Of a stretch of DNA of 64,000 bases, positions 1-64,000 are shown one piece after another (position 1 is the first letter of the stretch; the number at the start of each line of letters is the position of its first letter). Source of the DNA: Aquipuribacter nitratireducens (GTDB taxonomy: Bacteria > Actinomycetota > Actinomycetes > Actinomycetales > JBBAYJ01). Below the pieces are notes generated by a model that did no database searches, was not told the origin of the DNA, and was given only the letters and a program-made list of their open reading frames with translations. The position numbers and the translations under genes are program-made. The DNA is taken from assembly GCF_037860835.1 (NCBI RefSeq), contig NZ_JBBEOG010000003.1:248001-312000 (forward strand), read 5' to 3'.

Positions 1-441
1 GAGGCACGCGTTGCCGAGCACGAGCAGCGTGGCGCCGAGGGCCCACCGGTCCCCGGTGACGAGGAACAGGCAGGCCGCGAACGCGGCACCGGCCCACGCG
101 AGCCGGGCCAGCAGGACCCGCTTGCGTGGGGAGCGGTCGGCGATCGCGCCGACGAACGGCAGCAGCAGCGCGATGACGACGGTGGAGATGCTGATGAGGA
201 ACGCGACGAGGCTGTTGGGGCTGACGTCGAGGACGCCCAGCAGCGCGACCGTGCCCCGGCACTCCTCGCCCTCGGTGAGGTCGGGGCACGCGGCCGCGGT
301 GGCCACGGCGGTGAGGTACGGCCCGACGAGGACGGTCCCGACGGTCGTGACGTAGGCGGAGTTCGCCCAGTCGTAGAAGTACCAGCCGCGCTGCTCCCGG
401 CGACGGGCGACCGGGTCGACGAGGGGACCCGGGGGCGGCAC
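1..441 (-). CDS. MFS transporter, UMF1 (Atg22-like) family, 3' end outside the window
   Basis: This is the N-terminal 147 residues of an inner-membrane secondary transporter. The family signature RGWYFYDWANSAY is at residues 19-31, followed by a first membrane segment, a periplasm-side stretch with two cysteines (about residues 49-57), a second membrane segment and the cytoplasmic ADRSPRKR loop typical of major facilitator proteins. UMF1 members are distant relatives of yeast Atg22; substrates are mostly unknown, so I assign none. The GTG at 439-441 is the start that keeps this frame; an upstream ATG at 447-449 is out of frame. It lies 4 nt downstream of the GDPD stop, so the two are probably one transcript. 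The rest of the gene is cut off by the window edge. Confidence 0.85.
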   Translation of the reverse strand, partial: MPPPGPLVDPVARRREQRGWYFYDWANSAYVTTVGTVLVGPYLTAVATAAACPDLTEGEECRGTVALLGVLDVSPNSLVAFLISISTVVIALLLPFVGAIADRSPRKRVLLARLAWAGAAFAACLFLVTGDRWALGATLLVLGNACL

Positions 442-445
442 GGGC

Positions 446-1267
446 TCATAGTGCCCGCCCGTGCCCCCGTCCGTTCATGACACGCGCGAGGACGTCCGCC
501 CTGTCACTCATCAGGCCGTCCACCCCCAGGTCGAGCAGCCGGTGCATCTCCGCGGGGTCGTCGACGGTCCAGACGTGGACCTGCGCGCCGACCTCGTGGA
601 CGACGTCGAGGAGCAGCGGTGTCACGACCTCGACGCGGCGCGCCCGCAGCGGTACCTGGAGGGCGTCCGCACCCGCGAGCGTCGCCCGGACCAGCGCCCG
701 GGCCGCCGGCGCCGAGACCCGGGCCACCTCGGTCGCGAGGCGTGTCGCCGCCACCGACGCCGTGCCGGCGGAGCGGGCGACGCCCGGGGCGGCCCGCTGC
801 GCCGCGCGAGCCCGTCGCCCGTCGAACGCGGCGACGACGACACGGTCCTCGGCCCGCGCGTGCCGCACCGCGTCGGCCAGCGGGACGGCCGCGGCGGCCG
901 CCTTCACGTCGACGTTGAGGACGACACCGGGCAGCGCCTCCAGCACCTCCTCGACGCGGGGCACGGCGTGCAGCCCCGCGACCCGGTACGTCGCGACCTC
1001 CCGCCAGGTCAGCCGCTCGACACGCCCGGGGCGACCGGTCGTCCGCCGCAGGTCGGGGTCGTGGAGGACGACGGCGACGCCGTCCCGGGTCGCGTGGACG
1101 TCGGTCTCCAGGTGGGTGATGCCGAGGGCGACGGCCGCCTCGAACGCCGCGACCGTGTTCTCCCACGCGTGCGAGCCGTCGGGGTCGTGCGCCGTCGGGG
1201 TGTGCCCGCGGTGGGCGAAGGCGAGCGGGGGGCCGGCCAGCGCGGGGTGGGGGAGCCTGCCGCTCAC
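446..1267 (-). CDS. glycerophosphodiester phosphodiesterase family protein
   Basis: A 273-residue TIM-barrel enzyme of the GDPD family, which hydrolyses glycerophosphodiesters to glycerol-3-phosphate and an alcohol. Visible motifs are AHRG (residues 18-21), ENTVAAFE, the metal site LETDVHATRDG and the HD pair that carries the catalytic histidine, with a C-terminal VDGLMSDRADVL that closes the barrel. There is no signal peptide, so it is likely cytoplasmic. The GTG start is preceded by TAGCCT at 1274-1279 (minus strand) with exactly 6 nt between, suggesting a leaderless mRNA. It shares the short promoter region with the divergent aldo/keto reductase and reads into the MFS gene. Confidence 0.92.
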   Translation of the reverse strand: MSGRLPHPALAGPPLAFAHRGHTPTAHDPDGSHAWENTVAAFEAAVALGITHLETDVHATRDGVAVVLHDPDLRRTTGRPGRVERLTWREVATYRVAGLHAVPRVEEVLEALPGVVLNVDVKAAAAAVPLADAVRHARAEDRVVVAAFDGRRARAAQRAAPGVARSAGTASVAATRLATEVARVSAPAARALVRATLAGADALQVPLRARRVEVVTPLLLDVVHEVGAQVHVWTVDDPAEMHRLLDLGVDGLMSDRADVLARVMNGRGHGRAL

Positions 1268-1273
1268 CCCGCC

Positions 1274-1302
1274 AGGCTAGGGCGCGGAGGCTGTCGTAGC
1301 GT
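1274..1302. promoter_or_regulatory. divergent leaderless promoters for GDPD and aldo/keto reductase genes
   Basis: The minus strand carries TAGCCT (1279-1274) 6 nt before the GDPD GTG, and the plus strand carries TAGCGT (1297-1302) 7 nt before the reductase ATG at 1310. Neither start has a Shine-Dalgarno sequence. This fits actinobacterial leaderless transcripts, where the -10 box lies directly before the start codon. No clear -35 boxes are visible. Confidence 0.5.
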
Positions 1303-1309
1303 CGCCGGC

Positions 1310-2290
1310 ATGACGACGCGGGACGACCTGCCCGACATGACGTACCGCCGGCTCGGGGACTCCGGTCTCGTCGTGTCGACCGTGGGACTGGGCGGCAACA
1401 CCTTCGGCGCCCGCATCGACGCCGACGCCACCCGCGACGTCGTCCACGCCGCCCTCGACGCGGGCGTCACCTTCGTCGACTGCGCCGAGCTCTACGGTTC
1501 GACGCCGGGGGAGAGCGAGGACCTGCTGGGACGGGCGCTCGTCGGCCGGCGCGACGGCACGGTCCTCGCGACGAAGTTCGGTCACCCCGACGGGCGCGTC
1601 GACGCACCGGCGTGGGACGACGCGCACGGGTCCCGCACCGCGGTGCGCCGGGCCGTCGAGGGGTCGCTGCGGCGGCTCCGCACCGACTGGATCGACCTCT
1701 ACCAGATGCACACGCCGGACCCCGCGACGCCGGTCGAGGAGACGCTGTCGACGCTCGACGACCTCGTCCGGGAGGGCAAGGTCCGCTACGTCGGCTCCTC
1801 GAACTTCGCCGCGTGGCAGGTCGTCGACGCCGACCGCGCCGCGGAGTCGCTGGGCACCGAGCGGTTCGTGTCGGCGCAGAACGCGTACAACCTGCTCGAC
1901 CGCTCCGCCGAGGCCGAGCTCGTGCCCGCCTGCGAGCACGTCGGGGTCGGGCTCCTGCCGTACTACCCACTGGCGTCCGGGCTGCTGACCGGCAAGTACT
2001 CGCGCGGCCAGGCGGCGCCCGAGGGGTCCCGGCTGTCCTCGCCGCGGATGGCCGCGAGGCTGGAGGGCGCGGACTGGGACACCATCGAGGCCCTCACCCG
2101 CTTCGCGGAGGAGCGGGATCTCGACCTGCTCACCGTGGCGCTCGGCGGGCTCGCGGCGCAGCCTGCGGTCGGCAGCGTCATCGCGGGTGCGCGCACGCCG
2201 GCGCAGGTACGGGCCAACGTCCGGGCGGGCCTGTGGGAGCCGACGGCGGCGGACCTCGCCGAGCTCGAGGACATCAGCGGACGCCCGTGA
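1310..2290 (+). CDS. aldo/keto reductase
   Basis: A 326-residue NADPH-dependent aldo/keto reductase of the AKR11/12 type. The catalytic tetrad can be read as Asp and Tyr in DCAELYGS, Lys in LATKFG and His in LYQMHTPD; the GSSNFAAWQ motif and the C-terminal SVIAGARTPAQV segment belong to the family cofactor site. The substrate cannot be told from sequence. The ATG at 1310 is preferred because TAGCGT ends 7 nt upstream; an internal ATG at 1337 is possible. Its stop overlaps the GTG of the next gene by 4 bp. Confidence 0.92.
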   Translation: MTTRDDLPDMTYRRLGDSGLVVSTVGLGGNTFGARIDADATRDVVHAALDAGVTFVDCAELYGSTPGESEDLLGRALVGRRDGTVLATKFGHPDGRVDAPAWDDAHGSRTAVRRAVEGSLRRLRTDWIDLYQMHTPDPATPVEETLSTLDDLVREGKVRYVGSSNFAAWQVVDADRAAESLGTERFVSAQNAYNLLDRSAEAELVPACEHVGVGLLPYYPLASGLLTGKYSRGQAAPEGSRLSSPRMAARLEGADWDTIEALTRFAEERDLDLLTVALGGLAAQPAVGSVIAGARTPAQVRANVRAGLWEPTAADLAELEDISGRP

Positions 2291-2832
2291 CCGAACCGCC
2301 CGGGCCGGCGGAGCGGGCGCGCCGCTGGCTGCACGACTCCGCCGCCCGGGAGGCCGCGGGCCGGCGGTCGCAGGCGCTCGTGTGCGCCCGGACGGCCCTC
2401 GCGCTGCTCGAGCGCACCGAGGACGAGACGTCGGTCGCGTCCGCCCGGCGCCGGGTGGAGGCGCTGGCCGGCCCCGAGGTCGTGCCGCTGCACGTCGACC
2501 TCCCGGCCGGCGACGGCGCCGACCCCGTCGAGGCCGGGGCCGTGTGGGTCGGCGCCCCGGCCGACCCCGTCCTCGGGATGCTCGGGTGGCGGGAGCGCGG
2601 GGGAACGCTCGACGTCGTCCGGGTCGTCGTGCCGGGGACGCGCCGGGGACGCGCCGCGTTCGCCACCCTCCTGGCGGCCCTGCCGGACACCGTGCCGGTG
2701 TCGGTGGCCGCGCCCGCGCGGGACACCGGGGTCGCCCGGCTCCTGGGGCGGGCCGGCTTCCGCCCCGGTGCGCGGAGCCCCGGCGGCTACGTCGGCGGCA
2801 CGCTCCGCTTCGAGCGGGACGCCCCGGGCTGA
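2287..2832 (+). CDS. hypothetical protein with acetyltransferase-like C-terminus
   Basis: A 181-residue protein that I do not recognise as a named family. The first half is Arg/Ala-rich and predicted helical; the second half (GMLGWRERGG..., then VARLLGRAGFRPGARSP) resembles the last strands of a GNAT fold, but the acetyl-CoA loop is not clear. Translation starts at a GTG inside the reductase stop (GTGA overlap), so it is translationally coupled. The last 46 bp overlap the 3' end of the convergent cation efflux gene. Confidence 0.6.
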   Translation: MTEPPGPAERARRWLHDSAAREAAGRRSQALVCARTALALLERTEDETSVASARRRVEALAGPEVVPLHVDLPAGDGADPVEAGAVWVGAPADPVLGMLGWRERGGTLDVVRVVVPGTRRGRAAFATLLAALPDTVPVSVAAPARDTGVARLLGRAGFRPGARSPGGYVGGTLRFERDAPG

Positions 2833-3890
2833 GCCGGCGGCTGCTCGCACACCGTGCGGTGGTGGTGGGTGAGGGCGTGCGGGTCGTCGCCGCCCTCGAC
2901 GTGCTCCGGGCTCACGTGGACCGAGACGTCGTCGAGGCCGCGGACCCGGTGCAGCAGCTCGTGCCGCGCGTTCTCCGCGATGTCGTGCGCGGTGCGGAGG
3001 TCGAGGTCGCCGTCGACGGCGATGTCGGCCTCCGCACGGATGCGGTGACCGGTCCAGCGCATGCGGACGGCCTCGACCTCCCGGACGCCGTCGACGGTCC
3101 GCAGCACCGCCTCCGTGTCGTCGACGAGCGCGGGGTCGACGGCGTCGAGGAGCCGCCGCAGCACGTCCCGGGCGGCGCCCACGAGGATGACGAGGATCGC
3201 GACGGTGATCGCGAGGCCGACGAGCGGGTCGGCGAGGGGGAACCCGAGCCCGACACCGACGGCGCTCACGAGCACCCCGAGGCTCGTGATGCCGTCCGTG
3301 CGGGCGTGGTTGCCGTCGGCGACGAGCGCGGCCGAGCCGATGCGCCGCCCGACCCGGATGCGGTAGACGGCGACCGCCTCGTTGCCGAGGAAGCCGATGA
3401 CGCCGGCGACACCGACGACCCAGATGTTGGTGAAGGGCCGGGGGTCGGCGAACGCCCGGAGGCTCTCGACCGCGACGACGACGGCGGAGGCGGCGATGAA
3501 GAGGACGATGAGGATGCCCGCGAGGTCCTCCACGCGCCCCAGCCCGTACGTGAACCGGCGGGACGCCGGGCGTCTCACCAGCACGAACGCGATCCACAGC
3601 GGCACCGACGTGAAGGCGTCCGACAGGTTGTGGATCGTGTCGGCGAGCAGGGCGACCGAGCCGCTGAACGCGTACACGACGAGCTGCAGCAGCGCCGTGA
3701 CGCCGAGCAGGACGAGTGAGATCTTGGTCGCGCGGATGCCGGCGGCGGAGGTGACGAGAGCGCTGTCGACGGAGTCGGCGTGGTCGTGGCTGTGCGGCCG
3801 GACGGCGTGCGTCACCGCGGCCCAGGCCCGGCGCAGGACTCCGGCCGGGTGCGCGTGGTCGTGGTCGTGCGCGTGGTCGTGGTCGCTCAC
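2787..3890 (-). CDS. cation diffusion facilitator (CzcD-like) metal efflux protein
   Basis: A 367-residue six-helix membrane antiporter that exports divalent metals such as Zn2+ in exchange for protons. The N-terminus is His/Asp-rich (residues 3-13 alternate H and D, and a second cluster HSHDH follows). The two intramembrane metal motifs are present, DTIHNLSD in helix II and DGNHARTD in helix V (HxxxD pattern), followed by the cytoplasmic C-terminal domain. It starts within the stop of the upstream ArsR gene (4-bp overlap), so the metal sensor and exporter are coupled. Which metal is exported is inferred, most likely zinc or cobalt/nickel. Confidence 0.92.
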   Translation of the reverse strand: MSDHDHAHDHDHAHPAGVLRRAWAAVTHAVRPHSHDHADSVDSALVTSAAGIRATKISLVLLGVTALLQLVVYAFSGSVALLADTIHNLSDAFTSVPLWIAFVLVRRPASRRFTYGLGRVEDLAGILIVLFIAASAVVVAVESLRAFADPRPFTNIWVVGVAGVIGFLGNEAVAVYRIRVGRRIGSAALVADGNHARTDGITSLGVLVSAVGVGLGFPLADPLVGLAITVAILVILVGAARDVLRRLLDAVDPALVDDTEAVLRTVDGVREVEAVRMRWTGHRIRAEADIAVDGDLDLRTAHDIAENARHELLHRVRGLDDVSVHVSPEHVEGGDDPHALTHHHRTVCEQPPAQPGASRSKRSVPPT

Positions 3891-4243
3891 CGGTCCCCCT
3901 CGTCCGAGTGCTGCCCGTGCGAGAGCGCGTCGACCACGAGGCGCCCGACGTGCTCGTCCGCGAGGCGGTAGTGGACGGTCGTGCCCTCGCGGCGGGTGGC
4001 GACCAGACCCGACAGCCGCAGCTTCGCGAGGTGCTGCGAGACCGACGCGGCGGGCCGCGACACGAGCTGCGCGAGCTCGGTGACCGACCGTTCATCGGCC
4101 CGCAGGTGCCAGACGAGCGACAGCCGCGTCGGGTCGCTCAGCAGGGCGAACACCTGCGCCGCCGAGCGGGCGCCGACGTCGTCGAGGTCGACGTCGTGGT
4201 GGTGGTCCTGCCGAGGGACTGCTGTCTGCGTATCTACGCGCAC
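3887..4243 (-). CDS. ArsR/SmtB-family metal-sensing repressor
   Basis: About 118 residues with a winged helix-turn-helix (LLSDPTRLSLVWHL through SQHLAKLRLSGLVATRREGTTVHYRL). Potential metal ligands are at both ends: the N-terminal DHHHDVDLDD and the C-terminal helix HVGRLVVDALSHGQH, which gives the His/Asp pattern of alpha5-site zinc sensors. There is no CxC motif in the recognition helix, so it is not an arsenic-type sensor. The GTG at 4241-4243 is chosen; it would place the start inside the inverted repeat at 4224-4251. A shorter start at a downstream GTG would remove the first ligands. It overlaps the efflux gene by 4 bp and very likely controls it. Confidence 0.85.
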   Translation of the reverse strand: MRVDTQTAVPRQDHHHDVDLDDVGARSAAQVFALLSDPTRLSLVWHLRADERSVTELAQLVSRPAASVSQHLAKLRLSGLVATRREGTTVHYRLADEHVGRLVVDALSHGQHSDEGDR

Positions 4244-4251
4244 ACGCAGAC
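4224..4251. promoter_or_regulatory. candidate ArsR operator (inverted repeat)
   Basis: An 8-bp inverted repeat, GTCTGCGT and ACGCAGAC, separated by 12 bp, contains a second nested palindrome GCGTATCTACGC at 4228-4239 (5-bp arms, 2-bp centre). The layout resembles the imperfect palindromes with a 2-bp centre bound by ArsR/SmtB proteins. It sits at the 5' end of the repressor gene and upstream of the divergent SDR gene, so it could control both directions. Confidence 0.55.
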
Positions 4252-4291
4252 TATGGCACAGCGTCCTGTCCCGGCGCCTAGGCTCGCGCGG

Positions 4292-5017
4292 GTGCGGTCC
4301 GTCCTCGTCACCGGCCTCAGCCGGCGCCTCGGCATCGCCGCCGAGGTCACGACGCACCTCGCCGCCACCGGCTGGCGGGTGTCGGCGACGGGGTGGCCCG
4401 CGCACGACGAGGAGTGGCCGTGGGGGGTGGGGGAGCCGGCGCCCACGGAGCACCTCGCCCACTACGCGACCGCCGACCTCGCCGACGCCGCGGTGCCGGC
4501 ACGGGTCGTGGCCGAGCACGTCGGCCGCGACGGCCGCCTCGACGCGCTCGTGGCGGTCCACGCCCGCTCCTCCGAGGGCGACCTGATGGCTGCCGACGCG
4601 CAGGAGCTCGACCGCTGCTGGGCGGTCAACACGCGGGCGACGCTGCTGCTCGTCAGGGCCGCCCTCGCCGCCGGCGCCCGGCGGGTCGTGCTCTTCACGA
4701 CGGGGGTGCACCAGCGGCCGATGCCCGACGAGATCGCGTACGCCGTGTCGAAGGCCGCGGTGCAGGGGGTCACCGCCAGCCTCGCGGCGACGGCCGCCGG
4801 GTTCGGCGCGACCGTCAACTGCGTGAACCCGGGTCCGGTCGACACCGGCTACGCCGACGAGACCACCCGCGCGGTCGTGGCCGAGCGAATGCCGGGCGGG
4901 CGCTGGGGCGCTCCCGCGGACATCGCCCCCGCCGTCGCGTGGCTGCTGTCGGAGGACGCGGCGTGGGTCACGGGCCAGACGATCGACGTCGACGGCGGGT
5001 GGGGCGTCCGCCCCTGA
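4292..5017 (+). CDS. short-chain dehydrogenase/reductase family protein
   Basis: A 241-residue Rossmann-fold oxidoreductase. It has an N-terminal nucleotide-binding strand and turn VLVTGLSRRLGIA (a variant of TGxxxGIG), the Asn of the NTRA segment, a Tyr-x3-Lys catalytic pair in YAVSK, and the C-terminal NPGPVDTGY and VTGQTIDVDGGW motifs of classical SDRs. The position normally held by the catalytic Ser reads LFTTGV, so Thr may substitute. The GTG at 4292 is preferred because TAGGCT (4279-4284) ends 7 nt before it; the upstream in-frame ATG at 4253 is the alternative. The substrate is unknown. Confidence 0.85.
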   Translation: MRSVLVTGLSRRLGIAAEVTTHLAATGWRVSATGWPAHDEEWPWGVGEPAPTEHLAHYATADLADAAVPARVVAEHVGRDGRLDALVAVHARSSEGDLMAADAQELDRCWAVNTRATLLLVRAALAAGARRVVLFTTGVHQRPMPDEIAYAVSKAAVQGVTASLAATAAGFGATVNCVNPGPVDTGYADETTRAVVAERMPGGRWGAPADIAPAVAWLLSEDAAWVTGQTIDVDGGWGVRP

Positions 5018-5070
5018 GCGCTGCGGCGCGGCACTTGAGCCGCCGGGCCGTCTGCGCGAGGCTCCGGGGC

Positions 5071-5781
5071 ATGGCAGACATCGCGGGAGCGGTCCTGCTG
5101 CAGGGCGGGGGCGAGATGCAGCCGGCGTGCAGGGCCATGGACCTGGAGCTCGTGCGCGAGGCGCCCGACGGCGACGTCGTCGTGGTCCTCGGCGCCGCCA
5201 CGCCCGGGGTGGACCACGCCCGGGCCGCGTCGCGGGCGCGGCGCTACTACGCCGACCTCGTGCGCCGCCGTGTCGTCGTGACCCCCCACCCGGAGGTGGA
5301 CCTCGAGGAGTGCCTCGCGGCCGTCGCCGGGGCCGGGCTCGTCGTGCTGCCGGGGGGCTCCCCGTCGCGGCTGCTCGATGCGTTCCGCGCCGACGGCGGC
5401 CGCCTGGCCGGCGCGCTCACCGACGCGCACCGCTCGGGCGTCGCGCTGTCCGGGGCGTCCGCCGGCGCCATGGTCCTCTGCGAGCGCACCGTGCTGCCCG
5501 ACAGGAGGACCGGGGCGACGGGCGAGCCCACGGTCGCCGTCGGTCTCGGACTGGTGCCGGGCCTCGCCCTCGTCCACGACGACGGGCGCGACCGGCGCGG
5601 CTGGCGGGACCCCGACGACCCCGACGGGCTGCGCTGGGGCCTGCCCGAGGCGGGCGGGGTGCTCGTCCACGAGGGGTCGGTGCGCGCGGTCGGCCAGGGC
5701 GGCCCGCGGGTGCTCCTCGGGGGCCGCAGCCGGGTGCTGGCGCACCGCAGCCAGCCGCTCGAGGAGGTCGTGGCGGCGTGA
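5071..5781 (+). CDS. peptidase S51 (cyanophycinase)-like / type 1 glutamine amidotransferase-like protein
   Basis: A 236-residue protein of the S51 peptidase fold. The nucleophile elbow GASAGAM, with Ser in the centre, is clear, and LLQGGGEM and VVLPGGSPSRLL match the strand-turn segments of the family. Real cyanophycinases and alpha-aspartyl dipeptidases share this core, and no cyanophycin synthetase is in the window, so the substrate stays open. A GAGGCT hexamer ends 7 nt before the ATG, consistent with leaderless initiation. The stop overlaps the GTG of the UvrA-like gene by 4 bp. Confidence 0.75.
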   Translation: MADIAGAVLLQGGGEMQPACRAMDLELVREAPDGDVVVVLGAATPGVDHARAASRARRYYADLVRRRVVVTPHPEVDLEECLAAVAGAGLVVLPGGSPSRLLDAFRADGGRLAGALTDAHRSGVALSGASAGAMVLCERTVLPDRRTGATGEPTVAVGLGLVPGLALVHDDGRDRRGWRDPDDPDGLRWGLPEAGGVLVHEGSVRAVGQGGPRVLLGGRSRVLAHRSQPLEEVVAA

Positions 5782-8141
5782 GCGCCACCACGGCCCACCC
5801 GGCGGACGGCCACGACCTCATCCGGGTGCGGGGCGCACGGGTCCACAACCTCCGCGACGTCGACGTCGACCTGCCGAAACGGCGCCTCACCGTCCTCACC
5901 GGGGTGTCCGGCTCGGGGAAGAGCTCGCTCGTGTTCGGGACCATCGCCGCGGAGTCCCAGCGCCTCATCAACGAGACCTACAGCGCCTTCGTCCAGGGGT
6001 TCATGCCGACCCTCGCGCGCCCGGACGTCGACGTCCTCGAGGGCCTCACCACCGCGATCATCGTCGACCAGGAGCGCATCGGGGCCAACCCGCGCTCGAC
6101 CGTCGGCACCGTCACCGACGCCAACGCCCTCCTGCGGATCCTCTTCAGCCGTCTGGGTCAGCCGCAGATCGGGCCGCCGAACGCGTACTCGTTCAACGTG
6201 CCGTCCGTCCGGGCGAGCGGGGCCATCACCGTCGAGCGGGGCGGGAAGAGCAAGGCGGAGAAGGCGACGTTCACCCGGCTCGGCGGCATGTGCTCCCGCT
6301 GCGAGGGCATGGGGCGCGTGGACGACATCGACGTGAGCGCCCTCTACGACGACTCGAGGTCCTTGTCCGAGGGGGCGCTGCGGGTGCCCGGCTACAGCAT
6401 GGACGGCTGGTACGGGCGGTTGTTCGCGGGCGTGGGACTCCCCATGGACACCCCGATCCGCGACTTCACGGAGGCGCAGAGGGAGACGCTGCTCCGCGGC
6501 GAGCCGACGAAGATCAAGGTCGAGGGCGTCAACCTCACGTACGAGGGGATCATCCCGAGGATCCAGAAGTCGATGCTGTCGAAGGACGTCGACTCCCTCC
6601 AGCCGCACGTCCGCGCCTTCGTCGAGCGGGCCGTCACCTTCGCCGCGTGCCCCGACTGCGAGGGCACCCGGCTGGCCCCCGAGGCGCGCTCGTCGCGCAT
6701 CGCCGGCCGCAACATCGCCGACGTGTGCGCCCTGCAGATCACCGACCTCGCCGACTGGGTGCGTGACCTCGACGAGCCGACGGTCGCGCCGCTGCTCGCC
6801 GGGCTGCAGCACCTGCTCGACTCCTTCACCGAGATCGGCCTCGGGTACCTCTCGCTCGAGCGGCCCTCCGGCACGCTGTCCGGGGGAGAGGCCCAGCGGA
6901 CGAAGATGATCCGCCACCTCGGGTCCTCGCTCACCGACGTCACGTACGTCTTCGACGAGCCGACCATCGGCCTGCACCCGCACGACATCGCCCGCATGAA
7001 CCAGCTCCTGCTGCGCCTGCGGGACAAGGGGAACACCGTCCTCGTCGTCGAGCACAAGCCCGAGGCGATCGCCGTCGCGGACCACGTCGTCGACCTCGGC
7101 CCGGGCGCCGGGAGCGACGGCGGGACGGTGTGCTTCGAGGGCACGGTCGAGGGGCTGCGCGCCAGCGGCACCGTCACCGGGCGCCACCTCGACGACCGCG
7201 CGGCGCTCAAGCGGTCCGTCCGTGCCCCCGCCGGGACGCTGCCGGTGCGAGGGGCCCGGACCCACAACCTCCGGGACGTCGACGTCGACATCCCGCTCGG
7301 CGTGCTGTGCGTCGTCACGGGCGTCGCGGGGTCCGGCAAGAGCTCCCTCGTGCACGGCTCGGTCGCCGGGCGCGACGGAGTCGTCGTCGTCGACCAGGGG
7401 GCCATCCGCGGCTCGCGGCGCAGCAACCCCGCGACGTACACGGGTCTGCTGGAGCCCGTCCGCAAGGCCTTCGCGAAGGCGAACGGCGTGAAGCCCGCGC
7501 TGTTCAGCCCCAACTCCGAGGGCGCGTGCACGACGTGCAACGGCGCCGGCGTCATCTTCACCGACCTCGGGGTGATGGCGACGATGGAGTCGACGTGCGA
7601 GGACTGCGAGGGGCGTCGCTTCCAGGCCGCGGTCCTGGAGTACACGCTCGGGGGACGGCACATCGCCGACGTGCTCGCGATGTCCGTCGCCGAGGCGGAG
7701 GAGTACTTCCGGACCGGTGAGGCGCGCACCCCGGCTGCTCACACGGTCGTGGAACGGCTCGCGGACGTCGGTCTCGGCTACCTCACGCTCGGGCAGCCGC
7801 TGACGACGCTGTCCGGGGGCGAGCGGCAACGGCTGAAGCTCGCCGTCCAGATGGGGGAGAAGGGGGAGGTGTACGTCCTCGACGAGCCGACGACCGGTCT
7901 CCACCTCGCCGACGTCGAGCAGCTCCTCCGGCTGCTCGACCGGCTCGTGGACGCCGGTCGGTCCGTCGTCGTCATCGAGCACCACCAGGCCGTGATGGCG
8001 CACGCCGACTGGATCGTCGACCTGGGACCGGGCGCCGGGCACGACGGCGGGCGCGTGGTGTTCGAGGGGACGCCCGCCGACCTCGTCGCCACGCGCTCGA
8101 CCCTGACGGCGGAGCACCTGGCCGCGTACGTCGGCGGCTGA
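5778..8141 (+). CDS. UvrA2-like ABC ATPase (excinuclease A paralogue)
   Basis: A 787-residue paralogue of the nucleotide excision repair damage sensor. It has two ABC cassettes: Walker A GVSGSGKSS (residues 42-50) and a second GVAGSGKSS, two signatures (LSGGEAQR, LSGGERQR) and two DEPTxGLH Walker B/D-loop segments, plus two CxxC zinc modules (CSRCEG...CPDCEG; CTTCNG...CEDCEG). At under 800 residues it is much shorter than housekeeping UvrA (about 950), as in class II UvrA2 proteins that lack the UvrB-binding domain. Such proteins are found with resistance to DNA-intercalating drugs or natural products. It is coupled by overlap to the S51-like gene. There is no sign that it replaces UvrA. Confidence 0.88.
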   Translation: MSATTAHPADGHDLIRVRGARVHNLRDVDVDLPKRRLTVLTGVSGSGKSSLVFGTIAAESQRLINETYSAFVQGFMPTLARPDVDVLEGLTTAIIVDQERIGANPRSTVGTVTDANALLRILFSRLGQPQIGPPNAYSFNVPSVRASGAITVERGGKSKAEKATFTRLGGMCSRCEGMGRVDDIDVSALYDDSRSLSEGALRVPGYSMDGWYGRLFAGVGLPMDTPIRDFTEAQRETLLRGEPTKIKVEGVNLTYEGIIPRIQKSMLSKDVDSLQPHVRAFVERAVTFAACPDCEGTRLAPEARSSRIAGRNIADVCALQITDLADWVRDLDEPTVAPLLAGLQHLLDSFTEIGLGYLSLERPSGTLSGGEAQRTKMIRHLGSSLTDVTYVFDEPTIGLHPHDIARMNQLLLRLRDKGNTVLVVEHKPEAIAVADHVVDLGPGAGSDGGTVCFEGTVEGLRASGTVTGRHLDDRAALKRSVRAPAGTLPVRGARTHNLRDVDVDIPLGVLCVVTGVAGSGKSSLVHGSVAGRDGVVVVDQGAIRGSRRSNPATYTGLLEPVRKAFAKANGVKPALFSPNSEGACTTCNGAGVIFTDLGVMATMESTCEDCEGRRFQAAVLEYTLGGRHIADVLAMSVAEAEEYFRTGEARTPAAHTVVERLADVGLGYLTLGQPLTTLSGGERQRLKLAVQMGEKGEVYVLDEPTTGLHLADVEQLLRLLDRLVDAGRSVVVIEHHQAVMAHADWIVDLGPGAGHDGGRVVFEGTPADLVATRSTLTAEHLAAYVGG

Positions 8142-8152
8142 GGACCCGTCTC

Positions 8153-8563
8153 TCACCACCGGCGCCGCGTCGTCCAGTTGGCGCAGGGCTGCACCGTGCC
8201 GGGGGCGACTCCGGCGCACGTCGGCATGGTGGCCGGGGGCTGCCGGTCCGGTTCGTAGCGACCGTCCGGGTCCTCGGCGTACGGGACCTCGACCCACAGC
8301 GAGCGTGCGGGCTCGAACGTGTTCATCAGGCACTCGCAGTCGCAGAAGCCGCCGCCGCGACCCAGACGTGTCTCCAGGCCCCTGGCTCGCGGTGCCACGG
8401 TGTCGCGGTAGAGCCGGGCGAAGCGGAGGTCCGTGTGGCAGCCGAAGGCTGCGACCTGCCGGTCGAGGAAGCAGACGAGGCACTCCCCGTCGCGCGGGGT
8501 GGTGAGCCGGAGGGCAGCGGCGTGGACGTGGGATTCGGCGGTGGTGATCGTGTCGTCGCTCAT
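8153..8563 (-). CDS. DUF2695-type cysteine-rich protein
   Basis: A 136-residue soluble protein of unknown function. The central part (RDGECLVCFLDRQVAAFGCH through GGGFCDCECLMN) carries several Cys and His residues and matches the DUF2695 pattern; the cysteines could bind metal. The ATG at 8561-8563 begins MSDDTITTAESH; longer versions would run into a region with no matching sequence. It converges with the UvrA2-like gene with 11 bp between the stops. Confidence 0.65.
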   Translation of the reverse strand: MSDDTITTAESHVHAAALRLTTPRDGECLVCFLDRQVAAFGCHTDLRFARLYRDTVAPRARGLETRLGRGGGFCDCECLMNTFEPARSLWVEVPYAEDPDGRYEPDRQPPATMPTCAGVAPGTVQPCANWTTRRRW

Positions 8564-8631
8564 GGGTACAGGGTGTACGAGCCAGGTCGGACACAACTCG
8601 TGCCACAGGGGAGTGGTCGTCGCCCCCGGCC

Positions 8632-9927
8632 TCAGTCCCCGGGTCCACCCACCGCGGCACGGAGCAGGTGCAGGCACCGCGTGACGGTGCGGGCGCGCAC
8701 GTGCGCGCGGTCACCCGTGAGGTGCAACCGGTGGGTCCCGGTCCCGTCGGGGCCGGCGAGAGCGACGTGCACGAGGCCGACCGGCTTGCCCGGCCGCGCG
8801 CCGCCGGGCCCGGCGATCCCTGTGACCGCGACCGCGAGCGTGGACCCGAAGCGCTGCCGCACCCCCTCGGCCATCGCCCGGGCCACGTTCGCGCTCACGG
8901 CCCCCCGGCGGGCGATGAGGTCGGCCGGGACCCCGAGGTGGGTCGTCTTCGCGGCGTCGGAGTAGGTGACGACACCACCCAGCAGGTACTCCGACGACCC
9001 GGGCAGGTCCGCGAGCCGGCCGGCGAGCAGGCCCGCCGTGCACGACTCCGCCGTGGCGACGGTCCAGCCGTGTCGCCGCAGGCCCGCGGCGACGACCTCG
9101 TCGACCGTCGCCCCGTCGGTGGAGTAGACGCTGTCGGCGAAGCGACCGAGGACCGCGTGCTCGAGCGCGTCGTAGGCGGGGGAGGCGCGGGGTCGGAAGC
9201 GGGTGACGACCTCGAGGTCGCCGTCGCGGAGACACGTCGTCACCTCCAGGCCGGCCGCCTCGAGGCGGCCGTGCCGCTGCTCGTGCTCGCGCAGCAGCCC
9301 GGCGAGCTCGGCCTCGGGCGGCCCGGAGATCCGGATGGTCCGCTCGTGCAGCGCCTCGGCGCCGTCGTCGAGCCCCAGCGCCGCCCGGACACGCGGGTCG
9401 TCGAGCGCTGTCGGCCACATCGCCTGCAGCTCCGAGGGGGGACCGGGGAGGACGACGACCGGCGGTCCGCCCCGGGGGTCGGCGACGACGAGGCCAGGGG
9501 CGGTGCCGACCGGCTCCAGCACCGCCGCGCCCTCGGGCACCAGCGCCTGCTTCCGGGTGCCGGCGGCCAGCTCGTTCTCGGGCGTCGTCCAGCCCCGCGC
9601 CGCCGCGATGCGGTCGACGACGGCACGGATGCGGGTCTCGAGGGCAGTGTCGAGGCCGATACCGAGGCCGAGCGCGTCGGCGACGACGGCCACGGTGAGG
9701 TCGTCGGCGGTCGGGCCCAGACCGCCGGAGGTGATGACGAGGTCGTGGCCCGACGCGGCGAACCGGAGAGCCGACGCGAGGTCCCCAGGGCGGTCGCCGA
9801 CCGTCACGACCGCACCGATGTCGGCGCCGAGGCCCCGCAGCTGCTCGGCGAGCCAGGGGCCGTTGGCGTCCGGGACCCGTCCGGTGAGGACCTCCGTGCC
9901 GGTGACGACGACCGCCGCTCGCGCCAT
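8632..9927 (-). CDS. cinA: CinA family protein (competence/damage-inducible, NMN deamidase type)
   Basis: A 431-residue two-domain protein. The N-terminal half is the molybdopterin-binding-like COG1058 domain (VVTGTEVLTG near the start, TSGGLGPTADD), and the C-terminal half is the CinA/PncC amidase domain with TAESCTAGLLAG and the glycine-rich VTGIAGPGG. PncC-type domains deamidate nicotinamide mononucleotide in the pyridine nucleotide cycle. The ATG at 9925-9927 is preceded 7 nt upstream by TAGGGT, a candidate leaderless promoter. In many actinobacteria cinA lies near recA; here it is alone. Confidence 0.93.
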   Translation of the reverse strand: MARAAVVVTGTEVLTGRVPDANGPWLAEQLRGLGADIGAVVTVGDRPGDLASALRFAASGHDLVITSGGLGPTADDLTVAVVADALGLGIGLDTALETRIRAVVDRIAAARGWTTPENELAAGTRKQALVPEGAAVLEPVGTAPGLVVADPRGGPPVVVLPGPPSELQAMWPTALDDPRVRAALGLDDGAEALHERTIRISGPPEAELAGLLREHEQRHGRLEAAGLEVTTCLRDGDLEVVTRFRPRASPAYDALEHAVLGRFADSVYSTDGATVDEVVAAGLRRHGWTVATAESCTAGLLAGRLADLPGSSEYLLGGVVTYSDAAKTTHLGVPADLIARRGAVSANVARAMAEGVRQRFGSTLAVAVTGIAGPGGARPGKPVGLVHVALAGPDGTGTHRLHLTGDRAHVRARTVTRCLHLLRAAVGGPGD

Positions 9928-9969
9928 GTCGCCGACCCTAGGTGGTCCACCGGCTGGCAGGGTGATGAG

Positions 9970-10536
9970 GTGCGGACGCTGACGTACGCGATGAACGTGA
10001 GCCTCGACGGTTATGTCGCGGCCCCTGGTGGCGACCTCGGCTGGAGCGTGCCGAGCGACGAGCTCTTCCGGTACTGGTCCGACCGGGTCGCCGCCACCGA
10101 CCTCGCGCTGTACGGAGCGGGGCTGTGGCGGTCGATGAGCTCGTACTGGCCGCACGCCGACGAGCAGCCCGACGCGACCCCGGCGGAGCGCGAGTACGCC
10201 CGCCGCTGGCGGGACATGCCGAAGGTCGTCTTCTCCTCGACGGTCACGGCCGTCGACTGGAACACGCGTCTCGTGACCGGCGACACGCTCGCCGAGATCG
10301 CGAGGCTGAAGACCGAGGGCGGCGGCCCCATGGACATCGGCGGTGCGACGCTGGCGGCGGCGGCCATGCGTGCCGGCCTGGTCGACGAGTACGTCCTCCT
10401 CACCGCACCGGTCCTCGTGGGCGGCGGCACGCCGTTCTTCACGACACTCGACGCACGGGTCGCACTCGACCTCGTCGAGACACGCGAGCTCGAGGGTGAC
10501 GTCGTCCTCTGTCGCTATCGCGTGCAGCACCGATAA
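9970..10536 (+). CDS. dihydrofolate reductase (RibD_C) family protein
   Basis: A 188-residue reductase of the RibD C-terminal/DHFR-like superfamily. It opens with LTYAMNVSLDGYVAAPGGD, has the PKVVFSSTV strand, GPMDIGGATLAAAAMRAGLVDEYVLL and the VGGGTPFF loop, all diagnostic of the family. Many members act as NADPH-dependent reductases of unknown substrates, so no substrate is assigned. The GTG start at 9970 follows a short AG-rich stretch (GATGAG). It diverges from cinA with 42 bp between the starts. Confidence 0.85.
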   Translation: MRTLTYAMNVSLDGYVAAPGGDLGWSVPSDELFRYWSDRVAATDLALYGAGLWRSMSSYWPHADEQPDATPAEREYARRWRDMPKVVFSSTVTAVDWNTRLVTGDTLAEIARLKTEGGGPMDIGGATLAAAAMRAGLVDEYVLLTAPVLVGGGTPFFTTLDARVALDLVETRELEGDVVLCRYRVQHR

Positions 10537-10575
10537 TGCACGTTATGTCACGTCGCTGAGGGCAAGGCCTCCGGC

Positions 10576-11910
10576 TCACGCGGCGAGGCCGACCACCAGA
10601 GCGAGGTGGGCCTCGATCGGGCTCCCCTCTGCCGTGGTGGGTGGCGCCCCGGGCAGCGGCGGCGGCACCGAGCGGTACTCGACACCCGACGGCGTCCTGA
10701 TGACGACCGTTCCCGTCGCCTCGTCGACGCGGGACCGCCAGCCCGCGGCCTCCTTGGCCTGGTTGCACGCCTCGCACAGCCCCTGCAGGTCCTGGAGCCG
10801 GGTGCGACCGCCCTCGGCGTGGCGCTCGACGTGGTCCACGTGCCGCACGGGTGCGTCGCACCAGGGGGTCCGGCACGTGCCGCCGTCGCGGAGGCGGACC
10901 GCAGCCGCGAGTCCGGGCGTCGCGAAGCGACCACGGGACTCCATGGCGACGAGCCGACCGAGGTCGTCGAGCAGCACCTTCTGCAGCGCGACACGCGCGC
11001 CCGCCTCCACCGTGCCGGCCACGAGCTCTCGGGCCCACCCCGCGGGCACCGGTCCGTGCCCCTCGAGGGCGGCAGGCTCGTCGCCGCCGGCGAGCAGGGT
11101 GCGGTCGGTCACGACGAGCCGGACCGCGACGTCCGGCACCCTCGGGGTCCCAGGCGCTGCCGCAGCGCCGGCGAGCACGCGCTCGACGAGGGCGTCGGCC
11201 ATGAGCTGACCGCGAGAGCGCTCGTCGCCGCCCGGTCGGCCGCGCGCGGCGTCGGCGGCGCGCTGCAGGGCGGCGTGGACGGACACCGCCTGCTGCACCG
11301 GGAGCAGGGCGGTGACGTACGCCATCGTGTCCGGCGCGGGTCGGATGGTGACGCAGCGCTCCCCCTCGGCGCGCCTCGCGCGGGCCACGACCGAGCGCGG
11401 GTCGAGCCGGTACGCGATCCGCTTCGCCGCCGCTGCGACCTCCCGGTCCCCCATGCCCTCCAGCCGCGCGAGCGCCTCGGCTGAGCCGGCGAGCTCCTCG
11501 TCGACCGCGGCCCGGTCCTCGCGGCTGAGCACCGCGGTCTCGCGGGCGAGCACGGTCGCGCGCCACTCGCTGATCCGACCGGCCTGGAGGGCGCGGAAGG
11601 TTCCGGGCATCTCGTGCACGAGGGCCTTGGCCAGACCGAGGAGGCGGCCGCCGCGGTGAGCCGACTCCCGGCGCGCCAGCGCGACCTGCGCGGCGACGCC
11701 TCTCCCCCGCTCGGCGGCGGGCACCCCCGTCAGTCGCTGCTGCTGCCGCTGTGATGCGTCCAGGGCCGCCGCGGCCCGTGCCTGCGCCGCGGACGCGGCG
11801 GCCTTGAGCGCCTCCAGCGCCCCGAGGCGCTCGACGAGCGCCTCGTCGTCGACGCCGTCGTCGAGCTCGGCCAGTCGGCGCGCGACAGCGAGGATCGCTC
11901 CGACGGTCAC
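10576..11910 (-). CDS. DUF222 / HNH endonuclease (13E12 repeat-like) protein, SOS-controlled
   Basis: A 444-residue protein with an N-terminal helical DUF222 region (residues about 20-300) and a C-terminal HNH domain: CRTPWCDAPVRHVDHVERHAEGG carries the His-containing core and LQGLCEACNQAKE the second half with the CxxC pairs. The family includes the 13E12 repeat proteins of mycobacteria, several of which belong to the LexA regulon. The GTG at 11908-11910 is preferred because it puts the start just after the SOS box; an in-frame GTG at 11926-11928 lies inside the box. The role in DNA damage is not known. Confidence 0.88.
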   Translation of the reverse strand: MTVGAILAVARRLAELDDGVDDEALVERLGALEALKAAASAAQARAAAALDASQRQQQRLTGVPAAERGRGVAAQVALARRESAHRGGRLLGLAKALVHEMPGTFRALQAGRISEWRATVLARETAVLSREDRAAVDEELAGSAEALARLEGMGDREVAAAAKRIAYRLDPRSVVARARRAEGERCVTIRPAPDTMAYVTALLPVQQAVSVHAALQRAADAARGRPGGDERSRGQLMADALVERVLAGAAAAPGTPRVPDVAVRLVVTDRTLLAGGDEPAALEGHGPVPAGWARELVAGTVEAGARVALQKVLLDDLGRLVAMESRGRFATPGLAAAVRLRDGGTCRTPWCDAPVRHVDHVERHAEGGRTRLQDLQGLCEACNQAKEAAGWRSRVDEATGTVVIRTPSGVEYRSVPPPLPGAPPTTAEGSPIEAHLALVVGLAA

Positions 11911-11920
11911 CGCCTGTCGA

Positions 11921-11964
11921 TCGAACACGTGTTCGATAGTAGTCGACCTTCGGCTGCCCGGCAA
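11921..11964 (-). promoter_or_regulatory. SOS-regulated promoter: LexA box on a sigma-A-type promoter
   Basis: Reading the minus strand, a -35 TTGCCG (11964-11959), a 17-bp spacer and a -10 TACTAT (11941-11936) are followed at once by TCGAACACGTGTTCGA (11936-11921). This is a perfect 16-bp palindrome that matches the actinobacterial LexA box TCGAAC-N4-GTTCGA. The box overlaps the -10 by one base and covers the likely transcription start, an ideal position for repression. It serves the DUF222-HNH gene. Confidence 0.9.
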
Positions 11965-11968
11965 GCCC

Positions 11969-12718
11969 TCAGAGGCCACCCGCGACGCGGAGCACGCAGC
12001 CGCTGACGTACGAGGCCTCCCCGGACAGCAGCCACATGACGGCCGCCGCCACCTCGTCGGGCTCCCCCGCACGACGCAGCGGCACGACGGGAGCGACCCG
12101 GTCCGCCCGCCCGGGCTCCCCCGCAGCGGCGTGGATGTCCGTGCGGGTCGTGCCGGGCGAGACGCAGCACACGCGGATGCCGGCGGGGCCGACCTCCTTG
12201 GCCAGGCCGACCGTGAGGGCCTCCACGGCGGCCTTCGAGGCCGCGTACCCGACGTACTCCCCCGGCGCGCCGCTCGTCGCCGCCACCGACGAGACGGTGA
12301 CGAGCACGCCGGGCGTCGCGTCCGCCTCCCATCGCCGCACCGCCTCGCGGGCGAGGAGCAGCGTCCCGACGACGTTCGTGTCGACCACGCGCCGCAGCCC
12401 CTCGGCGTCGCTGTCGGCGAGCCGGCCGAGGCGGCCCGTCACCCCGGCGTTGGCGACGACCCCTGTGACCGCCCCGAGCTCGGCCGCGGCGTCGAGGAGG
12501 AGGGCGGGCGTGCCGGGGTCCCGTGCGTCCGCGCGCAGCGTCCGCACGGCGCCGCCGACCGCCCGCAGCGACTCGGCCGTCGCCGCCGCCGCGTCGTCGT
12601 CCCCGGCGTAGGAGAGGCAGACCGCGTACCCGGCCCCCACCGCGCGGGCCGCAACCGCGGCGCCGATGCCGCGGGTGCCGCCCGTGACGACGAGGACCTG
12701 CGGTTCGTCGCCGGTCAC
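11969..12718 (-). CDS. SDR family oxidoreductase (FabG-like)
   Basis: A 249-residue classical SDR. It shows TGGTRGIGAAVA (cofactor loop), the NAG of VVANAGVTG, Ser in VTVSSVAA, the YAASK catalytic pair, PGTTRTDIH and the C-terminal SGCVLRVAGGL. These are the features of beta-ketoacyl-ACP reductase-like enzymes, but the substrate is not determined. The GTG at 12716-12718 overlaps the stop of the upstream membrane protein gene by 4 bp, so the two are coupled. Downstream, a 58-bp gap holds the SOS promoter of the HNH gene. Confidence 0.88.
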   Translation of the reverse strand: MTGDEPQVLVVTGGTRGIGAAVAARAVGAGYAVCLSYAGDDDAAAATAESLRAVGGAVRTLRADARDPGTPALLLDAAAELGAVTGVVANAGVTGRLGRLADSDAEGLRRVVDTNVVGTLLLAREAVRRWEADATPGVLVTVSSVAATSGAPGEYVGYAASKAAVEALTVGLAKEVGPAGIRVCCVSPGTTRTDIHAAAGEPGRADRVAPVVPLRRAGEPDEVAAAVMWLLSGEASYVSGCVLRVAGGL

Positions 12719-13125
12719 GGCCGTCCCGTCCGGCGCAGCCACCACAGCCCGAGGAACGGCAGGACGAGCGGGATCAGGAGGTACCCGAGCCCGAAGTCGG
12801 ACCACACGGTCGGCTCCGGGAACAGGGCCGGTCGCGCGAGGCTGACGGTGCCGACCACGACCACCCCGACCGCCTCGGTGCCGACGGCCACCCACGCCAC
12901 GCGCCGGGCGGCCGGGCGGTCGACCGCGAGCGCGACCGTCGCGACGACGTAGACGAGCGCCGCGACGGCGCTCAGCACGTACGCGATCGGCGCCTCGTCG
13001 AACTTCACGAGCACCTGGTACACAGAGCGGCTCGTCGCGCCGACGGCGAGGACGGCGTAGACGGCGACGAGGAGGCGCCCCGGTCCGCTGCGCGTGGGCC
13101 GTGCCCTCCTGGCGCCGCTGCTCAT
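12715..13125 (-). CDS. hypothetical four-helix membrane protein
   Basis: A 136-residue integral membrane protein with four hydrophobic segments at about residues 18-35, 47-68, 76-95 and 111-130. Short motifs such as ATSRSVYQV and DFGLGYLLIPLVLPFLGLWWL recur in small actinobacterial membrane proteins of unknown function. It is the first gene of a two-gene unit with the SDR and diverges from the PPOX gene with only 17 bp between the ATG codons. No function is assigned. Confidence 0.7.
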   Translation of the reverse strand: MSSGARRARPTRSGPGRLLVAVYAVLAVGATSRSVYQVLVKFDEAPIAYVLSAVAALVYVVATVALAVDRPAARRVAWVAVGTEAVGVVVVGTVSLARPALFPEPTVWSDFGLGYLLIPLVLPFLGLWWLRRTGRP

Positions 13126-13142
13126 GGGCCTAGCCTCCCGTC

Positions 13143-13547
13143 ATGGGCACACCCCGGAACCCCTCCGGCATCCGTGACCTGGCCACGTCCTCCTTCGTGC
13201 TCCTCACGACGTTCACGCGCGACGGCCGGCCGAAGGCGACGCCGGTGTGGGCGGCGCCGGACGGCGACGCGCTCGTCGTGATCACGGACCGCGACTCGTG
13301 GAAGGTCCGCCGCGCCCGTCGGAACCCGGAGGTCCTCCTCGCCTCCTGCGACATGCGCGGCCGGAGGACGGGACCCGACCTCGCGGCGAGCGCGGTCGTC
13401 GTCGAGGGTCCGGAGTACCTCGCCCGGGTCACCGGCGCGCTGCTGCGCAAGTACGGGTGGCAGATGCGCCTGGCGCGCCTCCTCGGCCGCACCTCCGCGC
13501 GGGAGCGTGTCGGGCTCGTGCTGCGCGACCGGCCGCCGTCCTCCTGA
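13143..13547 (+). CDS. PPOX class F420-dependent oxidoreductase-like protein
   Basis: A 134-residue split-barrel flavin/deazaflavin-binding protein. The N-terminus LATSSFVLLTTFTRDGRPKATPVW and the following VVITDRDSWKVRRARRNPEVLLASCDMRG match the PPOX family, whose actinobacterial members often use F420 to reduce substrates. The window also encodes FbiC, so F420 should be made. TAGCCT (13131-13136) ends 6 nt before the ATG, so the mRNA is probably leaderless. The substrate is unknown. Confidence 0.85.
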   Translation: MGTPRNPSGIRDLATSSFVLLTTFTRDGRPKATPVWAAPDGDALVVITDRDSWKVRRARRNPEVLLASCDMRGRRTGPDLAASAVVVEGPEYLARVTGALLRKYGWQMRLARLLGRTSARERVGLVLRDRPPSS

Positions 13548-13557
13548 GGCCAGGGCG

Positions 13558-13950
13558 TCACGCACCCGGCGGCGCCCCGATCTGCACCCCGCCCACCCAC
13601 AGGTCCCACAGCCGGATCACCATGACCCCGACGGTGAAGGCCGCGACCGCGACGACGGCGCTGCTCCACCGGTCCGGCTCGGCGACCAGGGCCCACAGCA
13701 GGGCCAGCGGCAGCACCATCACCGCCGTCACGAGGTAGCTGACGAACAGCACCGTCGAGCCCTCGGGCCCGACGCCGCGCACCATCCCGACCACGGCGAC
13801 GACCGCTTGGACGACGAGCACGACCTCGACGCCGGCGGTGACCTGCAGCAGGCGCCTGCTCGGCGGCCGGTCCCGGCGCGCGGCCCGCACGGCCCACACG
13901 GCGACGACGGCCGAGACCGCGACGAGCACCGCCACGACGGGGTCGATCAT
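13558..13950 (-). CDS. hypothetical membrane protein
   Basis: A 130-residue protein with four hydrophobic stretches (about residues 3-20, 38-60, 66-88, 96-112), ending WDLWVGGVQIGAPPGA. It is similar in style, but not in clear sequence, to the membrane protein at 12715-13125. The ATG at 13948-13950 is the likely start; the reading frame extends further upstream but there overlaps the divergent kinase-like gene. It converges with the PPOX gene. I do not recognise the family. Confidence 0.6.
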   Translation of the reverse strand: MIDPVVAVLVAVSAVVAVWAVRAARRDRPPSRRLLQVTAGVEVVLVVQAVVAVVGMVRGVGPEGSTVLFVSYLVTAVMVLPLALLWALVAEPDRWSSAVVAVAAFTVGVMVIRLWDLWVGGVQIGAPPGA

Positions 13951-14020
13951 CGCTCGGTCACGCGTCTGAGCATCCCACCCCGGCCCCCGGCACCCGCTCT
14001 CGCCCCCTACCGTGGGACCC

Positions 14021-14704
14021 GTGGTAGGGGCCGGGGCGGACGAGGACGACGCGGTGGCGGACGCCGCCGTCGACGCCGCCATCGACGCCGAGCGCCGCAC
14101 GCGCTCCGGCGCCGTCCGCGGCACCGCCGTGCTGCTGCCGAAGGTCCTCGCCGCGGTGCAGGACCACGCGGACCGACCCCCGGCCGTCGTCCTCGTCGAC
14201 GGGCGCAGCGGCAGCGGCAAGACGACGCTCGCGCGGCACCTCGCCCGCGCGCTGCGGCAGTCGGACGTCGACGTCACGGTCGTCCACATGGACGGGATCT
14301 ACCCCGGGTGGGACGGGCTCGACGCCGCGGTGCGGATGCTCGCGCACGACGTCCTGCCCCTGCTGAGCGCCGGTCGCGCGGTCAGCTACCCGACGTGGCG
14401 CTGGTCGAGCGGCACGCCCGGGCCCGCGGTGACGGTGCGACCGCGCGACGTCGTCCTCGTCGAGGGCGTCGGCGCCGCGTCGACCGCCGCGCGCGCCAGG
14501 GCCGACCTCGTGGTGTGGCTCGAGGTTCCCGCCCACGTCCGGCACGAGCGCGCGATGACGCGCGACGGCGACACGTACCGGCCGCACTGGCACCGCTGGG
14601 CCCGACAGGAGGAGGAGTACGTCCGCCGGGAGGGACCGCACACCGGCGCGCACGTGGTCCTCGGGCCCGACGGCCGCATGCCGCACCCGCCGCTCGGTCA
14701 CTGA
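14021..14704 (+). CDS. P-loop NTPase / uridine kinase-like protein
   Basis: A 227-residue soluble protein with Walker A GRSGSGKTTLARHLA, a HMDGIYPGWDGLD segment like the substrate loop of uridine/pantothenate kinases, the Walker B-like RDVVLVEGVGA and a C-terminal RDGDTYRPHWHRWARQEEEY. These suggest a small-molecule kinase; the substrate is not clear. The GTG at 14021 is chosen because TACCGT (14008-14013) ends 7 nt before it; a second GTG at 14012 would overlap that hexamer. Confidence 0.8.
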   Translation: MVGAGADEDDAVADAAVDAAIDAERRTRSGAVRGTAVLLPKVLAAVQDHADRPPAVVLVDGRSGSGKTTLARHLARALRQSDVDVTVVHMDGIYPGWDGLDAAVRMLAHDVLPLLSAGRAVSYPTWRWSSGTPGPAVTVRPRDVVLVEGVGAASTAARARADLVVWLEVPAHVRHERAMTRDGDTYRPHWHRWARQEEEYVRREGPHTGAHVVLGPDGRMPHPPLGH

Positions 14705-14767
14705 CGCGGGGCGAGTCGGCGAAAGAGGTGTGACGGCGGGCGGGGGCAGGGCCTAGCGTCACCATGC

Positions 14768-16078
14768 GTGACGAACCAGCACGCGACGGACCAGCGCGCG
14801 ACGGCGATCCTCTCCCCCGACCTCGACGACGTCGACGCCGCGCGCAGCTGGCGCGACTCCTTCGCCGACGTGTTCGGGGTGTCGCGCGGCACCCGCGCGG
14901 AGCTCGAGGCGGTGCTGCCGACGTGGCGAGGGCAGCGTCTCACCGGCGTGCAGGACGGCGGGCGCTGGGTGGCGACGTTCCGGTCGTGGCGCGGCAGCAG
15001 CACCGTCCCCGGCGGTGCCCTCACCGGGCACGACCCGCTCGACGCCCGCTCGGTGCCGAGCGAGCTCGTCAGCACCGTGAGCGTGTCCCCCACCCACCGT
15101 CGCCGGGGCCTGCTCACCGCCCTGATGCGCGACTGCCTCGACCACGCCCGCGCCACCGGCGCAGTCGTCGCGACCCTCTTCGCCAGCGAGTCCGCGATCT
15201 ACGGGCGCTACGGCTACGGCGTCGCGAGCGAGGTGGCCGACCTCACGGTCGCCGTGCCGCAGGCACGCTCGTGGTCGGTGGCGTCGACGGCCGCGCCGGG
15301 GCGGCTGCGACTCGTCGAGGACGACGACCTCCTCGACGTCGGACCCGACCTGTTCGAGGCGGCCCGGCTGCGCATGCCCGGCGCCGTCGGGCGCAACGAG
15401 GTCGGGTGGCTGCGCCTCCTCGAGCGGATCCCCGCGCCGGAGGCCGACACCGCGCGCCCCCCGCGCCTGCGCGTGGTCCACGAGGGACAGGACGGCACGG
15501 TCGACGGGTACGCGCGCGTCGGGCTCGACGAGCGCTGGGAGGACGGCGGCCCCGCCTACACCGCGACCGTCCACGACCTCACGGCCCTCGACCCGCGGGT
15601 CGCGGCGGTGCTGTGGCGGTTCGTCCTCGACCTCGACCTCGTCCGCTCGGTGACGGCGGAGCACCGCTCCCCCGCCGACCTGCTGCGGCACCTGCCCGTG
15701 GACGGTCGCGCCGTGCGGGCGTCGGTGCGTGACGGGCACTGGTGGCGGGTCCTCGACACGCCCGCCCTGCTCTCGACCCGTCGCTGGTCCGCACCGGGCC
15801 GGCTCGTGCTCCAGGTGGTCGACCCGGACGGCCCGGCGGGGGGCACGTGGCGGCTGGACGTCGACGAGGATGGTCACGCGGAGGTGGTGCCGACCGACGC
15901 CCTGCCCGACCTCACCCTGCCGGTCCACGCGGTCCCCGCGGTCGCGACCGGGGTGCGACCGCTCCCGCTCCTCGCCGCCGCCGGCGGGCTCGACGAGCAC
16001 CGCCCCGGCGGCGTCGCCCTGCTCGAGCGCCTGGCCCACGTGGCCCCCGTCGCACTCGCGGGCGTCCAGGGGTTCTGA
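14768..16078 (+). CDS. GNAT N-acetyltransferase, Eis-like
   Basis: A 436-residue protein of the enhanced intracellular survival (Eis) class. The N-terminal GNAT domain has the acetyl-CoA loop VSPTHRRRGLLTALM and the ASESAIYGRYGYGVAS segment; a middle GNAT-like region and a C-terminal sterol carrier-like domain follow, giving the usual length of about 400 residues. Eis proteins acetylate amines of aminoglycosides or of peptides and proteins; which applies here cannot be seen. The GTG start at 14768 follows TAGCGT by 8 nt; an ATG at 14764 is out of frame. Confidence 0.88.
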   Translation: MTNQHATDQRATAILSPDLDDVDAARSWRDSFADVFGVSRGTRAELEAVLPTWRGQRLTGVQDGGRWVATFRSWRGSSTVPGGALTGHDPLDARSVPSELVSTVSVSPTHRRRGLLTALMRDCLDHARATGAVVATLFASESAIYGRYGYGVASEVADLTVAVPQARSWSVASTAAPGRLRLVEDDDLLDVGPDLFEAARLRMPGAVGRNEVGWLRLLERIPAPEADTARPPRLRVVHEGQDGTVDGYARVGLDERWEDGGPAYTATVHDLTALDPRVAAVLWRFVLDLDLVRSVTAEHRSPADLLRHLPVDGRAVRASVRDGHWWRVLDTPALLSTRRWSAPGRLVLQVVDPDGPAGGTWRLDVDEDGHAEVVPTDALPDLTLPVHAVPAVATGVRPLPLLAAAGGLDEHRPGGVALLERLAHVAPVALAGVQGF

Positions 16079-16111
16079 GCGAAGGTCCCGCCCCTCTGCC
16101 AGGCTCGACGC

Positions 16112-16579
16112 GTGACCGCACGGAGACGCCCGCGCCGCACCCGGTCCCGCCACCTGCCCGCACTGCTGCTCGTCGCCGCCCTCGGCGGCCTCGCGGCGCT
16201 CACGGGGTGGCTGCTCCTCCACCGGCGCCGCCGCCCCGCGACGACGGGCGCCGTGCCCCCGCCCGTGGCCCGTGCGCCGCAGGCGGCGGCGCCTGCACCG
16301 CAGGCACCGGTGTCGGCACCGTTGGTCCGCGCCGCGCGCGCCGGCAGCCCGCTGCTGCGTGTCCAGGGGATCGGCGCCAAGAGCGCCGCGGCGCTCGCCG
16401 CCGCCGGCATCAGCGATCTCGACGCCCTCGCGGCGGCGAGCACCGACGACCTGGCGGCGGCGCTGGCCGCCGCCGGCCTGCGACGCTCCCCCACGCTCGC
16501 CACCTGGCCCGGCCAGGCGCGGGAGCTCACGGGCGACCGCACGCCCCCGGGCCCCCGCCGCGAGGGTCTGGAAGGGTAG
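16112..16579 (+). CDS. membrane-anchored helix-hairpin-helix protein
   Basis: A 155-residue protein with a basic N-terminus, one membrane helix (about residues 15-36), a Pro/Ala-rich linker and a C-terminal domain LLRVQGIGAKSAAALAAAGISDLDALAAAS that is a helix-hairpin-helix pair of the DUF4332 type. The function is unknown. CAGGCT (16100-16105) ends 6 nt before the GTG. It ends 5 bp before the NAGGN amidotransferase start, whose Shine-Dalgarno lies in its last codons, so it probably opens the osmoprotectant operon. Confidence 0.7.
   Translation: MTARRRPRRTRSRHLPALLLVAALGGLAALTGWLLLHRRRRPATTGAVPPPVARAPQAAAPAPQAPVSAPLVRAARAGSPLLRVQGIGAKSAAALAAAGISDLDALAAASTDDLAAALAAAGLRRSPTLATWPGQARELTGDRTPPGPRREGLEG
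16571..16576 (+). promoter_or_regulatory. ribosome binding site of the NAGGN amidotransferase gene
   Basis: GAAGGG at 16571-16576 lies 8 nt before the ATG at 16585, inside the last codons of the helix-hairpin-helix gene. It supports this start and co-transcription of the two genes. Confidence 0.6.
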
Positions 16580-16584
16580 ACGCC

Positions 16585-18396
16585 ATGTGCGGCATCAGCG
16601 GCGAGATCACCTTCGACTCCTCGACCGCCGACGTGGCGGCCGTGGCCCGCATGACCGACGTCATGACGCCCCGCGGTCCCGACGGCGCCGGGGTGTGGTC
16701 CCAGGGCCGCGTCGCGTTCGGCCACCGTCGGCTCAAGATCATCGACCTGTCGGAGTGCGGGGCGCAGCCGATGGTCGACAACGACCTCGGTCTCGCCGCG
16801 GTCTTCAACGGCATGGTCTACAACTACCGCGAGCTGCGGGCCGAGCTCGAGGGCCTCGGCCACCGCTTCTTCTCGACCTCCGACACCGAGGTCGTCCTCA
16901 AGGCGTACGCCGAGTGGGGCCTGTCGTGGGTCGACCGCCTCCTCGGCATGTTCGCCATCGTCATCCACGAGCGGGACACCGGCCGGGTCGTCGTCGCCCG
17001 GGACCGGCTCGGCATCAAGCCGCTCTACCTCTCCCGCGGCACCGGCGCCCGCAACCGGCTGCGCTTCGCCTCGACCGTCCCGGCGCTGCTCGCGGGCGGG
17101 GACGTGGACACGAGCATCGACCCCGTCGCGCTCCACCACTACCTGTCGTGGCACGCCGTCGTCCCGGCCCCGCACACCATCCTGAACGGCGTCCGCAAGA
17201 TGCCGCCGGCGACCGTCCGCGTGTACGAGCCGGACGGCAGCCACACCGACACCCGGTACTGGACGCCGGACTACACCCGGCGCGACGAGCACGCCGGCTG
17301 GGACTTCGACGACTGGACCGACGCCACCATCGAGGCGCTGCGGACCGCCGTGCGCCGACGCATGGTCGCCGACGTCCCCGTCGGCGTCCTGCTGTCCGGT
17401 GGCGTCGACTCCAGCCTGGTCGTCGGGCTGCTCGCCGAGCAGGGGCAGGCGCACCTCGCGACCTTCAGCATCGGCTTCGACGCCGTCGCCGGCCGGGAGG
17501 GCGACGAGTTCCGCTACTCCGACGTCGTCGCCGAGCGCTTCGACACCAACCACCACCGCATCCGGGTCGGCTCCGACGAGCTCGCCGGCAGCCTCGAGCA
17601 CGCGATCATGAACATGAGCGAGCCGATGGTGAGCCACGACGTCGTCGCCTTCGACCTGCTGAGCCGCGAGGTGTCCCGCCACATCAAGGTCGTCCAGTCC
17701 GGCCAGGGCGCCGACGAGGTCTTCGCCGGCTACCACTGGTACCCGCCGCTGCAGGGCCTCCGCGTCGAGGACGCCCCCGAGGCCTACGCGAAGGCGTTCT
17801 TCGACCGCGACCACGCCGCGATGGGCAAGGTCGTGACGCCCGCCGTCTACGAGGCGATGGGCGGGGCCGGCGCCGACGGGCCCTCGTTCTCCTACGTCCG
17901 CGACCACCTCACCCAGGGCCGGGCCGACACCGCCGTCGACGCCGCCCTGCGGCTCGACACCGAGGTCATGCTCGTCGACGACCCCGTCAAGCGCGTCGAC
18001 AACATGACGATGGCGTGGGGGCTGGAGGCCCGCGTGCCCTTCCTCGACCACGAGCTCGTCGAGCTCGCGGCCGCCTGTCCGCCGGAGCACAAGCTCGCCG
18101 ACGGCGGCAAGGGCGTGCTCAAGGCGGCGGCACGTCGCGTCGTGCCCCGCGAGGTCATCGACCGGCCGAAGGGGTACTTCCCCGTCCCCGCGATCACGCA
18201 CCTGCAGGGCAAGGTCCTCGACGTGGTCCGCGACGCCCTCCACGACCCGGCCGCGCGGCGGCGGGGGCTGTTCCGCGACGACTACGTCGACCAGCTCATG
18301 GCCGACCCGAACGCCGAGCTCACGCCGCTGCGGGGCAACAAGCTGTGGCAGCTCGGTCTCCTCGAGTGGTGGCTGCAGGCGCACGGGGTGGGGTGA
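16585..18396 (+). CDS. asnO: N-acetylglutaminylglutamine amidotransferase (asparagine synthase-like)
   Basis: A 603-residue class II glutamine amidotransferase/ATP pyrophosphatase fusion. It begins MCGISGE with the N-terminal nucleophile Cys2, and carries the synthase P-loop SGGVDSS at residues 271-277 and the SGQGADEVFAGYHWY segment. In the NAGGN pathway it converts the dipeptide acid N-acetylglutaminylglutamine to its terminal amide, an osmoprotectant known from Pseudomonas and Sinorhizobium. The assignment over ordinary AsnB rests on the adjacent genes, which form the known three-gene set, and on motifs such as YHWYPPLQG. It is followed by ngg after 7 bp. Confidence 0.88.
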   Translation: MCGISGEITFDSSTADVAAVARMTDVMTPRGPDGAGVWSQGRVAFGHRRLKIIDLSECGAQPMVDNDLGLAAVFNGMVYNYRELRAELEGLGHRFFSTSDTEVVLKAYAEWGLSWVDRLLGMFAIVIHERDTGRVVVARDRLGIKPLYLSRGTGARNRLRFASTVPALLAGGDVDTSIDPVALHHYLSWHAVVPAPHTILNGVRKMPPATVRVYEPDGSHTDTRYWTPDYTRRDEHAGWDFDDWTDATIEALRTAVRRRMVADVPVGVLLSGGVDSSLVVGLLAEQGQAHLATFSIGFDAVAGREGDEFRYSDVVAERFDTNHHRIRVGSDELAGSLEHAIMNMSEPMVSHDVVAFDLLSREVSRHIKVVQSGQGADEVFAGYHWYPPLQGLRVEDAPEAYAKAFFDRDHAAMGKVVTPAVYEAMGGAGADGPSFSYVRDHLTQGRADTAVDAALRLDTEVMLVDDPVKRVDNMTMAWGLEARVPFLDHELVELAAACPPEHKLADGGKGVLKAAARRVVPREVIDRPKGYFPVPAITHLQGKVLDVVRDALHDPAARRRGLFRDDYVDQLMADPNAELTPLRGNKLWQLGLLEWWLQAHGVG

Positions 18397-18403
18397 GCGC
18401 ACG

Positions 18404-20185
18404 ATGAGCAGCCGTCGTCGACCCCGGGTCGCCGGGCTGCGCGGCCGTCCGGGGATCACGTCCCAGCCGTGGAGCCCCGTCCCGGAGCACCTGCGACGGG
18501 ACATGCAGCGCGACGTGCTCGTCGACATGGGATGGGGCCGGCTCGTGTTCGGCCAGACGTTCCACGACCTCACGGGCATCCTCGACGTGCTGCGCAGCGA
18601 GGAGACCGGCGAGCGGGACATCTGCATCTACCCGCCGGACCCGCAGGTGCTCGTCGGGCTCGCTCCGACCGAGCTGTTCATCGACCCCAGCTACACCCTG
18701 CGGCTGCCGCTGCACCGCTACCGGCGGCAGACCACCCCGCCGCGCGGTCTCCTCGTGCGGACGGTCGGGGCGCGCGAGGAGCTGCTGGAGGCCAACCGGA
18801 TCTGCGCGAGCGTCGGCATGGTGACCGGTGACGTCGACGTCCTGTGGGCGAACCAGCGCACCCGCACGTTCACGTACCTCGTCGCGCAGGACACGACGAC
18901 GGGCGAGATCGTCGGCACGGTGACGGGGGTCGACCACGTCCTCGCGTTCGACGACCCCGACGGCGGCAGCAGCCTGTGGGCGCTCGCCGTCGACCCGCAG
19001 TCCCGCATCCCCGGGGTCGGCGAGGCCCTCACCCGCACGCTCGCCCAGCGCTACCAGGCCCGCGGCCGCTCGTGGATGGACCTGTCGGTCCTCGCGAGCA
19101 ACACCTCCGCCCTCGCCCTGTACGAGAAGCTCGGATTCGTGCGGACCGCGTCGGTCTGCGTGAAACGGAAGAACCCGATCAACGAGCCGTTGTTCGCTCC
19201 TCGGCCCGACAGCATCGACGACCTCAACCCCTACGCCCGGATCATCGCCGAGGAGGCGCTGCGGCGCGGGATCCGCGTCGAGGTGACGGACGGGCGCTGG
19301 GGCGAGATGCGTCTCACCCACGGCGGCCGGCAGGTCCTCACGCGCGAGTCCCTGTCGGAGCTGACGAGTGCGGTCGCCATGAGCCGCTGCGACGACAAGC
19401 GCGTGACGCGCCGGCTCCTGCAGCGGGCGGGCGTGCCCGTCGCACGAGGGCACGAGGTCGTGGCCGGGGCGGTCGGCGAGGCGGAGGAGGCCTTCCTGCG
19501 CGAGATGGGCGACGTCGTCGTCAAGCCCGCGCGCGGGGAGCAGGGCAAGGGCATCACCGTCGGGGTGTCCGGCGTCGAGGAGCTGCGCGAGGCCGTCGCG
19601 GCCGCCCACGCCCTGTGCCCCGACGTGCTCCTGGAGGAGCTCGTCCCCGGTGAGGACCTGCGGGTCCTCGTCATCGACGACGAGGTCGTCGCCGCTGCGG
19701 TCCGTCGGCCCGCGACGGTCGTGGGCAACGGGCGGGACACGATCGAGACGCTGGTCGCGGCGCAGTCCCGCCGCCGGGAGCGTGCGACGGGCGGCGAGTC
19801 GAGCATCCCGCTCGACGCCACCACCGAGGCGGTCGTCCGGGCGGCCGGGCACGCGATGGACGACGTCCTGCCGCGCGGGGAGCACCTGCAGGTGCGCCGC
19901 ACGGCCAACCTCCATACCGGCGGCACGATCGAGGACTGCACCGACGACCTCTCCCCCGCCGTGCGGGACGCCGCCCTGCGCAGCGCGCGGGTCATCGGCA
20001 TCCCCGTGACGGGCGTCGACTTCCTCGTGCCCGACGTGGGCGCCGACGACGGGTTCGTGTTCGTCGAGGCGAACGAGCGTCCCGGGCTGGCGAACCACGA
20101 GCCGCGGCCGACCGCGCAGCGCTTCGTCGACCTGCTCTTCCCCGGGACCGCGCAGCCCGGCAGGTCTGCGACGATGCCGGGGTGA
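18404..20185 (+). CDS. ngg: N-acetylglutaminylglutamine synthetase (GNAT/ATP-grasp fusion)
   Basis: A 593-residue bifunctional enzyme. The region from about 95 to 250 is a GNAT acetyltransferase (WALAVDPQSRIPGVGEALTRTL and ASNTSALALYEKLGFVRT) and the region from about 310 to 585 is an ATP-grasp ligase (VVVKPARGEQGKGITVGV, VFVEANERPGLANHEP). Together they would acetylate glutamine and ligate a second glutamine to give N-acetylglutaminylglutamine. The gene starts 7 bp after asnO and its stop overlaps the next start by 4 bp, so all three are one unit. Confidence 0.88.
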   Translation: MSSRRRPRVAGLRGRPGITSQPWSPVPEHLRRDMQRDVLVDMGWGRLVFGQTFHDLTGILDVLRSEETGERDICIYPPDPQVLVGLAPTELFIDPSYTLRLPLHRYRRQTTPPRGLLVRTVGAREELLEANRICASVGMVTGDVDVLWANQRTRTFTYLVAQDTTTGEIVGTVTGVDHVLAFDDPDGGSSLWALAVDPQSRIPGVGEALTRTLAQRYQARGRSWMDLSVLASNTSALALYEKLGFVRTASVCVKRKNPINEPLFAPRPDSIDDLNPYARIIAEEALRRGIRVEVTDGRWGEMRLTHGGRQVLTRESLSELTSAVAMSRCDDKRVTRRLLQRAGVPVARGHEVVAGAVGEAEEAFLREMGDVVVKPARGEQGKGITVGVSGVEELREAVAAAHALCPDVLLEELVPGEDLRVLVIDDEVVAAAVRRPATVVGNGRDTIETLVAAQSRRRERATGGESSIPLDATTEAVVRAAGHAMDDVLPRGEHLQVRRTANLHTGGTIEDCTDDLSPAVRDAALRSARVIGIPVTGVDFLVPDVGADDGFVFVEANERPGLANHEPRPTAQRFVDLLFPGTAQPGRSATMPG

Positions 20186-21417
20186 GTCGTCCCACCGCCG
20201 CGCTGCGCCGTGTCAGCGCCACCGCCACGAAGCTGCCCGTCGACACCGCGTACCTGCGCGACGTCATGCTCGAGCTGCTGTGCATCCCGAGCCCCTCGGG
20301 GCGCACCGACGCCGTCATGCAGCGCGTCGGGGACCTGCTCGCGGAGATGGGCGTCGAGCTCGACATCACCCGGCGCGGGGTGCTGCGGGCGACGCTGCCG
20401 GGACGCCGGAAGGACGTGAACCGGGCGGTCGTCGTCCACGCCGACACGATCGGGACGATGGTGAAGCGGCTCAAGGAGAACGGCCGCCTCGAGGTCATGC
20501 AGGTCGGCACCCACTCGGCGCGCTTCGCCGAGGGCGCGCACGTCACGATCCTCACCGACGAGCCCGACCGGACGTACACCGGCACCGTGCTCCCCCTGAA
20601 GTCGAGCGGCCACACGTACGGCGACGAGATCGACACCTTCGCCATCGGGTGGGACGAGGTCGAGGTCCGCATCGACGCCCCCGTCTACGACGTGCAGGGC
20701 CTGCTCGCGCTCGGCATCCAGGTCGGTGACTTCGTCGCGCTCGACGCCGCCCCCCAGATCACCCCGCTCGGCTACGTGAAGTCCCGCCACCTCGACGACA
20801 AGGCCGGCCTGGCGGCGTGCCTCGCCGCGCTCAAGGCGGTGACCGACGCCGGGATCACCCCGCCGGTGACCGCACGGCTGCTCGTCACCATCGGCGAGGA
20901 GGTCGGGCACGGTGCCACGCACGGCTTCGACTCCGGCACCGCGGAGATCGTCGCGGTGGACAACGGCGTCGTCGCGCCCGGGCAGCAGTCGCGGGAGGAG
21001 TCGGTGAGCGTCGGGATGATGGACTCGACCGGTCCCCACGACTTCCACCTCACGCGGCGCCTCCTCGCCCTCGCCGACGAGCACGGCATCCCCGCGGTCC
21101 GGGACGTCTACCGGGTGTACCGCTCCGACGCCGCCCCGGCCGTCGAGTCCGGGGTCGAGGCGCGCACGGCGCTGCTCGGCTTCGGGCTCGACTCCTCCCA
21201 CGGGCACGAGCGCACCCACCTCGACGGTCTCCAGCACCTCGCGGAGCTGCTCGCGGTCTACCTGCAGGGCGACCTCACGTTCGCCGACTGGGACGTGCAC
21301 GAGAGCGGCGCCCTCGACGACTTCCCCTCGACGGCGGTGCAGCCGACGCCGGTCGAGCCGACGGAGGTCGACCGGCGGCTGAGCGAGGCGGAGCGCCGGC
21401 AGGCCGGCCAGGCCTGA
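20182..21417 (+). CDS. osmoprotectant NAGGN system M42 family peptidase
   Basis: A 411-residue zinc aminopeptidase-like protein. Metal and catalytic residues are visible in VVHADTIG (His, Asp), RHLDDKAG (bridging Asp), GEEVGHG (Glu-Glu), and SSHGHERTH near the C-terminus (His). M42 peptidases are accessory members of NAGGN loci and may recycle the dipeptide when osmotic stress ends; that role is inferred. The GTG at 20182 overlaps the ngg stop by 4 bp. Confidence 0.87.
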   Translation: MSRPTAALRRVSATATKLPVDTAYLRDVMLELLCIPSPSGRTDAVMQRVGDLLAEMGVELDITRRGVLRATLPGRRKDVNRAVVVHADTIGTMVKRLKENGRLEVMQVGTHSARFAEGAHVTILTDEPDRTYTGTVLPLKSSGHTYGDEIDTFAIGWDEVEVRIDAPVYDVQGLLALGIQVGDFVALDAAPQITPLGYVKSRHLDDKAGLAACLAALKAVTDAGITPPVTARLLVTIGEEVGHGATHGFDSGTAEIVAVDNGVVAPGQQSREESVSVGMMDSTGPHDFHLTRRLLALADEHGIPAVRDVYRVYRSDAAPAVESGVEARTALLGFGLDSSHGHERTHLDGLQHLAELLAVYLQGDLTFADWDVHESGALDDFPSTAVQPTPVEPTEVDRRLSEAERRQAGQA

Positions 21418-21423
21418 GCGCGC

Positions 21424-21891
21424 TCAGTCGCGCGGTTCGTGCCCGTGCAGCTCGACGAGGGTCGCGAGCCGCACGGCGGCGTGCCCGGCGTGGGCGCCGT
21501 CGGCGCTCTGGATGCCGAGGACGGTGTGGGTCGTGCCGTCCGACAGGTCGAGCCGGGCGAAGGTCGAGTCCCGCCCGAAGCGGACGCCGACGACCTCCGC
21601 CCACTCCAGGCGCCGGGTGGTGAGGACGTTGCGGACGACGACGCCTGCCTCGTCGGGCAGCACGGCGACGCCGCCGAAGCGGTGGAGCAGCCACGCGCCG
21701 GCCGCGGCCAGGGTGAGGAAGCCGACCCGGTCCCCGACCCCGATCCCCGGGTAGGGCGGGTAGCCGGCCGCGAGGGCGCCGAAGACGACGACCCACGCGA
21801 CGGCGACGCCGTACGGCACCCACCGACCCCACCGCGGGCGCAGCGGGCGGTGGACGCGCTGCCGCTGCTGCTCCGGCCCGTCGCCGCTCAC
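21424..21891 (-). CDS. PH-domain membrane protein
   Basis: A 155-residue protein with two hydrophobic segments near the N-terminus (about residues 25-65) followed by a bacterial PH-like beta domain (GVAVLPDEAGVVVRNVLTTRRLEWAEVVGVRFG). Such proteins are often found just downstream of hisG in actinobacteria; the function is unknown. The GTG at 21889-21891 overlaps the hisG stop by 4 bp. It converges with the NAGGN peptidase gene with 6 bp between the stops. Confidence 0.75.
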   Translation of the reverse strand: MSGDGPEQQRQRVHRPLRPRWGRWVPYGVAVAWVVVFGALAAGYPPYPGIGVGDRVGFLTLAAAGAWLLHRFGGVAVLPDEAGVVVRNVLTTRRLEWAEVVGVRFGRDSTFARLDLSDGTTHTVLGIQSADGAHAGHAAVRLATLVELHGHEPRD

Positions 21892-22781
21892 AGCCGGCAG
21901 GCGTGGATCTCCGTCACGAGGATGGCGCGGGCGCCCACGTCGTACAGCTCGTCCATCACCCGGTTCGTGTCCGCCCGCGGCACCATCGCCCGGACCGCGG
22001 ACCAGCCGGAGTCGTGGAGGGGCGACACGGTCGGGGACTCCAGGCCGGGCGTCACCGACGCCGCCTTCTCCACGAGCTCGTTGCGGACGTCGTAGTCGAT
22101 GAGGACGTACCGGCGGGCCGTCATGACCCCCGTGAGCCGCCGGGCGAGGACGTCGACCGAGGGGTGCCGGGTCTGGCCGGCCTGCGTGCCGTCGGGCACG
22201 ACGAGCACGGCCTCGCTCTCCAGCAGCGGCTCGCCGAAGACCTGCAGCCCGGCGTTGCGCAGCGTCGTGCCGGTCTCGACGACGTCGGCGATGACGTCGG
22301 CGATGCCGAGCTGCACGGCGGACTCCACGGCGCCGTCGAGACCGACGACGCCCGCCTCGATGCCGCGGCCCTCGAGCCAGCGCCGGACCAGGCCGGGGTA
22401 GGCGGCGGCCACACGCGTGCCGGCGAGCTGCTCGACGGAACGGGGACCGTCCTCGGGTGCGGCGAAGCGGAAGGTCGAGCGGGCGAAGCCGAGCGCGAGC
22501 ACCTCCTGCGCCGGTGCGCCGGAGTCGAGCATGAGGTCCCGCCCGGTGATGCCGACGTGCAGCGTGCCGCTGCCGACGTACACGGCGATGTCGCGCGGAC
22601 GGAGGAAGAAGAACTCGACGTCGTTGTCCGGGTCGACCATGCGCAGCTGCTTGGGGTCGCGGCGGCGGCGGTACCCGGCCTCGGCGAGGATGTCGTGCGC
22701 GGCCTCCGACAGGGAGCCCTTGTTGGGGACGGCCACGCGCAGGGTGCTGCCGTCGGTGCTCGTGGTGCTCGTCGTGCTCAT
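21888..22781 (-). CDS. hisG: ATP phosphoribosyltransferase, long form
   Basis: A 297-residue HisG that joins PRPP and ATP in the first step of histidine synthesis. It has RVAVPNKGSL at the N-terminus, the GITGRDLMLDSG region, the PRPP-binding segment DVIADVVETGTTLRNAGL and an additional C-terminal ACT-like domain (about residues 210-297) typical of the hexameric, histidine-inhibited long form. The ATG at 22779-22781 lies 14 bp downstream of the hisE stop. It forms hisE-hisG-PH with overlap on the 3' side. Confidence 0.95.
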   Translation of the reverse strand: MSTTSTTSTDGSTLRVAVPNKGSLSEAAHDILAEAGYRRRRDPKQLRMVDPDNDVEFFFLRPRDIAVYVGSGTLHVGITGRDLMLDSGAPAQEVLALGFARSTFRFAAPEDGPRSVEQLAGTRVAAAYPGLVRRWLEGRGIEAGVVGLDGAVESAVQLGIADVIADVVETGTTLRNAGLQVFGEPLLESEAVLVVPDGTQAGQTRHPSVDVLARRLTGVMTARRYVLIDYDVRNELVEKAASVTPGLESPTVSPLHDSGWSAVRAMVPRADTNRVMDELYDVGARAILVTEIHACRL

Positions 22782-22795
22782 CGCGCAAGGGCTCC

Positions 22796-23059
22796 TCAGA
22801 GGTAGCGGTAGACATCGTCGAGGGTGAGGCCCTTGGCCACGAGCAGCACCTGCAGGTGGTACAGCAGCTGGCTCGCCTCCTCGGCGAGCTCCTCGGGCCC
22901 CTGGTACTCCGCCGCCATCCACACCTCGGCGGCCTCCTCCACGACCTTCTTGCCGATGGCGTGGACGCCGGCGTCGAGCGCGGCGACCGTGCCCGAGCCC
23001 TCGGGGCGGGTGACGGCCCGGTCGCTGATCTCCGCGAACAGGTCCTCGAACGTCTTCAC
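22796..23059 (-). CDS. hisE: phosphoribosyl-ATP diphosphatase
   Basis: An 87-residue enzyme that hydrolyses phosphoribosyl-ATP in the second step of histidine synthesis. [25 protein letters not shown] (metal-binding Glu residues) and [13 protein letters not shown] match HisE. It is stand-alone, not fused to HisI. The GTG start follows TAGGCT (23068-23073, minus strand) by 8 nt, so it is probably the first gene of a leaderless hisE-hisG transcript. Confidence 0.94.
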
Positions 23060-23067
23060 GTGGGGAC

Positions 23068-23073
23068 AGCCTA
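23068..23073 (-). promoter_or_regulatory. -10 element of the hisE-hisG operon
   Basis: TAGGCT on the minus strand with 8 nt to the hisE GTG and no Shine-Dalgarno sequence, as for other leaderless genes in this window. Confidence 0.45.
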
Positions 23074-23095
23074 GGCGCCGGCGGTCAGGCGGCGG

Positions 23096-25621
23096 TCACG
23101 CGGCGGTCTCGAGCCGGCCGTAGGTGGTCGTCCGCTGGGCCACGGGTCGCCCGATCCCGGCCGCGATGGCCGTCAGCTCCTCGACGGTCTTCGCCGAGCC
23201 GTGCGCGGAGCCGGCCATCCGGCTGATCGTCTCCTCCATGAGCGTGCCGCCGAGGTCGTCCGCTCCCCCGGTGAGCATGGCCCGGGTGCCGTCGACGCCG
23301 AGCTTCACCCACGACGTCTGGACGTGGTCGACGCGACCGTGGAGGAGCAGCCGGGCGACGGCGTGGACGGCGCGGTTGTCGCGCAGCGTCGGCCCCGGCC
23401 GGGCGATCCCGGCGAGGTAGATCGGCGAGCTGTGGTGGACGAACGGCAGCGGCACGAACTCCGTGAACCCGCCCGTGCGGTCCTGCACGCCCGCGAGGGT
23501 GCGCAGGTGCGCGACCCAGTGGCGGGGGTGGTCGACGTGGCCGTACATCATCGTCGAGCTGCTCGGGATGCCGAGGGAGTGGGCGGTCTCGACGACCTCG
23601 AGCCACGCGCTCGTCGGCAGCTTGCCCTTGGTGAGCACCCACCGGACGTCGTCGTCGAGGATCTCCGCCGCGGTCCCGGGGATGGAGCCGAGCCCCGCGT
23701 CCTTCACCTCCTCCAGCCACTCGCGGACGCTCGCGCCCGCCCGGGAGGCCGCAGACACCACCTCCATGGGGCTGAACGCGTGGACGTGCATCCCGGGCGC
23801 CGCGGCGAGGACCGCCCGGACGATGTCGGCGTACGCGCCCGGGCCGAGGTCCGGGCTGATGCCGGACTGGATGCACACCTCGGTGGCACCGAGCGCCTGC
23901 GCCTCGGCCGCGCGGCGCCCCACCTCCTCCAGCGACAGCGTGTAGGCGTCGGGGTCGGTGCGGCGCTGGGCGAACGCGCAGAAGCGGCAGCCGACGTAGC
24001 AGACGTTCGTCACGTTGATGTTCCGGTTGACGACGTACGTGACGGCCTCCCCGACCGTCGACCGGCGGACGTCGTCCGCGAGGCGGGCGAGGGCGTCGAG
24101 CTCGGCGCCGTCGCTCGTCAGGAGGGCGAGGTACTGCTCGTCCGCGAGGCCCGCGGGGTCGTCGGCCGCCCGCCGCAGCGCCTCGGCGGCGTCGCCCGTG
24201 CCCCACACGGCCGGAGCGTGGACGCGCTCCCCCACCGCCTGCCAGTCGCCGTAGACGACGTCGAAGTCGCCGCGGCGGTCACCGGTACGCCCCTCGGTGT
24301 CGACCGCCGTGTGGAGGTCGGCGCGCCCGCTCGTCACGAGGCCGCCGTCCGGCTCCTGCCACGGCCGGCCGACGGCGCGGACGCCCTCGCGGGCCAGCCC
24401 CGTGACAGGGTCGGCGAGCGCCTCGACGTGGGGGCGGACCCGCTCGTCGAGCCACGGGGCGCCGTCGTGCAGCGCCGCCCTCACGTAGGCGGGGTGCACC
24501 GTGAGCCGCGGGCGCAGCGCGAACCCGGCCTCGCCGGTCCAGCGGGCGAGGTCGTCGAGCTGCGGCCACGGCCGCTCGGGGTTGACGTGGTCCGGCGTCA
24601 CCGGGGACACCCCGCCCCAGTCGTCGACCCCGGCGCGCACGAGCTCGGCGAGGTCGGCGGGGTCGGACAGGTTCGGCGGTGCCTGCAGCGACACGGTCGG
24701 GCCGAGGAGCAGCCGGGCCACCGTGACGGTCGCGAGGTACGACTCCCGGTCGAGGTCGGGCACCGCCCGCATGGCCGTCCGCTCCTTCGCCCGGAAGTTC
24801 TGGACGATGACCTCCTGGGTCGCGCCGTACTCGCGCGCGACGCGGCGGATCGCGAGCAGCGCGTCGACCCGCTCCGCGGCCGTCTCCCCGATCCCGAGGA
24901 GCACGCCCGTGGTGAACGGGACAGCCAGACGACCCGCGTCCTCCAGGACGCGCAGCCGCACCGCGGGGTCCTTGTCGGGGCTGCCGAAGTGCGGCCCGCC
25001 GGGCTCGGACCACAGCCGCGTGGCGGTCGTCTCGAGCATCATCCCCATCGACGGCGCGACCGGCTTGAGCCGCTGGATCTCCTGCCAGCTCATGACGCCG
25101 GGGTTGAGGTGCGGCAGCAGGCCCGTCTCCTCGAGGACGGCGACGGCACACGCGCGGACGTAGGCGAGCGTCGAGTCGTACCCGCGCTCGTCGAGCCAGC
25201 GCCGTGCCTGGGGCCAGCGCTCCTCGGGGCGGTCGCCGAGGGTGAAGAGGGCCTCGAGGCACCCCGCGGCCGCGCCGTCCCGTGCGATCCGGAGTACCTC
25301 CTCCATCTCGAGGTACTCCGACGGCACGCGGTGCGGCACGGTGACGAACGTGCAGTAGTGGCAGCGGTCCCGGCACAGGCGCGTGAGGGGGATGAAGACC
25401 TTCGGGGAGTACGTCACCGTGCTCGGCCGACCGGCGCGCGCCATGGCCTCGTCGCGCACCCGGCCCGCCGGCTCGGCCAGCGCCGTCAGCGCGTCGCCGC
25501 GCGCGTGGAGGAGGGCGGTCGCCTCGGTGGCGTCGAGGGCCTTGCCGTCGACGGCACGGCGTACCGCGCGCTCGACCTCACGAGGGGTCGGGGGGACGGA
25601 CGGGACGGCGACGGACGTCAC
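23096..25621 (-). CDS. fbiC: F420 biosynthesis protein FbiC (FO synthase, CofG-CofH fusion)
   Basis: An 841-residue double radical-SAM enzyme that makes 7,8-didemethyl-8-hydroxy-5-deazariboflavin (FO), the chromophore of F420, from tyrosine and 5-amino-6-ribitylaminouracil. The CofG half has CRDRCHYC (Cys83, 87, 90) and the CofH half CYVGCRFC (Cys541, 545, 548), both binding 4Fe-4S clusters. The fusion form is the actinobacterial one. The GTG start follows TAGCCT (25628-25633, minus strand) by 6 nt. The ribityl precursor comes from the rib operon further along. Confidence 0.96.
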
Positions 25622-25797
25622 CGGAGCAGGCTACGCGCGCGGTCCGCCGGTGCACCGGCGGCCGGCCGGCGTCATGACCCAGGAGCGAGCCACTGCTCAC
25701 GCGGAGTGAGCCGAGCCGCACGACCGCCCTCCACCATTGCCCTGCGTCACCAGGCACGAGCACACTGGTCGCCTGCTTCTCCGTGGTGGAGGTGGGC
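25622..25797. other. divergent intergenic region between fbiC and the signalling operon
   Basis: The left end holds the fbiC -10 (TAGCCT at 25628-25633, minus strand). A GC-rich partial inverted repeat, CCGCCGGTGCACCGGCGG at 25650-25667, follows. On the plus strand GGAGG at 25788-25792 is the Shine-Dalgarno for the kinase start at 25798. I see no small gene here. Confidence 0.5.
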
Positions 25798-28053
25798 GTG
25801 GTCGACGACCGTGACGCCGCGTCCACCGCCGCGCGCCCGGACACGTCGTTGGGGGACCGCCTCCTGGACGCCGAGGCACGCCTCGAGGCGACCGACGAGG
25901 TCCTCCGCGCGCTCGGCGGGCGTGGGGCGACCGCGGACGCGGTGTTCGACGTCGTCGTCGACAGGGCGCTCGCGCTGGCCCGCGCCGACACGGTCCAGCT
26001 GTGGCTCCTCGACGGACGCGTCTTCCGGCTGTACCGCAGCGCGGGGCGGGCGGGCCCCGAGCTCACCCGGCAGCTGACCCGACGCCCGGTCGAGCTGTCG
26101 TCGGGCAGTGTCCTGGGTCGTGCGGCGCTCGGGCGCCGCACGGTGCAGGTCGTCGACGTGCTGGCGGACCCGGAGTACGCCAGGCAGGACCTGCAGCGCC
26201 TCGCCGGGTTCCGCACGCTCATGGCGGCGCCCATGATCGTGGGCGACGAGGTCGTGGGTGTCGTGTCCGCCTGGCGGCTCGATCGCCCCCGGGCCTTCGA
26301 CGAGACGGAGACGGACCTCCTCACCGCCTTCGCCGACCAGGCCGCGGTCGCCGTCCGGCAGGTCCGGCTGCTCGCCGACCTCGAGCAGCGACGGCTCGAG
26401 CTGGCCCGCAAGGTCGACCAGCTGGAGACCCTCGGGGAGGTCGGGCAGCTCGTGTCGTCGAGCCTCGACCTCGACGAGGTGCTCGCGACGGTGCTCCACC
26501 ACGCCGTGCGGCTCGCCGGCTGCGCGGGCGGTTCGATCATGCAGTACGACGGGTCGAGCGACGCCTTCTCCGTCCGTGCCGCGGTCGGGACCGACGAGGC
26601 GCTGCTGCGGCGGCTGCAGTCCACCGTCATCCAGCGCCGCAGCACGCTCGTCGGGCGCGCGGCCCACGACGGCCGTCCCGTGGAGGTGCCCGACCTGCGG
26701 GCGGTCGAGGAACCGCTCGACCCGCACCTGCTCGCCCTGCACGACCACGGCTGGCGGTCGGTGCTCGCGGTCCCGATGGTGCGCCGGGACGAGCTGGTGG
26801 GCGCCCTCGTCGTGCGGCGGCGGGAGCCCGGCGCCTTCTCGGCGGAGGTGCGGGAGCTCGTCGAGACCTTCGCGGGCCAGTCGACCCTCGCGATCGTCAA
26901 CGCGCGCCTCTTCGGCGCCCTCGCCGTCAAGTCCGCGGAGCTCGAGGTCGCGAGCCGCCACAAGTCCGAGTTCCTCGCGAGCATGTCCCACGAGCTGCGG
27001 ACGCCGCTCAACGCGGTCATCGGGTTCTCCGAGGTCCTCCTCGACCGGCTCTTCGGCGACCTGACCGAGCGGCAGGAGGAGTACCTCCACGACATCCACT
27101 CCTCCGGACAGCACCTCCTCGAGCTGCTCAACGAGATCCTCGACCTGTCGAGGGTCGAGGCCGGGCAGATGGAGATGGACTACGCGGTGTTCGCCGTGCG
27201 CGACACCGTCGAGAGCGCCATGCAGCTCGTCCGCTCGAGGGCGGACGCCCACGGGATCAGCCTCACGCTGACGGTCGCCGACGGCGTGGACCGGCTCGAG
27301 GCCGACGAGCTGCGGGTCAAGCAGGTGCTCGTCAACCTGCTCTCGAACGCCGTGAAGTTCACCGGCGACGGCGGGCACGTCGAGGTCGGGGTGTCGCTGG
27401 ACGACGACGACCTCGTCGTCGCGGTGCGCGACGACGGCATCGGGATCGCGCCGGAGGACCGTGACCGCATCTTCGAGTCGTTCCAGCAGGGCCGGCGCGG
27501 GGCGCCCAAGGAGGAGGGCACGGGCCTCGGGCTCACGCTGAGCCGTCGCATCGTCGAGCTGCTCGGCGGACGGCTGTCCCTGCACTCCGAGGTCGGTGTC
27601 GGCAGCACGTTCACGGTCGCCCTCCCCCTGCGGCGTCCCGGGTCGCGCGACGCCACCGGCCCCCACGCCCTGTCGGTCTCCGGGGACGGCGAGCGGGTCG
27701 TGGTGGTGGTCGACGACGACCGGGCGTCGCAGGAGCTCATCGGCGCCTACCTCCGCGGGACGGGTGCGCTCGTGCTGCGTGCCGAGGACGGGGCCGCGGG
27801 ACTGGACGCCGTCCGGCGCGCGAGGCCGCAGGCGGTGGTCCTCGACATCCGGCTGCCGGTCCTCGACGGATGGCAGGTCATCGCGGCGCTCAAGGCCGAC
27901 CCGACGACCCGGGACATCCCCGTCGTGGTGGCGTCGGTCGTCGACGAGCGCGCCCGCGGGCTCGCGATGGGCGCCGCCGCGTACCTCGTCAAGCCGCTGC
28001 ACCGCGAGCCGTTCCTCCGCGCGCTCGAGCCCGTGCTCGCGGGGGCGTCGTGA
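25798..28053 (+). CDS. hybrid sensor histidine kinase: GAF-GAF-HisKA-HATPase-receiver
   Basis: A 751-residue soluble hybrid kinase. Two GAF domains (about 43-190 and 215-370) are followed by a dimerisation/phosphoacceptor domain with SHELRTPLNAVIGFSEV (His398), an ATPase domain with NLLSNAVKFT, DDGIGI and GTGLGLTLS motifs, and a C-terminal receiver with VVVDDD, the phospho-Asp in AVVLDIRLP and Lys in YLVKPL. No membrane segment is seen, so the signal is cytoplasmic and may be a small ligand or redox state. The GTG at 25798 is preferred because GGAGG precedes it by 5 nt; GTGs at 25783-25792 are alternatives. It overlaps the next gene by 4 bp. Confidence 0.9.
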   Translation: MVDDRDAASTAARPDTSLGDRLLDAEARLEATDEVLRALGGRGATADAVFDVVVDRALALARADTVQLWLLDGRVFRLYRSAGRAGPELTRQLTRRPVELSSGSVLGRAALGRRTVQVVDVLADPEYARQDLQRLAGFRTLMAAPMIVGDEVVGVVSAWRLDRPRAFDETETDLLTAFADQAAVAVRQVRLLADLEQRRLELARKVDQLETLGEVGQLVSSSLDLDEVLATVLHHAVRLAGCAGGSIMQYDGSSDAFSVRAAVGTDEALLRRLQSTVIQRRSTLVGRAAHDGRPVEVPDLRAVEEPLDPHLLALHDHGWRSVLAVPMVRRDELVGALVVRRREPGAFSAEVRELVETFAGQSTLAIVNARLFGALAVKSAELEVASRHKSEFLASMSHELRTPLNAVIGFSEVLLDRLFGDLTERQEEYLHDIHSSGQHLLELLNEILDLSRVEAGQMEMDYAVFAVRDTVESAMQLVRSRADAHGISLTLTVADGVDRLEADELRVKQVLVNLLSNAVKFTGDGGHVEVGVSLDDDDLVVAVRDDGIGIAPEDRDRIFESFQQGRRGAPKEEGTGLGLTLSRRIVELLGGRLSLHSEVGVGSTFTVALPLRRPGSRDATGPHALSVSGDGERVVVVVDDDRASQELIGAYLRGTGALVLRAEDGAAGLDAVRRARPQAVVLDIRLPVLDGWQVIAALKADPTTRDIPVVVASVVDERARGLAMGAAAYLVKPLHREPFLRALEPVLAGAS

Positions 28054-28430
28054 CGCGCGGCCGGGTCCTCGTCGTCGAGGACAACCGGCTCAACCGCAAG
28101 CTCGTCCGGGACGTGCTCGTCCATTCCGGCTTCGACGTCGTCGAGGCGGCGACGGGCGAGGACGGAGTGCGCGTGTGCCGGGACACGCACCCCGACGTCG
28201 TGCTCATGGACCTGCAGCTGCCCGGCATCGACGGGACCGAGGCGCTGCGCCTCCTCAGGACCCAGCCGGGCGGTGACGTCCCGGTCGTCGCCGTCACGGC
28301 GTCGGTCATGGCGAGCGACCGCGCGGCGGTGGCGGCCGCGGGGTTCGACGGCTTCCTCGAGAAGCCTCTCGACGTGCGGCGGCTGCCGGAGCAGGTCGGG
28401 GACCTCGTCGCGCACGGGCGGCTGACGTGA
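28050..28430 (+). CDS. single-domain response regulator (CheY/DivK-like)
   Basis: A 126-residue stand-alone receiver. It has the acidic pocket VVEDN, phospho-Asp54 in VVLMDLQLPG, Thr in AVTAS and Lys105 in FLEKPL, and no output domain. A lone receiver between a hybrid kinase and a receiver-cyclase suggests a phosphorelay intermediate or a phosphate sink. Start and stop overlap the neighbouring genes by 4 bp each. Confidence 0.9.
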   Translation: MTRGRVLVVEDNRLNRKLVRDVLVHSGFDVVEAATGEDGVRVCRDTHPDVVLMDLQLPGIDGTEALRLLRTQPGGDVPVVAVTASVMASDRAAVAAAGFDGFLEKPLDVRRLPEQVGDLVAHGRLT

Positions 28431-29578
28431 GCGCCGCGCCGGCCCAGCAGGAGGAGCCCGTCGTCGTCCTCGCCGTCGACGACCAGCTGCCGAACCTGCG
28501 TCTGCTCGACGCCGTCCTCACGCCCCGCGGCTACGAGGTGCTGTGCGCGCCGTCGGGGCGGGACTGCCTCGCCCTCCTCGCGCACCGCGAGGTGGACGTC
28601 GTCCTCCTCGACGTCCTCATGCCGGGCATGGACGGCTACGAGACGTGCCGGCGGCTGCGGGCGGACGAACGGACGGCGTTCCTCCCGGTCGTCATGCTGA
28701 CGGCGAGCGGGCAGCAGCAGCGGGTCGAGGCGCTCCGGGCGGGCGCCGACGACTTCGTGACGAAGCCGTTCGACACGCACGAGCTGCTCGCCCGGATCGC
28801 CTCCCTCGCGCGGGTGAGGCGGTACCACGTCACCGTCGCCCGCCAGGCGGAGGAGCTGGCGAGGCAGGCCGAGGAGCTCGCGTGCTGGAACCGCGAGCTC
28901 GAGGGCCGCGTGCGCACCCAGGTGGCGGAGCTGCAGCGCCTGCACCGGCTGCGCCGCTTCCTCGCCCCGCAGGTCGCGGAGCTCGTGCTCGAGGCGGGCG
29001 ACGAGGTGCTCGCGAGCCACCGACGGGAGATCGTCGTCGTCTTCTGCGACCTCCGGGGGTTCACGCCGTTCGCCGAGGCGAACGAGCCGGAGGAGGTCAT
29101 GGCCGTCCTCGCGTCCTACCACCGGGCCCTCGGGGAGCTCGTCCACGCGCACGGGGGGACGCTGGAGCGCTTCACCGGGGACGGGATCATGGTGTTCTTC
29201 GGCGACCCCGTGGAGCAGGACGACGCCGCCGCGCGGGCGCTCGCCATGGCGCTGGCCATGCGGGAGCGGGTGCGCGTCCTCGCGGCCGAGTGGGCGCGAC
29301 GCGGGCACGACCTCGCGCTCGGCGTCGGCATCGCCCAGGGCTACGCGACGCTCGGCCAGGTCGGCTTCGAGGGCCGTCAGGACTACGCCGCCATCGGGTC
29401 GGTGACGAACCTCGCGGCGCGCCTGTGCGGGGAGGCCGCGGCGTGGCAGGTGCTCGTGAGCCAGCGCGTCACCGCCGACGTCGACGGGCTCGCCCGCTTC
29501 GACCAGGTCGACGACGTCGTGCTCAAGGGCTTCCGGCAGCCGGTCCGGGTGTTCGAGGTGGTGGAGGTGTCGGGATGA
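28427..29578 (+). CDS. response regulator with class III nucleotide cyclase domain
   Basis: A 383-residue protein: receiver (about 12-130, phospho-Asp62 in VVLLDVLMPG, Lys113 in VTKPF), a heptad-rich linker (about 138-178, AEELARQAEELA) that is likely coiled coil, and a class III cyclase domain (about 200-383). Metal-binding Asp208 (FCDLRGFT) and Asp252 (FTGDG) and the transition-state pair Asn328/Arg332 are present. The purine-selecting Lys that normally precedes the GD motif is Arg248, while the partner Asp319 is kept, so ATP versus GTP use cannot be called. It would link phosphorelay input to a cyclic nucleotide. Confidence 0.88.
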   Translation: MSAAPAQQEEPVVVLAVDDQLPNLRLLDAVLTPRGYEVLCAPSGRDCLALLAHREVDVVLLDVLMPGMDGYETCRRLRADERTAFLPVVMLTASGQQQRVEALRAGADDFVTKPFDTHELLARIASLARVRRYHVTVARQAEELARQAEELACWNRELEGRVRTQVAELQRLHRLRRFLAPQVAELVLEAGDEVLASHRREIVVVFCDLRGFTPFAEANEPEEVMAVLASYHRALGELVHAHGGTLERFTGDGIMVFFGDPVEQDDAAARALAMALAMRERVRVLAAEWARRGHDLALGVGIAQGYATLGQVGFEGRQDYAAIGSVTNLAARLCGEAAAWQVLVSQRVTADVDGLARFDQVDDVVLKGFRQPVRVFEVVEVSG

Positions 29579-31131
29579 CGGTGCTCGAGCAGCTCGGCGA
29601 GGCAGAGCGCTACGAGCGCTACGACGCCCTGCAGGCGCGGATGGTCGACGTGTGGCGGGACATGCGGCAGGGCCACGGCGACGAGTCCGTCGTCGTCGTG
29701 CCGTCGGTGAGCGTCGACCGTTCCGGCACGCCGCCGCCGTCGGCGGTGCTCCAGGCCATGGAGGAGCGGTCGCTGTTCCTGCTGCTCCTGCTACGCCAGC
29801 CGCGCCTGCGGCTGGTCTACGTGACGTCGATGCCCATCCCGACGGCCGTCGTCGACTACTACCTCGGGCTGCTGCCCGGCGTCGTCCGCAGCCAGGCCCT
29901 GCCGAGGCTCACGATGATCGCCCTCGGGGACGCCTCCCCCCGGCCGCTGAGCGAGAAGCTCCTCGCGCGGCCGCGCGCGCTGCAGCGCGTCCGCGACGCG
30001 CTCCCGAACCCGGCCCGCAGCCACCTCGTCCCGTACAACACGACGTCGCTCGAACGCGACGTGGCGCTGTCCCTGGGGATCCCGGTCTACGGCGCCGACC
30101 CGCGCCTCCTGCCGTTCGGCACGAAGACCGGCTGCCGTCGCCTCTTCGAGGCGGTCGGTATCGCGTACCCCCTCGGGGAGGAGGCCGTCCACGACGTCGA
30201 CGAGGTCGTCGCCGCGCTCGTCCGCATGCGCGCGCGCCGCCCGGGCCTGCAGGAGGTCGTCGTCAAGCTCGACGACGGGGTCTCCGGCAGGGGCAACGCG
30301 CTCGTCGACCTCCGCGGTCTACCCCCGGCGGACGACGCGGACCTGCCGAGCGCGCTCCGGGAGCGGGTGCTCGGCATGCGCCTGGAGGCCCCCGGGCTCG
30401 CGCTCGAGGAGTACCTCGGCCAGCTCGCGGGCGGCGGGATCGTCGAGGAGCGCATCGTGGGACGCGACCTGCTGAGCCCGAGCGTGCAGCTGCGGGTGCT
30501 GCCGGGGGGCGAGGTCGAGCTGCTGTCGACGCACGACCAGATGCTCGGCGGCGAGAGCGGGCAGAGCTACCTCGGCTGCGTGTTCCCGGCCGACCCGGCG
30601 TACGCGCGCGCCATCAGCGAACCGGCCCTGCGGGTGGCCGAGCGCCTCTCGGCGCTCGGGGTGCTCGGCCGGTTCGCCGTCGACTTCGTCGTCGTCCGCG
30701 ACGGCGAGGGCGAGCCGTGGCAGCCCTACGCGATCGAGCTCAACCTGCGAAAGGGCGGCACGACCCACCCGTTCCTCACCCTGCAGTACCTCACCGACGG
30801 CACGTACGACTGGCGCGACGCGTCGTACCGCACGCACAGTGGCGCCCCGAAGCACCTCGTCGCGACCGACCACCTCGAGTCGCCGCTGCTGCGCGCCCTG
30901 ACGGTCGACGACCTCCTCGACGTCGTCACCGACCAGGGACTGCACTTCGACCAGTCGACGAGGACCGGCGTCGTCCTCCACATGCTGACGTGCGTCACCG
31001 AGGTGGGCCGGGTCGGCGTCACCGCGGTAGGCGACACCCCTGAGCAGGCGCAGGCGCTGTTCCGACGGACGGAGGAGGCGCTCCTCGCGGAGGCGGCGGA
31101 GGCCGCTCGCGCCGTGCCACTGCCCGGCTGA
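29575..31131 (+). CDS. ATP-grasp peptide ligase, PGM1-related
   Basis: A 518-residue ATP-grasp protein. A pre-ATP-grasp domain (about 70-180; LLLLLRQPRLRLVYVTSMPIP, VPYNTTSLERDVALSLGIPVYG) precedes the ATP-binding lobes with VVVKLDDGVSGRGNALVDL, ALEEYLG, and the Mg-binding IELNLRKGGTTHPF. This architecture is like PGM1, the pheganomycin peptide ligase of Streptomyces, and related carboxylate-amine ligases. No obvious precursor peptide or biosynthetic partner is next to it. Its start overlaps the cyclase stop (ATGA), so it is expressed with the signalling proteins. The product is unknown. Confidence 0.82.
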   Translation: MTVLEQLGEAERYERYDALQARMVDVWRDMRQGHGDESVVVVPSVSVDRSGTPPPSAVLQAMEERSLFLLLLLRQPRLRLVYVTSMPIPTAVVDYYLGLLPGVVRSQALPRLTMIALGDASPRPLSEKLLARPRALQRVRDALPNPARSHLVPYNTTSLERDVALSLGIPVYGADPRLLPFGTKTGCRRLFEAVGIAYPLGEEAVHDVDEVVAALVRMRARRPGLQEVVVKLDDGVSGRGNALVDLRGLPPADDADLPSALRERVLGMRLEAPGLALEEYLGQLAGGGIVEERIVGRDLLSPSVQLRVLPGGEVELLSTHDQMLGGESGQSYLGCVFPADPAYARAISEPALRVAERLSALGVLGRFAVDFVVVRDGEGEPWQPYAIELNLRKGGTTHPFLTLQYLTDGTYDWRDASYRTHSGAPKHLVATDHLESPLLRALTVDDLLDVVTDQGLHFDQSTRTGVVLHMLTCVTEVGRVGVTAVGDTPEQAQALFRRTEEALLAEAAEAARAVPLPG

Positions 31132-31137
31132 GGTGGC

Positions 31138-31650
31138 TCAGCCAGCGGCGAACCCCACGCTCCCCCGGCTCCCCCGCCGTGCCGTCCGCAGTCCCAGAAC
31201 GGTGCTGACGGCAGCCTCGGCGGCCTCGGCGCCCTTGTCCTCCCGCGACCCGGGCAGGCCGGCGCGGTCGAGCGCCTGCTCGACGGTGTCGCACGTGAGG
31301 AGCCCGAAGCCGACGGGCGTCGCGGTGCGGACGGCGACGTCGGTGAGGCCGGACGTCGCCGCCTGGCACACGTAGTCGAAGTGCGGCGTGCCGCCGCGCA
31401 CCACGACCCCGAGGGCGACGACGGCGTCGACGTCCGGCGCGAGGGTCGCCGCGGCTACGGGCAGCTCGAACGAGCCGGCGATGCGGACCTCGACGACGTC
31501 GGTGACGCCCGCGTGGGCGAGCGCCCGACGGGCACCCGCGAGCAGGCCGCCCATCACCTCCTCGTGCCAGCTCGCCGCCACGACGGCGACCCGCAGGCCC
31601 GCCCCCGCGCCCTCGGTCACGATGGTGCTCGGTGCGCCGTCCCCGCTCAT
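31138..31650 (-). CDS. ribH: 6,7-dimethyl-8-ribityllumazine synthase
   Basis: A 170-residue enzyme that condenses 5-amino-6-ribitylaminouracil with 3,4-dihydroxy-2-butanone 4-phosphate. It has [37 protein letters not shown] (with the active-site His) and the [17 protein letters not shown] helix. It is the last gene of the rib operon; its ATG overlaps the ribBA stop by 4 bp. It converges with the ATP-grasp gene with only 6 bp between the stops. Confidence 0.95.
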
Positions 31651-32999
31651 GCGGTGCCTCCCTGGCTGCTCGTGCTGCTGCTGCTCCCGGTGCCGAGGTC
31701 GTCGAGGGCGCCGGGCAGGACGTGACCCATCCGGTCGCGCTTGACGGCGAGGTAGCCGACGTTCTCCGGCCGCGTGCCGACGACGAGCGGCACGCGCTCG
31801 ACCACGTCGATGCCCCCGTCGAGCAGCGCCTGGACCTTGTCGGTGTTGTTCGTGAGGAGCCGCACCTCCGACACCCCGAGGTCGGAGAGGATCGCCGCGG
31901 CCGCGCCGTACTCGCGGGCGTCGGCGGGCAGGCCCTGCACCGTGTTGGCGTCGACGGTGTCGAGCCCCGCGTCCTGCAGCGAGTACGCCGCGACCTTCGC
32001 GGCGAGGCCGATGCCACGGCCCTCGTGGCCCCTCTCGTACACGACGACCCCGCCCTCGAGCGAGATGCGTGCGAGGGCGGCCTCGAGCTGCGGTCCGCAG
32101 TCGCAGCGCAGCGAGCCGAGTGCGTCGCCGGTCAGGCACTCGGAGTGCACCCGCACCAGCACGGCCCGCCGACCGGGGGTGTCGCCGGGACCGGCCGGGC
32201 CGGACGGACCGGACGCGGCGATCGCGAGGTGCTCGTGGCCGGTGAGCACGTCGCGGTAGGCGTGCACCCGGAAGACACCGGTGCGGGCCGGCAGGTCCGC
32301 CGAGGCGACGCGGCGCACCCGCGCCTGCTCCGGCGTCGGGACGGGGACGGGTGCGGCGGGGGCCTCCGACGGGGCGCCGCCACCGGCGCGGCGCCACGCC
32401 ACGAGGTCGGCGATGCTGCACACGACGAGCCCCTCGGAGCGGGCGAGCGCGAGGAGCTGGGGCAGGCGCAGCAGCTCGCCCTCGTCGTCGACGACCTCCC
32501 CGATGAGCCCGACGGGCGGCAGGCCTGCGGCGCGGCAGAGGTCGACAGCCGCCTCGGTGTGCCCGTTCCGCTCGAGCACCCCGCCCGCGCGTGCCCGCAG
32601 CGGCAGGACGTGCCCGGGCCGGACGAGGTCCCGCGGCCCGCTCGACGGGTCGGCGAGCACCCGCAGCGTCCGCGCCCGGTCGGTGGCGGAGATCCCGGTC
32701 CCCACGCCCTCGCGCGCGTCGACGCTCACCGTGTAGGCGGTGCGGAACGGGTCCTCGGTGTCCGGCCACATGAGGGGCAGCCCGAGCCGGTCGGCGACTT
32801 CCGGCGGCATCGGGGCGCACAGGTAGCCGCTCGTGTGCCGGACCGTCCACCCGACCCAGCGCGGGGTCGCGGCGGCGGCCGCCATCACGACGTCGCCCTC
32901 GTTCTCGCGGTCGGCGTCGTCGACGACGATCACCGGGCGGCCGGCGCGGATCTCGGCGACGGCGACGTCGATGCCCGCCAGACCTGCCGGGCCGTTCAC
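31647..32999 (-). CDS. ribBA: bifunctional 3,4-dihydroxy-2-butanone 4-phosphate synthase / GTP cyclohydrolase II
   Basis: A 450-residue fusion. Residues about 5-205 are RibB ([41 protein letters not shown]) and about 225-430 are RibA, with the zinc site in [15 protein letters not shown] and the catalytic [13 protein letters not shown] Pro/Ser-rich linker joins them. It supplies both branch substrates for riboflavin. The GTG at 32997-32999 overlaps the ribE stop by 4 bp. Confidence 0.95.
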
Positions 33000-33622
33000 G
33001 GCGTCACCTCCAGCGCCGCGAGCCGGGCTCGGACCTGGTCCTCGACCTGCTTCTCCACGTACTTCGCCAGCACGTCCACCTCCAGGTTGACGGGGTCGCC
33101 CACCGCGCGCAGACCGAGCGTCGTCGCGGCGAGCGTCGTGGGGATGAGGGACACCTCGAAGGCGTCGTCGAGCACCGCCGACACCGTGAGGGAGGTCCCG
33201 TCGACGGCGATCGACCCTTTCTCGACGACGTAGCGACGCAGCGGCTCGGGCAGCGCGACGCGGACGACCTCCCACCGCTCTCCCGGCTCGCGCGCGACGA
33301 CGTGCCCGACGCCGTCGACGTGCCCCTGCACCACGTGACCGCCGAGCCGCGCGTCGGCCCGCAGCGCCCGCTCGAGGTTGACCCGGCGGCCGGGTGCGAG
33401 CCCCGCCAGGGCGGTGCGGCGCAGCGTCTCGGCCATGACGTCGACGGTGAAGGAGCCCGCCTCGACGGCGACGACGGTGAGGCACACGCCGTCGACGGCG
33501 ATGGAGTCCCCGTGGTGGGCGTCGGACGTGACGAGCGGGCCGCGGACGGTGAGCCGTGCGGACTCCGCCCCCTGCTCGAGGGCCACGACCTCCCCCAGCT
33601 CCTCGACGATGCCGGTGAACAT
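32996..33622 (-). CDS. ribE: riboflavin synthase, alpha chain
   Basis: A 208-residue enzyme that dismutates two lumazine molecules into riboflavin. Two similar barrels are visible: [10 protein letters not shown] with GVCLTVV in the first and [12 protein letters not shown] with GTSLTVS in the second. The ATG shares one base with the ribD stop (TGATG), so translation is coupled. This gene is called ribC or ribE in different organisms. Confidence 0.95.
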
Positions 33623-34683
33623 CAGGCGCTCTCCTCCACGGGTGGTGGGACGGGTCGGGACACGACGACGACGTCGCCCTCGAGCCGGGCGACGTCGACG
33701 AGCTGCAGACGGGGTACGTCGGCGACGGTGCGGACGCCGAGGTCGCCGACCGCGGCGGGCCCGCTGCCGAGGACCGCGGGCGCGAGGTAGGTGACGACCT
33801 CGTCGACCACCCCGGCGCGCAGGAACGCGGCGGCCACGGTCGGTCCGCCCTCGACCCACACGTGGCGGACCTCCCGCTCCGCGAGCGCCGCGAGAGCGGC
33901 GGGGACGTCGCGGGTGCGCAGCTGGAGGCTCTCGGCGGCGTCGTCGAGCACGCGGGCGCCGGCCGGCAGGCCCCGCTCCCCCAGCACGACCCGCAGGGGC
34001 TGCCGCGCCAGCGGCTCGGTGGGCCGGGCGGGGTCCCGCGTCGTGAGCCACGGGTCGTCGACGATCGCGGTCCCCGTGCCGACGAGGACGGCGTCGGCCG
34101 TGGCCCGGCGACGGTGCACGTCGGCGCGGGCGGCGACACCGGTGAGCCAGCGGCTCGTGCCGTCGGCCGCGGCGACCCGGCCGTCGAGGGTCGCGGCCCA
34201 CTTGAGGGTGACGAAGGGCCTGCCCGTGCTGACGGCGTGCCGCCAGTACCGGGTGAGGGCGAGGGCCTCGTCGCGGTGGGGCCCGGCGACGACCTCGACC
34301 CCGGCGGCGCGCAGGGTGCGCGCGCCCCCGGCGGCCCGGGGGTCGGGGTCCTCGACGGCGACGACGACGCGTCGGACGCCGGCGGCGAGCAGCGCGCGGC
34401 TGCACGGCCCGGTCCGGCCCCGGTGGTTGCAGGGCTCGAGCGTGACGACCGCGGTGGCCCCGTGCGTGTCGCGGCCCTGGCGCTGCGCGTCGGCGAGGGC
34501 GGCGACCTCGGCGTGCGCCGTCCCGGCGCCCTCGTGGTGGCCCTCCCCCAGGACCCGGCCGTCGGCGTCGAGGAGCACGCACCCGACGCGGGGGTTGGGG
34601 CCGTGCGCGGGACCGTGCGCGGCGAGCGCGAGGGCGCGCCGCATCGCCTCGTCCTCGTGCGCCGTCGTGGCCCCGGTGGTCAT
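33622..34683 (-). CDS. ribD: bifunctional riboflavin deaminase/reductase RibD
   Basis: A 353-residue enzyme with an N-terminal deaminase (HAEVAAL and PCNHRGRTGPC, the zinc-binding His-Glu and Cys pairs) and a C-terminal reductase (FVTLKWAATLDGRVAAADG and WVEGGPTVAAAFLRAG). It makes the ribitylaminouracil phosphate precursor. It is the first gene behind the FMN riboswitch; the ATG at 34681-34683 has only a weak GC-AGG motif upstream, consistent with control at translation. Confidence 0.95.
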   Translation of the reverse strand: MTTGATTAHEDEAMRRALALAAHGPAHGPNPRVGCVLLDADGRVLGEGHHEGAGTAHAEVAALADAQRQGRDTHGATAVVTLEPCNHRGRTGPCSRALLAAGVRRVVVAVEDPDPRAAGGARTLRAAGVEVVAGPHRDEALALTRYWRHAVSTGRPFVTLKWAATLDGRVAAADGTSRWLTGVAARADVHRRRATADAVLVGTGTAIVDDPWLTTRDPARPTEPLARQPLRVVLGERGLPAGARVLDDAAESLQLRTRDVPAALAALAEREVRHVWVEGGPTVAAAFLRAGVVDEVVTYLAPAVLGSGPAAVGDLGVRTVADVPRLQLVDVARLEGDVVVVSRPVPPPVEESA

Positions 34684-34756
34684 CGCCTGCTGCCGTCCCG
34701 TCCGTCCGCTGCTGCGCGGGCTCCGGGGGACGGTGGTGCGGGTGCACCGACGACGC

Positions 34757-34773
34757 GGCCCGCTCCTCGGGCC
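34757..34773 (-). terminator. hairpin between FMN riboswitch and ribD (possible expression platform)
   Basis: In the mRNA, GGCCCG and CGGGCC pair around an AGGAG loop. It follows the aptamer by about 27 nt and precedes ribD by about 73 nt. There is no U-run, so it may act as a GC-rich terminator or as a switching stem. The role is inferred from position. Confidence 0.35.
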
Positions 34774-34800
34774 CTCGCGGGCGCCGGGTCGCGGCCACGC

Positions 34801-34930
34801 CAGCGCGCGCCTCCCATCCGGACTCTCACCGTCGGTCCTGGAGTTCCACCAGGTCAACCGGCCGTTGGCTGCGGTCGGGTCGCGGACTGTCACCGCCGGT
34901 TCGGAATTGCACCGACCCCGGAGCACGCTG
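34801..34930 (-). promoter_or_regulatory. FMN riboswitch (RFN element) of the rib operon
   Basis: Read on the minus strand, the conserved RFN blocks are present in order: GGGGTCGGTGCAATTCCGAA, CCGGCGGTGACAGTCCGCGA, GGTGGAACTCCAGGACCGAC and GGTGAGAGTCCGGATGGGAG, closed by a P1 stem between the two ends (CAGCG at the 5' side pairs with CGCTG at the 3' side). It binds FMN and lowers rib expression when flavin is plentiful. It lies about 117 nt upstream of ribD. Confidence 0.95.
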
Positions 34931-34950
34931 TGTGTCGACACCAGCATGCC

Positions 34951-34982
34951 ACGGGCGGGCGGGCTCCCGCCCGCCCGCCCGT
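34951..34982 (-). terminator. GC-rich terminator hairpin after the sugar ABC operon
   Basis: A near-perfect inverted repeat of GGGC/GCCC units (left arm ACGGGCGGGCGGG, right arm CCGCCCGCCCGT). It lies 19-50 bp past the permease stop and just before the riboswitch, so it should separate the two transcripts on this strand. No U-run follows. Confidence 0.6.
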
Positions 34983-35000
34983 GGCGGTTCGCCGCTGCGC

Positions 35001-36209
35001 CTAGCCGCTCGTGCTGCGTCTGCGCGAGATCGCGTCGACGCTCGCCGCGAGCAGCAGGACGAGACCCGTGACGACGAACTGGATACCGGACTCGCTCGTC
35101 ACGAGCGGCAGCCCGTTCTGGATGATGCCGATGACGAGACCACCGAGGACGGCGCTCGCGATGAAACCGCGACCGCCGAACAGGGAGGTGCCGCCGATGA
35201 CGGCCGCCGCGACGGCGAAGAGCAGGGTCTGCGCACCGCCGGTGCCGGGGTCGACACCGCCGAGTCGCGAGGCGAGCAGGATGCCGCCGAACGCCGCGAG
35301 GCTCGAGGAGATCATGAAGCAGAGGATCGTGATCCCCTGCACGCTGATGCCGGCGCGGCGGGCGGCCTCCTTGTTGCCGCCGACGGCGTAGACGTGCCGG
35401 CCGAAGGCCGTGCGGTTGAGCAGGAGGCTGAGGCCGATGAGGGCGACGGTCGTGATGGGGAGGATGTACGGCACGCCCCGGATGGACGTCGCCGCCGGGT
35501 TGGGTGAGCGCTCGCCGCTCAGCACGAGCACGACGATGCCGAGGACGACGAGCAGCCCGACGGCGCCGGCCCAGAACGTGGCGGCCGGGCCCGGGTCCAG
35601 GCCGGCCCGCGACCGGGCTCGACGTCGCAGCAGGCCCATGACGACGAAGAAGCCGACGACGAGCGCGAGGTAGACCCACCCTCCGGCGATGGACATGTTG
35701 GCGTTCATGAGGGCCCGCACCTCCTCGGAGTTGCGGACCGGGATGGTGCCGCCGCTGCCGATGACGAGGAGGATGACGCCCTGGAGGGCGAGGAACGCCG
35801 CGAGGGTCACGACGAACGACGGGATGCCGAGGAAGGCGACGATCGACCCGAGCGTGAGACCGATGAGCGTGCCGACGAGCACCGCGACGAGCATCGCGAG
35901 GTACGGCGGCCAGCCCTGCTGGGTGACCAGGACCGCGAGGACGGCGGCACCCGTGCCGGCCGTGAAGCCGGCCGACAGGTCGATCTCGCCGAGGAGCAGG
36001 ACGAACACGAGCCCCATGGCGATGAAGATGACGGCCGCGGACTGCGCGAGCAGGTTGCCGAAGTTGAAGGCGGTGTTGAACACCCCGGGCCGGGCGATCG
36101 TGAAGAGCAGGAACAGCACGACGATGCCGAGCACCGAGCTGAGCATGCCGATGTCGCCGGAGCGCACGCGCGCCCCGTAGGCGCCGAAGGCCTCCTTGAG
36201 CGCGTTCAC
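35001..36209 (-). CDS. sugar ABC transporter permease (XylH-like)
   Basis: A 402-residue permease of the ribose/xylose family with about ten or more hydrophobic segments. Family markers include LLGEIDLSAGFTAGTGAAV after the second segment, FGRHVYAVGGNKEAARRAGI and VIGGTSLFGGRG. It forms the membrane channel for the importer with the upstream ATPase and binding protein. The GTG at 36207-36209 overlaps the ATPase stop by 4 bp. Confidence 0.9.
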   Translation of the reverse strand: MNALKEAFGAYGARVRSGDIGMLSSVLGIVVLFLLFTIARPGVFNTAFNFGNLLAQSAAVIFIAMGLVFVLLLGEIDLSAGFTAGTGAAVLAVLVTQQGWPPYLAMLVAVLVGTLIGLTLGSIVAFLGIPSFVVTLAAFLALQGVILLVIGSGGTIPVRNSEEVRALMNANMSIAGGWVYLALVVGFFVVMGLLRRRARSRAGLDPGPAATFWAGAVGLLVVLGIVVLVLSGERSPNPAATSIRGVPYILPITTVALIGLSLLLNRTAFGRHVYAVGGNKEAARRAGISVQGITILCFMISSSLAAFGGILLASRLGGVDPGTGGAQTLLFAVAAAVIGGTSLFGGRGFIASAVLGGLVIGIIQNGLPLVTSESGIQFVVTGLVLLLAASVDAISRRRSTSG

Positions 36210-37009
36210 GCTGCACCACCGTTCTCCGCGTCGGCGTCGCGCAGCCCGATGTCGCCGCTGCGGCCGCTCGTGATGAGCTCGACGATCTGCGCCGTCGTCG
36301 TGTCCTTCGCCTTGATCTGCGCCGCGGTCTGACCGAGGTAGAGGGCGACGACCCGGTCGGCGACCTTGATGACGTCGTTCATGTTGTGGCTGATGAGGAT
36401 GACGGCGAGGCCGCGGTCGGCGAGCCGCCGCACGAGGTTGAGGACCTGCTCCGTCTGCGCGACGCCGAGGGCGGCCGTCGGCTCGTCGAGGATGACGACC
36501 TTGCTGTTCCACAGCACGGCACGGGCGATGGCGACGGTCTGCCGCTGCCCGCCCGAGAGGGACGACACCTTCGTGCGGACCGACTTCAGGGTCCGTACCG
36601 AGAGACCGTCGAGGGTCTCCCGGGCCGACTTCTCCATCGACGCCTCGTCGAGGGTGATGCCCGTCCGGTTCTCGCGGCCGAGGTACATGTTGGCGACGAC
36701 GTCGAGGTTGTCGCACAGCGCGAGGTCCTGGTACACGACCTCGATCCCCAGCGCGTTCGCCTGCTTGGGGTTCTCGACCTTCACCGGCCGGCCCTCGAAC
36801 AGGTACTCCCCCGCGTCGAAGGCGTGGATGCCCGCGACCGACTTGACGAGCGTCGACTTGCCGGCGCCGTTGTCGCCGACGAGGGCCGTCACCTCCCCCC
36901 GGTGGGCCTCGAAGTCGACCCCCTTCAGCACGTGCACCGCCCCGAAGTGCTTGTCCACCTTGCGGAGCTCGAGCACCGGTGTGCCCGATCCCGCGTCCTC
37001 TGGCGCCAT
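36206..37009 (-). CDS. sugar ABC transporter ATP-binding protein (XylG/FrcA-like, single domain)
   Basis: A 267-residue ATPase with Walker A GDNGAGKST, Q-loop VVYQDLAL, signature LSGGQRQ, Walker B VVILDEPTAALG and the switch His in ISHNM. Sugar ATPases of this class often have two cassettes (about 500 residues); this is the single-cassette type, so a homodimer is expected. It sits between the permease (4-bp overlap) and the binding-protein gene (108 bp with a hairpin). Confidence 0.9.
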   Translation of the reverse strand: MAPEDAGSGTPVLELRKVDKHFGAVHVLKGVDFEAHRGEVTALVGDNGAGKSTLVKSVAGIHAFDAGEYLFEGRPVKVENPKQANALGIEVVYQDLALCDNLDVVANMYLGRENRTGITLDEASMEKSARETLDGLSVRTLKSVRTKVSSLSGGQRQTVAIARAVLWNSKVVILDEPTAALGVAQTEQVLNLVRRLADRGLAVILISHNMNDVIKVADRVVALYLGQTAAQIKAKDTTTAQIVELITSGRSGDIGLRDADAENGGAA

Positions 37010-37072
37010 CCTCGGTCCTCCTCGACCGTCGTGGGTTGTGTGGTGCGGAGGTGTCCCTCGCGGGACGCGGGG

Positions 37073-37104
37073 ACGGGGGCCGCGGGCAGTGCCCGGGCCC
37101 CCGT
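37073..37104 (-). terminator. hairpin between binding-protein and ATPase genes
   Basis: A stem of ACGGGGGCC with GGCCCCCGT, extended by a CGGGC/GCCCG inner stem, lies 14 bp past the binding protein stop. Such intercistronic hairpins in ABC operons can cause partial termination or protect the 5' mRNA, giving more binding protein than ATPase. The role is inferred. Confidence 0.5.
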
Positions 37105-37117
37105 CACCAGCGGTGGG

Positions 37118-38266
37118 TCAGCCGACCCCGAACTCCTCGCACGCGGCCTGGAGCTCCTCGGTGGTGCAGATGTTCTCGGCCGTGGTGAACCCGTCGGCGA
37201 CGACGTCCTGGACGTTGTCCTGGTAGATCGCCTGGGGCTCGAGGAGGACCGACGGGACGCCGCTGACGTCGCCGGTGGCGAGCTCGTCCGCCGCGGCCGT
37301 GTCGCCGTTGATGAGGGCGATGGCGAGCTCCGCGGCGGCTTCGGCCTCGGCGCGGACGGCCTTGTAGACCGTCATGCACTGGGTGCCCTGCAGCACGCGC
37401 TGCAGGCCCTCGTCGGTGGCGTCCTGCCCGGTGACAGGGATCTGGCCGGCGAGGCCGTTGCGCTCGAGGACGGAGATCACCGCGCCGCCGAGGCCGTCGT
37501 TGGCAGCGGCGACACCGACGAAGTCACCGCCGGTGTTCGTGAAGATCTGCTCGAAGATCGTGGCGGCCTGGGTGTTGTCCCAGCCGGGGACGGCCTGGTC
37601 GTCGGCGATGCCGTAGCCGGCCTCGGTGATCGCGGCCTCGTAGCCCTCCTTGAAGAGGGTCGCGTTGTTGTCGTCGGGCGAGCCGTTGAGGAGCACGACG
37701 TCGCCCTCGGTGACGCCGTCCTCCTGCAGGCACGTGACGAGGCCCTCGCCGATGGTGGTGCCGACCGCGACGTTGTCGAACGACACGTAGTAGTCGGCGT
37801 TGCCGTCGACGGTGAGCCGGTCGTAGTCGATGACGGGGATGCCCGCCGCCTGCGCGTCGGCGATGACCGTCGCGCCGCTCGAGGAGTCGAGGTTGACGAT
37901 GAGGAGCGCGTCGACCCCGGCGTTGATCATGCCGTCGGCGATGGTCTGGAACTGCTGGGCGTCGCCCTCGGCGTTCTGGATGTCGGCCTCGATGCCGGCC
38001 GCCTCGAAGGCCTCCTGGAGGAACGGGCGGTCGGCGGTCTCCCACCGGACCGAGCTGGCGGAGTCCGGCAGGATCACGCCGACGCTGGCGCCCTCGGCCG
38101 AGCCGCCGCCTGCGGCGTCGTCGGTCGCCGCGTCCGTCGCGGCGCCGCCGCCGGCGTCGACGCTCGCGTCGTCGGTCGTGCCGCCGTCGTCGCCGCCGCC
38201 GCACGCGCTGGCGACGAGGGCGAGCGCGACACCGGTCGCGGCCACCACTGCACGGGTACTTCTCAT
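37118..38266 (-). CDS. sugar ABC transporter substrate-binding lipoprotein (XylF-like)
   Basis: A 382-residue secreted lipoprotein. The signal peptide ends in a lipobox-like VASAC (Cys about residue 22), followed by a Gly/Asp/Ala-rich linker (residues 23-60). The mature part follows the D-xylose-binding protein pattern: RWETADRPF, VIDYDRLTVDGNADYYVSFD, GSPDDNNATLFKEG and VTGQDATDEGLQRVLQGTQ. Xylose or a related pentose is the likely ligand, but no xylA/xylB genes are in the window. An AGGAGG Shine-Dalgarno lies 7 nt before the ATG. Confidence 0.88.
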   Translation of the reverse strand: MRSTRAVVAATGVALALVASACGGGDDGGTTDDASVDAGGGAATDAATDDAAGGGSAEGASVGVILPDSASSVRWETADRPFLQEAFEAAGIEADIQNAEGDAQQFQTIADGMINAGVDALLIVNLDSSSGATVIADAQAAGIPVIDYDRLTVDGNADYYVSFDNVAVGTTIGEGLVTCLQEDGVTEGDVVLLNGSPDDNNATLFKEGYEAAITEAGYGIADDQAVPGWDNTQAATIFEQIFTNTGGDFVGVAAANDGLGGAVISVLERNGLAGQIPVTGQDATDEGLQRVLQGTQCMTVYKAVRAEAEAAAELAIALINGDTAAADELATGDVSGVPSVLLEPQAIYQDNVQDVVADGFTTAENICTTEELQAACEEFGVG

Positions 38267-38508
38267 GGGTCGAGCCTCCTAGTGCGACAGTGCACCGCGG
38301 GCGTGGCCGCTGCGCCCGCGAGCGGCGTCGCTCGCGGTAGCAGCCCGGACCGGCCCTCGGGGTCCCGGATGGGTGTCCCGAACGGTAAGCGCGTACATGG
38401 CCCGTGGCCAGCACCGCTGCATAACGGTTCGGTCACACAACTAATCGCGCCCGGTATGCCCGGTGGCCGCGTCCCGCGGGGCCCGTGTGGGCCCCGCGGG
38501 ACGTCGTG
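38267..38508. other. intergenic region: ABC operon promoter side and acnA terminator
   Basis: The left part is the leader of the binding-protein gene on the minus strand, with an AGGAGG Shine-Dalgarno and a spaced inverted repeat: GAACGGTAA at about 38380-38388 and TAACGGTTC at 38423-38431 on the plus strand (CCGAACCGTTA ... TTACCGTTCGG on the minus strand). This may be an operator for a sugar regulator, but no regulator gene is adjacent. The right part holds the acnA hairpin. No small gene is evident. Confidence 0.45.
38471..38502 (-). terminator. terminator hairpin downstream of aconitase
   Basis: A perfect 14-bp stem (GTCCCGCGGGGCCC with its complement) and a 4-nt GTGT loop, 7 bp past the acnA stop. 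It has no U-run, as is common in very GC-rich actinobacteria, and could work in both directions. Confidence 0.7.
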
Positions 38509-41346
<2,838 letters not shown>

Positions 41347-41417
41347 GGGCGGTCCCTCCAGGCGTCGGTGCGTCCGTCCATCCTGCCCCAGTCGTGGGAC
41401 GGGCGTCGGACGAGGTC

Positions 41418-41431
41418 TCTTGACGTCAAGA
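41418..41431. promoter_or_regulatory. 14-bp perfect palindrome upstream of acnA
   Basis: TCTTGACGTCAAGA is a perfect palindrome in the 87-bp gap between the RNA methyltransferase stop (41434) and acnA. It also contains TTGACG, a possible -35, on each strand. The position fits an operator for a dimeric regulator of aconitase. I cannot name the regulator from sequence. Confidence 0.5.
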
Positions 41432-41433
41432 TA

Positions 41434-42837
41434 TCAGGTGGGCTCCTCGGGGAGGAAGAGCGCCACGCACTCGACGTGGTGCGTCATGGGGAACGCGTCG
41501 AGGGCCCGCAGGTCCGCGAGCCGGTACCCGCGCGCCGCCAGCAGCCCGGTGTCGCGGCCGAGGGCCGCGGGGTCGCAGCTGACGACGACGAGGCGCCGCG
41601 GACCGAGCGCGCGCACCCGGTCGAGGACGGCGGCGCCGGCCCCCGCCCGTGGCGGGTCGAGGACGACGACGTCCGCGGCGGACGGCACGCCCGCCCGCTC
41701 GTGCTCGTCCTGCTCGTCCTGCTCGTCCTGCTCGAGCGCGGCCTCGACCCGGCGCTCGACCACGGTGACGTTCGGGTGGTCGTGGGCGTTGCGCCGCAGG
41801 TCCGCGGCGCCGCGGGGGTCGGACTCGACGGACACGACCCGACCGCTGTCGCCCGTGTCGGCCGCCAGGGCGAGGCTCAGCAGACCGGCGCCCGCGTAGA
41901 GGTCGAGGACGGTGTCGCCGGGACGCGTCGCGGCGAGCTCCCGGACCAGCCGCACGAGCGTGTCGGCCGCGGCGTGGTGCACCTGCCAGAACCCGTCCCC
42001 GGACACCCGGAAGGTGCCGACCCCCGCGACGTCGTGGCGGACCCACGTGCGCCCGGCGACCCGGTGCCCCCCGCCGAGCACGAGGCCGAGGGCGTCGACA
42101 CGGGGCAGCCGCGGTGGCCGGGCGGCGGTCCCTGCGCCGCCGCCCCGGTGCTGCCGGCGGTCCCGTCCGGACCCCCTCGACGGTCGCGGCGGGTCGGCGC
42201 GGACGACGGCCCCGTCCTCCCCCGCCTGCACCGAGACGGAGGCGACGCCCGGCCAGGGCAGTCGCGTGACGCCGGTCGCGTCGACGTCGTCGGCGACCAG
42301 CGGGCAGCGCTCGACCGGCAGGACCGTGTGCTCGCGGTGGGGGTGGAAGCCGACGCGACCGGCCGGGTCGACGCTGTAGCGCACGCGGGTGCGCCAGCCG
42401 AGGCCGGTCTCCTCCCCCGGTTCGCGCCCCGGCTCGGGCAGCGCCGCCACCACGAGCGGGTGCCCGGTCGCGGCCTCGACGTCCGTGCCGCCGAGGCGGG
42501 CCAGCTGCTCGGTGACGACGGCGGCCTTGAGGCGGCGCTGCTCGTCGAGCCGCACGTGCTGGAAGTCGCAGCCGCCGCAGCGGCCCGGCCCCGCGTACGG
42601 GCAGGGCGGCTCGACCCGCGCCGGCGAGGCCTCGAGGACCGCCACGGCGTCGCCGCGCCAGTAGCGCGCCGCGGGGTCGGCCTCGGTGAGGCGGACGCGC
42701 ACCCGCTCGCCCGGGATCGCGTGCCGGACGAAGACGACGCGACCGGCCGGGTCGTCACCGACGCGCGCGACGACGTGCCCGCCGTGCGCGACGGGGCCGG
42801 CCGTGAGCTCGAGCAGCTCCGGGACCGCCTCCGTCAC
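41434..42837 (-). CDS. class I SAM-dependent RNA methyltransferase (TrmA/RlmD-like)
   Basis: A 467-residue m5U-type RNA methyltransferase. It has an N-terminal TRAM-like OB domain, Fe-S cluster cysteines (CPYAGPGRCGGCDFQH and a later VERCPL), SAM-binding VLDLYAGAGLLSLAL and the catalytic VVVSCDPAAL near the end. A short Asp/Glu/Gln repeat (EQDEQDEQDEHE) lies between SAM-fold strands and comes from 9-bp tandem repeats at 41701-41736. Whether tRNA or rRNA is the target is not clear. The GTG at 42835-42837 overlaps the permease stop by 4 bp. Confidence 0.88.
   Translation of the reverse strand: MTEAVPELLELTAGPVAHGGHVVARVGDDPAGRVVFVRHAIPGERVRVRLTEADPAARYWRGDAVAVLEASPARVEPPCPYAGPGRCGGCDFQHVRLDEQRRLKAAVVTEQLARLGGTDVEAATGHPLVVAALPEPGREPGEETGLGWRTRVRYSVDPAGRVGFHPHREHTVLPVERCPLVADDVDATGVTRLPWPGVASVSVQAGEDGAVVRADPPRPSRGSGRDRRQHRGGGAGTAARPPRLPRVDALGLVLGGGHRVAGRTWVRHDVAGVGTFRVSGDGFWQVHHAAADTLVRLVRELAATRPGDTVLDLYAGAGLLSLALAADTGDSGRVVSVESDPRGAADLRRNAHDHPNVTVVERRVEAALEQDEQDEQDEHERAGVPSAADVVVLDPPRAGAGAAVLDRVRALGPRRLVVVSCDPAALGRDTGLLAARGYRLADLRALDAFPMTHHVECVALFLPEEPT
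41701..41736. repeat. 9-bp tandem repeat in the RNA methyltransferase gene
   Basis: Four copies of a 9-bp unit (CTGCTCGTC with changes in the first and last) encode an acidic DEQ run. Copy number could vary between strains without changing the frame. Confidence 0.7.
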
Positions 42838-44861
42838 GGGTGCCGCTCGATGTCGCGGTCCGCCGCACCCGCGCGCGACGCCTCCTGGACGAGGCTGCGG
42901 TCGGCGGCGGCCCTGGCGGCGAGGTCGCCCTCCTCGATGCTGCTGCGCAGCTGGTACGGCACGCTCACGACCATGACGCCCGGCGTCGCCGCGAGGCGCG
43001 CCCGCAGCCACAGGTTGGACCGGTTGTGGAGCACCGCCTCCCACCAGTGCGCGACGACGTACTCGGGGAGGAAGACCGTGACGGCGTCCCGCGGACCCTT
43101 CGCCCGGACCGCCTTCACGTGCTCGACGAGGGGCTTCGCGACCTCCCGGTACGGCGAGTCGAGCACCCGCAGCGGCACGGGGACCTTGCGCCGGGCCCAC
43201 TCCTCGCTCAGCTCCCGCGCCGCCTCCTGGTCGACGGCCACCGTCACCGCCTCGAGCGTCGAGGGGCGGGTGGCGCGCGCGTAGGCGAGCGCACGGGTCG
43301 TCGGGCGGTGCAGCCGCGACACGAGGACCACGGCGTGGACGCGTGCCGGCATGGTCTCGGGCGCCTCGTCGGCGGGGATCGCCGTCTCGCGGGACACGAG
43401 GTCGTAGTGACCGCGGACCCGGTGCATGCCGACACCGAGGGCCGCGACGACGAGCAGCGTCGCCCAGGCGCCGTTGGGGACCTTCGCCACCACGAGGACG
43501 AGGAGCGTGAGGCCCGTGCACGTCGCCGCCACGGCCGCCACGGCCGTGCCGAGCCGGGGCACCCAGCGGCGCGTGCGGCGGCTGCGGCCCTGCCGGAGCC
43601 GCCAGTGGCGCACCATGCCGAGCTGGGCGAGCGTGAAGCTCGTGAAGAGGCCGATGAGGTAGAGGTCGAGGAGCGGACCCACCCGGGCCTCCAGGACGAG
43701 GAGCATCGTCACGGCGCCGAGCGAGAGGGCGAGGATGCCGTTGCTGTAGGCGAGGCGGTCACCGCGACGGGCCAGCTGCCGCGGCAGGTAGCCCGCCTCG
43801 GCGAGGGTGGCGGCGAGCAGCGGGAAGCCGTTGAACGCGCTGTTGGCCGCGGTGAGGAGCGCGAGGACGGTCGCGACGGTGACGAGCACCGCGCCGACGC
43901 TCCCGGCGCCGAAGACCGCCTGCGAGAGCTGGGTGAGGACGCTCTGCTGCGTGTACTCCTCGCACGGCACCGGCAGGCCCTGCAGGTCGCACGGGTCGCG
44001 CGTCACCGTCACCCCGCTCACGACGGCGAGGGTGACGACCCCGGCGATGAGGGCGATGCTGAGCCCGCCGACCGCGAGCAGGGTCACGGCCGCGTTGCGC
44101 CCCTTGGGCGCCCGGAAGGCGGGGACGCCGTTCGCGGTGGCGTCGACCCCGGCCAGGGCCGCCCCGCCGCTGGCGAACGCGCGGAGGACGACGAGGGCGA
44201 GGGCGACGGCCGTGAGGTCCGTGCCGCGGTCCACATCGAAGTCCGCGCTCACCGCCACGGGGCCCTCCCCGCCCGCCCACCGCACGAGGCCGACCGTGAC
44301 GAGGACGGCGACCGCGAGCACGAACCCGTACACGGGCACCATCGCGGACCAGCCGGCCTCGCGGCGCCCGCGCAGGTTGACCGCCGCGACGACGAGCACC
44401 GAGGCGACCGCGAGCGGGATCCGGCCGTCGTCGAGCACCGGGAGGGCGGACACGAGGTTGTCGACGGCGGCGGCGACGGCCACGGCGACCGTGAGGGTGT
44501 AGTCGACGAGCAGCGACGCGGCGGCGACGAGCCCCGCCCGGGGACCGAGGTTCCGCGAGGCGACGGCGAAGGAGCCGCCGCCGCCGGGGTAGGCGCGCAC
44601 GAGCGGGCCGTACGACACCACGACGATGGCGATGACCACGCAGACGGCGAGGGCGACCTCGGGCGCCAGGACGAGCAGCGCGGTGCCGCCGAGGGCGAGG
44701 ATGACGAGGATCTCCTGCGTCGCCCACGCGACCGAGGAGACGGGGTCGGCGGCGAACACCGGCAGGGCCAGGCGCTTGGGCAGCAGGGTGTCATCGGCGC
44801 TGCTGGAGGGCCTCGCGCGCCCGAGCAGGATCCGTTTGGGCACGGCGAGGAGCGAGGCCAC
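42834..44861 (-). CDS. APC superfamily permease, possible K+ importer (KimA-like)
   Basis: A 675-residue protein with about 12 membrane helices in the first 460 residues and a soluble C-terminal domain of about 170 residues. LPVFAADPVSSVAWATQEI and YGPLVRAYPGGGGSFAVASRNLG in helices 1-3 match the APC/KUP-like family that includes the K+ importer KimA. It is annotated as an amino acid permease in many genomes, but the divergent pair of TrkA genes favours potassium. The GTG start follows TAGCAT (44868-44873, minus strand) by 6 nt. Confidence 0.8.
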   Translation of the reverse strand: MASLLAVPKRILLGRARPSSSADDTLLPKRLALPVFAADPVSSVAWATQEILVILALGGTALLVLAPEVALAVCVVIAIVVVSYGPLVRAYPGGGGSFAVASRNLGPRAGLVAAASLLVDYTLTVAVAVAAAVDNLVSALPVLDDGRIPLAVASVLVVAAVNLRGRREAGWSAMVPVYGFVLAVAVLVTVGLVRWAGGEGPVAVSADFDVDRGTDLTAVALALVVLRAFASGGAALAGVDATANGVPAFRAPKGRNAAVTLLAVGGLSIALIAGVVTLAVVSGVTVTRDPCDLQGLPVPCEEYTQQSVLTQLSQAVFGAGSVGAVLVTVATVLALLTAANSAFNGFPLLAATLAEAGYLPRQLARRGDRLAYSNGILALSLGAVTMLLVLEARVGPLLDLYLIGLFTSFTLAQLGMVRHWRLRQGRSRRTRRWVPRLGTAVAAVAATCTGLTLLVLVVAKVPNGAWATLLVVAALGVGMHRVRGHYDLVSRETAIPADEAPETMPARVHAVVLVSRLHRPTTRALAYARATRPSTLEAVTVAVDQEAARELSEEWARRKVPVPLRVLDSPYREVAKPLVEHVKAVRAKGPRDAVTVFLPEYVVAHWWEAVLHNRSNLWLRARLAATPGVMVVSVPYQLRSSIEEGDLAARAAADRSLVQEASRAGAADRDIERHP

Positions 44862-44867
44862 GCGCCG

Positions 44868-44887
44868 ATGCTAGGCCCCGCTACCGT
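44868..44887. promoter_or_regulatory. divergent leaderless promoters for APC permease and trkA
   Basis: TAGCAT on the minus strand (44873-44868) is 6 nt before the permease GTG, and TACCGT on the plus strand (44882-44887) is 6 nt before the trkA GTG. The two -10 boxes are only 8 bp apart, so the two promoters would compete or be co-regulated. Confidence 0.55.
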
Positions 44888-44893
44888 GGCCCC

Positions 44894-45559
44894 GTGCACT
44901 TCGTCGTCATGGGCTGCGGGCGCGTCGGGGCCCGGCTCGCGCACGACGTGGAGGAGCAGGGCCACTCGGTCGCCGTCGTCGACCAGAACCCCGACTCGTT
45001 CCGTCGGCTCGGGCCGGACTTCTCCGGGCGGACCGTCGCCGGCATCGGCTTCGACCGCGACACCATGCTGCGCGCCGGGGTCGACGAGGCCTACGCCTTC
45101 GCCGCCGTCAGCAGCGGGGACAACTCCAACATCATCGCCGCCCGGGTCGCCCGCGAGACCTACGGGGTGCAGCGCGTCGTCGCGCGCATCTACGACCCGG
45201 GCCGCGCCGAGGTGTACCGCCGGCTCGGCATCGCGACGGTCGCGACGGTGCCGTGGACGTCCCGGGAGATCATCGCCGAGCTGCTGCCCACCGACAGCAG
45301 CGCCCTGTGGCAGGACGAGGCGGGCCGGGTCGCGCTCGTGGAGCTCGGTCCCCACGGATCGTGGTTCGGGCGCCCGCTGGAGGACCTCGAGCGCGCGACC
45401 GGTGCGCGGGTCGCGTACCTCACCCGGCTCGGGCACGCGCTGCTGCCGGCGACCGGGACGGTCCTGCAGGACGGTGACCGGGTGTTCGCGGCGGTGGAGC
45501 TCGCGCGCCGCCGGGCCGCGATCGACGCGGCCGCCGCCGAGGCGGAGGTGGAGGCGTGA
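44894..45559 (+). CDS. TrkA family potassium uptake regulatory protein (first copy)
   Basis: A 221-residue cytoplasmic RCK protein. The Rossmann (RCK_N) domain starts FVVMGCGRVGARLAHDVEEQGHSVAVVDQ and binds NAD(H) or nucleotide; a C-terminal TrkA_C domain follows (about 135-205). Such proteins gate K+ transporters. It overlaps the second copy by 4 bp; the pair matches CeoB/CeoC of mycobacteria. Confidence 0.92.
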   Translation: MHFVVMGCGRVGARLAHDVEEQGHSVAVVDQNPDSFRRLGPDFSGRTVAGIGFDRDTMLRAGVDEAYAFAAVSSGDNSNIIAARVARETYGVQRVVARIYDPGRAEVYRRLGIATVATVPWTSREIIAELLPTDSSALWQDEAGRVALVELGPHGSWFGRPLEDLERATGARVAYLTRLGHALLPATGTVLQDGDRVFAAVELARRRAAIDAAAAEAEVEA

Positions 45560-46233
45560 GGGTCGTCATCGCCGGGGCGGGGAGCGTCGGGCGCTCCATC
45601 GCCCGGGAGCTCATCCACAACGGGCACCAGGTCCTGCTCGTCGACCGCCTGTCGAAGGCGGACCGCATGAAGGACACCCTCGAGCGCGCCGAGTTCCTCT
45701 ACGCGGACGCGTGCGAGATCCAGTCCCTCGACGAGGCCCGCGTCGACACGTGCGACGTCCTCGTCGCGGCGACCGGCGACGACAAGGCCAACCTCGTGGT
45801 GTCCCTCCTCGGCAAGACCGAGTACGGCGTGCCGCGCACGGTCGCGCGGGTCAACAACCCCCGCAACGAGTGGCTGTTCGACAGCGGCTGGGGGGTCGAC
45901 GTCGCGGTGTCGACGCCGCGCCTCATGACGGCGCTCGTCGAGGAGGCCGTGGAGGTCGGCGAGATGGTGCGGCTGTTCCAGCTGCAGCAGAGCTCCGCGT
46001 CGCTGTTCGAGTTCACGGTGCCCGCGGCCTCGCCGGTCGCCGGGACGCCGCTGCGGACGGTGTCGCTGCCCGCGGACACCGTCATCACGTGCATCGTCCG
46101 CGACCACCGGCCCGTCGCCCCCTCGGGCGACGACACCGTCGAGGCCGGCGACGAGCTCATGATCCTCACGACCCCCGAGCAGGAGGCCGACCTCGCGGCG
46201 CTGCTCGCCACCTGGCGCGGCGACCAGGCGTAG
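45556..46233 (+). CDS. TrkA family potassium uptake regulatory protein (second copy)
   Basis: A 225-residue RCK protein: VVIAGAGSVGRSIARELIHNGHQVLLVDR at the N-terminus and a TrkA_C domain at the C-terminus (about 140-220). It starts inside the first copy's stop (GTGA) and the two probably form a hetero-oligomer. The likely partner is the divergent APC permease. Confidence 0.92.
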   Translation: MRVVIAGAGSVGRSIARELIHNGHQVLLVDRLSKADRMKDTLERAEFLYADACEIQSLDEARVDTCDVLVAATGDDKANLVVSLLGKTEYGVPRTVARVNNPRNEWLFDSGWGVDVAVSTPRLMTALVEEAVEVGEMVRLFQLQQSSASLFEFTVPAASPVAGTPLRTVSLPADTVITCIVRDHRPVAPSGDDTVEAGDELMILTTPEQEADLAALLATWRGDQA

Positions 46234-46267
46234 CGCGCGCCCGCGGTTCGCGCCCCGTCCGGCGTCC

Positions 46268-46352
46268 ACAACCCCTGTGCCGCAGGGATCGGGGCGCGGA
46301 AACGGCCACTTCGGCCCATACAACCCCTGTGCCGCAGGGATCGGGGCGCGGA
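46268..46352. repeat. 33-bp direct repeat, two copies with 52-bp period, in a convergent gap
   Basis: The unit at 46268-46300 is repeated exactly at 46320-46352. Each unit starts ACAACCCCTGTGCCGCAGGG and contains a CCCTG/CAGGG hairpin followed by ATCGGGGCGCGGA. The 19-bp spacer contains its own GGCC hairpin. It fills the gap between the second trkA gene and the convergent DUF3159 gene, so it may be a dispersed intergenic element or a bidirectional terminator. I find no other copy in this window. Confidence 0.85.
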
Positions 46353-46360
46353 TGCTGGCC

Positions 46361-47062
46361 TCAGGCGGGCGCGCGTCCGGGGGCCTCGGCCTCCTGCGCC
46401 CGGCGCTCGGCGAGCGCGGCGGCCTCCTCCTCGGTCAGCGGCGTGCGCCCGGCGGCGAGCATCCCCCCGATGACGAGGACGCTGAGCCCGAGCAGCGGCC
46501 AGCCGAGGGCGACCTTCGTGGCGCCGAGCACGACGACCGAGCCCGCGAGGTACAGCGGGAGCTGCACGACGACGCGGATGACGTAGTTCGCGAGCAGCAC
46601 CGCCGTCAGCCGCTGGAAGAGCCGCCGCACGGCCGGTCGGGCGCGCCAGCCGGCCACGTCACCGGTCACCGCGCCGAAGAGGAGCCCGACGACGGGCCAG
46701 CCGCTCAGCATCGACAGGGAGAACACGACCGCGAGGCCGGCGTTGTACAGGATGCCGGGCAGGAAGAAGTCCCCGGCGTCCCCCGTCCGCACGGCGACGA
46801 GCGCGGAGACGACGACCCCGAACACCCCGGACAGCACGTGCGTGAGGGTCTGGCGCTGGAGCAGCCGCACGACGACGAAGACCGCCGTGGCGGCCACGGC
46901 CGCGACGACCGAGGTGCGCAGCTGCGACGTGAGCCCCCACGCGCTGAGGAACACGACGATGGGGACCGCCGCCTCGACGGTGCCGCGCCAGCCCCCCAGC
47001 GCCTTGAGCAGCTCGGTGCGGACGACGGCCTCGACGGTGGTCGGGACCTCGGCCTGCGTCAC
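46361..47062 (-). CDS. DUF3159 family membrane protein
   Basis: A 233-residue actinobacterial membrane protein with about six hydrophobic segments (VPIVVFLSAWGL, VVAAVAATAVFVVVRLL, FFLPGILYNAGLAVVFSLSML, VVGLLFGAVTG, and others), matching DUF3159. The C-terminal EEEAAALAERRAQEAEAPGR tail is charged. The function is unknown. The GTG at 47060-47062 overlaps the OB-fold gene stop by 4 bp. Confidence 0.85.
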   Translation of the reverse strand: MTQAEVPTTVEAVVRTELLKALGGWRGTVEAAVPIVVFLSAWGLTSQLRTSVVAAVAATAVFVVVRLLQRQTLTHVLSGVFGVVVSALVAVRTGDAGDFFLPGILYNAGLAVVFSLSMLSGWPVVGLLFGAVTGDVAGWRARPAVRRLFQRLTAVLLANYVIRVVVQLPLYLAGSVVVLGATKVALGWPLLGLSVLVIGGMLAAGRTPLTEEEAAALAERRAQEAEAPGRAPA

Positions 47063-47436
47063 GTGCGCGCCGGCAGGAGCTCGTACGCCGGGTTGTAGAT
47101 GACCTTGCTGCCGTCGTCGCAGCGGGACACCGTGCCGGTGACGCGCAGCTGGCGGCCCGGCTCGACCCCGGGGATGGCGCTGCGACCGATCCAGCGCAGC
47201 CGGACGGTGCCCGAGCCGTCGAAGAGCTCGGCCTCGAGGTGGCAGGAGGCCGGGGCGGGCTCGACGGTCACAGACCGGAGCGTGCCGCACAGCGTGGCGC
47301 GGCAGCGGCCCGGCAGGTCGACCACGGGGGTCCCCCCGAGCCGGCCCACGGCCTCCGCCTGCCGGCGCGCGGCGAGCTCGTCGTCGCTGCGGGTGAGCGA
47401 CGCCAGGGCCCGGCGCCAGGCGCGGTCTGTCGTCAT
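47059..47436 (-). CDS. OB-fold nucleic acid-binding domain protein
   Basis: A 125-residue protein with an OB-fold (GRCRATLCGTLRSVTV ... GTVRLRWIGRSAIPGVEPGRQLRVTGTV), a RecG-wedge/RecJ-like tRNA_anti type that binds single-stranded nucleic acid. It is conserved between DUF3710 and DUF3159 genes in actinobacteria. TAACCT ends 6 nt before the ATG, and the TAA of this -10 is also the stop codon of the upstream DUF3710 gene. Confidence 0.85.
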   Translation of the reverse strand: MTTDRAWRRALASLTRSDDELAARRQAEAVGRLGGTPVVDLPGRCRATLCGTLRSVTVEPAPASCHLEAELFDGSGTVRLRWIGRSAIPGVEPGRQLRVTGTVSRCDDGSKVIYNPAYELLPART

Positions 47437-47445
47437 GGGTCCAGG

Positions 47446-48180
47446 TTACGACTGCTCGGGAGCGGCGTCCGACGAGTCGCCGGTCTCCTCGTCGGCTCCC
47501 CCGTCCGGCGGTACCGGCGGTGCGGGACGGGCCGGCCGGGCGCCCTCGGGGAGGCGGAGGGGCAGCGGTTCGCGGGGCGCCATCGGCTCGCTCCCGCGGA
47601 CGACGACCGCCGTGCGGACGACCTCCTCGAGGAGGTCGCCGCGACCGCGGGCGGCGAGCTCGTCGGGCAGCGTGGCGCCGGCGCTCGCGAGGACCTCGGG
47701 ACCGGAGAACACGGCCCGGACGAACCACCGCGGGCCGTCGACGCCGCAGAAGCGCTGCACCTGCAGGACCTTGCGTCCGTCGGGCAGCTGGGTCGGGACC
47801 TGGGCGACGAGCTCGGTGCCGAAGCTGCCCTCCCGCTCCTCGACGCGCCCGCCGCCCGCGGCGACGGCCTTGGCGATCTCGGGGCGGACCTCGTCCCACA
47901 CCCCGCTGCTGCGCGGGGCGGCGAACGCCGTCAGCTGGACGTTGGACGCCTCGGCCTGCACCGTGACGGCGGCGACCCGCTGCGTCGCCTTGTCGACGTC
48001 GAGGCGGACCTTGAGCTCGGGTCGCGCGACGAGGCGCAGCGCCCCGAGGTCGAGCATGCCCTCGGTGGGTGCGGCGGGGTCGGCGGCGTCGAGCGGACCG
48101 GTCCCGGGCGACACCGGGACGGGCGCCGGCTCGGGGACGCTGGGGTCGGGCCGGGTCGACCGGCTCCAGAACGGGCTCAC
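47446..48180 (-). CDS. DUF3710 family protein
   Basis: A 244-residue actinobacterial protein of unknown function. The core GMLDLGALRLVARPELKVRLDVDK ... VQLTAFAAPRSSGVWDEVRPEIAKAV ... GPRWFVRAVFSG matches DUF3710; the ends are Pro/Glu-rich and probably disordered. The GTG at 48178-48180 overlaps the dut stop by 4 bp, so it is made with dUTPase. Confidence 0.88.
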   Translation of the reverse strand: MSPFWSRSTRPDPSVPEPAPVPVSPGTGPLDAADPAAPTEGMLDLGALRLVARPELKVRLDVDKATQRVAAVTVQAEASNVQLTAFAAPRSSGVWDEVRPEIAKAVAAGGGRVEEREGSFGTELVAQVPTQLPDGRKVLQVQRFCGVDGPRWFVRAVFSGPEVLASAGATLPDELAARGRGDLLEEVVRTAVVVRGSEPMAPREPLPLRLPEGARPARPAPPVPPDGGADEETGDSSDAAPEQS

Positions 48181-48704
48181 GTGTCTCCTCGGGTGCGGGT
48201 GCGGTCGGCGGCCGGGTGGGCCGGGCCGGCGGGCTCGAGCGGGCCGCGCCCGGTGGAGCCGAACCCGCCGTCGCCGCGCGCGGAGCCGGGCAGCCGGTCC
48301 ACCTCGACGAGGCGCACCCCCGGCAGGTCGACGACGACGAGCTGGGCGACACGCTCCCCCGCGCGCAGCTCCACCGTGTCGTCGGGGTCGGTGTTGTGCA
48401 ACGTCACGCGCACCTCGCCGCGGTAGCCCGCGTCGACGGTGCCGGGGGCGTTGAGCACCGTCACGCCGTGGCGGGCGGCGAGCCCCGAGCGCGGCAGCAC
48501 GAAGGCTGCCGCACCGTCGGGCAGGGCGAGCGCCACGCCGGTCCCGACGGTCGCGCGCCGCCCGGGGGCGAGCACGACGTCCTCGGTGGTGACGAGGTCG
48601 AGCCCGGCGTCGCCGGGGCGGGCGCGCGCGGGCAGCGGCACGCCGGCGTCGCGGCGGACGAGGACGACGACCTCGTGGCGCTGGTCGCTGCGGTCGCCGG
48701 GCAC
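48177..48704 (-). CDS. dut: dUTP diphosphatase
   Basis: A 175-residue enzyme that hydrolyses dUTP to dUMP and keeps uracil out of DNA. The five motifs are present: GDAGLDL, PRSGLA, VDAGYRGEV (with active Asp), GERVAQLVV and a C-terminal RGDGGFGSTGR arm. It forms trimers in related species. The GTG at 48702-48704 is preceded 8 nt upstream by TAGGCT (48713-48718, minus strand). Confidence 0.94.
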   Translation of the reverse strand: MPGDRSDQRHEVVVLVRRDAGVPLPARARPGDAGLDLVTTEDVVLAPGRRATVGTGVALALPDGAAAFVLPRSGLAARHGVTVLNAPGTVDAGYRGEVRVTLHNTDPDDTVELRAGERVAQLVVVDLPGVRLVEVDRLPGSARGDGGFGSTGRGPLEPAGPAHPAADRTRTRGDT

Positions 48705-48785
48705 GGGGACAGAGCCTAGCCACCGGGCGCGGGGGCCTCGGACCCCGTCGGTGGTGCCCGCGGACGGCCTGGCACGCTCTGTGTC

Positions 48786-49289
48786 GTGGTGGAGGCCGTG
48801 TCCGAGGCGGAGCAGGAGCGGTTCCGGGAGCGGCTGTGGCCCGCGCCGTGGGTGTGGGGCGGAGGGGCGCTGGTCGCGCTCACGCTCGGCGTCGTGTTCG
48901 TGCCGGCGACGGACCTCGTCGCCGCCAGCGTCGTCGCCGTGGTCGCGCTGGGGGCGGTCGCGGCGCTCCTCGCGTGGTGGAGCCCTGTGGTGCGGGTCGT
49001 CGAGCCCGCGCCGGGCGCCGGACTGTGGTTGCAGGCGGGCGACGCCCGCATCCCCGTCGTCGCGCTCGGTCCCGCGGTCCCGCTCGACGCCCCGACCATG
49101 CGGCACGAGCTCGGGCCGGGCCTGGACGCGCGCTCCCACCGCTGCATCCGCGGCTGGGTCGCGAGCGGTGTCCGGGTCCCCGTCACCGACCCCCGCGACC
49201 CGGTGCCCTACTGGCTGGTGAGCACCCGTCGTCCGGAGCGGCTGGCCGCGGCGCTGGCCGCTGCGACGGGGCCCGCCGGGGCGGGGTGA
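48786..49289 (+). CDS. DUF3093 family membrane protein
   Basis: A 167-residue protein with two membrane helices near the N-terminus (about residues 23-42 and 46-62) and a soluble C-terminal part (DPRDPVPYWLVSTRRPERLAAAL), matching actinobacterial DUF3093. It lies divergent from dut in many genomes, as here. CACGCT ends 7 nt before the GTG. The function is unknown. Confidence 0.85.
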   Translation: MVEAVSEAEQERFRERLWPAPWVWGGGALVALTLGVVFVPATDLVAASVVAVVALGAVAALLAWWSPVVRVVEPAPGAGLWLQAGDARIPVVALGPAVPLDAPTMRHELGPGLDARSHRCIRGWVASGVRVPVTDPRDPVPYWLVSTRRPERLAAALAAATGPAGAG

Positions 49290-49320
49290 CCCGCCCCGGC
49301 GACGTCCTGGTGCGTGCGCC

Positions 49321-49614
49321 TCAGGCGCACTCGCTGCAGATGGGGAGGCCGTCCTTCTCGCCGGCGAGCTGGCTGCGGTGGTGCACGAGGAAGCACGAGC
49401 CGCACGTGAACTCGTCCTGCTGCGGCGGGAGGACCTGGACGGACAGGTCCTCGTTGGACAGGTCGGCGCCGGGGAGCTCGAAGCCCTCGGCGGCCTCCGC
49501 CTCGTCCTCGTCGACCTGCCCGGTCTTCGTGTCGCCCCGGCGCGCCTTCAGCTCCTCGATGGAGTCCTCGGAGTCGTCGTCGGTCTTGCGCGGTGCGTCG
49601 TAGTCGGTCGCCAC
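49321..49614 (-). CDS. DUF4193 family zinc-ribbon protein
   Basis: A 97-residue acidic protein with an N-terminus MATDYDAPRKTDDDSEDS, highly conserved in actinobacteria, and a C-terminal pair CGSC...CSEC that should bind zinc (DUF4193). The GTG at 49612-49614 gives the conserved N-terminus; a GTG 12 bp upstream would add four residues. The function is unknown; conservation of the gene next to dut and suhB suggests a housekeeping role. Confidence 0.88.
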   Translation of the reverse strand: MATDYDAPRKTDDDSEDSIEELKARRGDTKTGQVDEDEAEAAEGFELPGADLSNEDLSVQVLPPQQDEFTCGSCFLVHHRSQLAGEKDGLPICSECA

Positions 49615-49766
49615 TGGCGTCGTCACACTCCACGGTCGGGTGGGCCGGGAACCTGCTCCCCGGTCCGGGGCTGTCACGCCAACGTCGCGGCGCGGCAGTT
49701 CATGCCCGCGACGTCTCGCGGCGCGCGATTGTGCCCTACCGGGGCGTCGTCCACCACGGCGGGGGG
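49615..49766. other. intergenic region upstream of DUF4193 gene
   Basis: About 150 bp between the DUF4193 start and the stop of the inositol monophosphatase gene (both minus strand). It is GC-rich with partial inverted repeats (for example GCGGCGCGG and TCGCGGCGCGCGA), and a possible -10 CACAAT on the minus strand near 49731. No small gene is evident; it probably holds the DUF4193 promoter. Confidence 0.35.
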
Positions 49767-50621
49767 TCAGACGGGTCCGGCCGCCCTGACGCCCGTGGCG
49801 GCCTCCGCCTCGCGGAGCAGCACGTCGAGGGCGTGGGCGACGCCGGGCGCGGCCGCGACGACGAGCTCGCGGGAGGGGCGCCCCCCGTCCGGCCCGTGGA
49901 CGGTCCCGCCCGCCTCCGCCACGACGAGCGCGCCCGCGGCGTGGTCCCACGGGTTGAGCTCCCGCTCGACGTAGGCGTCGAGTCGCCCGGCCCCGACGGC
50001 GCAGAGGTCGAGCGCCGCCGAGCCGATCCGGCGGACGTCCCGCACCCGCGGCAGGAGGTGGGCCAGGAGCCTCGCCTGCTCGTCGCGGACCTCCGGCCGG
50101 TAGGAGAAGCCGGTGCCGAGCAGGCACACCTCGAGGTCCGTGCAGCCGGACGTCCGCAGCGGTGCGCCGTCGAGGTCGGCGCCGTGTCCGGCGGCGGCGG
50201 AGAAGGTCTCGTCGCGCGCGACGTCGTGCACCGCCCCGGCGAGCGGCTGCCACACCGCCGGGTCGCCGGGACCCGCGACGACGGCGACGCTCACCGCGTA
50301 CGCGCCGATGCCGTAGAGGTAGTTGACGGTGCCGTCGAGGGGGTCGAGCACCCACGTGAGCCCGGACCGGCCCTCGCTGGCGCCGCCCTCCTCCCCGAGC
50401 ACGGCGTCGTCGGGCCGGAGCTCCGCCAGCCGCTCCCTCAGCAGCGCCTCCGCCGCCTCGTCGGCCGCGGTCACGACGTCGGTCCCGCTGGACTTCGTCC
50501 GCGCGACCGCGACGTCCCCGGCGACGGCGCGCCGGTGCTCGCGCAGCAGGTCGCCGGTCTCCGCGGCGAGCCTGCGCGCGAGCGCCCGCAGCCCCTCCGG
50601 GTCAGGCGCCGGCACGCTCAC
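49767..50621 (-). CDS. inositol monophosphatase family protein
   Basis: A 284-residue Mg2+-dependent phosphatase of the IMPase/SuhB fold. The metal ligands are in GEEGG (Glu), [15 protein letters not shown] (Asp-x-Leu-Asp) and [17 protein letters not shown] (Asp). It may make free inositol for mycothiol or inositol lipids; the substrate is inferred. The start overlaps the ferrochelatase 3' end by 20 bp. Confidence 0.92.
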
Positions 50622-51756
50622 CGGCCACGGCGGGCTGCTGCCAGTCCTCCCCGCACGCCGCGGGCCGGTCCGGGGTGCGGAGGTTCGCGCAGCAGCCGAC
50701 CGGGCACACGCTGTGGCTGGGTCCCCACGGCCCGACCGCGGGGCGCTGCGGGTCCTCGCCGCGCGCCACGGCCGCGCGCTCCACGAGGAGGTCGACGAGC
50801 CCCCGGACGAAGGCGGGTGCCGTGCCGACGGTGGCGGCCCGGGCCATGACGAGGCCGAGCTCGTCGGCGGTCTCCTGCGCCTCGGTGTCGATGTCGAACT
50901 TCACCTCCATGTGGTCGGAGACGAAGCCGATCGGGGACACGACGACCGCCCGGGCACCTCCCTCGTGGAGGGCCCGCAGGTGGTCGTTGACGTCCGGCTC
51001 GAGCCACGGCTGCGTCGGCGGGCCGGAGCGGGAGCAGTAGACGAGGTCCCACGCCACCTCGCGACCGAGCCGTTCACCGACGGCGCCGGCGACGCTCGCG
51101 CACACGTCGCGGTGCTGCGCGCTGTACGCGCCCCCGTCGGGACCGGAGGCGTCCTCCATCGCGTCGGGGACCGAGTGGGTGACGAACACGAGGCGGGCGT
51201 CGTCGTGGCCCTCGGGCAGCGAGCGGTAGGCGGACTCGACGGCGTCGGTGTTCGCCGCGACGAAGCCCGGCACGTTGAAGTAGTGGCGCACCTTGTCGAC
51301 GGCGACGGCGCGCCCCTCGGCGGCGAGCGCGAGGACGCTCGCGGCGATGTCCTCGCGGTACTGCCGGCAGCCGGAGTACGAGCTGTAGGCGGAGGTGACG
51401 ACGGCGAGCACGCGCCGGGCCCCGCCGTCGTGGGCCTCGCGGAGGGTGTCGGTGAGGTACGGCTCCCAGTTCCGGTTGCCCCACACGAGCGGCAGGTCGA
51501 CGCCGCGGGCGTCGAGCTCGGCGCGCAGGGCGGCGAGGAGGGCGCGGTTCTGGTCGTTGATGGGGCTCCGCCCGCCGAAGTGGAGGTAGTGCTCGGCCAC
51601 GGCCTCCAGCCGTTCCCGGGGGATGCCGCGCCCGCGCGTCACGTTCTCGAGGAAGGGCATGACGTCGTCGGGGCCCTCCGGCCCCCCGAAGGAGAGCAGG
51701 AGGAGCGCGTCGTAGGGGCGCAGGTCCGCAGGGCTCGGCGTCGCGTCGGGGTCCAC
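50602..51756 (-). CDS. cpfC: coproporphyrin III ferrochelatase
   Basis: A 384-residue enzyme that inserts Fe2+ into coproporphyrin III in the actinobacterial coproporphyrin-dependent heme pathway (older name hemH). Characteristic segments are [50 protein letters not shown] and [20 protein letters not shown] with the catalytic Glu/His. Cysteines in [14 protein letters not shown] and ACGE near the C-terminus could hold the 2Fe-2S cluster known from this group. The GTG follows GAGAAT by 6 nt. Confidence 0.94.
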
Positions 51757-51762
51757 GGGCCG

Positions 51763-51768
51763 ATTCTC
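51763..51768 (-). promoter_or_regulatory. -10 element of cpfC
   Basis: GAGAAT on the minus strand with 6 nt to the GTG and no Shine-Dalgarno. It suggests a leaderless cpfC-suhB-like transcript. Confidence 0.4.
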
Positions 51769-51923
51769 GCCCGGGCGGCGCCCGGGCGGCACGCCGGGCC
51801 ACCCGTCCGCCCGACACGCGCCCGGCCTGCGTCGCCGCGAGCCGCAGCGGTGGCACAGTGCAGGTCACGGGACGGCCCGCCGCGAGGCCTCGGTGCGGCG
51901 GTCCCGCGGGACGGAGGCGAGGC

Positions 51924-53057
51924 ATGGACACCCTGCGACTGGTCGAGGTCGCCCCGGACGGCGAGCTCGTCCTCATGACGGGCGACGGGCGCCGGTTCCG
52001 GTTCGAGGTCGACGAGCAGGTCCGGACGGCGGTGCGCCGCACGCGCCCCGCACCCACCCCGGGCCCGGACGACCGGACCCCGCGGCCCGGCCCCCGCGAG
52101 GTGCAGGCGCGCATCCGCGCCGGTGCCGACGCCGAGGAGGTCGCGTCGCAGACCGGTCTCGACGTCGACTACGTGCGCCGCTTCGAGGGCCCGGTGCTCG
52201 CCGAGCGCGCCCACGTCAGCGAGGTCGCGCGGGCCGCGCTCGTCGACCGCGGCGACCCCGGCTCGTCTCTCGAGCGGGTCGTCCTCGACGAGCTCGGCGC
52301 CGACGGCGGGTCGGTCGACGACGTCCGCTGGGACTCCCGCAAGGTGGAGGGGACCCGCTGGCACGTCGTCGCCCGCTCGCGCAGCGCGGGGACGGTGCAG
52401 GAGGCGACGTGGGTGTTCGACACCGCCACCCGCTCCCTCGAGGCCGCCGACGCCGCCGCGGAGCGCCTCACCGGCGCGGAACGCCGACGGCGCCTCAGTG
52501 CGGTGCGGGAGACCGTCTTCGACGTCGAGCGCCCCGCGCCGGGGACCGGACGCCCGCGCGGTGGCACGGTCGAGCTGCTCGACACCCTCGCGCGTCAGCG
52601 GGGTCGCCGACCCGTCCTGGCCACCGACGCCCTGGGCGTCGGGCGGGACGCCGCCGAGGAGCGGCCCGCACCGGTGGTGGAGCAGGCGGAGCAGGCGGAG
52701 GGAACGGACGAGGAGGCCGCGCCCGGCGACGGGCCGGCGCCCGCGACCACCACCCGTCGCCCGCTGGGGCTCGTCCGTGCGGGCGGTACCGCGGAGCCGG
52801 TGGAGGGCTCCGGGGACGTTCCCGCGAGCCCGAGCATCGAGCCGGACCTGCTCAGCGAGCTCCACCTCGACGTGCCGCTGCCCGCGCCGCTCCCCCGACC
52901 CTCCTCGGCCCCGGCCGACCGGCGCCGACCTGCGGCGTCGTCGTTCGAGGCGGCCCGCACGGGAACCGAGCCGGACCCGGCGAAGCGGCCCCGGCGGCGC
53001 CGCGCGGCCGTGCCGAGCTGGGACGAGATCGTGTTCGGGGCGAAGCGCGACGGCTGA
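51924..53057 (+). CDS. sepH: septation protein SepH
   Basis: A 377-residue protein with the N-terminal DUF3071 domain (MDTLRLVEVAPDGELVLM ... VRRTRP), a helix-turn-helix-like segment (EVQARIRAGADAEEVASQTGLDVDYVRRFEGPVLAERAHV, about residues 58-98) and a long Pro/Ala/Glu-rich C-terminus. SepH binds FtsZ and promotes Z-ring assembly in Streptomyces and other actinobacteria. GGAGG precedes the ATG by 7 nt. Confidence 0.93.
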   Translation: MDTLRLVEVAPDGELVLMTGDGRRFRFEVDEQVRTAVRRTRPAPTPGPDDRTPRPGPREVQARIRAGADAEEVASQTGLDVDYVRRFEGPVLAERAHVSEVARAALVDRGDPGSSLERVVLDELGADGGSVDDVRWDSRKVEGTRWHVVARSRSAGTVQEATWVFDTATRSLEAADAAAERLTGAERRRRLSAVRETVFDVERPAPGTGRPRGGTVELLDTLARQRGRRPVLATDALGVGRDAAEERPAPVVEQAEQAEGTDEEAAPGDGPAPATTTRRPLGLVRAGGTAEPVEGSGDVPASPSIEPDLLSELHLDVPLPAPLPRPSSAPADRRRPAASSFEAARTGTEPDPAKRPRRRRAAVPSWDEIVFGAKRDG

Positions 53058-53066
53058 GGGGGCCCG

Positions 53067-53864
53067 TCAGCCGCCGGCGCGCGGCGCGGCGGGATACCCC
53101 TCCCACAGCGTCGCCGCCCGGCGCTCCGCCTCCTGCTCCCGGCGGCGGCGCTCCGCCTCGGCCTGTGCGACGAGCTGGGCGCCCGGGTCGATGGGGCAGG
53201 ACCCGGCCTCCTCCGCCGCCCACGGCAGCACGTCCGGGGACAGGGTGCCCGCCCCCGCCGCGGCCGCGGTCATCCGCCGCATGAAGTGGCGGCGGCACAG
53301 GACCTCGTAGGCGATGACGGACCGGTCGCCGTCGGTGCTGACGTCGCCCACGACGACCTGCGCGCCGTCGACGACCATGCGCCCGTCGACCGTGCGCGCG
53401 TTGTGGGTGCCCCGTCGCCCGCACCAGCACAGTGCCGCGACCTGCAGCACCTCGACGCGGTCGGCGAGCTCGACGAGTCGCTTCGAACCGGGGAACAGCT
53501 GCGCCCGGAAGTCGCTCGTGATCCCGAAGGCGAAGACGTCGACGCCCAGCTCGTCGACGACCCGCGCGAGCTGGTCGACCTGCTCGGCCGTGTAGAACTG
53601 CGCCTCGTCGCACACGAGGTAGTCGACCCGTCGGCCCGCCAGACGCGCGTCGACGACGACCTGCCAGAGGTCGGTGCCGTCCGCGACCTCGCGGGCGGGG
53701 CGGTCGAGGCCGAGCCGGCTCGACACCCTGCCCTCGCCGGCGCGGTCCCGCCGCGAGAACAGCATCCCCTGCAGGCCCCGCGCGGCCCGGGTGTGGTCGA
53801 CCTGCAGGGCGAGGGTCGACTTGCCGGAGTCCATCGTCCCGCAGAAGAAGACGAGCTCGGCCAC
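53067..53864 (-). CDS. tdk: thymidine kinase (class II)
   Basis: A 265-residue kinase. It has the Walker A-like GTMDSGKSTLALQ, the acidic Walker B DYLVCDEAQFYT, FGITSDFRAQLFPGS and the lasso/zinc segments CWCGRRGTHNAR and CRRHF. The C-terminus has a charged extension (about 215-265). GTG at 53862-53864 gives the usual MAELVFF start with TAGCGT 8 nt upstream; a GTG at 53891 that overlaps the upstream stop by 4 bp is also possible. Confidence 0.93.
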   Translation of the reverse strand: MAELVFFCGTMDSGKSTLALQVDHTRAARGLQGMLFSRRDRAGEGRVSSRLGLDRPAREVADGTDLWQVVVDARLAGRRVDYLVCDEAQFYTAEQVDQLARVVDELGVDVFAFGITSDFRAQLFPGSKRLVELADRVEVLQVAALCWCGRRGTHNARTVDGRMVVDGAQVVVGDVSTDGDRSVIAYEVLCRRHFMRRMTAAAAGAGTLSPDVLPWAAEEAGSCPIDPGAQLVAQAEAERRRREQEAERRAATLWEGYPAAPRAGG

Positions 53865-53887
53865 GCCCGCCGACGCTACCGGGCCCG

Positions 53888-55018
53888 TCACGGCAGCAGC
53901 CGCAGCAGCGGGACGGCGGTCTCGACGTCGGTCACGGACCCGTGCTGGCCGACCATGCCGAGCAGGGAGGCCTCGTCGCGCTCGCTGTCGACGACGGCGA
54001 GGTCACCGTGGGCCGCCACGAGGACGTCCCCCACGCGGGCCCGGACGCGCGACCCCGGCTCGCCCCCGAGCCAGCCGGCGGCGACCGCCGAGTCGAGGAC
54101 GCGGACCTCCGCGCGGCCCGCGAGGGCGTCGGCCCAGCGCCCGGCGACGCGCTCGGCGGCGCCGGGCCCGGTCCGCAGCTGCACGAGGCGGGGTTCGCCC
54201 GCCGTCGCGAGGACCTCCTCCCGCAGGTGGGGGTGCTCGGCGACGTCGAGGCGGCGCTGCGGGGGGCAGTCGACCATGCCGTGATCGGCGGTGACGAGGA
54301 CGACCGCGTCGGCGGGCGCCAGCCTGCGCAGCGCGGCGAGCCCCGCGTCGATGCGCTCGAGCTCCCCGGCCCACTCGTGCGAGCCGCAGCCCCGGGCGTG
54401 CCCGGTCTTGTCGACGTCCCCCCAGTACACGTTGACCATGGCGCGGGGCGTGGCGCGCAGGGCGCGGGCGGCGGCGGCGACGCGCGCGTCGAGGCTCTCG
54501 GCGGCGACGTAGCGGGGACCCCGCAGCGCCGCGCGGGTGAGTCCGGACCCTGCGAACTGCTTCGGCCCGACCATCGTGACGGGCACCCCGGTGGCGAGGA
54601 CGCGCTCGAAGACCGTGGGGTGCGGTTGCCACTCCTCGGGGTCGACGTCGGCCGGCCACGTGAGGTGGTTGACGACACCGGTCCCGCCGGGCCGGAAGGC
54701 ACGGTAGCCGACGAGCCCGTGCGCGGCGGGGTGGCAGCCGGTGCCGAGCGTCGCGAGCGCCGTCGCCGTCGTCGACGGGACGGTCGTCCGCAGCTCCGTG
54801 GCGGCGCCGTCCGGCTGTGACTGCGCCGCCCGGCGCAGCGCCGGGGCGTGGCCGCCGCGCTCGGCGAGCAGCCGCGCGCCGAGACCGTCGACGAGGACGG
54901 TGCACACGCGCGGCCAGCGGCCCAGGCCCAGCGCCGGGTCGACGTCGAACCCGTCGGCCTCCAGCGCCCCCGCGACGCCGGGCAGGAGCCTGGCCAGCGA
55001 GGGGGCGGGGTCGCTCAC
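53888..55018 (-). CDS. alkaline phosphatase superfamily protein (nucleotide pyrophosphatase/phosphodiesterase-like)
   Basis: A 376-residue metalloenzyme of the type I phosphodiesterase family. Metal ligands are seen in VLVDGLGARL (Asp), TTVPSTTATALATLGTGCHPAAHGLVGY (nucleophile Thr), VYWGDVDKTGHARG (Asp and His), VTADHGMVD (Asp-His) and VGQHGSVTD (His). No signal peptide is seen. The substrate is unknown. The GTG overlaps the DUF5998 stop by 4 bp. Confidence 0.88.
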   Translation of the reverse strand: MSDPAPSLARLLPGVAGALEADGFDVDPALGLGRWPRVCTVLVDGLGARLLAERGGHAPALRRAAQSQPDGAATELRTTVPSTTATALATLGTGCHPAAHGLVGYRAFRPGGTGVVNHLTWPADVDPEEWQPHPTVFERVLATGVPVTMVGPKQFAGSGLTRAALRGPRYVAAESLDARVAAAARALRATPRAMVNVYWGDVDKTGHARGCGSHEWAGELERIDAGLAALRRLAPADAVVLVTADHGMVDCPPQRRLDVAEHPHLREEVLATAGEPRLVQLRTGPGAAERVAGRWADALAGRAEVRVLDSAVAAGWLGGEPGSRVRARVGDVLVAAHGDLAVVDSERDEASLLGMVGQHGSVTDVETAVPLLRLLP

Positions 55019-55680
55019 CGGCCCGAGGTCGCGGCCGACAGGGCGCGGGCGAAGCGGAGGGCCTCCTCGACCGCGTCGTGCCCCTCGGCGTCGGCGCTGA
55101 CCCGGAGCGAGAGGTCGTCGCCGGTGACGCTGCCGGTGTAGCCGTGGTCCGCCTCGCACTCCGGGTCCGCGCACGCGGCGGGCTCGAGGTCGACCCGGCT
55201 CGCGATGCCCCAGGCGACGCCGAGGGTCACCTCGCGCGGGAGCCCCCCGGGCCGGTACCGCTCGGGGCGGTCGACGACGTGCGTGACGACGACGGCCGTC
55301 ACGCGGTCCAGCGGGACGGCCTCCGTGCTCGCCATCGCGTACGTGCGGCCCGTGGCGGCCGCGGGGACCTGCTCCGGGTGCCCCGGCGGGGTGGTCCGGC
55401 CGTCGCCCTCGGTGTGGTCGTCGGCGTGGGCGACGATGAGGCGGGTGGGGGTGAGCACGAGCACCGTGACGTGGCGGCGCACCTCGTCGCCCTCGTCGAA
55501 GGTCGTCTCCGGGTGGACGAAGTGCTCGAGGGCCTCCTCGCCCGCGAGCGCGACCCGCACGACGTCGGCGACGACCGCCGGGTAGTAGCCGGCGCGCTCG
55601 ACCGCCCGCACCAGCGCCGCGGGCAGCTCCGGGCCGGTGCCGTCGTGGCGGCGGGGTCCTCTCGGTCGGGTCTCGCGCAC
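55015..55680 (-). CDS. DUF5998 family protein
   Basis: A 221-residue actinobacterial protein of unknown function. ELPAALVRAVERAGYYPAVVADVVRVALAGEEALEHFVHPETTFD and VLTPTRLIVAHADDH match the DUF5998 core; SLRVSADAEGHDAVEEALRFARAL closes it. It is conserved in the parC-sepH region of Streptomyces-like genomes. CAGGAT ends 6 nt before the GTG at 55678-55680. Confidence 0.85.
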   Translation of the reverse strand: MRETRPRGPRRHDGTGPELPAALVRAVERAGYYPAVVADVVRVALAGEEALEHFVHPETTFDEGDEVRRHVTVLVLTPTRLIVAHADDHTEGDGRTTPPGHPEQVPAAATGRTYAMASTEAVPLDRVTAVVVTHVVDRPERYRPGGLPREVTLGVAWGIASRVDLEPAACADPECEADHGYTGSVTGDDLSLRVSADAEGHDAVEEALRFARALSAATSGR

Positions 55681-55705
55681 CCGGGCATCCTGCCACCTAC
55701 CGGCG

Positions 55706-58387
55706 TCAGGGCAGCGGCAGCAGCGTGCGGCGCGGTCCGTCGACCCGGGCGGTGGGCGGCGGCGCGACGCGGGCGGTCGCGTCGAGGACGGCCGCGCCGT
55801 CCCCGTGGACGTGGACCGGCTGCAGCCGCAGCGACGCCACCTGCGGCAGGTCCTCGGCCAGGCGCGACACCCGCGCGACGACGTCCTCCAGCGCGGCGAC
55901 GTCGACCAGCGGGCGACCGCCGTGCCCGAGCAGGCGAGGCGCGGCGCGCACGCCGCGCACGAGGTCGTGGACGTCCGTGGTCGTGAGCGGGGGGATGCGG
56001 TGCGCGACGTCACCGAGCAGGTCGATGGCGTCGCCGGCCAGCCCGAACGACACGATCGGCCCGAACAGCGGGTCCTCCGCGGTGGTGACGACGGTCGAGA
56101 CCCCGCGCGGGGCCATGTGCTGCACGAGGAGGACCGGGGGCCCCTCCGCGTCCCCCAGCTCGACGCACATCTCGGCGACGTCCGCGCGCAGCTCGGCCTC
56201 GTCGGCGATCGACAGCCGGATCCCGCCGGTGTCGAGCCGGTGCCGCAGGGCCGCCGCCTTGAGGACCACGGGGTAGCCCACCTCGGCGGCCGCGGCCGCG
56301 GCGCCGTCGGCGTCGACCACCTCCCGGGTCGGCCACATCCCGACCCCGTAGCAGGACAGGAGGGCCACGACCTCCGCGCGGGTGAGGTCGCGTCCCGCCG
56401 GGGCGTCCCGCAGGACGTCGGTGACGAGGGTGCGGGCCGCGCGGACGTCGACGTCGGGCGGGTCGACGAGCGGACCGGTCTCGCGGCGGCGCCACTGCGC
56501 GTAGCGGACGACGGCGGCGAGGGCGCGGACGGCGTCCTCGGGCAGCGGGTACGCCGGCACCGGCGCGAGGCCGGTGTCGGGCGAGCCGACGAGGCGGGGG
56601 CCGATGAAGCACGCGACGGTCGTGCGGCCCGAGCCGTGGGCCCGTCGCTGCAGCACCTCCTGCACCTCGTCGGAGTCGGCCTGCAGGGGCGGGATGAAGG
56701 TCGCGACCACGGCGTCGACGTCGTCGCGGCCGTACACCTCCTCCAGCGCGACCGCGAACTCCTCGGCGTCCGCCTCGGCGCGCACCGCCCGCGGCTCGCC
56801 CGCGACGGTGAGGCCCCACGAGCCGCACGCGCCCGCTGCGAGGGCGTTGAGGGCCGGGGAGTTGCCCACGACGGCGACCCGCTCCCCCGCCGGCAGCGGC
56901 TGGTGGAGGACGACCTGCGCGACGTCGAAGAGCTGGTGGAGGTTCTCGGTGCGGATGACACCCGCCTGCCGCAGCATCGCGTCGAACGCCTGCGGCGGCG
57001 CCCCGCTGCGGCGGACGTCGTGCCCGGGCGGGACGCCGTACTCGCTCACCCAGCTCTTGACGACGACGGTCGGCTTGCTCCGCGCGAGCTGTCGGGCGAT
57101 GCGGGAGAACTTCCGCGGGTTGCCGACGCTCTCGAGGTACAGCCCGACGACGGCGGTGCGGGGGTCGTCGAGCCAGTACTGCATGGCGTCGTTGCCGGAC
57201 ACGTCGGCGCGGTTGCCGGCCGACAGGAACGAGGACACCCCGAGCCCGCGCCGTTCTGCGCTCGACAGCACGGCGACCCCGAGCGCCCCGGACTGCGAGA
57301 ACAGCGCGAGGCCGCCGGCGACCGGCAGCCGTGGGGCGACCGAGGCGTTGAGCCGGACGCCCGGGTCGGTGTTGATGATCCCGAAGCTGCTCGGACCGAT
57401 GATGCGGATGCCGTTGGCCCGGGCGAGGCGGACGAGCTCGTGCTGCCGCTCCACCCCCTCCTCCCCCACCTCGGCGAAGCCGCCCGAGACGACGACGGCG
57501 CCCTTGACGCCGAGGTCGACGCACTGCGACAGCACGTCGGCCACGCCGTCCGCCGGGACCGTGACGACCGCCAGGTCGACCGGGCCCGGCACCTCCTCCA
57601 CCGAGTGGTACGCGCGGGCGCCTCCGAGCTCGAGCGCCTCCCGGTTCACCACGTGGACCGGGCCCGTGAAGCCGCCGTCGACGAGCGCGGCGAGGATGCG
57701 GGCCCCCACGGTGCCCGGGTCCCGGCTCGCGCCGACGACGACGACGGAGCGCGCGTTGAGCAGCGCCCGCATGCTGAGGGACTCCGCGCGGTGCTCGCGC
57801 GCCGCCATGACCTCGAGCGACCGGGCGGTCGCGTCGATGTCGAAGCCGACCTCGATGACACCGTCGTCGAGGTGGTGCGAGACCTCGTACCCGGCCTCCC
57901 GGAACACCCCGAGCATCTTCTGGTTCGCCGGTAGGACGTCGGCGACGAAGCGGCGGACCCCGTTCTCCCGTGCCGCGGCCGCGAGGTGCTCGAGCAGCAC
58001 GGAGCCGATCCCCCGGCCCTGGTGGGCGTCGGAGATGTTGAAGGCGACCTCGGCGGTCTCGACGGGCCCGTCGGCGGAGTCGGGGTGGTCCCCCAGACCC
58101 TCGTACCGGCCGATGCCGATGATCTCGTCGCGGACCGTCGCGACCAGCGCGACACGACGCACGTGGTCGACGGTGACGAACCGGGCGAGGTCGGCCGCGC
58201 TGATGCGCGGCATCGGGGCGAAGAACCGGAAGTAGATCGACCGCGGGCTCTGCTGGGCGTGGAAGCGCTCGATGCGGGGGGCGTCGTCGGGGCGGATCGG
58301 GCGCACGTGCGCCACGCCGCCGTCGCGCAGCACGACGTCGGCCTCCCAGTGCCCCGGGTACGGGGGCGCGGCCGCCGGGTCGCTCAC
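55706..58387 (-). CDS. bifunctional GNAT acetyltransferase / acetate-CoA ligase (NDP-forming) family protein
   Basis: An 893-residue protein of the Pat/PatZ lysine acetyltransferase type. The GNAT domain is N-terminal (about 20-190; [20 protein letters not shown]), followed by a CoA-binding domain ([18 protein letters not shown]), a succinyl-CoA ligase-like region ([17 protein letters not shown]) and an ATP-grasp domain ([17 protein letters not shown]). E. coli PatZ has the GNAT at the other end; N-terminal fusions are known in actinobacteria. TAGCGT ends 7 nt before the GTG. The likely target is acyl-CoA synthetase, by inference. Confidence 0.88.
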
Positions 58388-58394
58388 CTGGTCG

Positions 58395-58415
58395 ACGCTA
58401 CCGGTCTGCCACGAT
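58395..58415. promoter_or_regulatory. divergent promoter region for the GNAT/CoA ligase gene and parC
   Basis: TAGCGT on the minus strand (58400-58395) is 7 nt before the ligase GTG; CACGAT on the plus strand (58410-58415) is 6 nt before the parC GTG. The starts are only 34 bp apart and neither has a Shine-Dalgarno sequence. Confidence 0.45.
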
Positions 58416-58421
58416 CGGGGG

Positions 58422-60902
58422 GTGAGCCCAGCACGACGCCGGCGAGGCGAGCCCGAGCTGCCCGAGCCGGGCCCGGACGAGATCGGGACCGTCGTCGACA
58501 TCGACGTGCAGGACGAGATGCAGGGCGCGTTCCTCGAGTACGCGTACTCCGTCATCTACTCCCGTGCCCTGCCGGACGCCCGGGACGGCCTGAAGCCGGT
58601 GCAGCGGCGCATCGTCTACCAGATGGCCGACATGGGACTGCGGCCCGAGCGGCCCCACGTCAAGAGCGCCCGTGTCGTCGGCGAGGTCATGGGCAAGCTC
58701 CACCCCCACGGCGACGGCGCGATCTACGACGCCCTGGTCCGGCTCGCGCAGCCGTTCACCATGCGGCTGCCCCTCGTCGACGGGCACGGCAACTTCGGTT
58801 CCCTCGACGCCGGACCCGCCGCCGCGCGCTACACCGAGGCCCGGCCCGCGCCCGCGGCTCCCCTGCTGACGGCGAGCCTCGACGAGGACGTCGTCGACAC
58901 CGTCGACAACTACGACGGCTCCCTGCAGCAGCCGGAGGTGCTGCCGGCGGCCTTCCCCAACCTCCTCGTCAACGGCGCGAGCGGCATCGCCGTCGGCATG
59001 GCGACGAGCATGCCGCCGCACAACCTCGGGGAGGTCGTCGCCGCCGCACGGCACCTCGTCCGGCACCCGCAGGCGACGCTCGCCGAGCTCGCCCGCTACG
59101 TGCCGGGACCGGACTTCCCCACCGGCGGGATCGTCGTGGGGCTCGACGGCGTCCGCGAGGCCTACGAGAGCGGGCGGGGCACGTTCCGGCTGCGCGGCCG
59201 GGTCGACGTCGAGGCCGTGACCGCCCGGCGCAAGGGGCTCGTCGTCACCGAGCTGCCGTACGGCGTCGGGCCCGAGCGGCTCGTGGAGAAGATCAGCGAG
59301 GCGGTGAAGAACCGCAAGGTCGACGGCATCGCGGGCCTGCAGGACCTCTCCGACGGCCGCCGTGGCCTGCGGGTCGTCGTCGAGCTGAAGTCCGGCTTCG
59401 ACCCCGACGCGGTCCTCGCGCAGCTGTACCGGCTCACGCCGCTGGAGGAGACGGTCGCGGTCAACAACGTCGCGCTCGTCGACGGCCGGCCCCGCACCCT
59501 GGGGCTGCGGGAGCTCCTCGAGGTGTACGTCGACTTCCGTCTCGACGTCGTCCGCCGCCGCACGCGGCACCGGCTCGACGTCGCCGAGCGCGACCTCCAC
59601 CTCGTCGAGGGCCTGCTCGTCGCCGTCCTCGACATCGACGAGGTCATCCAGGTCATCCGCACGAGCGACGACTCCGGCGCCGCGCGCGAGCGGCTCATGC
59701 AGGTCTTCGACCTGTCCCAGGCGCAGGCCGAGCACATCCTCGAGATGCGGCTGCGCCGCCTCACACGCTTCTCCACCCTCGAGCTCGAGCAGCGGCGGGA
59801 CGAGCTCCGGGAGCGCATCGACGGCCTGCGCGCCCTCCTGGGCTCGGAGGAGCGGCTCCGCGAGACCGTCGCCGACGAGCTCGACGCCGTCGCCGCCGAG
59901 CACGGCACGCCCCGACGGACCGTCCTGCTCGAGGGCGAGGTGCCGCAGCCGCGCGGTCGGGCCGCCGCGGTCGACCTCGAGGTGCCGGACACGCCGTGCC
60001 GGGTGCTGCTGGGCGCGACGGGCCTGCTCGCGCGCACCGCCGACGACTCCCCGCTCGTGCGGCCCGAGGGGCCCCGGGAGCGCAGCCGCCACGACGTCGT
60101 GCGCGCCGGGGTGCTGACGACCAGCCGCGCCGAGGTCGGGGTCGTCACGAGCCTCGGGCGCTGCGTGCGGGTCCCGGTCGTCGACCTGCCCGCCCTGCCG
60201 CCGACGGCCTCCCCCGTGAGCCTGTCCGGGGGCGTGTCGGTGAGCGAGGCGGCGGGCCTCGCGGCCGGCGAGGCCGTGGTGGGTCTCGTCGCGCTCGCCG
60301 AGGCCACCCCGCTCGGCCTCGTCACCGTGCGGGGCGTCGTCAAGCGCGTCGTCCCGGACGTGCCGCCCGGCCGCGAGGACTGGGAGGTCGTCCGGCTCGC
60401 CGACGGCGACGCGGTCGTCGCAGCCTTCCCGTGCGCGGACGACGACGAGGTCGTCGTGGTCGCCGACGACGCCAGCCTGCTGCGCTTCGCCGCCGCCGCG
60501 GTGCGACCGCAGGGACGCGCCGCGGGCGGCATGGCGGGCATGCGCCTCGCCGCGGGCGCCCGCGTGCTCGCCGCCACGGCGGTGCCCGCGGCGGCGGAGG
60601 ACCACGTCGTCGCCACCGCCGCGGGGGCCTCGGGCGCGCTGCCCGGCAGCCCCGCGTCGTCGGTGAAGGTGAGCCCGTTCGCCGCCTACCCCGCGAAGGG
60701 CCGGGGCACGGGTGGGGTGCGAGCGCACCGCTTCCTCAAGGGCGAGGACGCGCTCGTCGCGGCCTGGGTGGGGCCGGGTCCTGCGCTCGCGGCCGGGACC
60801 ACGGGCGCGCCCGTCCCCCTGCCGGAGGCGGACCCGCGCCGGGACGGCTCCGGCTCGCGTCCCGCCGGCAGCGTCGTGCTGCTCGGCGGCGTGCCCCTGT
60901 GA
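58422..60902 (+). CDS. parC: DNA topoisomerase IV subunit A
   Basis: An 826-residue type IIA topoisomerase subunit. The winged-helix catalytic region has [27 protein letters not shown] and the active Tyr137 in ARYTEARP; a coiled-coil/tower follows, then six C-terminal beta-pinwheel repeats (about 540-800). The GyrA Ser83-equivalent in HPHGD(x)A is Gly99. It is assigned to parC, not gyrA, because parE lies close by and the C-terminus lacks a clear GyrA box. It overlaps the next gene by 4 bp. Confidence 0.88.
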
Positions 60903-61882
60903 CGGCGGGCGGGACCCAGGGCGAGGTCCCCGCCCGGTGCAGCGTGCTCGCCGCCGCGGTCGGCGAGCCGGTGGAGGGGACGGCCCCGCACGCGGTGGCG
61001 TGGGTGGGGATCGTCCTGCCGGGGGCGTGGCCCCGGCGGGCCATCGACCGGGTGCCCGAGGAGCTCGCGAGGGCGCTCGAGCGGGTCCCGCGGGTCCGAC
61101 CGGTGCTGCTGCGACCGGTGCCTGGCCACCCCGTCCCGGACGTCGGGCTCGTGCTCGCAGGCACCGTGCCGGGTCGCGCGTGGCTGCGGACGGTCGGTCC
61201 CGACGAGCAGGAGGCGGCGCTCGCCCGCCTCGTCGCCCCGGACGGTGGCGCGGTCGCACTGCTCGCCCAGGGTCGCGACCCGGGCGTCGGGCGCCGCGAG
61301 ACACGACCAGCGGTCCTCGTGTGCACCAACGGCGCGCGCGACCGGTGCTGTGCCCTCGCCGGACGACCCGCGGCCGCGCTGCTCGCGCACCGGCTCCCCC
61401 GGGAGCGCGTCCTCGTGTGGGAGTCCAGCCACCTCGGGGGGCACCGGTTCGCGCCCACCGCCGCGGTTCTGCCCCACGGGGTGCTGCTCGGCGGTCTCGG
61501 CCCCGACCCGGCCGTCCTCGCCCACGCCGTCGACGACCAGCTCGCCGGGCGCCACGTCGTGGAGGGCTACCGGGGCCGGTCCACGTACCCGCCCGTCGAG
61601 CAGGTCGCCGAGGCCGCCGTGCGCCGGCACCTCGCCGTCGTCGCGACGAACGCCGGACCGGACGACGTCCACGTCGACGGGAGCGGCCCCCACCCCGAGG
61701 ACCCCGCGGCGACGCTCGTCCTCCTGCGGCACACCGGTGGCCGCACGTTCCGGGTGCGGGTGAAGCAGGAGGTCACCGACGAGCTCCGCCCCAGCTCGTG
61801 CGAGGCGGAGCCCAGCCCGGTAGCCGTCTGGCACGCCGACGTGGACGCCGACCCGCAGCCCGGGGTGTGGTTCGGCGGCTGA
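60899..61882 (+). CDS. sucrase/ferredoxin-like family protein
   Basis: A 327-residue protein of the Suc_Fer-like (thioredoxin-like ferredoxin) family. [27 protein letters not shown] and [28 protein letters not shown] are the family core, with Cys in [10 protein letters not shown] probably an iron-sulfur or redox site. Despite the name, there is no evidence for sucrase activity. The GTG start overlaps the parC stop by 4 bp. Confidence 0.85.
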
Positions 61883-61909
61883 GCCGGGGCTGTCGCGGGC
61901 GCCCGGCCG

Positions 61910-62904
61910 TCAGGTGACGTCGAGCCCCCAGCTGGTCTCCCGGCCCCGCTCCTCGAAGCCGAGCCCGGTGTAGAGCCCGAGGGCCCTCGGGTTCTCGACG
62001 TCGACGCCGAGCCCCGCGTACTCCAGGCCCTCGCCGGCGTAGGTCCGCATGGCTGCGACGAGGAGGTGGCGGCCGAGGCCGGTGCCGCGGTGGGAGTCGA
62101 CGACGCCGAGCAGGTCGACCCAGCCCTCCGTCCAGCCCTGCGCCGCCCAGTCGTCGGGGTACGTGCCGCTCACGACGTACGCGACGACGCGCTCGCCGTC
62201 GAGGACGGCGCGCGAGAGGTCGGGGCGCCTGCCCGGCCCGACGAGGACGCGGCGGCGCCAGTCGTCCGGCTCGAACGGCTCGCTGCCCCAGTGCCCGGCG
62301 AACGCCTCGTTGTGGGCGCGGCGGACCCCGTCGACGAGCACGTCGTCGGCGGGGTCCAGCTCGACCGCCCGCAGGCCGTCGGGCAGGGGGACGTCGGGCA
62401 GCGGGTCGCGGAGGTCGCGGCGCATCGACACCGCGAAGCGACGCGCGTCGAAGCCCGCGGCCCGCAGCAGGCGCGAGCGGTCGGTGAGGTGGTCCTCGGC
62501 GTACGTGCGGAGGAAGACGGGGCGGTCCCCGCCGACGTCGGGCGCGACGAGCTCCCGGCCCCGCGCCACCTGCCACGCCAGCAGGGCCCGGCCGACCCCA
62601 CGGCCCGGCACGCCGGGTCGACGCCGCCGTACAGGAGGACCTGGCGGGTGCGGACCTGCCCGGGCCGGTCGTACACCTCCGCCCAGCCCCGCACGGTCCC
62701 GCCGGCGTCCTCCGCGACGAGGGACGCCGTCGTCGGGTCCCACCACGGCGTGTCGTAGAGGTCGGCGACGTCCTCGCGGGTCTCCCTCTCCTGGGGGGCG
62801 TCGGCGGCGTAGCCGGCGACGACGCACGCGAAGACGCCGTCGACGTCGTCGGGGCGGCCCCGTCGGAACGTCAGGCCGGCGACGGGTCCGGGGATCGTGG
62901 GCAC
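61910..62904 (-). pseudogene. GNAT acetyltransferase gene with a frameshift
   Basis: Two frames together make a double-GNAT protein of about 331 residues. The N-terminal part MPTIPGPVAGLTFRRGRPDD ... VLLYGGVDPACR is in one frame; the rest, RGVGRALLAWQVARGREL to the C-terminal GNAT motif DSHRGTGLGRHLL, continues in another. The break is at 62604-62606, where one G is missing from a short G-run of the coding strand (plus-strand CGGCCCGGCA). Restoring one base yields the expected RGRGVGRALL acetyl-CoA loop. It may be a real inactivating mutation or a sequencing error; the C-terminal frame can also start at internal GTGs. Confidence 0.8.
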
Positions 62905-62950
62905 GAGCGCGGAGCATGGCAGTCCGTCGCCCGCCCCGCCAGGGAGTTGT

Positions 62951-64000
62951 TCAGGCGTCGATGCGGTCCCGGTCGAGACGGTCGGCCTCGGTGACGATGA
63001 AGTCCTTGCGGGGTGCCACGTCGGAGCCCATGAGGAGCTCGAAGACCCGCTCCGCGGCCTCGGCGTCCTGCACCCGCACCCGGCGCAGGGTCCGGTGACG
63101 GACGTCCATCGTCGTCTCCGCGAGCTGCTGGGCGTCCATCTCGCCGAGACCCTTGTACCGCTGCACGGGCTGCTTGACCGGGCGGCCCTTCCGCTCCGCC
63201 TCGCGCACCACCCGGGCGAGCTCGGCGTCGGAGTACGTGTAGCGGACCTCCTTGCCCTGCCCGCTGCCGACCTCGACCCGGTGCAGCGGCGGGACGGCGG
63301 CGTACACCCGGCCGGCGTCGACGAGGGGGCGCATGTAGCGGAAGAAGAGCGTGAGGAGCAGGGTGCGGATGTGCGCGCCGTCGACGTCGGCGTCCGTCAT
63401 GACGACGACCCGGCCGTAGCGGACGGCGTCGAGGTCGAACGTCCGCCCGGAGCCCCCGCCGATCACCTGGATGATCGACGCGCACTCCGCGTTGCGGAGC
63501 ATGTCCGCGACCGACGCCTTCTGGACGTTGAGGATCTTGCCCCGGATGGGCAGGAGCGCCTGGAACTCGGAGTTGCGGGCGCTCATCGCCGTGCCGAGGG
63601 CGCTGTCGCCCTCGACGATGAAGAGCTCGCTGCGCTCGACGTCGCTGCTGCGGCAGTCCTTGAGCTTCGTCGGCAGGCTCGAGGACTCCAACGCGTTCTT
63701 GCGCCGCTGGTTGTCGCGCTGGACGCGGGCGGCGACCCGGGCGCGCATCTCCCCGACGACCTTGTCGAGCAGCGCCGCCGCGGGCGCCTTGTGCTCCCGC
63801 CGCGTCGACGTCAGCAGGTCGGTGAGCTCGCGCTCGACGACCTTCGCGACGATCTGGCGGACCGCGGGCGTGCCGAGGACCTCCTTCGTCTGGCCCTCGA
63901 ACTGCGGCTCCGGCAGGCGGACGGCGACGACGGCCGTGAGGCCGGCGAGGACGTCGTCCTTCTCCACCCGCTCGGAGCCGTCCTTGCCCCCGACCTTGAG
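62951..64000 (-). CDS. parE: DNA topoisomerase IV subunit B, 5' end outside the window
   Basis: The C-terminal 349 residues of a GyrB/ParE subunit. The TOPRIM domain has FIVEGDSALGTAM and VMTDADVDGAHIRTLL (metal-binding Glu and DxDxD), then QRYKGLGEMDAQQLAETTMD and a short C-terminus EADRLDRDRIDA. The frame is open to the window edge. Because the partner A subunit gene (parC) converges on it about 2 kb away, I call it parE; gyrB is the alternative. Confidence 0.9.
   Translation of the reverse strand, partial: LKVGGKDGSERVEKDDVLAGLTAVVAVRLPEPQFEGQTKEVLGTPAVRQIVAKVVERELTDLLTSTRREHKAPAAALLDKVVGEMRARVAARVQRDNQRRKNALESSSLPTKLKDCRSSDVERSELFIVEGDSALGTAMSARNSEFQALLPIRGKILNVQKASVADMLRNAECASIIQVIGGGSGRTFDLDAVRYGRVVVMTDADVDGAHIRTLLLTLFFRYMRPLVDAGRVYAAVPPLHRVEVGSGQGKEVRYTYSDAELARVVREAERKGRPVKQPVQRYKGLGEMDAQQLAETTMDVRHRTLRRVRVQDAEAAERVFELLMGSDVAPRKDFIVTEADRLDRDRIDA

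Follow-up and report, generated by a model that had tools for sequence, protein, structure and literature searches.

A conserved cassette of hybrid kinase, receiver, receiver-cyclase and ATP-grasp ligase genes in Aquipuribacter nitratireducens and its relatives

The window analysed here, a 64,000-nucleotide stretch of the Aquipuribacter nitratireducens genome, contains a cassette of four genes that is conserved across six families and very probably works as one unit. The genes lie on the + strand, are joined by three 4-bp overlaps and encode a dual-GAF hybrid histidine kinase, a lone receiver, a receiver fused to a class III nucleotide cyclase and an ATP-grasp ligase (Table 1). We favour, with a probability of roughly 0.6, a reading in which a signal sensed by the GAF domains would pass through the kinase to the receiver-cyclase and thence, as a cyclic nucleotide, to a CRP-type regulator, with an amide ligase translated alongside. 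The open-access papers that we searched yielded no description of such a cassette.

Table 1. The four genes of the cassette in the window
Product	Position	Strand	Start codon	Remarks
Dual-GAF hybrid histidine kinase, C-terminal receiver	25783..28053	+	GTG 25783 (longest ORF); 25798 likewise in frame	start 25783 or 25798, uncertain
Lone receiver	28050..28430	+	GTG 28050	phospho-acceptor Asp54; Pfam Response_reg; 4-bp overlap with kinase gene
Receiver plus class III nucleotide cyclase	28427..29578	+	GTG 28427	receiver Asp62; Pfam; 4-bp overlap with receiver gene
BesA/PGM1-like ATP-grasp ligase, 518 aa	29575..31131	+	ATG 29575	Pfam; 4-bp overlap with cyclase gene

The stop/start overlaps and the domain make-up had been described in an initial annotation of this DNA and were confirmed from the sequence, the list of open reading frames and Pfam. 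With the cyclase gene on its upstream side, the ligase gene is followed after 6 bases by ribH on the other strand. The tight packing is largely preserved in relatives: among 22 loci, including the window and with genes called by our own gene caller, the joint is exactly -4 bp in 16 of 19 cases between kinase and receiver, in 14 of 19 between receiver and cyclase and in 16 of 21 between cyclase and ligase, the remaining joints ranging from -8 to +131.

A receiver-cyclase gene is found directly upstream of the ligase gene, on the same strand, in 29 of 30 non-redundant loci whose ligase is at least 54% identical to that of the window (six families, window included; genome G019, with duplicate loci L006 and L044, was counted once). 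The projected gap is -1 to 161 bases in all 29, and the sole exception is L064/L090 of genome G471, where L090 carries a cassette-clade ligase without the kinase–receiver–cyclase triad. Below 54% identity the cyclase is upstream in 0 of 39 loci, five of which have fewer than 1200 bases of upstream sequence, so the association of cyclase and ligase exceeds chance. Five further listed ligase matches without a short locus were left out of these counts; two of them, L111 and L113, were read in wide loci and have no cyclase, and a scan of named genomes gave nine ligase loci, none with a cyclase. In a midpoint-rooted tree the cassette-clade ligases form one group (23 of 53 ligases, local support 0.93). 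Restriction of the gene order to close relatives had been named beforehand as an argument against a conserved system; the order instead recurs in six families, between which the genes flanking the cassette vary. Four more distant genomes have the triad but no ligase with it, so the ligase is probably a later addition to an older kinase–receiver–cyclase module. Neither of the two sister genomes from the window's genus has the ligase, and any homologue of it at all is limited to 28 of the 394 genomes in the class.

The kinase comprises two GAF stretches, HisKA, HATPase_c and a C-terminal Response_reg domain by Pfam. Its phospho-acceptor His (within MSHELRTP) and receiver Asp (within VLDIRLP) are invariant in 19 of 19 aligned kinases, as are D11, D54 and K105 in 19 of 19 lone receivers. 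The GAF region holds a single well-conserved His (GAF2, 95%) and no well-conserved Cys. A phosphorelay in the strict His-Asp-His-Asp sense, the term applied to the system earlier, would need an Hpt domain; Pfam scans of the four window genes and of two longer kinases from relatives showed none.

The third protein, Response_reg plus Guanylate_cyc by Pfam, has the two metal-binding Asp residues (Asp208 and Asp252) and the transition-state Asn328 and Arg332 of class III nucleotide cyclases, all four invariant in 25 of 25 cyclases, 21 of them ligase-linked and four ligase-free (one fragment, L077, was left out of this count). At the base-reading positions the window cyclase has Arg248 and Ala321, and across the 21 ligase-linked enzymes the first is always R, H or Q, with no K or E, and the second is Ala in 20 and Thr in one. 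The corresponding pairs are K/T in CyaB and E/G in Cya2. To judge from these residues, the cyclase is without the ATP-specifying Lys and its pocket matches neither a standard adenylyl nor a standard guanylyl cyclase: the Lys plus Asp/Thr pair of adenylyl cyclases is absent by a sequence rule that does not measure activity, and the Glu of guanylyl cyclases occurs in none of the 21. Pocket residues for PycC enzymes are given in PMC11224242; they could not be matched position by position to the window cyclase. PADLOC PycC models match the cyclase (2e-21), as expected of class III cyclases generally. We rejected membership of the Pycsar systems: the two share the class III domain, but the window cyclase is receiver-fused and kinase-linked, its neighbours in the cassette are the kinase, receiver and ligase, none of them a PycTM or PycTIR effector, and the ligase has no PADLOC match. 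In DivK–PleD type pairs a lone receiver precedes a receiver–messenger enzyme. The cassette resembles these in its lone receiver followed by a receiver-cyclase, and PleD is the best match of the cyclase's receiver; it differs in having a class III cyclase rather than GGDEF, with the kinase and ligase in the same operon.

The ligase matches ATP-grasp_IQCH (78.3 bits, cut-off 27) and PGM1_C (49.6 bits, cut-off 22.5; 2.7e-13). K231, E291, D370, E388, N390 and R392, which we take to be the ATP/Mg residues of an ATP-grasp enzyme, are invariant in 23 of 23 cassette-clade ligases; the loss of ATP-binding residues that had been set out as a possible objection is thus not seen, and domains and Lys, Glu, Asp and Asn residues alike place the protein in the PGM1-like/IQCH-like ATP-grasp superfamily. 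Its earlier description as PGM1-type is true at the level of fold and of the PGM1_C domain, but the nearest solved relative is BesA, the L-propargylglycine–L-glutamate ligase. BesA (PDB 8yi6) is the only PDB chain matched by the ligase sequence at E<=0.1 (E 2e-32) and gives the best fold match to the predicted structure (TM 0.76/0.85), at about 28% identity and with a score of 122 bits against a cut-off of 750 for the NCBIfam BesA equivalog. For PDB 3wvq (with 3wvr, presumably PGM1 of pheganomycin) the TM values are 0.62/0.74 at about 20% identity, the PGM1 chain has no phmmer match to the ligase at E<=0.1, and no precursor peptide gene was seen beside the ligase in the window. PMC8939145 calls PGM1 distantly related and names adenylate cyclases among the genes in loci of one graspetide-type ATP-grasp branch; the passages concerned describe complex RiPP maturation loci, unlike the kinase–receiver–receiver-cyclase–ligase order. 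The ligase family is wide, reaching Bacteroidota and an Aminicenantes MAG in the named-genome scan, and homologues lie on Streptomyces, Nonomuraea, Gemmatirosa and Robbsia replicons; a plasmid search gave six records at 28-48% identity and a phage search no homologue. We know of no function assigned to the family besides those of BesA and PGM1, and the suggestion that the ligase product would be new found no support. In one genus the ligase gene is followed by a gene for a protein of 204 aa (L076, with a 4-bp overlap) or 203 aa (L078). The L076 protein had no match in Pfam (E<=1) or NCBIfam; to judge from a YGTNLS motif, the downstream gene might encode a gamma-glutamylcyclotransferase-like protein, an identity that would fit gamma-glutamyl chemistry.

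In one family (f18), 19 of 23 cassette loci have a gene for a CRP-type regulator downstream of the ligase, on the same strand. One such protein that was scanned has cNMP_binding (2.4e-18) and HTH_Crp_2 (5.6e-17) domains, and 12 of 12 aligned members have a G[ED]...RR[ST] motif whose Glu/Asp, Arg and Ser/Thr we take to fill their usual roles in a cNMP-binding cassette, so that binding of a cyclic nucleotide is predicted. This adjoining receptor-type gene strengthens the earlier proposal that phosphorylation is turned into a cyclic nucleotide. Such a neighbour was seen in this family only, with none beside the cassette in the window; the window genome has five cNMP-binding matches, of which the best share 34% and 32% identity with the f18 regulators. 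Between ligase and CRP, on the opposite strand, 19 loci encode a CxC protein of about 62 residues (HHHP...WxCxCGGAS). We considered and rejected it as a precursor peptide for the ligase: its family is the commoner (members occur in 48 of 149 f18 genomes, a ligase homologue of any kind in 29), and six of its loci (L171-L176) have no match to the cassette proteins, four of them having alanine dehydrogenase, ATP-dependent DNA ligase and MarR-type genes as neighbours (domains from L171). It is best treated as a small protein of its own rather than a proven substrate. The earlier observation that no precursor gene accompanies the ligase stands for the genes directly flanking it in the window; in f18 a small conserved ORF does adjoin the ligase, but its relatives elsewhere show no link to the cassette.

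The f18 regulators resemble the CRP/FNR family in these domains and in a CRP-like palindrome, near TGTGC-N5-GYGACA, which all 12 of the 12 wide loci have 30-64 bases ahead of the regulator gene's called start. A matrix trained on these 12 sites gives them scores (12.7-18.6) that are partly circular; at 15 or above it finds 11 of the 12 training sites and nothing else in these loci. Mononucleotide shuffles of seven loci gave 26 matches of at least 11 and one of at least 15 in 588,015 bases, against 27 of at least 11 in 327,095 bases of real cassette-region loci, training sites included, and two of the six non-cassette loci (94,288 bases) hold a site of at least 15 (L172, 15.0; L176, 17.7). Counting palindromes without a prior motif showed no clear excess over shuffles (best 9/12 against 6-7 upstream of CRP; 9/19 against 8-10 upstream of the kinase), so the case for the candidate site lies in its resemblance to CRP sites and its constant position. 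In the window the matrix gives a single weak match (11.3 at 18076), away from the cassette. In the 12 loci, the stretch of about 400 bases before the kinase gene holds no site of at least 11, which speaks against CRP control of the cassette operon and leaves unsupported the earlier suggestion that ligase activity or expression follows the GAF-sensed signal.

In the reading that we favour, the cassette would be a sensory unit, probably cytoplasmic. A ligand or state sensed by the two GAF domains would set autophosphorylation of the hybrid kinase, and phosphate would be handed on to both the lone receiver and the cyclase's receiver, the second of which would gate the class III cyclase. A CRP-type regulator would then detect the cyclic nucleotide; its gene adjoins the cassette in one family and presumably lies elsewhere in the window genome. 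The ligase, translated from the same coupled message, may use ATP to join amino-acid-type substrates by an amide bond. Its product, a small peptide or gamma-glutamyl-type compound, would be produced alongside the signalling proteins and would either belong to the response or act back on the sensor as a ligand. Several observations point the other way: there is no CRP gene beside the window cassette, the cyclase is without the usual Lys, the triad occurs without ligase and the L090 ligase without triad, and no CRP-like site precedes the kinase gene.

The ligase product might itself be the GAF-sensed signal, with the cassette a self-monitoring circuit running from metabolite to kinase, cyclic nucleotide and CRP and the ligase on the sensor side rather than the output. 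The ligase does stay with the triad in loci whose wide sequence lacks an f18-type CRP gene (L074, L076, L078, L079, L080 and L085), and without a CRP-like site before the operon it does not look like a CRP target; we nonetheless find this unlikely, as no ligand is known, the GAF region offers one well-conserved His and no such Cys, and relatives have the triad without the ligase. These solitary triads, the solitary ligases and the patchy presence of the ligase would also suit a two-component/cyclase module that gained it by chance and retained it as a hitch-hiker in transferred operons, with no functional link. Against so loose an association stand a gene order that 29 of 30 loci preserve at about 55-65% identity and overlaps that mostly persist while other neighbours changed, and we rate it a little lower still.

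That the receiver-cyclase is a degenerate scaffold, regulating the ligase by contact and making no second messenger, seems to us improbable. The R, H or Q at the position that specifies ATP or GTP would fit such a loss, but the metal Asp pair, Asn and Arg are invariant in ligase-linked and ligase-free enzymes alike, and 19 loci have a CRP gene beside the cassette. The signalling reading that we prefer has a more specific and rather doubtful extension: the phosphorylation-gated cyclase may make neither cAMP nor cGMP but another nucleotide, for instance a cyclic pyrimidine mononucleotide, which would serve physiological signalling instead of phage defence and be read by a dedicated CRP, and the product of the coupled amide ligase may feed the GAF sensor or be attached to a partner in the pathway. 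In that form the cassette would be a second-messenger system with a built-in maker of a metabolite.

New here are the downstream CRP gene in f18, the cyclase without an ATP-specifying Lys and the triad without ligase. The cassette unites three things that are normally separate, namely two-component signalling, a class III cyclase whose base pocket is non-standard and a BesA/PGM1-fold ATP-grasp ligase, and is small enough for reconstitution; in relatives, the neighbouring CRP gene and candidate site offer a direct way to test the nucleotide and the regulon.

The initial annotation proposed that a kinase, a lone receiver, a receiver-cyclase and a ligase are coupled in one operon, and the window bears this out, with a 4-bp overlap at each of the three joints (window sequence and ORF list) and the domain types as proposed (table below). 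The downstream border block comprises riboflavin genes. In two cassettes of family f18 (L044 and L081), the kinase carries a second C-terminal receiver, both scanning with two Response_reg stretches.

Positions of the cassette genes, their borders and associated features (window positions unless a homologous locus, L, is named)
Feature	Position	Strand	Basis
Kinase: GAF-GAF-HisKA-HATPase-receiver	25783-28053 (start 25783 or 25798)	+	Pfam
Receiver	28050-28430	+	Pfam
Receiver–Guanylate_cyc	28427-29578	+	Pfam
Ligase: ATP-grasp_IQCH + PGM1_C	29575-31131	+	Pfam
Upstream border: radical SAM/CofH_C gene	23096-25621	-	domains found
Downstream border: genes in block	31138-34683	-	domains found
M42 glutamyl aminopeptidase-like gene	20182-21417
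Triad-less ligase and neighbours	L090:7986-12373
Post-ligase protein	L076:10539-11153
SnoaL-like protein and second lone receiver before ligase-free triads	L125:10422-13095; L137:3988-6627
~62-residue protein (example)	L084:7766-7960	opposite to ligase

Ligase searches gave matches in 2 of 59 relatives (the window counted), 28 of 394 genomes of the class and 29 of 149 genomes of f18; receiver-cyclase searches gave 5 of 296 phylum genomes (E<=1e-80), 10 of 394 class genomes (E<=1e-70) and 2 of 27 genomes of another class. Pooling the ligase loci from the relatives, named-genome, class and f18 searches with L124 left 30 non-redundant places where the ligase is at least 54% identical, and the proposed gene order recurs across their six families (f1, f18, f27, f38, f45 and f71): a receiver-cyclase lies directly upstream on the same strand in 29 of the 30, and in none of the 39 places with a ligase below 54% identity. 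Wide loci cover 23 of the 30 (22 plus L124), and in 20 of these the kinase and the lone receiver precede the cyclase as in the window; L075 and L077 stop at a contig edge and L090 lacks the triad of kinase, receiver and cyclase. The remaining seven places, covered by flanks of 1.5 kb, have the lone receiver upstream. Overlaps of exactly 4 bp occur at 16/19 kinase/receiver, 14/19 receiver/cyclase and 16/21 cyclase/ligase joints. Some aberrant spacings (50 bp for L080, 131 bp for L089) may stem from starts misplaced by the gene-calling script. Genes beyond the cassette vary from family to family, less consistently within families. The cassette is a real, conserved unit built of known parts.

The sole exception is L064/L090 (genome G471), whose ligase adjoins an alanine dehydrogenase gene. 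There the ligase, although of the cassette clade, is divergent to that gene (identified by Pfam), which is followed by a 511-aa gene, an arrangement resembling a block flanked by small CxC proteins in other genomes. This might be a pointer to alanine-related chemistry, or a rearrangement.

Loss of ATP-binding residues from the ligases, a check raised by the initial annotation, was not seen: the aligned positions that we take to form the ATP-grasp active site do not vary within the cassette clade and hardly vary among 30 other ligases. The label of PGM1 type holds in part. The AlphaFold model (pLDDT 85.4, 10 sequences) does match 3wvq/3wvr (PGM1), together with another Streptomyces peptide ligase, but only after BesA, which is also the best structure-bearing relative by sequence and the sole NCBIfam match, at a score far below cut-off. 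Distant homologues adjoin an M20 (L103) or M28 (L010) peptidase, both on the opposite strand, in weak agreement with amide chemistry. In L010, L011, L014 and L015 (Chitinophagaceae MAGs, Lacibacter) the homologue lies inside a conserved block, its L010 neighbours including a LiaF-like membrane protein as well as the M28 peptidase. The window has an M42 gene ~4 kb upstream of the cassette. In one genus a further protein follows the ligase (L076, with a 4-bp overlap, and a 203-aa gene of L078); an HMM search with the L076 protein gave no match, and its motif, as we read it, resembles gamma-glutamylcyclotransferase-like proteins.

Cassette-clade ligases form a single clade among 53 ligases (local support 0.93), and ligase-linked cyclases cluster, with weak support (0.56), among 25 cyclases. 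Triads with no ligase following at the locus occur in G654 and G674 (both of another class), G108 and G109 (cyclase identity 50-57%). The class search found no ligase match in G109 or in G070, whose 49% cyclase match was not resolved by the gene caller, and an unlinked one in G108 (42% identical, one internal stop). The seven class genomes with a cyclase at least 61% identical are the same seven with a ligase of about 60% or more. From these sequence comparisons, the triad probably predates its link with the ligase. Upstream of the ligase-free triads of L125 and L137, a small SnoaL-like protein and another lone receiver are encoded.

The cyclases keep all metal and transition-state residues. 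PMC4215837 assigns adenylyl cyclases a Lys/Asp pair and guanylyl cyclases Glu with varied second residues, Ala included. At the first base-reading position, the solved cyclases CyaB and Cya2 have Lys and Glu, respectively; the 21 cyclases linked to a ligase have R (7), H (13) or Q (1) there, and the four without ligase have F. The second position, Thr in CyaB, is Ala in 20/21 of the former (Thr in L124) and in 3/4 of the latter. Since non-standard pairs can still use ATP, as in mycobacterial examples, the unusual pocket is not proof of another product.

A CRP-type gene lies downstream of the ligase on the same strand in 19/23 f18 loci; none of this kind was found in the wide loci of the other four, L045, L046, L052 and L064. 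In the one regulator scanned, Pfam finds cNMP_binding and HTH_Crp_2 domains. All 12 aligned regulators retain the cassette G[ED]...RR[ST], and in the 12 wide loci the called start of the CRP gene is preceded, at a distance of 30-64 bases, by a candidate CRP-like palindrome. A search of the window genome gave five cNMP-binding matches, of which the best share 34% and 32% identity with f18 regulators. Between ligase and CRP-type gene, the 19 loci encode, on the opposite strand, a conserved ~62-residue protein (HHHP...WxCxCGGAS...ALxHSxxIA), one member of which gave no Pfam or NCBIfam match. Elsewhere, relatives of this protein are encoded within or beside a block of alanine dehydrogenase and DNA ligase genes (L171, L172, L174, L175).

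What is known of the protein families, together with the intact residues and the linkage of the genes, suggests a chain in which the kinase would signal to the receiver(s), these would control the cyclase, and its cNMP would act on CRP. The ligase could be an output, or the source of the ligand sensed. No CRP-like site was found upstream of the kinase gene, which makes the ligase mildly less likely as a CRP target; we prefer the reading that the ligase product is made whenever the signalling proteins are, and it may act on either side of the pathway. PMC8939145 mentions adenylate cyclases close to graspetide ATP-grasps of one branch. In the open-access literature searched, we found no paper naming such a unit. 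The cassette is undescribed as far as searched, and the present analysis adds to it a CRP partner, seen in related genomes, and a cyclase pocket that is puzzling.
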